A stretch of DNA of 33,893 nt from an uncultured Pelagibacteraceae bacterium (GTDB taxonomy: Bacteria > Pseudomonadota > Alphaproteobacteria > Pelagibacterales > Pelagibacteraceae), in NCBI GenBank assembly GCA_902566775.1, contig CACFKF010000009.1:1-33893 (forward strand). Reading direction: 5' to 3'. Below the pieces are notes generated by a model. It was given only the letters and a program-made list of their open reading frames with translations. It was not told the DNA's origin and did no database searches. A program made the translations under genes and the position numbers. Below are positions 1-33,893 of this stretch, piece after piece (position 1 is the first letter of the stretch; every line of letters begins with the position of its first letter).

Positions 1-1
1 A

Positions 2-2458
2 TTTAAATTAGCAAGAGCATTTGCTCATTTTATGAATTTTATTAATCTTGCAGAATCCATAGATGCTTCTAGAAAACTAGATGAATTTGAAAATTCTGGC
101 TTGAAAGATAAACATAAGAATATTTTTATTGAGGAAATTTTCGAAAATCTTTTTAAAAACAAAAAAATTAAACCTCAAAAAATTTATAATATTGCAAAAA
201 ATCTTAATATTGGAATAGTTCTTACAGCTCATCCAACTGAAGTTAAAAGAAGAACTTTAATACAAAAATACCATAAAATAACTGAGATAATGGATCAAAG
301 AAATCTTTTGAAGGATAAGCCATCACGATTAAAAATCTTAGATAAAAAACTTTATGATGAATTTACAATTATTTGGAATACTGACGATTTAAAAAGATTT
401 AAACCTACTCCTGTTGAAGAAGCAAGGTGGGGATTAGCAGTAATAGAAGATAGTCTTTGGGAAACAATTCCAAAAGTTTATAGAAGATTAAACGCTATTT
501 TCGTAAAACATATGGGAAGGGGTTTGCCTAAAAATTTTAATCCAATTGAATTTGGATCTTGGATGGGAGGAGATAGAGATGGTAATCCAAATGTAACAGC
601 AGCCATTACCAAAGAAGTAATACTTTTATCAAGATGGGAAGCGGCTAAACTTTACGAAAAAGAATTAACAAAATTAATTAGAGGACTTTCAATGGAAAAA
701 TGTTCAAAAAAAATTCTAAAAACCACTGGAAAAACTTTTGAACCTTATAGAGTTTATTTAAGACCATTAAGAGATGAAATGAGAAAGACACATAGATTAA
801 TAGAAAGACATTTAGTTGCAAAAAAACCATTAGAACAAAAAAAACTTTTATCTTCTAAAGAGGAAATACTAAAACCTTTAAGAGTTGTACGAGAGTCATT
901 AGAACAAAACCAAAGTGAAAATATTGCGAGTAGTGATTTACTTGATTTAATGAGACGAGCTAAATGTTTTGGTATAAATCTAGCAAAATTAGACATAAGA
1001 CAAGAGTCATCAAGACATTCAAAAATATTAGCAGAATATGTAAAGAAAAAAAATAACTCTAATTATTTAAATTGGGATGAAAATAAAAAAATTAAATATT
1101 TGATAAGTGAAATGAAGAAAAATAGAAAAAGTTTCAAAAATTTTAATTTTAAAAATAAAGAAAATAAAGAAGTTTGGTCAACTTTTAAACTTTTGGCTAA
1201 TGAGCCACCAGAATGTTTAGGCGCTTATGTAATATCAATGACTTCAGAAGCTTCGGATGTCTTAGCAGTTTATTTAATGCAAATGCAGGCAAATATTAAA
1301 AATAAATTAAGAGTAGTTCCACTATTTGAAACTTTACAAGATTTAAAAAATGCAAAATCCATTATGGAAAAACTTTTTTCATTAAGTTGGTACAGAAAAT
1401 TAATCAAAAACAAACAAGAAATTATGATTGGTTATTCAGATTCTAGCAAAGATGCTGGAAAATTATCTGCTAGCTGGCATCAGTACAAACTTCAAGAAGA
1501 AGTTTTAATTATCGCAAAAAAATATAAAGTTGACCTTACTTTTTTCCATGGCAGAGGTGGTTCTCATGGAAGGGGTGGAGGACCAATTCAAGCTACTATG
1601 AGATCTCAACCTCCAAATTCGATATATGGTCGCATTAGAATTACTGACCAAGGAGAAATGATCCAACAAAAATATGGTTATGAACCTTTAGCGAAATATA
1701 ATTTATGTAGCTACATAGGATCTGTAATGCAGGCTACTTTAAACCCACCTCAATATCCTAAAGATAATTGGAGAAAATTAATAGAAGAAATGACAAAAAT
1801 TTCTACCTTAGCGTATAGAAAAAATATAAATGAGAACTCAGATTTTATAAGATATTTTAAAACTGTTACACCTCACTTAGCTCTTGGAAAATTATCAATA
1901 GGATCAAGACCTTCAAAAAGAAAAAATGTAGATAACATCCAAAGCTTAAGAGCAATACCTTGGGTATTTGCATGGACTCAAATAAGATTAATGTTGCCTG
2001 CTTGGTTGGGAACTGGTGATGCTTTAAAATACTCATCAGTTAAAAATCACAAAACTATTCTTACAGATATGGAAAAAAATTGGCCATTTTTTAATTCTAC
2101 AATGGATATTTTGGATATGGTTATTTCAAAAGTTGATCCAGAGATATCAAAGGTTTATGAAAATAGTCTTGCAGATAAAAAATTAAGAGAAGTGGGTGAT
2201 AAACTTAGATCTGAGTTTGCTATAATTAAAAAATTAAATAAATACATAACTCCAAGAGAAATAATTAATCAAAGAAAAAAATTTAGAACAACGGTCATAG
2301 TTAGAAACATTTATTCTGAGGTTTTAAACATACTACAAGCCGTAGTTATGAATAAAATATCAAAGAAAAAATTCAAATCTAATGACAAGAAATATCTTAA
2401 TGATGCAATGATGACGTCAATAGCAGGTATATCAGCAGCTATGAAGAATACTGGTTAA
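2..2458 (+). CDS. ppc: Phosphoenolpyruvate carboxylase (5' end cut by window)
   Basis: Carboxylates phosphoenolpyruvate with bicarbonate to oxaloacetate, an anaplerotic cytoplasmic reaction. The frame is open from base 2, so the true start lies outside the window: the codons before the first Met (base 32) read FKLARAFAHF, matching the usual LARAF-type N-terminal region of the family. Counting from that Met, 808 residues are visible against about 880-930 for complete enzymes. Visible motifs are TAHPTE with the catalytic histidine (65-70), GGDRDGNPNVT (about 179), YSDSSKDAG, the glycine-rich HGRGGSHGRGGGP loop (about 506) and TDQGEM. The family's C-terminal NTG ending is present. Its stop overlaps by 4 bases the end of the convergent regulator gene. 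The family call is certain; its link to the neighbouring methylamine genes is only positional. Confidence 0.97.
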   Translation, partial: FKLARAFAHFMNFINLAESIDASRKLDEFENSGLKDKHKNIFIEEIFENLFKNKKIKPQKIYNIAKNLNIGIVLTAHPTEVKRRTLIQKYHKITEIMDQRNLLKDKPSRLKILDKKLYDEFTIIWNTDDLKRFKPTPVEEARWGLAVIEDSLWETIPKVYRRLNAIFVKHMGRGLPKNFNPIEFGSWMGGDRDGNPNVTAAITKEVILLSRWEAAKLYEKELTKLIRGLSMEKCSKKILKTTGKTFEPYRVYLRPLRDEMRKTHRLIERHLVAKKPLEQKKLLSSKEEILKPLRVVRESLEQNQSENIASSDLLDLMRRAKCFGINLAKLDIRQESSRHSKILAEYVKKKNNSNYLNWDENKKIKYLISEMKKNRKSFKNFNFKNKENKEVWSTFKLLANEPPECLGAYVISMTSEASDVLAVYLMQMQANIKNKLRVVPLFETLQDLKNAKSIMEKLFSLSWYRKLIKNKQEIMIGYSDSSKDAGKLSASWHQYKLQEEVLIIAKKYKVDLTFFHGRGGSHGRGGGPIQATMRSQPPNSIYGRIRITDQGEMIQQKYGYEPLAKYNLCSYIGSVMQATLNPPQYPKDNWRKLIEEMTKISTLAYRKNINENSDFIRYFKTVTPHLALGKLSIGSRPSKRKNVDNIQSLRAIPWVFAWTQIRLMLPAWLGTGDALKYSSVKNHKTILTDMEKNWPFFNSTMDILDMVISKVDPEISKVYENSLADKKLREVGDKLRSEFAIIKKLNKYITPREIINQRKKFRTTVIVRNIYSEVLNILQAVVMNKISKKKFKSNDKKYLNDAMMTSIAGISAAMKNTG

Positions 2459-2805
2459 AGAGTAATATTTTTTAGAGTGTTTAAATATTCGTCAAATTCT
2501 TTAGCAAAAGAAGGTGTTGGTTTTATATTTTTTTTTCTTTGATCAATAGAAGTTTTTTCTAAAACAAAGAAACCTTTTTCACAAGCTTCATTAATAATTA
2601 AAGCAGATTTTGGTCGTGATGTTTTAAATAATTTTGTTTTTAATTCTTCAACAGATATGTTTGTATTTGATTTATTGGCTGCCATAACTATCAACATCAT
2701 ATGATAATGAGAAGGTGATTTTCTAAAAAAGTAATTGCTTGATCTATGGGACTGTCTCATTTGCTCTTCCCAAAATTCTAAAAGTCCTTTAGTCGTTTTT
2801 ATCAT
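2455..2805 (-). CDS. Small MarR-like winged-helix regulator downstream of tdm
   Basis: A 116-residue protein whose middle and end look like a winged helix. A helical stretch (about 50-80, ISVEELKTKLF...SALIINEACEKGFF) is followed by a charged wing-like segment (DQRKKNIKPTP, about 88-98) of the kind seen in MarR proteins, then a C-terminal helix. The N-terminal 45 residues are rich in His, Arg and Met (MRQSHRSSNYFF, SHYHMM). It is shorter than a typical MarR protein (about 140-150), so the dimerisation helices may be reduced. Its start codon directly abuts the tdm stop (2806), implying co-transcription and translational coupling with tdm. The inference is an autogenous regulator of TMAO demethylation, possibly binding the palindrome between tdm and tmoX. 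The fold assignment is by eye and moderate. Confidence 0.6.
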   Translation of the reverse strand: MIKTTKGLLEFWEEQMRQSHRSSNYFFRKSPSHYHMMLIVMAANKSNTNISVEELKTKLFKTSRPKSALIINEACEKGFFVLEKTSIDQRKKNIKPTPSFAKEFDEYLNTLKNITL

Positions 2806-5145
2806 TTAAGCTCTAACTCTGGTTTTTTGTGGATCATAAAAAGGAAAAGCAACTACTTTTGCTGGAATTCTTTTTTGATGACCATCGATTTTGCCTACTT
2901 CTACTTCTGTGCCTATTTCAGTATAATTAATATCCATTCTGCATAGAGCTATATTTTTACCCAATGTTGGAGAGATCATTCCACTTGTAATTACTCCTAT
3001 TTGAGCTTTTCCTATATGCACGCAGTCTCCATGATTTGCTTGCTCTTTGCCAACTAACTCCAGTCCAACTAATTTTTTTTGAGGTGATGCTTTTCTTTTA
3101 ATTAAAGCTTCTTTACCAACAAAATCATCTTCTTTGGTTTTAAGAGCTACTGAGAAAGCAATTCCAGCTTCAAAAGGATCTGTTTGATCATCAAACTCAT
3201 ATCCATAAAAAATGAGACCAGCTTCAATTCTTACCATGTCCAAAGCTTCTAAGCCCATTGGAGCTATACCTAAATCTTTTCCATTTTCCCAAACTTTATC
3301 CCAAACTTCTGAAGCATCTTTAGGGTGGCACCACACCTCAAAACCTAACTCTCCAGTATATCCTGTTCTGGAAACAATAATTGGTGTTCCCATTTCATCA
3401 CCGATTCTACCAATAGAAAACCTAAACCATTGAAGTTCATTTATTGTTGGTTGCATGGGAGCACTCCAAAAGAATTTTTCTAAAATTTTTCTACTATTTG
3501 GTCCCTGAACCGAGATATTGTGAATTTGATCTGTAGAGGACTTTACCCATGCATTGTAATTCTTTTTTTTAGCTAGTTCTCTTAACCATGTTCCGCCATA
3601 CTCTTGTCCACCAATCCATCTAAAATTTTCTTTTCCAAGACGAAAGATTGTTCCATCATCTATCATGCAACCGTTTTCGTAGCACATTGCAGAATAACTT
3701 ACTTGACCTATTGAGAGTTTTTTTACGTTACGCGTCAAAGCATATTGCATTAAGCTTTCAGCATCTGGTCCATTTATTTCAAATTTTCGTAAAGGCGAAA
3801 GGTCAATCGCTATGGCTTTTTCTCTACATGAAGTGTATTCTTTGATTGTTCCATATTTTGTGTAATTGTTTGCTAACCAATAGCCGTTATAATCAATAAA
3901 ATTTCTTGTAAGCTTTGAAGTTTTTTTATGAAATCCAGTTTCTCTTGTCAATTTTGGTTCTGAATCTGTTTTCATTCTAAATGCTATAGCTTTCGAAAAT
4001 TCCTTTTTTTTATCATAAATTCTAACAAAGATATCAGTAGGATTCCACCCATTACAATTGTCGATATCACTAGGACATGCGGTAGTTCCACATGTTAAAT
4101 CTTTTAAAGCGCGCAATAGAACATAATCTCCTGGTCGAGCATAAGACTCATCTCCCATAATAGCGTTTTGCCCACCAAGAACAGTATTAAAAAAAAGATT
4201 TATAGCTGGCCATCCTTTTCTTTTTTCTACTCCATATTTTTCTAACTCCACATTTAAATTATCTGAGCAGTTGGGATGACCAAAATATCCTGCATCTTCA
4301 TAGTATTTTGATGTACATGCTAAATTAAAAGTGTCATGTCTTCCAACAGTATCTCTTATAACTTCAAGCATTGGCTCATGATCCATATCGAAGAACTTTG
4401 AAAATAATCCAGGGCCAGGATAAAGGGCTCCCATAAAAGTCCTTGTAGTTAGAGGATCAATACCTCTTTCAATTCCTTTTTCTAACTTCGCTGTATCAAA
4501 AGCTACCAAATCTGAACACTGTCTTCCATACGGGTTAATTATTTGAATATAATCTCCTTTTTTTATTTCATATGATGAAGCTGTTCTACGTTCAATAATA
4601 AATTCATTTAATGGATCTTTAAGTGGTTCAGGAATAATTTTTTGATCTTTAATTTTATCTGGATTTGCTCTTTTAACCATGATTGTTATATCCGTAGGAG
4701 GGTTTTGGTTTTCAATATTCATGGGACCACCTGGTGCTGCAAAAATACAAATACAGCTATCTTTCGATTTAATTTTTATTTTTTCTTCAGCTTTGCATTC
4801 AAGATCAAAAACCAAACTTGATTTAGCTTTGTTGATATCTAATTTCTTCTTTTTTAATTGATAAACTACGGCTTGAACACTCTCTTCTTTTCGAGAAAGG
4901 ATTTTTTTAATTTCGTTTGCACTACCATTTTCTTTTAAGTTTAATATTGAGGAGTCTGTTTTTCCTATATTATTGAAAACAGCAATTTCTAATAATTGTT
5001 TTCCTTCATTATTAATAATTTCTATTTGATCTTCGGGAAAAATTTCAAATAAAGATAAACCACCACCATTAACAATGTATCTTTCAACCCCAAGTGGTAA
5101 AGCTCTAAGACCGGGCTCTTTTATGTTTAAACTAGTTAGTTCCAT
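2806..5145 (-). CDS. tdm: Trimethylamine N-oxide demethylase (DUF1989-GcvT fusion)
   Basis: Converts TMAO to dimethylamine and formaldehyde; the C-terminal tetrahydrofolate (THF) domain is thought to capture the one-carbon unit. The 779 residues hold an N-terminal DUF1989-type (urea carboxylase-associated) region, clearest from about 180 to 375, and a GcvT-like aminomethyltransferase domain from about 420 to 779. Cysteines C210, C277, C293, C352 and C357 lie in conserved-looking contexts (CTSKYYEDAGYFGHPNCSD, CGTTACPSDIDNCNGWNPTD), consistent with the metal site known for Tdm. The GcvT part shows NGPDAESLMQYALTRNV, SRTGYTGELGFEVW and GLEALDMVRIEAG. This two-domain order separates it from DMSP demethylase DmdA and plain GcvT. 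Divergent tmoX and downstream tmm support the call. No Shine-Dalgarno is visible before its ATG. Which cysteines bind metal is inferred. Confidence 0.93.
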   Translation of the reverse strand: MELTSLNIKEPGLRALPLGVERYIVNGGGLSLFEIFPEDQIEIINNEGKQLLEIAVFNNIGKTDSSILNLKENGSANEIKKILSRKEESVQAVVYQLKKKKLDINKAKSSLVFDLECKAEEKIKIKSKDSCICIFAAPGGPMNIENQNPPTDITIMVKRANPDKIKDQKIIPEPLKDPLNEFIIERRTASSYEIKKGDYIQIINPYGRQCSDLVAFDTAKLEKGIERGIDPLTTRTFMGALYPGPGLFSKFFDMDHEPMLEVIRDTVGRHDTFNLACTSKYYEDAGYFGHPNCSDNLNVELEKYGVEKRKGWPAINLFFNTVLGGQNAIMGDESYARPGDYVLLRALKDLTCGTTACPSDIDNCNGWNPTDIFVRIYDKKKEFSKAIAFRMKTDSEPKLTRETGFHKKTSKLTRNFIDYNGYWLANNYTKYGTIKEYTSCREKAIAIDLSPLRKFEINGPDAESLMQYALTRNVKKLSIGQVSYSAMCYENGCMIDDGTIFRLGKENFRWIGGQEYGGTWLRELAKKKNYNAWVKSSTDQIHNISVQGPNSRKILEKFFWSAPMQPTINELQWFRFSIGRIGDEMGTPIIVSRTGYTGELGFEVWCHPKDASEVWDKVWENGKDLGIAPMGLEALDMVRIEAGLIFYGYEFDDQTDPFEAGIAFSVALKTKEDDFVGKEALIKRKASPQKKLVGLELVGKEQANHGDCVHIGKAQIGVITSGMISPTLGKNIALCRMDINYTEIGTEVEVGKIDGHQKRIPAKVVAFPFYDPQKTRVRA

Positions 5146-5190
5146 TTTTATATATATAAATTTTATACCTAAAATAATATTAATAAAACA

Positions 5191-5196
5191 ATTATA
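5191..5196 (-). promoter_or_regulatory. Predicted -10 box of the tdm promoter
   Basis: On the minus strand this reads TATAAT, a perfect -10 hexamer, 45-50 bases before the tdm start codon. No good -35 hexamer sits at 16-18 bases; the nearest TTGACA-like hexamer, TGGACT, lies 20 bases upstream and is part of the palindrome at 5216-5232. A perfect -10 with a poor -35 and a palindrome near -40 fits an activator-dependent promoter, but this is inference from sequence alone. Confidence 0.5.
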
Positions 5197-5215
5197 GTAT
5201 AAATGGTGATTGTAT

Positions 5216-5232
5216 CAGTCCATTTTGGACAG
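5216..5232. promoter_or_regulatory. Palindromic candidate operator between tdm and tmoX
   Basis: CAGTCCATTTTGGACAG: a perfect GTCCA-TTT-TGGAC core (5218-5230) extended to 17 bases with one mismatched pair. It is centred about 40 bases upstream of the predicted tdm transcription start and about 50 upstream of the predicted tmoX start, so one bound protein could act on both divergent promoters. It is one of the few GC-containing elements in a highly AT-rich spacer. The cognate regulator is unknown; the MarR-like gene after tdm is one candidate. Confidence 0.55.
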
Positions 5233-5239
5233 TTTCGAA

Positions 5240-5268
5240 TTGACTATAGTTAGAATTCGTAACATAAT
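5240..5268 (+). promoter_or_regulatory. Predicted sigma70-type promoter of tmoX
   Basis: -35 TTGACT (5240-5245), a 17-base spacer and -10 CATAAT (5263-5268). The leader would be about 27 bases and carries a strong Shine-Dalgarno, AGGGG (5291-5295), six bases before the tmoX ATG. The 8-base palindrome ACTATAGT (5243-5250) overlaps the -35 and could be a second protein-binding site. Confidence 0.65.
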
Positions 5269-5301
5269 TAATTACTTAATATATTAAGAAAGGGGAAAAT
5301 A

Positions 5302-6246
5302 ATGAGAAAATTAATATCTTTATTATCTGCCGTAGTTATTTCTTTAGTAAGTTTTGTAGGAATAGCTAATTCAGCGGATAGTAAGAAACCTACTCGAATT
5401 CCAACACACAATTGGTCAAGCCAAGTTGTTATGGCTTATGTAATTGGTGGAATTATAGAAGACATGGGTGGAAATGTAGAATACGTACCAGCTGACTCTC
5501 AAGCTGTTTACGAGTCAATTCGTATTGGCGATGTAGATATATCACACGAAGTTTGGGAATCTGCTTTTGGTAAATCATTTACAACAGCTCTTGATGCTGG
5601 TGGTTTACTTGACTGGGGAGATCACGAAGCAAGAACTCTTGAGGACATGGGATATCCTAACTGGGTAACTGACAAAGGATTATGTCCAGGTCTTCCAGAT
5701 TGGACTGCTTTAAAAAATCCTGATTGTGCTAAAAACTTTGTAACACCTGACTCAGATGGAAAAGGAAGAATGTTAGAAGGTCCACAAACTTGGCACGGAG
5801 ACTTAATACCTCAAAGAATTGAAGCTTTAGGCTTGGCAGATCTTTGGTGGGTTAAATTTGCTGGAAGTGCAGATGCACTTTGGGCAGAATTAGCAGCAGC
5901 TAAGAAAGAAGGAAGAGGAACTATTATCTTTAACTGGACACCAAACTTTACAGATGGTGCTGGTTTTACATTTATAGACTTCCCTCCATACACTGCAGGT
6001 TGTCGACCAGAAGATGGTGGTGATGGAAAATGTGGTTCACCAGATGGTTATTTGAAAAAGGCTGTAAATGCAGACTGGACAAAAACTCATCCAGCAGCAG
6101 CTAAAATGTTCAAAAGACTTTCATTCTCTACAGGTCAAATTGGTGCAATGGCGGCTTTAGTTGACGTTGACAAAATGACTCACGAAGATGCAGGTAAGAA
6201 ATGGTTAGCTGATAACGAGTCCGTTTGGAAACCTTGGACTAAATAA
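5302..6246 (+). CDS. tmoX: TMAO-binding periplasmic protein of ABC transporter
   Basis: A 314-residue substrate-binding protein of the OpuAC/ProX glycine-betaine class. It has a classical signal peptide (basic MRK, hydrophobic to about residue 21, cleavage near 24-25). Tryptophans W38, W85, W164, W182/W183 and W212 are candidates for the aromatic cage that holds a trimethylammonium-type head group. C128, C142, C234 and C244 could form disulfides in the periplasm. Divergence from tdm and proximity to tmm favour TMAO over betaine or choline as ligand, although sequence alone cannot exclude them. Strong promoter, strong ribosome-binding site and a dedicated terminator suggest high expression separately from the membrane subunits, as is common for SAR11 binding proteins. 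Unusually, its ATPase and permease begin 1.6 kb downstream, after three unrelated small genes. Confidence 0.87.
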   Translation: MRKLISLLSAVVISLVSFVGIANSADSKKPTRIPTHNWSSQVVMAYVIGGIIEDMGGNVEYVPADSQAVYESIRIGDVDISHEVWESAFGKSFTTALDAGGLLDWGDHEARTLEDMGYPNWVTDKGLCPGLPDWTALKNPDCAKNFVTPDSDGKGRMLEGPQTWHGDLIPQRIEALGLADLWWVKFAGSADALWAELAAAKKEGRGTIIFNWTPNFTDGAGFTFIDFPPYTAGCRPEDGGDGKCGSPDGYLKKAVNADWTKTHPAAAKMFKRLSFSTGQIGAMAALVDVDKMTHEDAGKKWLADNESVWKPWTK

Positions 6247-6273
6247 GCACAAAAGCTAATAAATTGTAAATCT

Positions 6274-6304
6274 CCCCCAACAATGTTGGGGGGGATTTTT
6301 TTTT
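6274..6304 (+). terminator. Strong intrinsic terminator after tmoX
   Basis: CCCCCAAC (6274-6281), loop AAT, GTTGGGGG (6285-6292), then GGA and nine T (6296-6304). This is an eight-pair GC-rich stem with a T tract, 27 bases after the tmoX stop. It is the clearest terminator in the window and should uncouple tmoX from the genes downstream, or attenuate read-through to tmoVW. Confidence 0.92.
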
Positions 6305-6351
6305 AAGTTTGTAAATCCACATGGATTAGAATTAGAAAAGAAATTAGTTAA

Positions 6352-6813
6352 ATGTTAAAGTGTTTTTTATATATATCTCTCAGCTTATTATTTTTCACCA
6401 TATCATTTGCTAAAAATGTAAATATACAAGAGGATATTGAACTTATTTTTGTATGCGAGTTAGAAAAGAAAATACTTAAGAATTCAGAATATAATTATAC
6501 AACTTTTCTAGCCAAAGATTTAGATGAAAAAGGGTTAGATAAATTTGAAATTTTTGCAAAACAACCAGAAACACTATTGATTAATGGACTATCATTGTTC
6601 TTTTCAAAAGCCGTAAAATTTGATGTCAAAGTTGTAAATAAAGACGTAATTTTATTTAAAGCTTTTAATAAAGAAAAGAATTACTCAGAGTCAGGCATAA
6701 TAACTAGAAAATCTGGTGAATTAGTTCATGAAATTACAAGAGGTTTAAAAAGTGATAACTTAGAAAAAAGTATTTTCTTTTATTCTTGTAGAAAAAAGGA
6801 GAAAAAAGTCTGA
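6352..6813 (+). CDS. Hypothetical secreted protein with two mature cysteines
   Basis: A 153-residue protein not assigned to a family. Residues 1-20 form a signal peptide (hydrophobic ISLSLLFFTISFA, cleavage after about A20). The mature part is mixed alpha/beta in composition, with one cysteine at each end (C35, C146) that could pair in the periplasm, and a very basic tail (RKKEKKV). No catalytic motif is evident. It starts 48 bases after the tmoX terminator and is followed 31 bases later by the MORN-repeat gene, in the same direction as tmoX and tmoVW. It is probably a real gene, given the signal peptide, the continuous frame and the orderly spacing. The function is unknown. Confidence 0.7.
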   Translation: MLKCFLYISLSLLFFTISFAKNVNIQEDIELIFVCELEKKILKNSEYNYTTFLAKDLDEKGLDKFEIFAKQPETLLINGLSLFFSKAVKFDVKVVNKDVILFKAFNKEKNYSESGIITRKSGELVHEITRGLKSDNLEKSIFFYSCRKKEKKV

Positions 6814-6844
6814 TTTTTTTTTATATAATTTAGTGTAAAATATA

Positions 6845-7222
6845 ATGATGAAAAAATATCTCATTTACATAATTTTAAGTTTTTTAATTACAAATTCAGT
6901 ATTAGCTCGAAAAACAGGTTGTGAGGGAAACTGTGTGGATGGTTTTGGTAAATGGACCTATACAGATAAAACAACTTATGAAGGAGAATGGGTTGGAACA
7001 AAAAAAAATGGTCAAGGAATTGAAATTTGGCCCAATGGATATGTTTATGAAGGTGAATTTAAAAATAGTGAGTGGAGTGGACAAGGAGTTTTAACTTTTC
7101 CAAATGGCGCAACTTATGAAGGAGAATGGGCTAATGGTTTCATGAATGGCAAAGGAACCTTTACTTGGTCTGACGGAAAAGAAAAAACAGGTACTTGGGT
7201 AAATGGAGAATTACAAGAGTAA
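6845..7222 (+). CDS. Secreted MORN-repeat protein
   Basis: A 125-residue protein with a signal peptide (MMKKYLIYIILSFLITNSVLA, cleavage near residue 22) and then about four MORN repeats with a 23-residue period: YEGEW, YEGEF, YEGEW and a degenerate KTGTW, each followed by G-x-G and a WPNG/FPNG/WSDG turn. MORN repeats form an extended beta-hairpin stack that usually mediates protein or membrane contacts. Two cysteines (C-E-G-N-C) just after the signal could form a small disulfide loop. There are two tandem ATGs; the first is used here. Four bases of an overlapping frame and the next gene's ATG at 7231 suggest tight coupling to the following membrane protein. Specific role unknown. Confidence 0.82.
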   Translation: MMKKYLIYIILSFLITNSVLARKTGCEGNCVDGFGKWTYTDKTTYEGEWVGTKKNGQGIEIWPNGYVYEGEFKNSEWSGQGVLTFPNGATYEGEWANGFMNGKGTFTWSDGKEKTGTWVNGELQE

Positions 7223-7230
7223 TTAAAATA

Positions 7231-7782
7231 ATGCTACAAGGTAAATATTTAAATAAATTAAAGGAGTTCCCCGAACCAGTTAGACAATTTGGTGGTCTTG
7301 TTACTATAACAGTTATTGTAATTTTATCTTTTGTTATTTTAAATATTTTTTGGGGTGGAGGCGATGAATTAGTTAGAAAAATGAAATTAGAAGAGGAAAG
7401 AATTGCAAAAGAAAAAGAACTAAGCAAACTGATTTCAAGCCTTCCATCAGGTATTCTAGTACCTTATGAAGGAACTGAAGGTCATAAATTGTCCGAAGAA
7501 CAACACGAGGCAGTTTGCAATGCAACAGAAATTGTATCTCAGCGTTCTGTTATGGGTGCTAATTTAACAAATTTTAAAGCAAAACACATATATACTATTA
7601 ATGGTAATGATATTAAAGAAACATTTGTTAACTGGGACAAAGAGAAAAATAAATGCTTTGCTGGTTTTACTGTAACTGGAAGCAATGTTGGAATAAATGA
7701 AACAATTACTGTTAGTGGAGAGGTTTTAAGTTTTTTTAATACCGGAATTGATACAAGAGTTTATTTTATTAAAAATTTTTAA
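7231..7782 (+). CDS. Single-pass membrane protein, unknown function
   Basis: 183 residues from ATG 7231. A TTG at 7195 would extend it by 12 residues but would overlap the MORN gene, so I prefer the ATG eight bases after that gene's stop. One membrane segment (about 22-41, LVTITVIVILSFVILNIF) is followed by a short charged helix likely to be coiled coil (about 45-65, RKMKLEEERIAKEKELSK) and a roughly 110-residue soluble C-terminal domain with two cysteines (EAVC, NKC). The polarity suggests a short cytoplasmic N-terminus and a periplasmic domain. With the two preceding secreted proteins it looks like a small envelope module. No family recognised. Confidence 0.7.
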   Translation: MLQGKYLNKLKEFPEPVRQFGGLVTITVIVILSFVILNIFWGGGDELVRKMKLEEERIAKEKELSKLISSLPSGILVPYEGTEGHKLSEEQHEAVCNATEIVSQRSVMGANLTNFKAKHIYTINGNDIKETFVNWDKEKNKCFAGFTVTGSNVGINETITVSGEVLSFFNTGIDTRVYFIKNF

Positions 7783-7847
7783 GGAGACAAAACAACAATT
7801 ATATAGATTTTATTTTTACTGAATTTCGTATAACTTGTTAAAAAATT

Positions 7848-8876
7848 ATGACTGATGCGGTAATTAAGTGCGATTCTGTATATAAAATTTTTGGAGCAAA
7901 TGCCAAAAAGATGCTTCAAGAAGCAAATGGAAATGTGGATGCAAAAACATTCCAAGAAAATGGATGTATTGTAGGTGTGAACAATGCTTCTTTTGAAGTT
8001 GCAAAAGGAGAAATGTTGGTTGTTATGGGTTTATCAGGCTCAGGCAAATCTACATTATTAAGATGTATTTCTAGATTAACAGATGCAACTGATGGAAAAA
8101 TTTATATAGAAGGCCAAGATTTACTCTCATTAAAAAACAAAGAACTAATTGAACTTAGAAGAAATAAAATGGGAATGGTTTTTCAAAGTTTTGCTTTACT
8201 TCCACATAAAACAGTTTTGGAAAATATAGCTTTCCCACTTCAAATTAAAGGAATTAAAACTCAAGATAGTATCAATAAAGCTATGGACATGGTTAAACTC
8301 GTTGGTCTTGATGGAAGAGAAAATTATTTTCCAAGAGAACTTTCAGGTGGACAACAACAAAGAGTAGGTATTGCTCGATCGTTGGCTGTTGAACCTGATA
8401 TTTGGTTTTTAGACGAACCTTTTTCTGCACTAGATCCATTGATTAGAAAAGAAATGCAAGACGAATTTTTAAGACTTCAGGAAAAATTAAAAAAAACAAT
8501 TATGTTTATTACTCATGATTTTGATGAAGCGTTAAAACTTGCTGATCGTATAGCAATTATGAAGGATGGAATAATTGAACAGTTAGATACTCCAGCAAAA
8601 ATAGTATTAAATCCAGCAACTGAGTATGTAAAAAAATTTACTGAGGAAGTTCCAAGAGAAAAAGTTTTAATAATAGAAGATGTAATGGAAAAATTAAATA
8701 ATGACAATATGAGTGATTTAAAAGTTTCAAAGAACGAGATAATTGAAAATGTAGCTGAAAAGATTTTATCTCAAGAAAAATCTGTAGCTGTAACTGACGA
8801 AAATAATAAAATTGTTGGAACTGTCCATCCTTCAAAAATAATCCATACTGTTTTTGGGGGGAGAAAAAATAACTAA
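7848..8876 (+). CDS. tmoV: TMAO ABC transporter ATP-binding subunit
   Basis: A 342-residue ATPase of the ProV/OpuAA (quaternary amine uptake) subfamily that powers import through TmoW. It has Walker A GLSGSGKST (61-69), the signature LSGGQQQ (165-171), Walker B IWFLDEP (185-191), Q-loop VFQSF (111-115) and switch-region THD. About 75 residues remain at the C-terminus (ENVAEKILSQEKSVAVTDENNKIVG and on), resembling one CBS-like repeat, the part that senses ionic strength or nucleotide in related osmolyte transporters. The N-terminus has the ProV-like insert before Walker A. It is six bases upstream of tmoW. Substrate specificity comes from context with tmoX and tdm; betaine or choline cannot be excluded. 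Confidence 0.88.
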   Translation: MTDAVIKCDSVYKIFGANAKKMLQEANGNVDAKTFQENGCIVGVNNASFEVAKGEMLVVMGLSGSGKSTLLRCISRLTDATDGKIYIEGQDLLSLKNKELIELRRNKMGMVFQSFALLPHKTVLENIAFPLQIKGIKTQDSINKAMDMVKLVGLDGRENYFPRELSGGQQQRVGIARSLAVEPDIWFLDEPFSALDPLIRKEMQDEFLRLQEKLKKTIMFITHDFDEALKLADRIAIMKDGIIEQLDTPAKIVLNPATEYVKKFTEEVPREKVLIIEDVMEKLNNDNMSDLKVSKNEIIENVAEKILSQEKSVAVTDENNKIVGTVHPSKIIHTVFGGRKNN

Positions 8877-8882
8877 TAAAAC

Positions 8883-11036
8883 ATGGAATTATTAAAAAAA
8901 TATCCAAAATTATTCCAATGGTTATTTTTGCTAGTTGTATTTTTTACTTTATGCTTTGCAATTGATGTTCCCGAAACTTACAAATTTATAAGGGGTCAAG
9001 CTGAATTCATTAAAGACCCAAATCAAAGTACTTACACACTATTTGGCAAAGAAGTAAGGTATTATGCATTTGATGTTCTTTGGAGACTACCTCCTTTACT
9101 AGGATGGTTACCTATTTGGGTAAATGACTCTTTATTTTTCTTATTGAATGAATGGATGCCAATGGAGTTTTGGAATGAGGATCTCCAAGAATACAAAACT
9201 CGACCTTTAGTACTACAAATAACAAGAAACATAACTGCATCTATGACATTTCTTATTGAATTAATTAGAGAAATTTTATTAGGTGGTGTTAAAACAGTTG
9301 TCGCATTTAGCAGTTGGGACTTTATAGATAAATATCCATGGGCAGAATTGCCAGGTTTACCTTGGACAATCGTTGCAGCGGGTGCAGTAATATTATGTTA
9401 CAAACTGAGTGGTAAAGGTCTGGCCATATTCGCTGGTTTAATCATGATTTATATTTCTGTATTTGGTCAATGGAAACCTGCGATGCAAACACTTTCTTTT
9501 ATATTGGTAGCAGCACCACTTTCTTTCATTTTTGGTTTGAGCTTAGGCATTATGGCTTTTAAGAGCAAACGTGTTGAGCAAGCTTTATATCCTATACTCC
9601 TAGTGATGCAGACCATGCCACAATATGCGGTTTTAGTTCCTGCAATGGTTCTTTTTGGAATTGGAGATCATGCTGCAGTTATTATAACAATGGTTGTTGC
9701 TATTCCACCAATGATCTTATTAACTTTATTGGGTCTTAGAGCGGTACCCCCCGAAGTTATAGAAGCTGGCAAAATGAGCGGATGTAATAATTTTCAACTT
9801 ATGACCAAAGTATTAATTCCAACTGCAAGAAGAGACATTTTAATTGGAGTAAACCAGGTCATTATGGTTTGTTTTTCTATGGCGGTTATTTCAGCTTTTA
9901 TAGGTGCTAAAGGATTAGGGTGGAATTTATTGCTAGCCTTAAATCAACTGAATATTGGATTAGCATTAGAAGCCGGCTTATGTATTAGTATGATTGCAAT
10001 ACTGTTAGATAAAATGTCTTTGGCTTGGGCAAATAAACAAGAAGATTATTTTGGCAACCTAACGTTTTTTCAACGTTACAAAAATACATTATTTTTTGCT
10101 GGAGCAGTATTGATAGGAGTGATATTTGCCTACGCTGGATCTTTTTTCTTTAAAGACAGTTTTAATTACTTATATGAGATACCACATAATAAAGGAATAT
10201 CATTTGCAGATTTCTGGAATAAAGGTGTTGATTGGATTTGGGATACTTTTTTTCAAACTTTAAAAATATTTAATACTTGGTTAATTACAGAAGTTCTTCA
10301 ACCAATGAGAGCCATGTATCTAAGAATGCCAGCAGTTGCTACTTTAGTATTAGTTGTTGGAGCAGGTTATATAATTGGTGGAATTCGTTCAGCTTTTACT
10401 GTGGGTGGATTAGCATTATTTATAGCACTAAGTCCATGGTGGGATAGAGCTTTGGTTACAACGTACATGGCAACCTTTGGAGTTATTGCATCTTGCACAA
10501 TTGGATTAATAGTTGGAACTTTATGTCAACAAAACAAATATACCACAAAATTTATGTTGGCAGTTTGTGATATTTTTCAAACATTTCCTTCTTTTGTATA
10601 TTTAATTCCAGTAATGATGCTTTTTGGTATAACGGATACATCAGTATTAATTGCAGTAATTGTTTACGCAACTATACCTGCTACAAGGTACACTATTGAG
10701 GGGTTAAGAAGTGTTCCAGCTGGTTTGCATGACGCAGCCACAATGTCAGGTGTAACGAAATTCCAAAGATTAATAAATATAGAATTTCCAATAGCGTTTC
10801 CTCATATGATGCTTGGTGTAAATCAAACAATCGTATTTGCTTTGTTTATGGTAATTATAGGAGCATTTATTGGAACAGAAGATTTAGGACAATATATTCT
10901 AAAAGCTTTATCTGATAAAAAAGGTGGGGGTAAAGGATTAATACTTGGTATTTGTGTCGCTTTCATAGCTCTGATATTTGACAATTTAATTAGAACCTGG
11001 GTAGAAAAAAGAAAAAAGCATCTTGGTATAAATTAA
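8883..11036 (+). CDS. tmoW: TMAO ABC transporter permease, two fused permease domains
   Basis: A 717-residue inner-membrane protein with many hydrophobic segments and two copies of the BPD_transp_1 permease domain. Each copy carries its own EAA-type ATPase-contact loop: GLRAVPPEVIEAGKMSG (about 283) and GLRSVPAGLHDAATMSG (about 606), each followed by a similar G(V)NQ...IGAFIG segment. A single chain therefore supplies both halves of the pore, where ProW/OpuAB use two identical subunits. It follows tmoV by six bases and is followed four bases later by glpK. The duplication is visible in the sequence; the TMAO substrate is inferred from the locus. Confidence 0.88.
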   Translation: MELLKKYPKLFQWLFLLVVFFTLCFAIDVPETYKFIRGQAEFIKDPNQSTYTLFGKEVRYYAFDVLWRLPPLLGWLPIWVNDSLFFLLNEWMPMEFWNEDLQEYKTRPLVLQITRNITASMTFLIELIREILLGGVKTVVAFSSWDFIDKYPWAELPGLPWTIVAAGAVILCYKLSGKGLAIFAGLIMIYISVFGQWKPAMQTLSFILVAAPLSFIFGLSLGIMAFKSKRVEQALYPILLVMQTMPQYAVLVPAMVLFGIGDHAAVIITMVVAIPPMILLTLLGLRAVPPEVIEAGKMSGCNNFQLMTKVLIPTARRDILIGVNQVIMVCFSMAVISAFIGAKGLGWNLLLALNQLNIGLALEAGLCISMIAILLDKMSLAWANKQEDYFGNLTFFQRYKNTLFFAGAVLIGVIFAYAGSFFFKDSFNYLYEIPHNKGISFADFWNKGVDWIWDTFFQTLKIFNTWLITEVLQPMRAMYLRMPAVATLVLVVGAGYIIGGIRSAFTVGGLALFIALSPWWDRALVTTYMATFGVIASCTIGLIVGTLCQQNKYTTKFMLAVCDIFQTFPSFVYLIPVMMLFGITDTSVLIAVIVYATIPATRYTIEGLRSVPAGLHDAATMSGVTKFQRLINIEFPIAFPHMMLGVNQTIVFALFMVIIGAFIGTEDLGQYILKALSDKKGGGKGLILGICVAFIALIFDNLIRTWVEKRKKHLGIN

Positions 11037-11040
11037 AATT

Positions 11041-12519
11041 GTGAAAAAATTTTTAGTTGCTATTGATCAGGGCACTACATCGACTAGAGCAATTTTATTT
11101 GATGTTAAAGGTAATGTAAAATTTATATCACAATTTGAGTTTAAACAATATTTTCCAAAAAATGGATGGGTAGAACATAATCCTAATGAAATTTGGTTAA
11201 CTACTCTTAAAGCATTAAAAAAAGTAATACAAAAAGCTAAATTATTAAAAGGTAAAATATTAAGCATTGGAATAACCAATCAGAGAGAAACCACTATTCT
11301 TTGGAATAAGAAAACTGGCAAGCCAATTTATAACGCTATTGTTTGGCAAGATAGAAGAACTGAAGCAGATTGTAAAAAACTAATAAAAAGAAAATATGAA
11401 AAAAGTTTTAGAAAAAAAACTGGACTATTTATTGATCCATATTTTTCTGCAACAAAAATAAAATGGATTTTAGAAAATGTAAAAGAGTCAAAAGCATTAT
11501 TAAAATCAAAAAATTTGTTATTTGGCACTGTCGATACTTTTTTAATTTGGAAACTTACTAAAGGTAGAAAACATTTAACAGAAGCTACTAATGCAAGCAG
11601 AACAATGCTATTTAATATAAATAATAATAAATGGGATAAAGAAATTTTAAAGAAATTAAATATTCCAAAAAATATTTTACCGGAGGTAAAGAATTCTGCT
11701 GATGATTTTGGTATCACAAATAAAAAAATCGTTGGAAAAGAAATTCCTATATCAGCTGTTTTAGGCGATCAACAAGCTGCTGCAGTTGGTCAGACTTGTT
11801 TTGAAAAAGGTTCAATTAAAAGTACTTACGGCACTGGAGCGTTTGTCATAATGAATACTGGATCAAAAAAAATTTATTCAAATAATAAATTATTGACAAC
11901 AATTTGTTATAGATTAAACGGAAAAAATACCTATGCCTTAGAAGGTTCAATTTTTATTGCTGGTGCAGGAGTACAGTGGCTTAGAGATAAAGTAAAATTA
12001 ATTAATAATGCATACGAAACAGAGAAAATAGCAAAATCTAAAAAGAATAATGATGGCGTTTACATAGTGCCAGCTTTCAGTGGCATGGGAGCTCCATATT
12101 GGAGACCGGATGCTAGAGGACTAATAACAGGCCTAACAAGAAATAGTGATTGGAAAAGTTTAGTAAGAGCAGTTGTGGAGTCCGTTGCATATCAAAGCTA
12201 TGATTTATTTAACTCCATGAGAAAGGATGGTTTAAAACCAAGTATTGTAAAAGTTGATGGAGGCATGGTAGCAAATAATTGGTTTTCTCAATTTTTATCA
12301 GACATTATTAATCTTAATGTAATAAGACCACGAGTTTTAGAAACAACAGCTTTGGGAGCCGCACTTTTTGCAGGATATCAAGTTGGAGCATTTAAGTCAT
12401 TGAATGAAATAAAGCTTATATGGAAAAAAGATAGAGTTTTTTCTCCAAAATTAAATAAATCATTAAGAAATAACTTATTGCAAGGATGGAAACTAGCAAT
12501 TAGAAAAACTTTAGCATAA
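11041..12519 (+). CDS. glpK: Glycerol kinase
   Basis: Phosphorylates glycerol to glycerol 3-phosphate in the cytoplasm. 492 residues, matching the family (about 495-500), with a GTG start four bases after tmoW. FGGY-kinase hallmarks are AIDQGTTSTRAILFD at the N-terminus, GITNQRETTILW with the NQRE of glycerol kinases, GTVDTFLIWKLT, ATNASRT, GDQQAA with the catalytic-type Asp, STYGTGAF, GAPYW and DGGMVANNWF. It sits directly between the TMAO transporter and gpsA, so it is probably co-transcribed with both. No glycerol facilitator is visible nearby. Confidence 0.93.
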   Translation: MKKFLVAIDQGTTSTRAILFDVKGNVKFISQFEFKQYFPKNGWVEHNPNEIWLTTLKALKKVIQKAKLLKGKILSIGITNQRETTILWNKKTGKPIYNAIVWQDRRTEADCKKLIKRKYEKSFRKKTGLFIDPYFSATKIKWILENVKESKALLKSKNLLFGTVDTFLIWKLTKGRKHLTEATNASRTMLFNINNNKWDKEILKKLNIPKNILPEVKNSADDFGITNKKIVGKEIPISAVLGDQQAAAVGQTCFEKGSIKSTYGTGAFVIMNTGSKKIYSNNKLLTTICYRLNGKNTYALEGSIFIAGAGVQWLRDKVKLINNAYETEKIAKSKKNNDGVYIVPAFSGMGAPYWRPDARGLITGLTRNSDWKSLVRAVVESVAYQSYDLFNSMRKDGLKPSIVKVDGGMVANNWFSQFLSDIINLNVIRPRVLETTALGAALFAGYQVGAFKSLNEIKLIWKKDRVFSPKLNKSLRNNLLQGWKLAIRKTLA

Positions 12520-12527
12520 TTTAAAAT

Positions 12528-13556
12528 ATGAAAAAAATTTTGATAATTGGAGCTGGAGCAATGGGATCAGCATTTGCAGTTCCCTGTGTTGATAACAATA
12601 ATGAAGTAACATTAGTTGGAACACATTTAGAAAATGAATTGATAGCTGAAATTAAAAAAAATAAAAATTATCATCCTTCATTAAAGACTAATTTATCTGC
12701 AAAACTTAATGTAGAAAGATTTGAAAATTTAAAAAGCATAATAGAAAAAGGAACAGATTTGATTGTTGCAGCAATAAGTTCTGTCGGAATTAAATGGTTT
12801 TCTGATGAAATTTCAAAATATTATAAAAAAAAACTTCCAATAATTTTACTTACCAAAGGTCTTGCTGTAGAAAATGATGAATTAATCACTCTTTCTGAAA
12901 AAATCAGAAATTTACTAAAAGAAAAAGGCCACAAAGAAATTAACATTTCAGCAATTAAAGGACCTTGCCTAGCAACTGGTTTAGCTAATAAAATGAGAAC
13001 AGGAACTGTAATTGCTAATCCAGATTTAAAAGAAGCTCAGTTTTTAAAAAAAATTATTTCAACTGATTATTATTCAACAGAGTTATCAAATGATCTTCAA
13101 GGTATTGAATTGTGTGGTGCAATTAAAAATATTTACTCAATGTTAATAGGTGCTTCTGAAGGATTAAGTAATTCAAAAGCCCCAATCGAGATACAGTCAA
13201 AGTATTATCTTAATACTGCAGCATCATTAATACATAGATCAATTTCCGAAATGGTAGAATTTGTATCTTTTTATGGCGGTAATTCAGAAACAGTTTATGG
13301 ACTAGCAGGACTAGGAGATCTTTATGTTAGTGCTATTGGAGGAAGAAATAGTTTAATGGGAAAATATCTTGGGCAGGGTCATTTGTACAAAGATGCAAAA
13401 GAGCTATATATGAAAGACATAACTGTAGAAGGTGCTGAGCTTGCATTTGAAATAGGTCCAAAAATTTTTAAAGATCTTGAAGAAAAAAAGTTTCCCCTAA
13501 TGTTTAGTGTTTTAAGATCTATATGTGAGAATAAGAAGTTAGAAATTAGTTGGTAA
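12528..13556 (+). CDS. gpsA: Glycerol-3-phosphate dehydrogenase [NAD(P)+]
   Basis: Interconverts glycerol 3-phosphate and dihydroxyacetone phosphate using NAD(P). It has an N-terminal Rossmann motif GAGAMGSAF (residues 8-16), an LLTKGL segment, GPCLATG where many GpsA have GPSFA, and the catalytic-lysine region CGAIKNIYSM, followed by the C-terminal helical domain with GLGDLYVSAIGGRNS. 342 residues, typical length. It lies eight bases after glpK. GpsA normally works in the biosynthetic direction for phospholipids, but pairing with GlpK suggests it may oxidise glycerol 3-phosphate here. An unrelated ketopantoate-reductase-like enzyme is less likely given GAIKN and the GLGDL signature. Confidence 0.87.
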   Translation: MKKILIIGAGAMGSAFAVPCVDNNNEVTLVGTHLENELIAEIKKNKNYHPSLKTNLSAKLNVERFENLKSIIEKGTDLIVAAISSVGIKWFSDEISKYYKKKLPIILLTKGLAVENDELITLSEKIRNLLKEKGHKEINISAIKGPCLATGLANKMRTGTVIANPDLKEAQFLKKIISTDYYSTELSNDLQGIELCGAIKNIYSMLIGASEGLSNSKAPIEIQSKYYLNTAASLIHRSISEMVEFVSFYGGNSETVYGLAGLGDLYVSAIGGRNSLMGKYLGQGHLYKDAKELYMKDITVEGAELAFEIGPKIFKDLEEKKFPLMFSVLRSICENKKLEISW

Positions 13557-13715
13557 ATGAATAATAAAATTATAAACATTATTGGTTGGGTTTTGTTTTT
13601 GATATCTGCAATTGGTTTTATTATGTCTAGCCTTGGAAATTTTTGGGCTATGTTTGGAAGTCTTTTCTTTTTAGTCGGCTGTGTAGTTTTTTTGATACCT
13701 TATTTTTTTGATTGA
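13557..13715 (+). CDS. Two-helix membrane microprotein (52 aa)
   Basis: ATG 13557 begins immediately after the gpsA stop, and TGA is at 13713-13715. The 52 residues form two hydrophobic stretches (about 5-24, IINIIGWVLFLISAIGFIM, and 32-51, MFGSLFFLVGCVVFLIPYFF) separated by a short SSLGNFWA turn, i.e. a helical hairpin. The gene overlaps the 3' end of the convergent tmm by 16 bases. Its exact abutment to gpsA and the clean hairpin pattern argue it is translated. Function unknown; it is too short for most gene finders. Confidence 0.6.
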   Translation: MNNKIINIIGWVLFLISAIGFIMSSLGNFWAMFGSLFFLVGCVVFLIPYFFD

Positions 13716-15040
13716 TTTAAAAAAGCTTTTAAAGAATCATCCATTGCGGAAGCCCATGGGGTATGATGAATTGGCGCAACAGACCCAGTCACTGGAGACG
13801 AAAAAGATTTGTTTCTATAAGTCATGATATCTTCTACTTTATGATGTTCCCATTCTTTGAAATGTTTTCTAATTAATTCAAAATCAATTTTTGGATAATC
13901 AGACAACCCATGGAGTTCTTTAGTATATTCAGTTTGAAAATCTATCATTTGATCAGGATTTTCTAATTTTTCTTCCATAGCAACCCATTTATCTATATCT
14001 TTTTTGATTTCTGAACTACTTGGAATTTTAATTTTACCCATTATTACATCTCTTGCATACCAAGCCTGACAATCAAACATGTTAAAGGTATGAAATTGAT
14101 CCTGCATACCCAAGTATAACAATTTATGATTATTTTCCCAAACTACACCTTTATACAATTTTGGCGGATATAATCTGTTTCTAGTTTTTAGTTTAAGGTC
14201 TTCAGTTAAAAAAGGGAAATGATGAAGATAACCTGAACATAATATTATTGCATCAGCTTCTTGTTTGTGACCATCTTTAAAGATTGCGTTATTTCCTTCT
14301 AGCCTGTCTAAATAATGGACTTCTTTCATTCCGTTGGGCCATTTAAAACCCATTGGGTTATTTCTATAACCTATAGTTACACTCTTCGCTCCATACTTAT
14401 GACACTGAAGAGCAACATCTTCAGCTGAATAACTACTTCCTAAAACAATAACATTCTTACCTCTGAATTCTTCTGCGTCTCTAAAATCATGCGAATGTAA
14501 TATTCTTCCTGGAAAAGATTTCATTCCCGGATATTCCGGAATAAATGGAACAGAGAAATGACCTGAAGATACAACTACATAATCAAATGTATCTCTTGAA
14601 AATTTATCATTTTTTTTATCATGAGAAGTAACTTCAAAATTATTTTCATTATAAGTTACAGTCATAACAGTTGTGTTAAATCTTATTTTGTTTTTAAGAT
14701 TACCTTTTTTTACTCTACCAATTATATAATCATATAAAACTTCTCTTGGCGGAAATGATGGAATTGGATGTCCAAAATGTTCATCAAACGAATAATCAGC
14801 AAATTCTAAACATTCTTTAGGACCATTAGACCAAAGATATCTATACATGCTGTTAGGAACAGGGTCTCCATATTGATCAGATCCAGTTCTCCAATTGTAG
14901 TTCCACAATCCTCCCCAATCATCTTGTTTATCAAAACAAACTATTTCAGGTATTTTTTCACCTTTTTTTTCAGCTTGTTCGAAAGCTCTTAACATTGAAA
15001 GACCACACGGTCCTGTCCCTACAATTGCTACTTTAGTCAT
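13700..15040 (-). CDS. tmm: Trimethylamine monooxygenase (flavin-containing monooxygenase)
   Basis: Oxidises trimethylamine to TMAO with NADPH, oxygen and FAD, feeding Tdm. 446 residues, typical of bacterial Tmm. Visible are the FAD motif GTGPCG (8-13), the FMO signature FPGRILHSHDF (176-186, pattern FxGxxxHxxxF), the NADPH-binding GSSYSAED (201-208), and Tmm-like blocks such as NSMYRYLWSNGPKECLEFAD (63-82), SFPPREVLYDY, CSGYLHHFPFL, DQFHTFNMFDCQAWYARDV and HHTPW. These longer blocks agree with what I remember of Roseobacter and Methylocella Tmm, giving high confidence over a generic FMO or Baeyer-Villiger enzyme. It is divergent from the TRAP operon and separated from tdm/tmoXVW by the glp genes. 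Confidence 0.93.
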   Translation of the reverse strand: MTKVAIVGTGPCGLSMLRAFEQAEKKGEKIPEIVCFDKQDDWGGLWNYNWRTGSDQYGDPVPNSMYRYLWSNGPKECLEFADYSFDEHFGHPIPSFPPREVLYDYIIGRVKKGNLKNKIRFNTTVMTVTYNENNFEVTSHDKKNDKFSRDTFDYVVVSSGHFSVPFIPEYPGMKSFPGRILHSHDFRDAEEFRGKNVIVLGSSYSAEDVALQCHKYGAKSVTIGYRNNPMGFKWPNGMKEVHYLDRLEGNNAIFKDGHKQEADAIILCSGYLHHFPFLTEDLKLKTRNRLYPPKLYKGVVWENNHKLLYLGMQDQFHTFNMFDCQAWYARDVIMGKIKIPSSSEIKKDIDKWVAMEEKLENPDQMIDFQTEYTKELHGLSDYPKIDFELIRKHFKEWEHHKVEDIMTYRNKSFSSPVTGSVAPIHHTPWASAMDDSLKAFLNQSKK

Positions 15041-15096
15041 TTTTCATTATCTACTTTATAATTTTAAATTATTCAATAAATTTATCTTATCTTAAT

Positions 15097-15180
15097 ATGA
15101 ATTCAATAATTATAATTCTTGCAATAGCTATAATTTTAATTTTAATTACCAGTTTAAAAATTATTCTATGTCAAAAATAA
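15097..15180 (+). CDS. Possible 27-residue hydrophobic peptide overlapping dctQ start
   Basis: ATG 15097 opens a frame of 27 residues, almost wholly hydrophobic (MNSIIIILAIAIILILITSL and on) with a short basic end, stopping at 15178-15180 inside the first codons of the TRAP small subunit (ATG 15168). The 13-base overlap would allow translational coupling. A single membrane span of this length is credible as a leader or small membrane peptide. However, AT-rich DNA easily produces Ile/Leu-rich frames by chance, and no clear ribosome-binding site precedes it. Confidence 0.25.
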   Translation: MNSIIIILAIAIILILITSLKIILCQK

Positions 15181-15680
15181 TTTCAGCTTATGTTAATTTT
15201 GTAGATTCAGTTTGTATAAGAGTTGGAAGAATAGTCATGTACGGGGTATTTTTCATGATGTTCGTCTTAATTCTTTCTTTTGTCACAAGAAATATAATTA
15301 ATTATCCTATGATGTGGATCATAGAGATGGCTCAATTTACAATTACTGCATATTACTTATTAGGTGGTGGTTATTCTATGATTACAGATGATCATGTAAG
15401 AATGGATTTGTTTTACGGAAAGCTTACAGAAAAAGGAAAAGCAAAGATGGATGCTTTTACAAGTATATTTTTAATTTTTTATTTAGTCATTCTATTTTAT
15501 GGATCTATAACAAGTCTTCAATACACAATTCAAACTAAACAAAAATTATTTACAGCTTGGGCACCATATGTTTGGCCAATTAAAACATTAATGTTAATTG
15601 GAATTTTATTAATGTTGCTGCAGGCAATTGCAATGTTTTTTAAAAACTTAGAAAAAATAAAAAATAATAAGAGAGGATAA
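15168..15680 (+). CDS. TRAP transporter small permease subunit (DctQ)
   Basis: A 170-residue integral membrane protein with four hydrophobic segments (about 20-40, 45-70, 95-115 and 130-155), the topology of DctQ proteins. Family-like features are the central aromatic/methionine-rich MMWIIEMAQFTITAYYLLGGGYSM and the DDHVRMDLFYGKL loop, close to the HVRVD-type motif of DctQ. It is followed one base later by the large permease and is part of a three-component, ion-driven uptake system with the binding protein at 17139. Substrate unknown. Confidence 0.85.
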   Translation: MSKIISAYVNFVDSVCIRVGRIVMYGVFFMMFVLILSFVTRNIINYPMMWIIEMAQFTITAYYLLGGGYSMITDDHVRMDLFYGKLTEKGKAKMDAFTSIFLIFYLVILFYGSITSLQYTIQTKQKLFTAWAPYVWPIKTLMLIGILLMLLQAIAMFFKNLEKIKNNKRG

Positions 15681-15681
15681 A

Positions 15682-17019
15682 TTGTTAGCTCAATATCTTA
15701 GTTACGAATTTATTGCCATTTTCATGTTCGTGACAATGTTGTTAATGATGTTCACTGGCCAAAGAGTATTTGGGGCTATAGGATTTGTAGCTGCAGCATC
15801 AGCTTTATTAATATGGGGCGAAGGATCAATGGAAATGCCATACACGGCAGCATGGAAATTATTTAAGTGGTATCCAATGCTTACGCTTCCTCTATTCATT
15901 TATATGGGATTTATGATTTCAGAATCCGGCATAGCAAATGATCTTTACAAAATGTTCCATGTTTATTTTGGTGGAGTCAGAGGAGGATTGGCAATCGGAA
16001 CAATGGGTATGATGGTAGCAATTTCAGCTATGAATGGGTTAAGTGTTGCTGGGATGGCCATAGGAGCAACTATTGCATTACCTGAAATGTTAAAAAGAAA
16101 ATATGATAAAAGAATGATAACAGGCGTCGTACAAGCCGGCAGTTCATTGGGAATATTAATACCACCAAGTGTTGTTATGGTTTTATATGGAATGATTGCA
16201 CGTCAACCAGTTAGTAAACTATGGTTAGCAGGACTTTTACCTGGAATAATGATGGCTACACTTTTTATTCTCTATATTTATATTAGATGTCGTCTTCAAC
16301 CTGAATTGGGACCTATATTAGATAAAAAAGAAAGAGAAGTTCCATTTAAAGAAAAAATAAAACTTTTAAAAGCAGGAATTATACCTTTTGTAATTTTCTT
16401 TTTAATGACTGGTTTATTTTTAATGGGTATTGCAAGTTTAGTAGAATGTTCTGCAGTAGGCGCACTATGCGCAACAATAGCAGCAATTTATAAAAAAAGA
16501 TTTAATTACAAGGTTATGGAAACAACACTAAGAAAAACTTTAGGCGTTTCGTGTATGTTTATGTGGATAATTCTTGCAGCACTTTGCTTTGGAGCAGTTT
16601 TTGATGGCTTGGGAGCTGTTAGAGCTATTGAAACTTTGTTTATTGAAAGATGGAATTTAACTCCTTGGGGAGTTTTAATTATGATGCAGATTTCTTATAT
16701 TTTTATGGGAATGTTCTTAGATGATACTGCTATGCTAGTTATTGTTGCGCCGCTTTACGTGCCATTAATTATTGCATTAGGTTTTGATCCTATTTGGTAT
16801 GGGGTGCTTTATACTATAACTTGTCAAATAGCTTATATGACCCCACCATTTGGGTATAATTTATTTTTAATGAGAGCGATGGCTCCTAAAGAAATAACAC
16901 TAGCAGATATTTATAGATCTATAATTCCATTTGTCTTGGTTATGGCTTTTGGTCTTGCTATAGTTATGATATTTCCAGAGATCGCAACTTACTTGCCAGA
17001 AAAATTACTAAGTAAATAA
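15682..17019 (+). CDS. TRAP transporter large permease subunit (DctM)
   Basis: 445 residues, a typical DctM length, with about 12 hydrophobic segments. Family segments include FTGQRVFGAIGF, PLFIYMGFMISESGIA, VQAGSSLGILIPPSVVMVLYG (the conserved GxxIPPS loop), FLDDTAMLVIVAPLYVPL and MTPPFGYNLFLM. The start is a TTG at 15682, one base after the dctQ stop and five bases after GAGAGG, which serves as its Shine-Dalgarno; no ATG fits as well. Function: the ion-coupled translocation channel of the TRAP system. Confidence 0.88.
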   Translation: MLAQYLSYEFIAIFMFVTMLLMMFTGQRVFGAIGFVAAASALLIWGEGSMEMPYTAAWKLFKWYPMLTLPLFIYMGFMISESGIANDLYKMFHVYFGGVRGGLAIGTMGMMVAISAMNGLSVAGMAIGATIALPEMLKRKYDKRMITGVVQAGSSLGILIPPSVVMVLYGMIARQPVSKLWLAGLLPGIMMATLFILYIYIRCRLQPELGPILDKKEREVPFKEKIKLLKAGIIPFVIFFLMTGLFLMGIASLVECSAVGALCATIAAIYKKRFNYKVMETTLRKTLGVSCMFMWIILAALCFGAVFDGLGAVRAIETLFIERWNLTPWGVLIMMQISYIFMGMFLDDTAMLVIVAPLYVPLIIALGFDPIWYGVLYTITCQIAYMTPPFGYNLFLMRAMAPKEITLADIYRSIIPFVLVMAFGLAIVMIFPEIATYLPEKLLSK

Positions 17020-17075
17020 ATTTAATTTTTAATAATTTTCAACTTCTAGTTTTATTTTATTTTATAATTATAATA

Positions 17076-17104
17076 TTGACTCTTAAACTCATTTTAGATT
17101 AACT
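17076..17104 (+). promoter_or_regulatory. Possible internal promoter for the TRAP binding protein
   Basis: TTGACT (17076-17081), a 17-base spacer and TTAACT (17099-17104) in the 119-base gap between dctM and dctP. The leader ends in a strong Shine-Dalgarno, AAGGGGG (17128-17134). An internal promoter would raise the binding protein above the membrane subunits. The -35 is good, the -10 only fair. Confidence 0.4.
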
Positions 17105-17138
17105 TTTATTATTCAATGTACATGAAGAAGGGGGAAAA

Positions 17139-18212
17139 ATGAAAAAAGACAAAAAGCTAATAACGAAGAGACGTTCGTTTATTAAGAAAGCAGGTTTGTT
17201 AACACTAGGTGCTGCTGGAGCAGCTACAGTAAAAGCTCCATATGTATACTCAGCAACTAATCCTATTAAATGGAGACTTCAAACTTATTCTGGAGCACCA
17301 TTAGGAGCGCATGTTGTTAAGCCTCAAGTTGAAGCTTTTAATAAAGCCGCACATGGTGAAATGGAAATCGAGCTTTATTATGCTGACCAATTAGTTCCTA
17401 CTGATGAATTGTTTAGAGCAATGCAAGCAGGAACAATTGACGCTGTACAAAGTGATGATGCTACAATGGGATCGCCCGTAGATATTCAGATCTTTGGAGG
17501 ATATTTCCCATTCGCAACTAGATTTAGTTTAGATGTCCCAGCTATGTTTAAATATTACGGCTTGGATGGAATTTGGGCTGAAGCTTATGGCGAAGTAGAT
17601 AATGTTACTTGGTTAAGTACAAGTGCATGGGATCCTTGCATTCTATTCACTGTAAAAAAACCAATTAAGAAACTTTCAGACATGAAAGGTCTTAGGGTTT
17701 TTGGAGTTCCGACTGCTGGAAGATTTATGGCAAGATACGGACTAATACCAGTAATAGTACCTTGGGATGATGTTGAAGTTGCTATGCAAACAGGAGAGTT
17801 AGATGGAGTTTGTTGGTGTGGATTTACAGAAGCCTATGAAGTAGGTTGGGCAGATATTTGTAATTACGCATTATCAAATGCAATAACTGGAGCATGGTTC
17901 GGTTCTTATTTTGCAAACACAAAGAGCTGGAATAAATTATCACCTAAACTTCAGGAGTTATACAGAATGTCTATTGACCAATCACATTATTATAGACAAG
18001 TATGGTACTGGGGAGGTGAGGCAGATCTACGTGTAAATGGTAAGAAGATGGAAATTACACAATTGCCAGCAAAAGAATGGGCTGGTGTTGTTCAAGACTC
18101 TAAAGAGTTTTGGGATGAAACTGCAAAAATAAGTCCTCGTTGTGCAAAAGTTGTTAAAGCATTTAATTCATATGCTAGCACAATGGAAAAAGCAGGATAT
18201 CCTTACAGATAA
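17139..18212 (+). CDS. TRAP transporter solute-binding protein (DctP), Tat signal
   Basis: A 357-residue periplasmic receptor of the DctP/TRAP class. The N-terminus has a twin-arginine pattern KRRSFIKK (10-17), a weakly hydrophobic stretch and a YSA cleavage site near residue 39, so it is probably exported folded by Tat. The core has family-type blocks QTYSGAPLGAHVVKPQVEAF, ADQLVPTDELFRAMQAGTID, LSDMKGLRVFGVPTAG with the conserved substrate-carboxylate arginine in KGLR, and MQTGELDGVCWCG. The GELDGV-type signature and overall pattern recall the TakP/keto-acid branch, suggesting a carboxylate ligand, but this is a weak inference. It is the third gene of the TRAP operon and is followed by a hairpin. 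Confidence 0.87.
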   Translation: MKKDKKLITKRRSFIKKAGLLTLGAAGAATVKAPYVYSATNPIKWRLQTYSGAPLGAHVVKPQVEAFNKAAHGEMEIELYYADQLVPTDELFRAMQAGTIDAVQSDDATMGSPVDIQIFGGYFPFATRFSLDVPAMFKYYGLDGIWAEAYGEVDNVTWLSTSAWDPCILFTVKKPIKKLSDMKGLRVFGVPTAGRFMARYGLIPVIVPWDDVEVAMQTGELDGVCWCGFTEAYEVGWADICNYALSNAITGAWFGSYFANTKSWNKLSPKLQELYRMSIDQSHYYRQVWYWGGEADLRVNGKKMEITQLPAKEWAGVVQDSKEFWDETAKISPRCAKVVKAFNSYASTMEKAGYPYR

Positions 18213-18225
18213 AAACAATTAAGTT

Positions 18226-18254
18226 TAGACGCTCTAATTTATTTAGAGCGTCTA
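18226..18254. terminator. Bidirectional hairpin between dctP and the SDR gene
   Basis: TAGACGCTCTAA (18226-18237), loop TTTAT, TTAGAGCGTCTA (18243-18254): a perfect 12-base-pair stem between two convergent genes. There is no long T tract after it on the plus strand, and only an A/T-rich flank on the minus strand. Termination, or 3'-end protection of both transcripts, is the likely role. Confidence 0.7.
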
Positions 18255-18268
18255 GATGTTGTAATTTA

Positions 18269-19024
18269 TTATGGTTTTGCGGTTATACCGCCATCAATTA
18301 TAATTTCAGTACCAGTAATATATTTACTTTGATCGCTTAATAAAAACATTATTCCATTAGCTATATCTTCTGGTTTTCCTACTTTTTTTAAAGGAATATT
18401 TTTTTCAAGATTTCTTTTCATAGAAGGTTTTTTCTTCCATCTTTTTTGCATACTTGTATCTACTGGGCCAGGTAAAATCACATTAGATCTTATGTTTTTA
18501 TTTGCATATTGAATAGCAAGTGATTTTGAAAGCCTAATCATAGCAGCTTTAGAAGAACCGTATGCATCTTGCGGCTTATCATCCCCAGACAATGCATCCA
18601 CAGAAGATATATGGACCATTGAGCCAAATTTTTTTCTTTCCATTTTTGGTATGATTATTTTTGACAAATAAACCATAGTTTTAAGGTTTATTTCATAAAC
18701 TCTGTCCCATATCAAAAAATCTATTTTTGTGGAGGATATATCTTTATCAAACCATAATACTCCTGTTGTATTTATAAGATAATCAATAGATTTTTTTTTA
18801 TTATAATAATCGTTTATTATTTTTTTTAATTTTTTAAAATTAGTTATATTTACTTGTTTAAAAGTGGCTTTAGAGCTTTTAGAAAGAAAATTTTTTGGAG
18901 GTTTTTTTATGTCCAGCATTAAAGTGCTGATATTGTTGTTTAAAAGTTTCTTTGTTGTTTCTAGCCCCATTCCTCCACAAGCACCTGTAACAACAGCTGA
19001 TTTACCTTTGTAGGTGAGTTTCAT
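18269..19024 (-). CDS. Short-chain dehydrogenase/reductase
   Basis: A 251-residue classical SDR acting on an unknown alcohol/carbonyl substrate. The cofactor motif TGACGGMG is at 13-20, with an aspartate (D38) at the end of beta-2 in LMLDI, favouring NAD(H). NTTGV (85-89) replaces the usual NNAG. The catalytic set is N113, S140/S141, Y155 and K159 (YGSSK), and the C-terminal block IIIDGG is standard. Two bases separate it from the upstream aldehyde dehydrogenase on the same strand, so they form an operon and probably act in one pathway. The substrate cannot be read from the sequence. Confidence 0.88.
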   Translation of the reverse strand: MKLTYKGKSAVVTGACGGMGLETTKKLLNNNISTLMLDIKKPPKNFLSKSSKATFKQVNITNFKKLKKIINDYYNKKKSIDYLINTTGVLWFDKDISSTKIDFLIWDRVYEINLKTMVYLSKIIIPKMERKKFGSMVHISSVDALSGDDKPQDAYGSSKAAMIRLSKSLAIQYANKNIRSNVILPGPVDTSMQKRWKKKPSMKRNLEKNIPLKKVGKPEDIANGIMFLLSDQSKYITGTEIIIDGGITAKP

Positions 19025-19026
19025 TT

Positions 19027-20406
19027 CTATTTTAGTTCTTTTCTTAAGTGAAAACTTTTTGGTTTAGTTAAATGTTCGTAAGCAATTTCAGATAAAGAAC
19101 ACCCTTTTCCTGTTTCTTTGACTCCAGTCCAAGATAGTCCAGGGTCTAGATAATCACATCGATTCATAAATAAAGTTCCAGTATTTATTTCATTTCCAAG
19201 TTTTTCAGCGGCTTCTAAGTCTTTAGTCCAAATTGAAGCTGTTAGACCATATGGACTGTCATTCATTAAATCTATTCCTTCTCTATCGTTTGCAACAGGC
19301 ATTATCCCCACGCATGGTCCAAAAGTTTCTTCCATCATAAAATTCATTTCATGATTTACTTCAGTTAAAACTTGGGGTGTCATGTAATTTTTATGTTCTT
19401 TTGGATAATTAAATTTTAATTTATCAATCATCATTTTAGCGCCTTGTTTAACAGCCAAATTCATTTGATCTTCTATAAATTTTGCAGCTGATAATTTAAC
19501 AACAGGACCCAAGTTTGTATCTTTATTCAAAGGATTACCAAGTTTATATTCATATGTTTTATTAATGAATAATTCTAAAAATTTATTATATATTTTTTTA
19601 TCAACATAAATTCTTTCTATGCCACAGCAAGATTGACCCGAATTAAAAAAAGAACCATCTACAAGGTTTTCAACAGCTTTTTCTATATCAGCATCATGTC
19701 TTACATAAGCGGGATCTTTTCCACCCAACTCTAGTGCAACATTAATAAATTTATTAATGGTTGCTTTTTGCACTTCATATCCAGCATTAACAGATCCAGT
19801 GAAAGATACAAAGGCAGTTCTTTTGTCAGAAACTATTTTTAAACTATCTTTGTGATTTAAATGTAAATAATTAAAAATATTTTTTGGAAGAGTTTTTTTA
19901 GCAGATTCATACAACTGTTCAGCACAAAGCGGAGTTTGTGCTGAATGCTTTAGTATTACAGAATTACCAGCTGCAAGAGAAGGAATAATGGAGTTAACAG
20001 AAGTTAAATAGGGATAATTCCAAGGAGCTATAATAAACGAAACTCCCATAGGCATCCTTTTAATATAATTTTTAAAGTTATCCTTTTCTGGTAAGTAAAT
20101 ATTTTTTAATTTATCTTCAGCAATTAAAAGCATATAATCTGCTCTTTCCTTAAATCCTTTAAGTTCACTTGAAGCTTGAGAAATGGGCCTTCCCATTTGT
20201 CTAGTAATTTCTTCGATAATTTGTTTTTCTTTTGAAAGAAAATCTGTGACAAATTTTTTTAATAATTCAACTCTTTCTTCGACCTTAAGTGATGCCCATT
20301 CTTTTTGTGCAGTTAATGAATTAGATATAGTTTCTTCAATTATTTTAGAGTTATACTCTCTTTCAACATAAATTGTGTTATCTATAGGGGTAATTGTCTG
20401 TATCAT
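19027..20406 (-). CDS. NAD(P)-dependent aldehyde dehydrogenase
   Basis: 459 residues of the ALDH superfamily. Key residues are N130 (APWNYP), K153 in ILKHS, FTGSVNAG (202-209), general base E226 (LELGGKDP) and nucleophile C260 in NSGQSCCG. The late block METF-type EETFGPCVGI and the cofactor-loop region are present. Succinate-semialdehyde-like and broad-substrate ALDHs share this layout; the substrate is undetermined. It is the first gene of an operon with the SDR and divergent (70-base spacer) from the Fe-alcohol dehydrogenase, which suggests an alcohol-aldehyde-acid sequence. In SAR11, ADH/ALDH genes of this kind have been discussed for methanol or other small-alcohol oxidation; applying that here is inference. 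Confidence 0.9.
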   Translation of the reverse strand: MIQTITPIDNTIYVEREYNSKIIEETISNSLTAQKEWASLKVEERVELLKKFVTDFLSKEKQIIEEITRQMGRPISQASSELKGFKERADYMLLIAEDKLKNIYLPEKDNFKNYIKRMPMGVSFIIAPWNYPYLTSVNSIIPSLAAGNSVILKHSAQTPLCAEQLYESAKKTLPKNIFNYLHLNHKDSLKIVSDKRTAFVSFTGSVNAGYEVQKATINKFINVALELGGKDPAYVRHDADIEKAVENLVDGSFFNSGQSCCGIERIYVDKKIYNKFLELFINKTYEYKLGNPLNKDTNLGPVVKLSAAKFIEDQMNLAVKQGAKMMIDKLKFNYPKEHKNYMTPQVLTEVNHEMNFMMEETFGPCVGIMPVANDREGIDLMNDSPYGLTASIWTKDLEAAEKLGNEINTGTLFMNRCDYLDPGLSWTGVKETGKGCSLSEIAYEHLTKPKSFHLRKELK

Positions 20407-20476
20407 AAAAAAAATGAGATTAGACTAGATTAATTTCATTTACCATATTAAAAATTGTCATAAAATAAATTTAAAT

Positions 20477-21637
20477 ATGACAAACTATAATTGGAATTAT
20501 CCAACAACACTATGGGTAGGTGAAAATAGGGTAAATGATTTATCTGCAGCATGCAAAAATTTAAATATAAAAAATCCTTTGTTTGTGACTGACAAAGATC
20601 TAGTAAACTTAACATTTGTTAAAGATGTTATTTCTCAGCTTAAAAAGACCTTTAATAATATAAATATTTTTTCAAATTTTTCAGGAAACCCAATAGGTGA
20701 AAATGTCAATGATGGAGTAATTGCTTTTAAAAAAAGTAAATGTGATGGAGTAATTGCTTTTGGAGGAGGAAGTGGACTTGACGTTGGAAAAGCGATTGCT
20801 TTTATGTCAGGTCAAACAAGACCTATATGGGATTTTGAAGATATAGGAGATTATTGGAAAAGAGCAGATGAAAAAAATATTGCACCAATTATAGCAGTTC
20901 CAACAACAGCTGGAACAGGATCTGAAACTGGTAGAGCTTCTGCAATTATTAATAATGAAACAGGTGTAAAAAAAATTATTTTTCATCCAAAGTTTTTACC
21001 ATCTATTGTTATCTTAGATCCAGTTTTAACAGTTGATTTATCGCCAAGAATGACTGCTGCTACAGGAATGGATGCTCTTGCACATAATTTAGAAGCATTC
21101 TGTGCACCAGGTTTTCATCCAATGGCTGATGGAATTGCAATTGAGGGCATGAAGTTAATAAGAAAGTCTCTTACGAAGGCTGTGAATGAAGGAAAAAATT
21201 TAAACGCAAGAGCTGATTTGTTAGCGGCTGCAAGTATGGGTTCAACTGCTTTTCAAAAAGGCTTAGGTGCCATTCATTCTTTAAGTCACCCTGTCAATGC
21301 ACAATTTAATGTTCATCATGGATTATCAAATGCAATTTTTATGCCATATGTTTTAACTTTTAATAAAGATTTAATAGAAAGCAGAATTGTGTCTATTTGC
21401 GATTATCTAGATTTGGAAAAAAATTTTGATAGTTTTTTAAATTGGATTTTAGAATTAAGAAAAGAACTTAATATTCCACACACACTCTCAGAAGTTGTTG
21501 AGCCGAAAAAAATAAATTTAGATCAATTATCAAAAATGGCATTGGAAGATCCTTCAACAGCAACTAATCCAAAAAAAATGAGCGTTGACGATATGAAAAT
21601 ATTATATAAATATAGTATTTTAGGAAAATTGTTTTAA
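20477..21637 (+). CDS. Iron-containing alcohol dehydrogenase
   Basis: A 386-residue group III (Fe-ADH) dehydrogenase. It has the dinucleotide-binding GGGSGLDVGKAIA (96-108), the PTTAGTGSE block (142-150) and metal ligands D199, H203, H267 and H281 within DALAHNLEAF, GAIHSLSHP and NVHHG. The full length and all ligands suggest an active enzyme. Substrates of this family include methanol, ethanol, lactaldehyde and hydroxybutyrate. The C1 context (fhs, sox, tdm) makes methanol or another small alcohol attractive but unproven. The start is 70 bases from the divergent ALDH start, and its TAA shares one base with the ATG of the downstream amidotransferase, implying translational coupling. Confidence 0.9.
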   Translation: MTNYNWNYPTTLWVGENRVNDLSAACKNLNIKNPLFVTDKDLVNLTFVKDVISQLKKTFNNINIFSNFSGNPIGENVNDGVIAFKKSKCDGVIAFGGGSGLDVGKAIAFMSGQTRPIWDFEDIGDYWKRADEKNIAPIIAVPTTAGTGSETGRASAIINNETGVKKIIFHPKFLPSIVILDPVLTVDLSPRMTAATGMDALAHNLEAFCAPGFHPMADGIAIEGMKLIRKSLTKAVNEGKNLNARADLLAAASMGSTAFQKGLGAIHSLSHPVNAQFNVHHGLSNAIFMPYVLTFNKDLIESRIVSICDYLDLEKNFDSFLNWILELRKELNIPHTLSEVVEPKKINLDQLSKMALEDPSTATNPKKMSVDDMKILYKYSILGKLF

Positions 21638-22434
21638 TGAAAGCTTTGAATTTATTAGTTGTTGAAGGAAATATTCAAAAAGAAAATGATAATTTTCGAC
21701 AATATGGAATCCAAACTCATGTTGAAAGTTTAAAAGACAGTCTTGAATATTATTCAAAAGATTTAAATATTGATGTTTTTAATCCATGTTCAGAAAAAAG
21801 CTTTGATAAAATATTACCAAATATTAAAAAATACGATGGATTAATTTGGGGAGGAAGCAGTTTAAATATTTATAATGATTGTATTGAAATTCGTAGACAA
21901 ATTTCTTTTATGAAAGAATGTTTTAAAAACATTAAAAAAATTTTAGCAATATGCTGGGGAATGCAAGTTGCTGTAACAGCTGCCGGTGGTACAGTAAAAA
22001 AATCTACAAACGGAGCTCATATTGGAATTGCACAAGATATTGAAATTAACGAAAATGGACAAAATCATCCGTTATATAAATTAAAAAAGAAGAAATTTAA
22101 TTCACCAGCATTTAATTTTGATGAAGTTGTTACATTGCCCGAAGGAGCTATTCACCTCGCATCAAACAGAGTTAATAAAATACAAGGTATTAATTTTAAA
22201 TCAGGAATTAGCGATATATGGGGACTACAATACCACCCAGAAATTACTTACCACAAAATGATTACTTTAATTAATCTTAGAAAAGATCGTTTAATAAATG
22301 ACAGAAAATGTTTTAAGGATGAATTGGAAGTTCAAAGCCATATTAGATTTATTGAAGAAGAAATTAAATGCTCTGAAAAAAATTCTAGAATGTTAGAGTT
22401 AAAAAATTGGCTTAATTATTTGAAAGCAGCTTAA
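21637..22434 (+). CDS. Class I glutamine amidotransferase-like protein (orphan)
   Basis: 265 residues with a class I GATase domain over residues 1-210, most like the glutaminase half of GMP synthase. The nucleophile is C106 in the elbow AICWGMQ, with H200 and E202 in QYHPE completing the triad; WGGSSLN (about 71-77) fits the oxyanion strand. An extra 55-residue helical tail follows. No synthetase partner domain is present or adjacent. It overlaps the Fe-ADH stop by one base and meets fhs tail to tail with no gap. It may hydrolyse a gamma-glutamyl amide rather than serve a synthetase. It is not the class II amidotransferase of N-methylglutamate synthase. The substrate is unknown. Confidence 0.82.
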   Translation: MKALNLLVVEGNIQKENDNFRQYGIQTHVESLKDSLEYYSKDLNIDVFNPCSEKSFDKILPNIKKYDGLIWGGSSLNIYNDCIEIRRQISFMKECFKNIKKILAICWGMQVAVTAAGGTVKKSTNGAHIGIAQDIEINENGQNHPLYKLKKKKFNSPAFNFDEVVTLPEGAIHLASNRVNKIQGINFKSGISDIWGLQYHPEITYHKMITLINLRKDRLINDRKCFKDELEVQSHIRFIEEEIKCSEKNSRMLELKNWLNYLKAA

Positions 22435-24120
22435 TTAAAACAATCCTTCAATTTCACCTTTATTATTTAGTTTAATTGAGTCGGCCGCCGGAATTCTTGG
22501 AAGACCAGGCATAGTCATAATAGCACCACATATAACCACAATAAATTCTGCACCTGAGGAAAGTCTAACTTCTCTTACTGGAAGAACATGTCCTGATGGA
22601 GCGCCTTTTAAACTAGGATCTGTAGAAAAACTATACTGAGTTTTTGCAACACATATTGGTAGATTGCCATAACCTTTAGTTTCAAAATCTTTTAATTGAT
22701 CTCTAATTTTTGTATCTGCCACTACTTCACTGGCATGATAAATTTCTTTAGCAATTGTTTCAATTTTTTTAAATAGTGGTGTTTTATCTTCGTATAAGAA
22801 CTTGAATTTATTTTGATTTTTATCACATGTATCGACAACATTTTTTGCAAGATCTTTAGTTCCTTCACCACCGCTAGACCAGTGAGTACATAAAGATACT
22901 TTAACTTTTAGATTATTGCAGAACTCAATTAAAGCATTTACTTCTTTGTCTGTATCGGTAATAAAATGATTTACTGCTACAATGGCAGGTAAATTAAATT
23001 TTTTAATGTTGGCAATATGTCTTTCTAGATTTACCAAACCTTTTTTAAGAGCATCTACATTTTCTTTTTTAAGATCTTCTTTTGCTACTCCACCATGCAT
23101 TTTCAAAGCTCTAATGGTTGCTACAATTACAACGCAATCAGGTTTTAAACCGGATTTTCTACACTTTATATCTAAAAATTTTTCAGCTCCTAGATCAGCT
23201 CCGAACCCTGCTTCTGTTACAACATAATCAGACAATTTTAATCCAGTTTTAGTAGCAATAACTGAATTACAACCATGAGCAATGTTTGCAAATGGGCCTC
23301 CGTGTATAATTGCAGGATTATTTTCTAATGTTTGTGTTACATTGGGTCTAATCGCATCCTTTAACAAAACTGTCATTGGACCTTGTGCGTTTAAATCTTT
23401 TGCATAAATTGGTTTTCTGTCTCTTGTATATCCAATTGTAATATTTCCAATTCTATTTTCCAAATCTTTTAGATCTTTCGATAAACAGAAGATTGCCATT
23501 ATTTCTGAAGCAACAGTAATATCAAAACCATCTTCTCTAGGATAACCATTTGCTATACCGCCTAAATTTACATTTATAGATCTTAACGAACGATCGTTCA
23601 TATCCATCACTCTTTTCCAAACAATTCTTCTAACATCAATATTTAATTTATTTCCCCAATAAATATGATTATCAATCAAAGCTGAAAGAAGATTGTGGGC
23701 AGATGTAATAGCATGAAAGTCTCCAGTAAAATGTAAATTTATTTGTTCCATTGGAACTACTTGAGCATAACCACCTCCAGCAGCACCACCTTTCATTCCA
23801 AAAGAAGGACCTAAACTAGGCTCTCTAAGACAAACAATAGATTTTTTTCCAATCTTATTTAGACCATCGCAAAGACCAACTGATGTTGTTGTTTTTCCTT
23901 CGCCAGCAGGCGTTGGGGTGATAGCTGTAACTAAAATTAATTTTCCATCTTTTTTATTTTTCAAAGTTTCTAAATATTCAGGTTTAATTTTTGCAATATA
24001 TCTTCCCATTGGGCTATATACTTCGGCTTTGTCTGGAACACCTATGCCATCAAGGATTTCTTGTATGGGTTTCATTTTTGCGGCTCTTGCTATTTCTATG
24101 TCTGATTTGACTTTGCTCAT
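22435..24120 (-). CDS. fhs: Formate-tetrahydrofolate ligase
   Basis: ATP + formate + THF gives 10-formyl-THF; run in reverse it releases formate and ATP from C1 units. 561 residues, a typical length. It has the P-loop [13 protein letters not shown] (68-80), the family block [50 protein letters not shown] and a C-terminal [10 protein letters not shown] motif. It is divergent from soxBDAG with a 134-base spacer and adjacent to the ADH/GATase pair. Here it probably closes methyl-group oxidation by conserving ATP as formate is released, as proposed for SAR11 one-carbon metabolism; direction is inference. Confidence 0.96.
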
Positions 24121-24254
24121 TTTAATCGTTCATAATTTTATTCAAATTTCATTGGAGTTGGATTAGTATCTCTTTTTATGGATTTTTTAAAGTTCTAAAA
24201 AATATATATAAAAAAAATAGAGAACTATTTATATTTATTGCTATAAATTTAGTC

Positions 24255-25511
24255 ATGCAAAAATATTCTGTATTTAACCTTATTAAAAATGCTCTTAAAG
24301 GTCATAAAGATTGGGAGGTGGCATGGAAAGATCCAACTCCTAAAGCTGAATATGACGTTATAATTATTGGAGGAGGAGGCCATGGTTTAGCCACCGCATA
24401 TTATCTTGCTAAAGAACACAATATTACAAACGTTGCCATTGTAGAAAAAGGGTGGATAGGAGGTGGTAATGTTGGAAGAAATACAACAATTGTTAGATCC
24501 AATTATATGCACGATGAAAATGGTTTGTTCAGCGAATTTGGTATGGATTTATGGAGAAACATGAGTCAGGAATTAAATTTCAACGTAATGTTTTCTCCAA
24601 GAGGAATAATTAATTTGGCTCATTCAGATGCTCAAATGAATGCATTCTCTAGAAGAGGAAATTCAATGAGATTAAATGGAATTGATGCGGTTCTTTTAGG
24701 AAGAGAAGAGGTTAGAACATTAATTCCGATGGCAGATTTTTCTGAAAATGTAAGATTTCCAATTTTTGGAGGGCTAATGCAACCAAGTGCAGGAACGGCT
24801 AGACACGATGGTGTTGCCTGGGGTTACGCACGACAAGCAGATTCAATGGGAGTAGATATAATTCAACACTGCGAAGTAACAGGTTTTGATGTTGATAATG
24901 GAAAAATCAAAGGAATTCAGACATCAAAAGGAAATATTAAAGCAAAAAAAATAGGACTATGTGTTGCTGGAAGTACAAACATTCTTGCTGAAATGTTAAA
25001 CATGAAACTACCTGTAGAAACTCACTTATTACAAGCATGCGTGTCCGAACCAATTAAACCAATATTGGATCATGTTGTTACTTTTGGAGCGGGACATTTT
25101 TACGTTAGTCAATCGGATAAAGGAGAAATGGTTATGGGAGGAGATCTTGATGGGTACAATAGCTATGCTCAAAGAGGAAACTTACCAACCCTTCAACATG
25201 TTTTAACGGAAGGAATTGCTATGCTGCCATTTCTTAGCAAATTAAAAATGCTTAGAACATGGGGAGGAATAATGGACATGTCTATGGATGGTTCTCCCAT
25301 TATAGATAAAACACATATTGAAGGATTGTATTTAAATTGTGGTTGGTGTTATGGTGGTTTTAAAGCAACTCCAGCATCAGGATGGACCTTTGCTCACACA
25401 ATAGCTCAAGACAAACCTCATGAATTAAATGCAGGATATAGTTTAAATAGATTTAGTACTGGGCATTTACTTGATGAAAAAGGCCTTGGAACAAAAACTT
25501 GGATTTCTTAA
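24255..25511 (+). CDS. soxB: Sarcosine oxidase beta subunit
   Basis: A 418-residue flavoprotein subunit of heterotetrameric sarcosine oxidase; it holds FAD and the site where sarcosine is oxidised. It has the FAD-binding IIIGGGGHGLATAYYLAKE (36-54), GGGNVGRNTT (69-78) as in SoxB, and H184 in TARHDGVAW, at the position where FMN is covalently attached in characterised enzymes. WGGIMDMSMDGSPIID and CGWCYGGFKATP match the family C-terminus. It is the first gene of an uninterrupted soxBDAG operon divergent from fhs. The start at 24255 lies close to a TATAAAT (24242-24248), so the leader may be very short. Confidence 0.94.
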   Translation: MQKYSVFNLIKNALKGHKDWEVAWKDPTPKAEYDVIIIGGGGHGLATAYYLAKEHNITNVAIVEKGWIGGGNVGRNTTIVRSNYMHDENGLFSEFGMDLWRNMSQELNFNVMFSPRGIINLAHSDAQMNAFSRRGNSMRLNGIDAVLLGREEVRTLIPMADFSENVRFPIFGGLMQPSAGTARHDGVAWGYARQADSMGVDIIQHCEVTGFDVDNGKIKGIQTSKGNIKAKKIGLCVAGSTNILAEMLNMKLPVETHLLQACVSEPIKPILDHVVTFGAGHFYVSQSDKGEMVMGGDLDGYNSYAQRGNLPTLQHVLTEGIAMLPFLSKLKMLRTWGGIMDMSMDGSPIIDKTHIEGLYLNCGWCYGGFKATPASGWTFAHTIAQDKPHELNAGYSLNRFSTGHLLDEKGLGTKTWIS

Positions 25512-25778
25512 ATGTTATATATTAAATGTCCTTACTGTGGAATGCGATCTCAAAACGAATTTGCATATGGTGGGGACGCAACAGTTAAAAGACCAGAATT
25601 AAACAAAGAAGTATCCGATAAAGAATGGGACACCTTTGTTTATTTGAGAAAAAGTCCAAGAGGAAAACATTTGGAACTTTGGCATCATGTTTCGGGATGT
25701 AGACAATGGTTCAAGGCTCAAAGAGATACGGTTACCCACGAAATTTTTAAAACAGCCGAAATCAAAGAAGATATTTAA
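25512..25778 (+). CDS. soxD: Sarcosine oxidase delta subunit
   Basis: An 88-residue zinc-binding subunit. Ligand candidates C6, C9, H59 and C63 lie in CPYCG and HHVSGC, the pattern of SoxD proteins; FAYGGDA (17-23) is also family-typical. The ATG directly follows the soxB stop, and the stop is one base from the soxA ATG. It has no enzyme function alone; it stabilises the heterotetramer. Confidence 0.93.
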   Translation: MLYIKCPYCGMRSQNEFAYGGDATVKRPELNKEVSDKEWDTFVYLRKSPRGKHLELWHHVSGCRQWFKAQRDTVTHEIFKTAEIKEDI

Positions 25779-25779
25779 T

Positions 25780-28776
25780 ATGTCACAAGAATTTAGATTA
25801 GAAAAAATAGGCCTAATTAATAGAGATAAAAAAATTTCTTTTAAATTTAATGGAAAAAAATATTTTGGCTATGAAGGAGATACTATTGCATCTGCATTAA
25901 TTGCAAATGGCATTCACCTTGTTGGTAGAAGTTTTAAATATCATAGACCAAGAGGGTTTTTTGGTGCTGGAGTAGATGAACCATATGCAATAGTTCAGTT
26001 GTATAGAAATGGAGAAACGGATCCAAATTGCCGTGCAACAGAACAAGAGCTTTTTGATGGTTTAGAGACAAAGAGTGTAAATTGTTGGCCAAGTGTAAAT
26101 TTTGATATTGGAGCAATAAATAATTTTTTGAATAAATTTTTTCCGGCAGGTTTTTATTATAAAACATTTATGTGGCCAAAAAGCTTTTGGTATAGAATTT
26201 ATGAACCATTTATTAGAAAGGCAGCAGGCTTTGGAGTTGCATCAACAAAACATGATAAAGAAAGATATGAACACAAGTATGAGTATTGTGACTTGCTAGT
26301 TACAGGATCGGGGCCTTCAGGTTTAGCAAGTGCTTATGCAGCAGCCAAAAATGGAGCAAGGGTAATTTTAGCTGAAGACAAGCCAAGATTTGGTGGAAGT
26401 TTATTAACTAGTGACGTTAATGTTGGCAATCAAAGTGGAAAAGAGTGGGCAGACAAAATTATTTCTGAGCTTAAAGAAATGCCAAACGTAACATTAAAGA
26501 ATAGATCCCAAGTATTTGGTTACTACGATCACAACATGCTTGTAATGTCTGAGAGAATTAGCGATCATCTACCTAAGTCAAAAAAATACAGTCCAAAACA
26601 AAGACTTTGGTATATCAGAGCTAAAGAAGTTTTGATTTCTTCAGGCTCTATAGAACGACCTATTGTTTTTGGAAACAATGATACTCCAGGCGTAGTTTTA
26701 GCTTCTGCAGCAAGAGAATATTTAAAAGTTTATGGAGTGCTAGTTGGAAAGAAACCTTTGATATTTACAAATAATGACAGTGCCTATGAAACTGCAATTG
26801 AATTTAAGAAGAATGGAATTTGGCCAATAGTTTTAGACACAAGAATGAATCCAGATTCTGAAATTATTAATGAAGCAAAGAGTATGGGTATTGATATAAG
26901 ATTTTCCCATGTAGTTATTGCTGCCAAAGGATATAAAAAAGTAAAATCTGCTGAAATTGCAAAAATTTCTGAAGACAAAAAGGATCTGGGAAAAATTGAA
27001 AATATCAGTTGTGATTGTATATGTGTGTCTGGTTTTTGGACTCCGACAATACATCTTGCTTCGCAATCAGGAAATAAAACAAAATTTAATGAAAAAATAG
27101 ATGCTTTTGTACCTGACAAACCAAAACAAAATGAAAAAACTTTGGGAGCAGCAAATGGAATTTTTACTTTAGAAGAAACATTAAAAACATCTTTCGAATC
27201 TGGTGAAGAAGTATCAAAAAAAATAACAAAAAAAGAAAATAAAATATCAGTTCCTCAAGTTTCTGAGAAAAAACATGCCCAACATGATAAATTTTGGTGC
27301 GTCCCTCTCCCTAAAGGAAAAACATATAAAAGATTTTTAGACTTTCAAAATGATGTTGCTGTTACAGATGTAGAACTTGCATTAAGAGAAGGATATAGGT
27401 CAATCGAACATGTTAAAAGATACACAACTTTAGGTATGGCAACAGACCAAGGTAAAACAAGCAACCTTAATGGATTACAACTTGTATCAAGTATAGAAAA
27501 TAAAATAGTACCTTCTGTAGGTCATACAACATTTAGACCTCCTTATACTCCAGTTACAATTGGTGCAATTGTCGGAAGAGAAATTGGCAAACATTCTAAA
27601 CCAACAAGAAAATCACCTATGCATCATTGGCACGAAAAAAATAATGCAGTTTTTGTTGATGCTGGTGTTTGGTTAAGACCTAGATATTATAAACAAGGCA
27701 ACGAAGGTTTATTTGAAGCATCAAAAAGAGAAGCAAAAAATGTTAGAGAAAATGTTGGTGTCTGTGATGTAACTACATTAGGAAAAATTGATGTAAAAGG
27801 ACCTGACGCAGCAGAGTTTTTAAATAGAGTTTATACTAACGCCTGGTTAAAACTTCCTGTCGGTAAGGCAAGATATGGAGTAATGCTAAGAGAAGATGGT
27901 ATTGTAATGGACGATGGAACAACGACAAGAATCTCTGAAAATCATTATCATATGACAACTACAACAGCACAAGCTGCTAATGTTTTGTCACATTTAGAAT
28001 ATTATCTACAAATTGTTTGGCCAGAATTAAATGTAAATGTTGTTTCAACTACCGAGCAATGGGCTGGAGCAGCAATAGCAGGGCCAAAATCAAGAAATTT
28101 ATTACAAAAATTGTTTCCAGATACAGATGTTTCAAACGAAGGTTTGCCGTTCATGGGATATCTTGAGAGTAAGTTATTTGGTGTTCATGCGAGAATTTTT
28201 AGAATTTCCTTTTCTGGTGAACTTGCATACGAAGTTAACGTAGAGTCTAACAATGGAAATTTTATGTGGGGAAAAATAATTGAAATTGGTAAAGAATTTG
28301 CAATTCAACCGTATGGAACTGAAGCTTTATCTACATTAAGAATAGAAATGGGACATGTAGCAGGATCAGAATTGGATGGAAGAACCATCCCTTACGATAA
28401 TGGTTTACAAGGATTGGTTAGTAAAAAGAAGGATTTTATTGGAAAAAGATCTTTAAATAGAGATGCATTTACAAAAGAAGATAGACAAAAAGTTGTAGGA
28501 GTAGTTCCAGTTGATAAAAAAACTAGTATTCCCGAAGGTTCACATTTAGTAAAAGATGCAAACGCTAGTCTGCCAAATCCAAAACTAGGTCATATTTCAG
28601 CATCATGCTGGAGTGTAGAATATAATAATCCTTTTTCTCTCGCTATTTTAAAGGATGGAAAAAATATGATTGGCCAAAAATTATTTGCTATGTCACCACT
28701 AAAAAACAAATCAATACTTGTTGAAATTGTATCTTCGCACTATGTTGATCCTAAAGGAGAAAGAGTAAGATCATGA
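25780..28776 (+). CDS. soxA: Sarcosine oxidase alpha subunit
   Basis: 998 residues from ATG 25780, one base after soxD; the frame is open further upstream, but that would overlap soxD, and MSQEFRLEKIG fits family N-termini. Domains: an N-terminal ferredoxin-like fold without cluster cysteines (about 15-95, GYEGDTIASALIANGI, SFKYHRPRGFFG), a NAD(H)-binding pyridine-nucleotide oxidoreductase domain (GSGPSGLASAYAAAKNGA, about 175-192), and a C-terminal GcvT-like THF-binding domain (about 610-990, GVCDVTTLGKIDVKGPDAAEFL, SFSGELAYEVNV, YGTEALSTLRIEMG). It transfers the sarcosine methyl carbon to THF as 5,10-methylene-THF, leaving glycine and hydrogen peroxide. It overlaps soxG by 4 bases (ATGA). 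Confidence 0.95.
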   Translation: MSQEFRLEKIGLINRDKKISFKFNGKKYFGYEGDTIASALIANGIHLVGRSFKYHRPRGFFGAGVDEPYAIVQLYRNGETDPNCRATEQELFDGLETKSVNCWPSVNFDIGAINNFLNKFFPAGFYYKTFMWPKSFWYRIYEPFIRKAAGFGVASTKHDKERYEHKYEYCDLLVTGSGPSGLASAYAAAKNGARVILAEDKPRFGGSLLTSDVNVGNQSGKEWADKIISELKEMPNVTLKNRSQVFGYYDHNMLVMSERISDHLPKSKKYSPKQRLWYIRAKEVLISSGSIERPIVFGNNDTPGVVLASAAREYLKVYGVLVGKKPLIFTNNDSAYETAIEFKKNGIWPIVLDTRMNPDSEIINEAKSMGIDIRFSHVVIAAKGYKKVKSAEIAKISEDKKDLGKIENISCDCICVSGFWTPTIHLASQSGNKTKFNEKIDAFVPDKPKQNEKTLGAANGIFTLEETLKTSFESGEEVSKKITKKENKISVPQVSEKKHAQHDKFWCVPLPKGKTYKRFLDFQNDVAVTDVELALREGYRSIEHVKRYTTLGMATDQGKTSNLNGLQLVSSIENKIVPSVGHTTFRPPYTPVTIGAIVGREIGKHSKPTRKSPMHHWHEKNNAVFVDAGVWLRPRYYKQGNEGLFEASKREAKNVRENVGVCDVTTLGKIDVKGPDAAEFLNRVYTNAWLKLPVGKARYGVMLREDGIVMDDGTTTRISENHYHMTTTTAQAANVLSHLEYYLQIVWPELNVNVVSTTEQWAGAAIAGPKSRNLLQKLFPDTDVSNEGLPFMGYLESKLFGVHARIFRISFSGELAYEVNVESNNGNFMWGKIIEIGKEFAIQPYGTEALSTLRIEMGHVAGSELDGRTIPYDNGLQGLVSKKKDFIGKRSLNRDAFTKEDRQKVVGVVPVDKKTSIPEGSHLVKDANASLPNPKLGHISASCWSVEYNNPFSLAILKDGKNMIGQKLFAMSPLKNKSILVEIVSSHYVDPKGERVRS

Positions 28777-29360
28777 AATCAATATCTCCATTAGAAAATG
28801 TTTTAAAAAAAGGACTTTATGGAGACCATGAAGATAAAAATGAAAGCAATTTGACTAAAGTTAAAGAGATAAAAAATTTATTAATTGTTCAAATAGTGCA
28901 GTACAAAAACTCTTCTTCGCAAATAAAAGATGTTAGTATTGATGGTCTAAGTTTACCTCATGAGGCATTAAAAGTAACCGCAAACAGCGATAGCAGAATA
29001 TTATGGTGTGGTCCAAAAAATTGGCTTTTGGTTTCTAACAAAAAAGATTTGTTACAAACTGTTCAAAAATCATTTACAGAAAATGACTTTGCAGTTACAG
29101 ATTTATCTCATTCAAGAGCTATTATTGAATTAGAAGGAGAAAATTCAAAAGAAATATTAAAAAAAGGATGCCCTTATAATTTTAACGAATTAAGAAAAAA
29201 TAATTGTGTAAATTCCGTATTTAACGGAATTACAATTACAATTGATATGACAAATGATAACCCAATCAACTTACGGTTGTTTGCATTAAGAAGTTTTGGA
29301 GAATCTCTTTTTCATAGCATAACCGACGCTTGTCTTGAAGAGGGTTACAAAGTTTATTAG
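28773..29360 (+). CDS. soxG: Sarcosine oxidase gamma subunit
   Basis: A 195-residue GcvT-related small subunit, the last gene of soxBDAG, with its ATG inside the soxA stop (ATGA overlap). Recognisable features are SPLENVLKKGLYG at the start, the central WCGPKNWLLVS and DLSHSRAIIELEGENSKEILKKGCPYN, and the C-terminal RSFGESLFHSITDACLEEGY. The subunit is structural in the heterotetramer, forming part of the channel and interface. Confidence rests on both sequence and fixed position. Confidence 0.9.
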   Translation: MKSISPLENVLKKGLYGDHEDKNESNLTKVKEIKNLLIVQIVQYKNSSSQIKDVSIDGLSLPHEALKVTANSDSRILWCGPKNWLLVSNKKDLLQTVQKSFTENDFAVTDLSHSRAIIELEGENSKEILKKGCPYNFNELRKNNCVNSVFNGITITIDMTNDNPINLRLFALRSFGESLFHSITDACLEEGYKVY

Positions 29361-29404
29361 TTAAGCAAAAAATCAAATTAAAAAAAACAAAAGTAAAGAG
29401 ATTC

Positions 29405-29424
29405 GCACTTGATAAGTGCAATTT
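29405..29424 (+). terminator. Weak hairpin after soxG
   Basis: GCACTT (29405-29410), loop GAT, AAGTGC (29414-29419), then AATTTT. A six-pair stem and a short T run, only 5 bases before the next start codon. It could be a weak terminator for soxBDAG, or a hairpin in the leader of the lipoprotein gene. Confidence 0.4.
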
Positions 29425-29428
29425 TAAA

Positions 29429-29662
29429 ATGTATTACAAAAATGGGAGCGAATCATTGTTCATTAGAGTTTTATTATTATTGGGATTATTAACATTGAAT
29501 AGTTGTGGACAGCTAACAGCTTTTTTAGGACCTGTTATTTCAGCTGGTGCATCAGGTGAAACATATCGTGCTGCCTATTCGTATGGATCAGATCATATTA
29601 TTAAAAGAGTAACGGGCAAAACTTCTGTAGAACATGTAACTGGTTACGTAAGTAAAAAATAA
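29429..29662 (+). CDS. Small lipoprotein, paralog A
   Basis: 77 residues with a lipoprotein signal peptide: hydrophobic LFIRVLLLLGLLTL, lipobox LNSC, lipidated Cys at 26. A TTG at 29456-29458 could be an alternative start giving a shorter n-region. The mature 52 residues read CGQLTAFLGPVISAG...YRAAYSYGSDHIIKRVTGKTSVEHVTGYV. This is clearly related to the protein at 30441-30734: both have CGQxTAxLGPxI, an SYG block, an I-K-x-x-TGKT segment and an EH..YV tail. Probably a small outer-membrane or inner-membrane anchored protein; no known function. Its stop is four bases from the convergent methyltransferase stop. Confidence 0.75.
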   Translation: MYYKNGSESLFIRVLLLLGLLTLNSCGQLTAFLGPVISAGASGETYRAAYSYGSDHIIKRVTGKTSVEHVTGYVSKK

Positions 29663-29666
29663 ATTT

Positions 29667-30290
29667 TTATTTAATTACTTCGGCGACACCCAACCAAGCA
29701 TTAACATCCTTATTAACAATATAATCCGACTTGAAAAATTCTTTCATATTCCAATAACCTTTATTTGATAATTCTTTAATTTTTTTATCAAATCCATACT
29801 TTTCATATATACCTTCATTTACTGTAAAACTAATTATACCTTTATTTTTGGTTATTCTAATAAATTCGTCTAGAGCGCGAGGTTTTACATGTCCAAAAGT
29901 GAAAGTTCCAACGCATAAGATCGCGTCATAAAAGTTATCATTTTTTTTTATAGATTGATTTAAATCTGCAATTGCAAGTTTTTTGTAATACCCTTTAGGA
30001 ACCAAATCTAATAGTTTTTTTGACAAGTCTAAACCTTCAATATTTAAATATTTATTTTTTTTTAATTCTATACCCACTAATCCTGTGCCACACCCTGCAT
30101 CTAAAATTGTTATATTTTTATTTAGTGCGTATTTTTTAAAAGCATTTACGGTTTCTTTTGGAGCGGTATAATTCCAATCAACCATATCTTGATCATATTT
30201 ATTTCCCCATTCATCATAATATTTCATTATATCTTCAGTGGTATTTAATTTGTAAATTGGGACTTTGTTTTCGACGTTTTTTTGTTTCAT
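29667..30290 (-). CDS. SAM-dependent methyltransferase (class I)
   Basis: 207 residues from the ATG at 30290; the frame extends upstream to an ATG at 30338, but the added 16 residues (hydrophobic, not family-like) look like non-coding sequence. Motif I ILDAGCGTG is followed by the acidic post-I residue in GLDLS, then CVGTFTFGHV and the GIISFTVNEGIYE strand. The DEWGNKYDQDMVDWNYTAPKE start resembles the WBSCR27/TehB-like group of small-molecule methyltransferases. The substrate is unknown. It is flanked by the two lipoprotein paralogs on the opposite strand, so it seems to sit inside their duplication. Confidence 0.82.
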   Translation of the reverse strand: MKQKNVENKVPIYKLNTTEDIMKYYDEWGNKYDQDMVDWNYTAPKETVNAFKKYALNKNITILDAGCGTGLVGIELKKNKYLNIEGLDLSKKLLDLVPKGYYKKLAIADLNQSIKKNDNFYDAILCVGTFTFGHVKPRALDEFIRITKNKGIISFTVNEGIYEKYGFDKKIKELSNKGYWNMKEFFKSDYIVNKDVNAWLGVAEVIK

Positions 30291-30440
30291 AAGAAATAAT
30301 TTCATCAAAAAAAAACAAATCAAGCTCAATTTATTCAAGGTATTTTTTTTTAAATATCCTAAAATGGGCTTAAATCGGGTGTTAAATCGCTCTTGAGTTG
30401 CATAAAATATTTAAATAAAATTGTAGATTAGGGACTAGGG

Positions 30441-30734
30441 ATGAGAAAAATATTTGTATTATTATTTAGCTTAGTGTTATTGAGCTCTTGTGGTCAAACA
30501 ACAGCTCTCTTAGGTCCCGCAATTACAATCGGAAATACTGGAAATGTAATGCAAGCTGGCTTTTCTTATGGAACCAATATGGCAATAAAGCAAACGACAG
30601 GTAAAACTCCTGGAGAACATGCAAGTTCCTATGTTGAAAATAAAAAGAATGAAAAAAAAATAAGAAGAGAACTTGCCAGTTATCTAGAAACTCATATTGA
30701 AAATATGAGAAAAAAAATATCAATAAAAAAATAA
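30441..30734 (+). CDS. Small lipoprotein, paralog B
   Basis: 97 residues; signal peptide MRKIFVLLFSLVLLSS with lipobox LSSC (Cys 17). The mature part CGQTTALLGPAITIGNTG...GFSYGTNMAIKQTTGKTPGEHASSYV parallels the lipoprotein at 29429-29662 along its length, then continues into a charged helical tail (about 65-97, KKNEKKIRRELASYLETHIENMRKK) that the other copy lacks. That tail could be a short coiled coil or membrane-surface anchor. The leader AGGGACTAGGG provides a Shine-Dalgarno. It ends three bases before the convergent tyrS stop. Function unknown. Confidence 0.78.
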   Translation: MRKIFVLLFSLVLLSSCGQTTALLGPAITIGNTGNVMQAGFSYGTNMAIKQTTGKTPGEHASSYVENKKNEKKIRRELASYLETHIENMRKKISIKK

Positions 30735-30737
30735 TAT

Positions 30738-31970
30738 TTAAATCAGCTTAACTTTAATATGTTTTTTCTTTCCAAGTGAAAGTTTTAATGTTTTTTCGTT
30801 ATCCAACAAATTGTTAGTTATTAATAATTTTTCATCATTGATGGTGGAATTATTTATTTTAATGCCTTTGTTTTTAATTATTCTTCTTATTTCACTTTTA
30901 GAATTTTCAAGTTTTGATAACAAAACAAGATTTACAATATCTAGTTTTTGATCAATTTGATTTTGTTTTATTTCAACTACAGGAAGTCCAGCACCAGTTG
31001 ATCTTTCGTTAAATGTTTTCTTTGCAGTTTGTTCAGCTAATTTTGCTTCTTTGTCTCCATGAAGCATTTTTGTACATTCATTGGCCAAAATTATTTTTAA
31101 TTTATTTATATCTTCATTTTTTATTTCTTCTATTTTTTCTAACTTTAGATCTGTATACATTTTAATAAATCTTAATACATCCCGGTCGTCAGTGTTTCTC
31201 CAATATTGCCAATAGTCATATGATGACAAAAGTTTTTTATCTAACCAAATAGCTCCTTTTTCTGTTTTGCCCATCTTTGTTCCAGAAGCTAAAGTAATTA
31301 GTGGGGTTGTTAATCCATAGACCTGTTTACCAGAATATCTTTTTATAAGATCTACTCCATTAACTATATTTCCCCATTGATCTGAGCCACCTATTTGCAT
31401 TAGGCAATTTTTTGTTTTATTTAGTTCAAGAAAATCATAAGCTTGTAAAATCATATAATTAAATTCCATGTAGCTTAAAGATTGCTCTCTATCCAGTCTA
31501 AGCTTAACGCTATCAAAGCTTAACATTTTATTTATTGTAAAATGTTTTCCTATTTCTCTTAAAAATTTTATATAATTTAGCTTGCCAAGCCATTTGTAAT
31601 TATTTACGAAAATTGGTTTTAGTTTTGGATTGTTTGTTTTTAAAAAAATTTTAAAAACTTTCTCAATATTTTTGATATTTTTTTCAATTTCTTTTTCAGA
31701 TAAAATTTTTCTAGTTTCTTCTTTTCCAGAAGGATCTCCTATTCTAGTGGTTCCTCCTCCTAGCAGGACAATTGGTCTGTGCCCGTGTTTCTGCAATAAT
31801 TTTAAGCACATAATTTGTAACAAACTTCCAACATGTAAACTTGAAGCAGTGCTATCAAAACCTATATAAGCATTAATACTTTTTTTATTTAATAAATTAG
31901 ATAATTCGTCTTCACTTGTACATTGATAGAAGTATCCTCTTTCTTTAAATTCTTTTAAAAATTTATTCAT
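30738..31970 (-). CDS. tyrS: Tyrosyl-tRNA synthetase
   Basis: Charges tRNA-Tyr with tyrosine. 410 residues, a normal length for the bacterial TyrRS. The class I HIGH motif appears as HVGS (46-49), followed by GGGTTRIGDPSGK (71-83); YMILQAYDFLEL and QIGGSDQWGNI form the tyrosine pocket; KMSKS appears as KMGKT (232-236). The C-terminal 70 residues are an S4-like RNA-binding domain. The divergent start is 47 bases from anmK. This is a housekeeping gene marking the end of the accessory region. Confidence 0.96.
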   Translation of the reverse strand: MNKFLKEFKERGYFYQCTSEDELSNLLNKKSINAYIGFDSTASSLHVGSLLQIMCLKLLQKHGHRPIVLLGGGTTRIGDPSGKEETRKILSEKEIEKNIKNIEKVFKIFLKTNNPKLKPIFVNNYKWLGKLNYIKFLREIGKHFTINKMLSFDSVKLRLDREQSLSYMEFNYMILQAYDFLELNKTKNCLMQIGGSDQWGNIVNGVDLIKRYSGKQVYGLTTPLITLASGTKMGKTEKGAIWLDKKLLSSYDYWQYWRNTDDRDVLRFIKMYTDLKLEKIEEIKNEDINKLKIILANECTKMLHGDKEAKLAEQTAKKTFNERSTGAGLPVVEIKQNQIDQKLDIVNLVLLSKLENSKSEIRRIIKNKGIKINNSTINDEKLLITNNLLDNEKTLKLSLGKKKHIKVKLI

Positions 31971-32017
31971 AGGTCTATAATTCTACAATATACAATATTT
32001 AATAAAAAAAAATAAGT

Positions 32018-33124
32018 ATGGGAAAGATATATACAGCCCTGGGGTTAATGAGCGGAACTTCAATGGATGGGGTAGATGCTTCAATTATTCAAACTGACGG
32101 TGAGTCTAAATATAAGGCAATTTTTGACAAATATTTTGAATATCCATCTAACATTTATCAAAATTTAACTAAAATTAGAGATAAAATAAAAAGCTCAAAA
32201 GATCTAAAAAAACATCAAAAACAAATAAAAGCAGTTGAAAGAGAGATAACAATTTTTCATGCTAAAGCAGTTAATGAAACTCTAAAAAAAACTAAAACAA
32301 ATATAGATTTTATAGGATTTCATGGTCAAACCATTTTTCATAATGAAGAAGAAAAAATATCTAAACAATTAGGTGATGGAAAACTTCTTTCAAAGTTAAC
32401 TAAAAAAAAAGTTGTTTATGATTTTAGGCAAAATGATTTAAAAAATGGTGGTCGAGGAGCACCTTTGGCACCAGTTTTTCATGTTGCGCTTGCAAAAAAT
32501 AAAAAAATTTCATTACCCGTGAATATTTTTAATATTGGGGGGATAACAAATTGTACTTTTATTCACGATACAGGATTTAGTTCAAGTGATATTGGTCCTG
32601 GCAACTGTTTAATTGATCGATGGATAAGAACTAATTCTAAAGCAAAATATGACAAAGATGGAAAAATAGCAAAGTTTGGTAAAATAAAAAAAAAGGTGGG
32701 TTTAAATAAAGCTATATCCAATTTTAAAAATAAATTTCCTAAATTATCTTATGATGTTAATGATTTTAGTATATCTTTTGTAAAGGGATTGTCATTAAAA
32801 GATGGAGCAGCAACGTTAACAGAATATACTTCAAAAATTTTATATGAATATTTTATTGATGTGGCTGGATTTAATATATTGACCGGTGGTGGAAGAAAAA
32901 ACAAAACACTAATTAAAAGTATTGAAAATAAAATTAAATCAGTGGACAAAACATATGAACCGCTAAAATATATTGATGATTACGATGTTAATGGAGATTT
33001 TATTGAGTCCCAAGCTTTTGCTTACCTTGCTATTCGATCGTATCTTAAATTACCAATTTCTTTTCCAGAAACTACAGGGTGCTCAAAGCCATGCACTGGT
33101 GGAATAATAGTGAAAAATTTTTAA
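32018..33124 (+). CDS. anmK: Anhydro-N-acetylmuramic acid kinase
   Basis: Phosphorylates and opens 1,6-anhydro-MurNAc in peptidoglycan recycling. 368 residues. It has the diagnostic GLMSGTSMDGVDASI (9-23), HGQTIFH, NGGRGAPLAPVFHVAL, NIGGITNCT, DIGPGNCLIDRW and LTGGGRKNKTL, covering the ASKHA fold and both substrate regions. It is divergent from tyrS, and its stop overlaps the convergent hydrolase stop by four bases. AnmK next to tyrS is an arrangement I recall from alphaproteobacteria. Confidence 0.95.
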   Translation: MGKIYTALGLMSGTSMDGVDASIIQTDGESKYKAIFDKYFEYPSNIYQNLTKIRDKIKSSKDLKKHQKQIKAVEREITIFHAKAVNETLKKTKTNIDFIGFHGQTIFHNEEEKISKQLGDGKLLSKLTKKKVVYDFRQNDLKNGGRGAPLAPVFHVALAKNKKISLPVNIFNIGGITNCTFIHDTGFSSSDIGPGNCLIDRWIRTNSKAKYDKDGKIAKFGKIKKKVGLNKAISNFKNKFPKLSYDVNDFSISFVKGLSLKDGAATLTEYTSKILYEYFIDVAGFNILTGGGRKNKTLIKSIENKIKSVDKTYEPLKYIDDYDVNGDFIESQAFAYLAIRSYLKLPISFPETTGCSKPCTGGIIVKNF

Positions 33125-33777
33125 AAAAGAGCAGATTCTTTTTTAATATATTTGTCTAATGACTTTGCTAAACTTTCTTCTGACTTAGAAAAAAAATGAT
33201 TAGCATCACTAATAGCTTGAAAATCTACTTTTATTCCTTTTTGTGCGCTTAATCTTTTATTTAGTTCGTTTATGTGTTCTACAGGAACTAATTCATCTTT
33301 TTTTCCATAAGCCATTAACCCAGATGTTGGGCAAGGAGATAAAAAAGAAAAATCATATACGTTTGGCTGAGGTGAAATAGCAATAAATCTATTTATTTCT
33401 GGTCTTCTCATTAATAGTTGCATTGCAATTAATGATCCAAAAGAAAAACCAGCTATCCAACATTGAGAATTATCAAAATTTTCTCTTTCTAACCAATCTA
33501 ATGCAGCGGCAGCATCAGCTAATTCGCCTTGACCATTGTCAAAATCTCCATCACTTTTTCCAACACCTCGAAAATTTACTCTGCATACTGAAAAATTATT
33601 TTCCATAAATGTATGAAATGTTTGAACTACAACTTTATTACTCATTGTTCCTCCATATTGAGGATGAGGATGTAGTATAAGTGCAATTGGTGAAGTAACT
33701 TTTTTACTTTTATAATATTTTGCTTCTAGTCTACCTGACGGGCCAGGAATAAAAATTTCAAAAATTTTGCTATCCAT
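33121..33777 (-). CDS. Alpha/beta hydrolase, COG2945-like
   Basis: 218 residues of the small alpha/beta hydrolase type. It has HPHPQYGGTMSNKVV (36-50), the GVGKSDGDFDNGQGE loop (71-85), nucleophile S112 in GFSFG, acid D161 and H194 (DANHFF), a full catalytic triad in order. No signal peptide, so cytoplasmic. Esterase or peptidase substrate unknown. In alphaproteobacteria such a hydrolase often stands next to an Rrf2/IscR gene and the suf iron-sulfur operon, which would start just to the right of this window. Confidence 0.86.
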   Translation of the reverse strand: MDSKIFEIFIPGPSGRLEAKYYKSKKVTSPIALILHPHPQYGGTMSNKVVVQTFHTFMENNFSVCRVNFRGVGKSDGDFDNGQGELADAAAALDWLERENFDNSQCWIAGFSFGSLIAMQLLMRRPEINRFIAISPQPNVYDFSFLSPCPTSGLMAYGKKDELVPVEHINELNKRLSAQKGIKVDFQAISDANHFFSKSEESLAKSLDKYIKKESALF

Positions 33778-33860
33778 AAATGATACTGATAATTTTTCTC
33801 AAAAAAATTACATTTATCATATGTAGGTTAGCATTTGTTAAATATTTTTATAAAATGTAA

Positions 33861-33893
33861 ACTTGACTATTTTAGTCAGGTATATATATAAAA
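33861..33893 (+). promoter_or_regulatory. Promoter overlapped by IscR/Rrf2-like palindrome
   Basis: TGACTA-TTT-TAGTCA (33864-33878) is a perfect six-base inverted repeat, with flanking CT and GG. A -35 TTGACT (33863-33868) lies within it, and TATATA/TATAAA follows at 33885-33892, 16-18 bases away. The palindrome would be occupied by a repressor blocking the -35. The element resembles the TTGACT..AGTCA-type sites of alphaproteobacterial IscR, and it faces out of the window toward what would be the suf operon. The regulator and target are inferred. Confidence 0.6.

Follow-up and report, generated by a model that had tools for sequence, protein, structure and literature searches.

Gene organization of the tmo locus

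The window, i.e. the whole stretch of 33,893 nucleotides that was analysed, carries a locus for a TMAO importer with the following genes and features.

2806..5145, minus strand: Tdm-like TMAO demethylase with DUF1989 and GCV_T domains (Pfam), divergent neighbour of tmoX
5302..6246, plus strand: tmoX, periplasmic TMAO-binding protein with an OpuAC domain, best PDB relative 4xz6
6268..6304, plus strand: intrinsic terminator 3' of tmoX, 14-pair stem and T-run (hairpin search, folding z)
6352..6813, plus strand: ORF1, optional exported protein of 153 aa, two invariant Cys, beta-barrel predicted with low confidence
6814..6841, plus strand: predicted promoter of the MORN gene, consisting of T9 (6814-6822), 10 nt and GTGTAAAAT (6833-6841)
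6845..7222, plus strand: exported MORN-repeat protein of 125 aa (PF02493), invariant Cys pair
7231..7782, plus strand: Mem, single-pass inner-membrane protein of 183 aa counted from the ATG, periplasmic alpha+beta domain, two invariant Cys
7848..8876, plus strand: ABC ATPase subunit of the TMAO importer (ABC_tran, Pfam)
8883..11036, plus strand: permease of the TMAO importer, 717 aa, two BPD_transp_1 stretches (Pfam)

Analyses of the deduced proteins indicated that a TmoX-like binding protein is encoded upstream of an ABC ATPase and a BPD_transp_1 permease. TmoX matched OpuAC in Pfam (E 2e-35) and 4xz6, which we take to be the TmoX of R. pomeroyi, in a PDB sequence search (E 1.9e-80). The name Tdm for the neighbour with DUF1989 and GCV_T is assumed by us from the pathway; since this Tdm-like gene lies divergently upstream of tmoX, the region looks like the TMAO locus. 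The tmoX and ATPase genes are separated by 1601 nt, and the ORFs and their coordinates bear out the initial annotation, according to which three genes lie between tmoX and the ATPase and permease genes, all on one strand, with the MORN and membrane genes closely coupled (a gap of 8 nt). Export or membrane signals had been ascribed to all three products; as far as hydropathy goes, this agrees with the hydrophobic N-termini of ORF1 and MORN and with one transmembrane stretch in Mem.

The MORN protein matched PF02493 with E 3.5e-24 and 83.6 bits against a cut-off of 22.5. Four repeats had been described, of which Pfam recovered three stretches while the fourth, a partial one, was recognized by eye alone. 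Translation likely starts at the second ATG (6848), as judged from the sequence, and the Cys pair was invariant in 16/16 alignment rows. The MORN protein of a locus from another SAR11 family (L048, genome G045) is longer, 149 aa, apparently carrying one extra repeat.

Mem was described as a single-pass protein with a coiled coil; hydropathy revealed one transmembrane stretch at residues 22-40, and the coiled coil corresponds to a predicted helix at residues 44-69. Its two Cys were invariant in 73/73 rows. Mem gave no credible match in Pfam, where Gb3_synth and Alpha-amylase were rejected as they scored below the cut-off, and no PDB sequence match below E 1.3. In the predicted structure (pLDDT 72, moderate) the transmembrane helix is followed by another long helix and by a domain built of helices plus four long strands. 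Foldseek gave no match to this fold at E<=0.001; the best structural match, latexin (Z 4.0, rmsd 4.0, 81 aligned), was weak and stood among mixed folds, and OrfG, taken for the VirB8/NTF2-like domain (Z 3.2, rmsd 3.7, 71 aligned), was tied with cystatin-like rows.

Distribution of the MORN-Mem pair and of ORF1

Gene order was analysed in 81 SAR11 loci, namely the best 80 of the 526 stretches retrieved by a Mem search plus locus L203 from a class-wide genome sample, a selection that favours relatives of the window. Within this set the MORN gene was directly upstream and the ATPase gene directly downstream of Mem in 81/81 loci, and the permease gene came next in 78, the other three being contig ends. 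A same-strand tmoX was found upstream in 70 of the 81 (ten contig ends, one inverted locus), and its divergent Tdm-like neighbour was present in 69 of these 70, the remaining locus being too short. The inverted locus, L156, carries tmoX on the opposite strand and a truncated ORF1, and may be a rearrangement or possibly a chimera of a single-cell assembly; it was counted as a miss. In these best 80 stretches plus L203 the region downstream of the permease gene was variable, glpK lying within 60 nt in 18 loci and not in 55, while the inner order was constant. That order was also kept in a second set of 61 relatives where contigs suffice, including another family (G045). Two closed SAR11 genomes, one of which looks like HTCC1062, carry the tmoX, ORF1, MORN, Mem, ATPase and permease genes in that order. 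The other resembles HTCC7211, the end of its tmoX fitting PB7211_687 of PMC5069720, whose annotated start makes it 27 nt longer.

The 81 loci, having been collected by their Mem gene, say nothing about where Mem is missing, and the converse searches started from the permease. A permease of >=70% identity was present in 21 of the 61 relatives and Mem in 18 of these 21; the three relatives with permease and no Mem (G002, G015, G019) break at contig ends. In a genus set of 218 genomes, all at least 85% complete except the window's own, the permease (E <= 1e-150) was present in 159, Mem in 151, both in 150 and neither in 58, some of the latter being incomplete. In the nine genomes with the permease only, the contig runs out at most 1131 nt upstream of the permease gene, too short for Mem, and in the single genome with Mem only the contig ends inside Mem. 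Adjacency was checked in the 81 loci and the 61 relatives, which probably overlap in part, and the figures for the 218 genomes refer to presence only. The MORN search matched 22 of the 61 genomes, some of them solely through repeats in longer unrelated frames. One contig (G517:C13) bears permease fragments of equal length and score in opposite orientation at both ends, probably an assembly artefact.

MORN and Mem are thus a pair, seen wherever the importer genes are readable far enough in SAR11, and the two were not found scattered over unrelated loci as independent genes would be. The proposal of a transporter accessory gains support for MORN and Mem from their adjacency in every locus of the best-80-plus-L203 set and from their joint presence or absence in the genus, where all ten exceptions lie at contig ends; it did not hold for ORF1.

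Outside SAR11 the situation is different. Among 385 alphaproteobacterial genomes Mem was found in SAR11 alone, apart from two marginal matches (L204 and L205, E 0.005 and 0.008) that were rejected as being about what chance would yield in 385 genomes. In 14 of 19 non-SAR11 loci, each covering about 1500 nt on either side of tmoX, the ATPase gene followed tmoX directly in the same orientation, at a distance of up to about 565 nt, and in the other five it was divergent or not found in that span; neither MORN nor Mem was found within this span in any of the 19. A second, more distant X-V-W importer occurs in the relatives G013 and G018 (L081 and L080), with 44-48% identity for the tmoX-like and 57-58% for the ATPase-like gene product; there the ATPase gene adjoins the tmoX-like gene, and MORN and Mem were not found. 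The pair is therefore not needed for such transport generally. The initial annotation had spoken of an interruption of a normally contiguous operon, which is correct in comparison with other Alphaproteobacteria, but in SAR11 itself the interruption is normal. The separation of the tmoX and ATPase genes in the window, unlike most other alphaproteobacterial loci sampled, is a property of gene order and not of the proteins.

Importers that do without the pair also fit another explanation, in which MORN and Mem serve an envelope job unrelated to TMAO, e.g. wall or outer-membrane scaffolding, and are fixed since tmoV-tmoW use their promoter. Genes of one operon are gained and lost together regardless of function, so adjacency would explain the joint loss as well. 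On the contrary, Mem was not found in the 58 genus genomes without permease, which is unexpected for a general envelope function even though some are incomplete, and the genes after the permease have been exchanged while the inner order has not. We consider an envelope role somewhat unlikely.

The distribution of ORF1 does not follow that of the pair. In the best-80-plus-L203 set it was present between tmoX and MORN in 42 of 70 loci and absent in 28, and on the permease tree its pattern requires at least five gains or losses, two of them forced by branches with strong support. The 61 relatives contain 12 clear homologues, six at the tmo locus and six elsewhere; two marginal matches (L031 and L032, E 6e-4 and 9e-4) were left out of the clear count. 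The copies elsewhere adjoin esterase-like and TPR, ribokinase-like, FAD oxidoreductase-like or pilin-like genes (names by eye), as had been envisaged for genes independent of the transporter. These homologues at unrelated loci (L025-L030) make up a small exported SAR11 family. In agreement with the original description of a two-Cys protein, both Cys were invariant in 39/39 alignment rows. ORF1 gave no credible Pfam family and no significant PDB sequence relative. Its model (pLDDT 66), folded from an alignment without L174, for which no clean start was found, shows a beta-barrel at low confidence; a calycin-like barrel was considered, and the matches, with Z 8.9 (rmsd 3.1, 107 aligned) and below, went to many different barrels, and structure comparisons of this predicted model yielded no clear family.

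Since ORF1 is optional and is found at other loci, the trio as a unit was rejected. Right in several of its parts, the initial annotation was wrong in the unit, which had been described as a three-gene module and possibly an unrecognized periplasmic assembly. An assembly of ORF1, MORN and Mem would suit the hydrophobic N-terminal or transmembrane segment and the invariant Cys pair of each protein, and their common order in the 42 loci; the 28 loci that lack ORF1, its repeated gain or loss on the permease tree and the six homologues beside unrelated genes make it scarcely probable. We infer that ORF1 stands outside the importer machine.

Terminator, promoter-like box and transcripts

The hairpin at 6268-6304 has 14 pairs followed by a T-run, and its region folds at z = -4.8. 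It had been called the strongest terminator of the window, and none of the other terminator-like sites listed there has as many G-C pairs; the hairpin at 18223, with 15 pairs, falls behind it in the number of G-C pairs and in the quality of the T-tail. A hairpin with a T-tail after tmoX was found in 69/69 loci examined from the best 80 of 526 stretches plus L203.

Upstream of MORN, the -10-like box GTGTAAA[ACG]T was found in 74 of 76 loci of the same set. An in-frame ATG lies exactly 6 nt 3' of the box in 74/74, and a run of at least seven T ends 9-11 nt upstream of the box in 71/74. The box was absent in L164 and L174, G012 has diverged sequence there, and in the more diverged SAR11 genomes G009, G026 and G045 the 18 nt inspected ahead of the MORN start do not contain the exact box. 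Transcription usually starts 6 nt after a -10 box. The MORN ATG is therefore the expected 5' end of the mRNA, and MORN, Mem, tmoV and tmoW are predicted to share a separate transcript without a leader. A conserved promoter-like box directly before MORN is also what would be expected if the pair had been kept for an envelope job with tmoV-tmoW behind it.

Where ORF1 is missing from the loci inspected, this T-run forms the tail of the terminator behind tmoX and is located where the -35 region would be, so that the terminator T-run and the promoter-like box merge into one composite element. With ORF1 between, the T-run is mostly still present while the hairpin is gone, which suggests that the T-run serves the promoter. 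Most of the inspected loci bearing ORF1 have a T-run both before and after the gene, and such paired runs would allow ORF1 to be gained or lost by recombination.

In searches for the box elsewhere, the pattern TGTGTAAAATN{5,8}ATG found nothing, because the window has AGTG, and its N{4,9} version likewise found nothing. With GTGTAAAATN{4,8}ATG, 21 genomes yielded 46 matches, compared with 10 for the reversed control; only eight of the 30 matches examined as loci start an ORF of at least 60 codons, and two of these eight are MORN itself. A genome-wide SAR11 promoter class was therefore rejected.

The arrangement raises the possibility that the interval mainly sets stoichiometry, the terminator and a second promoter giving an excess of TmoX and the genes between being passengers. 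A stem-loop with a T-run after the binding-protein gene, as in internal ABC-operon terminators, occurs in all 69 loci, and in Clostridia the stoichiometry of ABC systems is reported to be set by such terminators behind the gene of the binding protein (PMC9045158). The TmoX (opuAC) of HTCC7211 appears in the Red Sea table of top TSS/RNA-Seq genes, and no other gene of the interval appears in that table (PMC5069720). Stoichiometry leaves unexplained, however, the two genes that are present in 81/81 loci of the best-80-plus-L203 set and under purifying selection in the pairs tested, and we regard it as quite improbable as the main function.

Selection, co-evolution and the possible role of the pair

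Values of dN/dS were determined in hand-picked close pairs (10, 15 and 16 of 16 pairs for ORF1, MORN and Mem), and single ratios are rough because some pairs have very low dS. The maxima were 0.46 for ORF1 (10 pairs), 0.32 for MORN (15), 0.50 for Mem (16) and 0.11 for the ATPase (16). ORF1, MORN and Mem are thus under purifying selection in the pairs tested, and the neutral evolution considered at the outset, with dN/dS near 1, was observed for none of the three. Mean protein distances were 0.23 for Mem, 0.17 for MORN, 0.10 for the permease, 0.09 for the ATPase and 0.08 for TmoX; the MORN-Mem pair evolves faster than the transporter, yet is constrained.

Partial correlations of distance matrices were calculated for the window and 66 loci of the best-80-plus-L203 set in which all five genes were long enough. 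Known contacts were recovered (ATPase-permease 0.64, TmoX-permease 0.35; TmoX-ATPase -0.16), and the values for the pair were 0.42 for MORN-Mem, 0.40 for Mem-permease and 0.03 for Mem-ATPase, the last although the ATPase gene lies between the Mem and permease genes. Bootstrap intervals excluded zero for MORN-Mem and Mem-permease, and barely also for TmoX-Mem (0.20) and TmoX-MORN (0.18). With equal numbers of variable sites, Mem-permease was 0.30 and Mem-ATPase 0.14. The test is weak, because Mem-permease was the larger in only 86% of draws and because MORN-ATPase, an impossible contact across the membrane, also scored 0.17, or 0.21 with equal sites and an interval above zero. The correlations fit a chain MORN - Mem - permease, which is a hint only, as noise and shared history are of similar size. 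Locus L136 shares 94% identity with the window in MORN and 72% in Mem, and its flanking genes are close to those of the window; recombination inside the operon is likely there, and a window-like MORN beside a diverged Mem means that the pair can be reshuffled.

The most likely among the readings weighed, with close to an even chance of being right, is that MORN and Mem are SAR11-specific accessory subunits of the TMAO importer. It is favoured by the adjacency of the pair, its co-presence across genomes, the fixed inner order, purifying selection and the Mem-permease correlation; related importers without the pair, the weak distance test, the reshuffling at L136 and the moderate quality of the Mem model speak against it. 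As to mechanism, Mem would sit in the inner membrane next to the permease and hold the exported MORN protein with its periplasmic domain, and the two together would dock TmoX, or retain it, close to the permeases, which are few for a large periplasm. TmoX would be made in excess from its own promoter, and MORN, Mem, ATPase and permease would be made together from the second, leaderless transcript. Docking of TmoX is in our view the most likely mechanism, and it would be useful under the model of PMC8168909, where uptake by cells with a large periplasm is limited by how slowly binding proteins diffuse. The complete proposal, a five-part SAR11 importer in which Mem on the permease and MORN tether abundant TmoX to the translocator and so ease the diffusion limit of an oligotroph, is unlikely as a whole and is put forward tentatively. 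That Mem is instead a membrane sensor of the state of TmoX or the permease, signalling inward, would suit its single membrane pass and large C-terminal domain, yet the part before the transmembrane stretch is only some 20 residues long and has no output domain, which makes this very improbable.

SAR11 bacteria are among the most abundant in surface seawater. TmoX is reported among the most expressed SAR11 genes in Table 2 of PMC5069720. As the pair accompanies the importer in every locus that is readable far enough, further parts may have to be added to the three that are usually named. If it has two unrecognized subunits, kinetics from TmoX alone miss part of the system, and the diffusion limit modelled in PMC8168909 could be tested with two genes. 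Even if the accessory reading fails and the two genes are passengers, they remain fixed as a pair, so far seen in SAR11 only.

Compared with known systems, the tmo interval shares with the internal terminators of PMC9045158 a stem-loop directly after the binding-protein gene and differs by the promoter-like box that follows in SAR11. The MORN protein has its repeats in common with other MORN-repeat proteins (PF02493), and its best PDB sequence matches are MORN1 proteins; unlike these it is a short protein that begins with a hydrophobic segment, has an invariant Cys pair and is tied to one importer, while longer MORN-repeat frames occur elsewhere in some SAR11 relatives. Mem resembles VirB8/NTF2-like and cystatin-like periplasmic domains in its short N-terminus, one transmembrane helix and helices followed by a four-stranded sheet, but the matches are weak only. 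TmoXWV of HTCC1062 is reported as a functional TMAO importer (PMC8918994), and the HTCC1062 fragment tested in R. pomeroyi probably carried the extra genes. The words "MORN" and "hypothetical" have no occurrence in the main text of that paper, and the titles, abstracts and passages surveyed in the open-licence PMC literature name neither a MORN gene nor a membrane gene as part of the tmo operon of SAR11. The locus of the window and TmoXVW of Ruegeria pomeroyi and HTCC1062 are alike in the families of binding protein, ATPase and permease and in the divergent Tdm-like neighbour; SAR11 differs by the two further genes that separate X from V.
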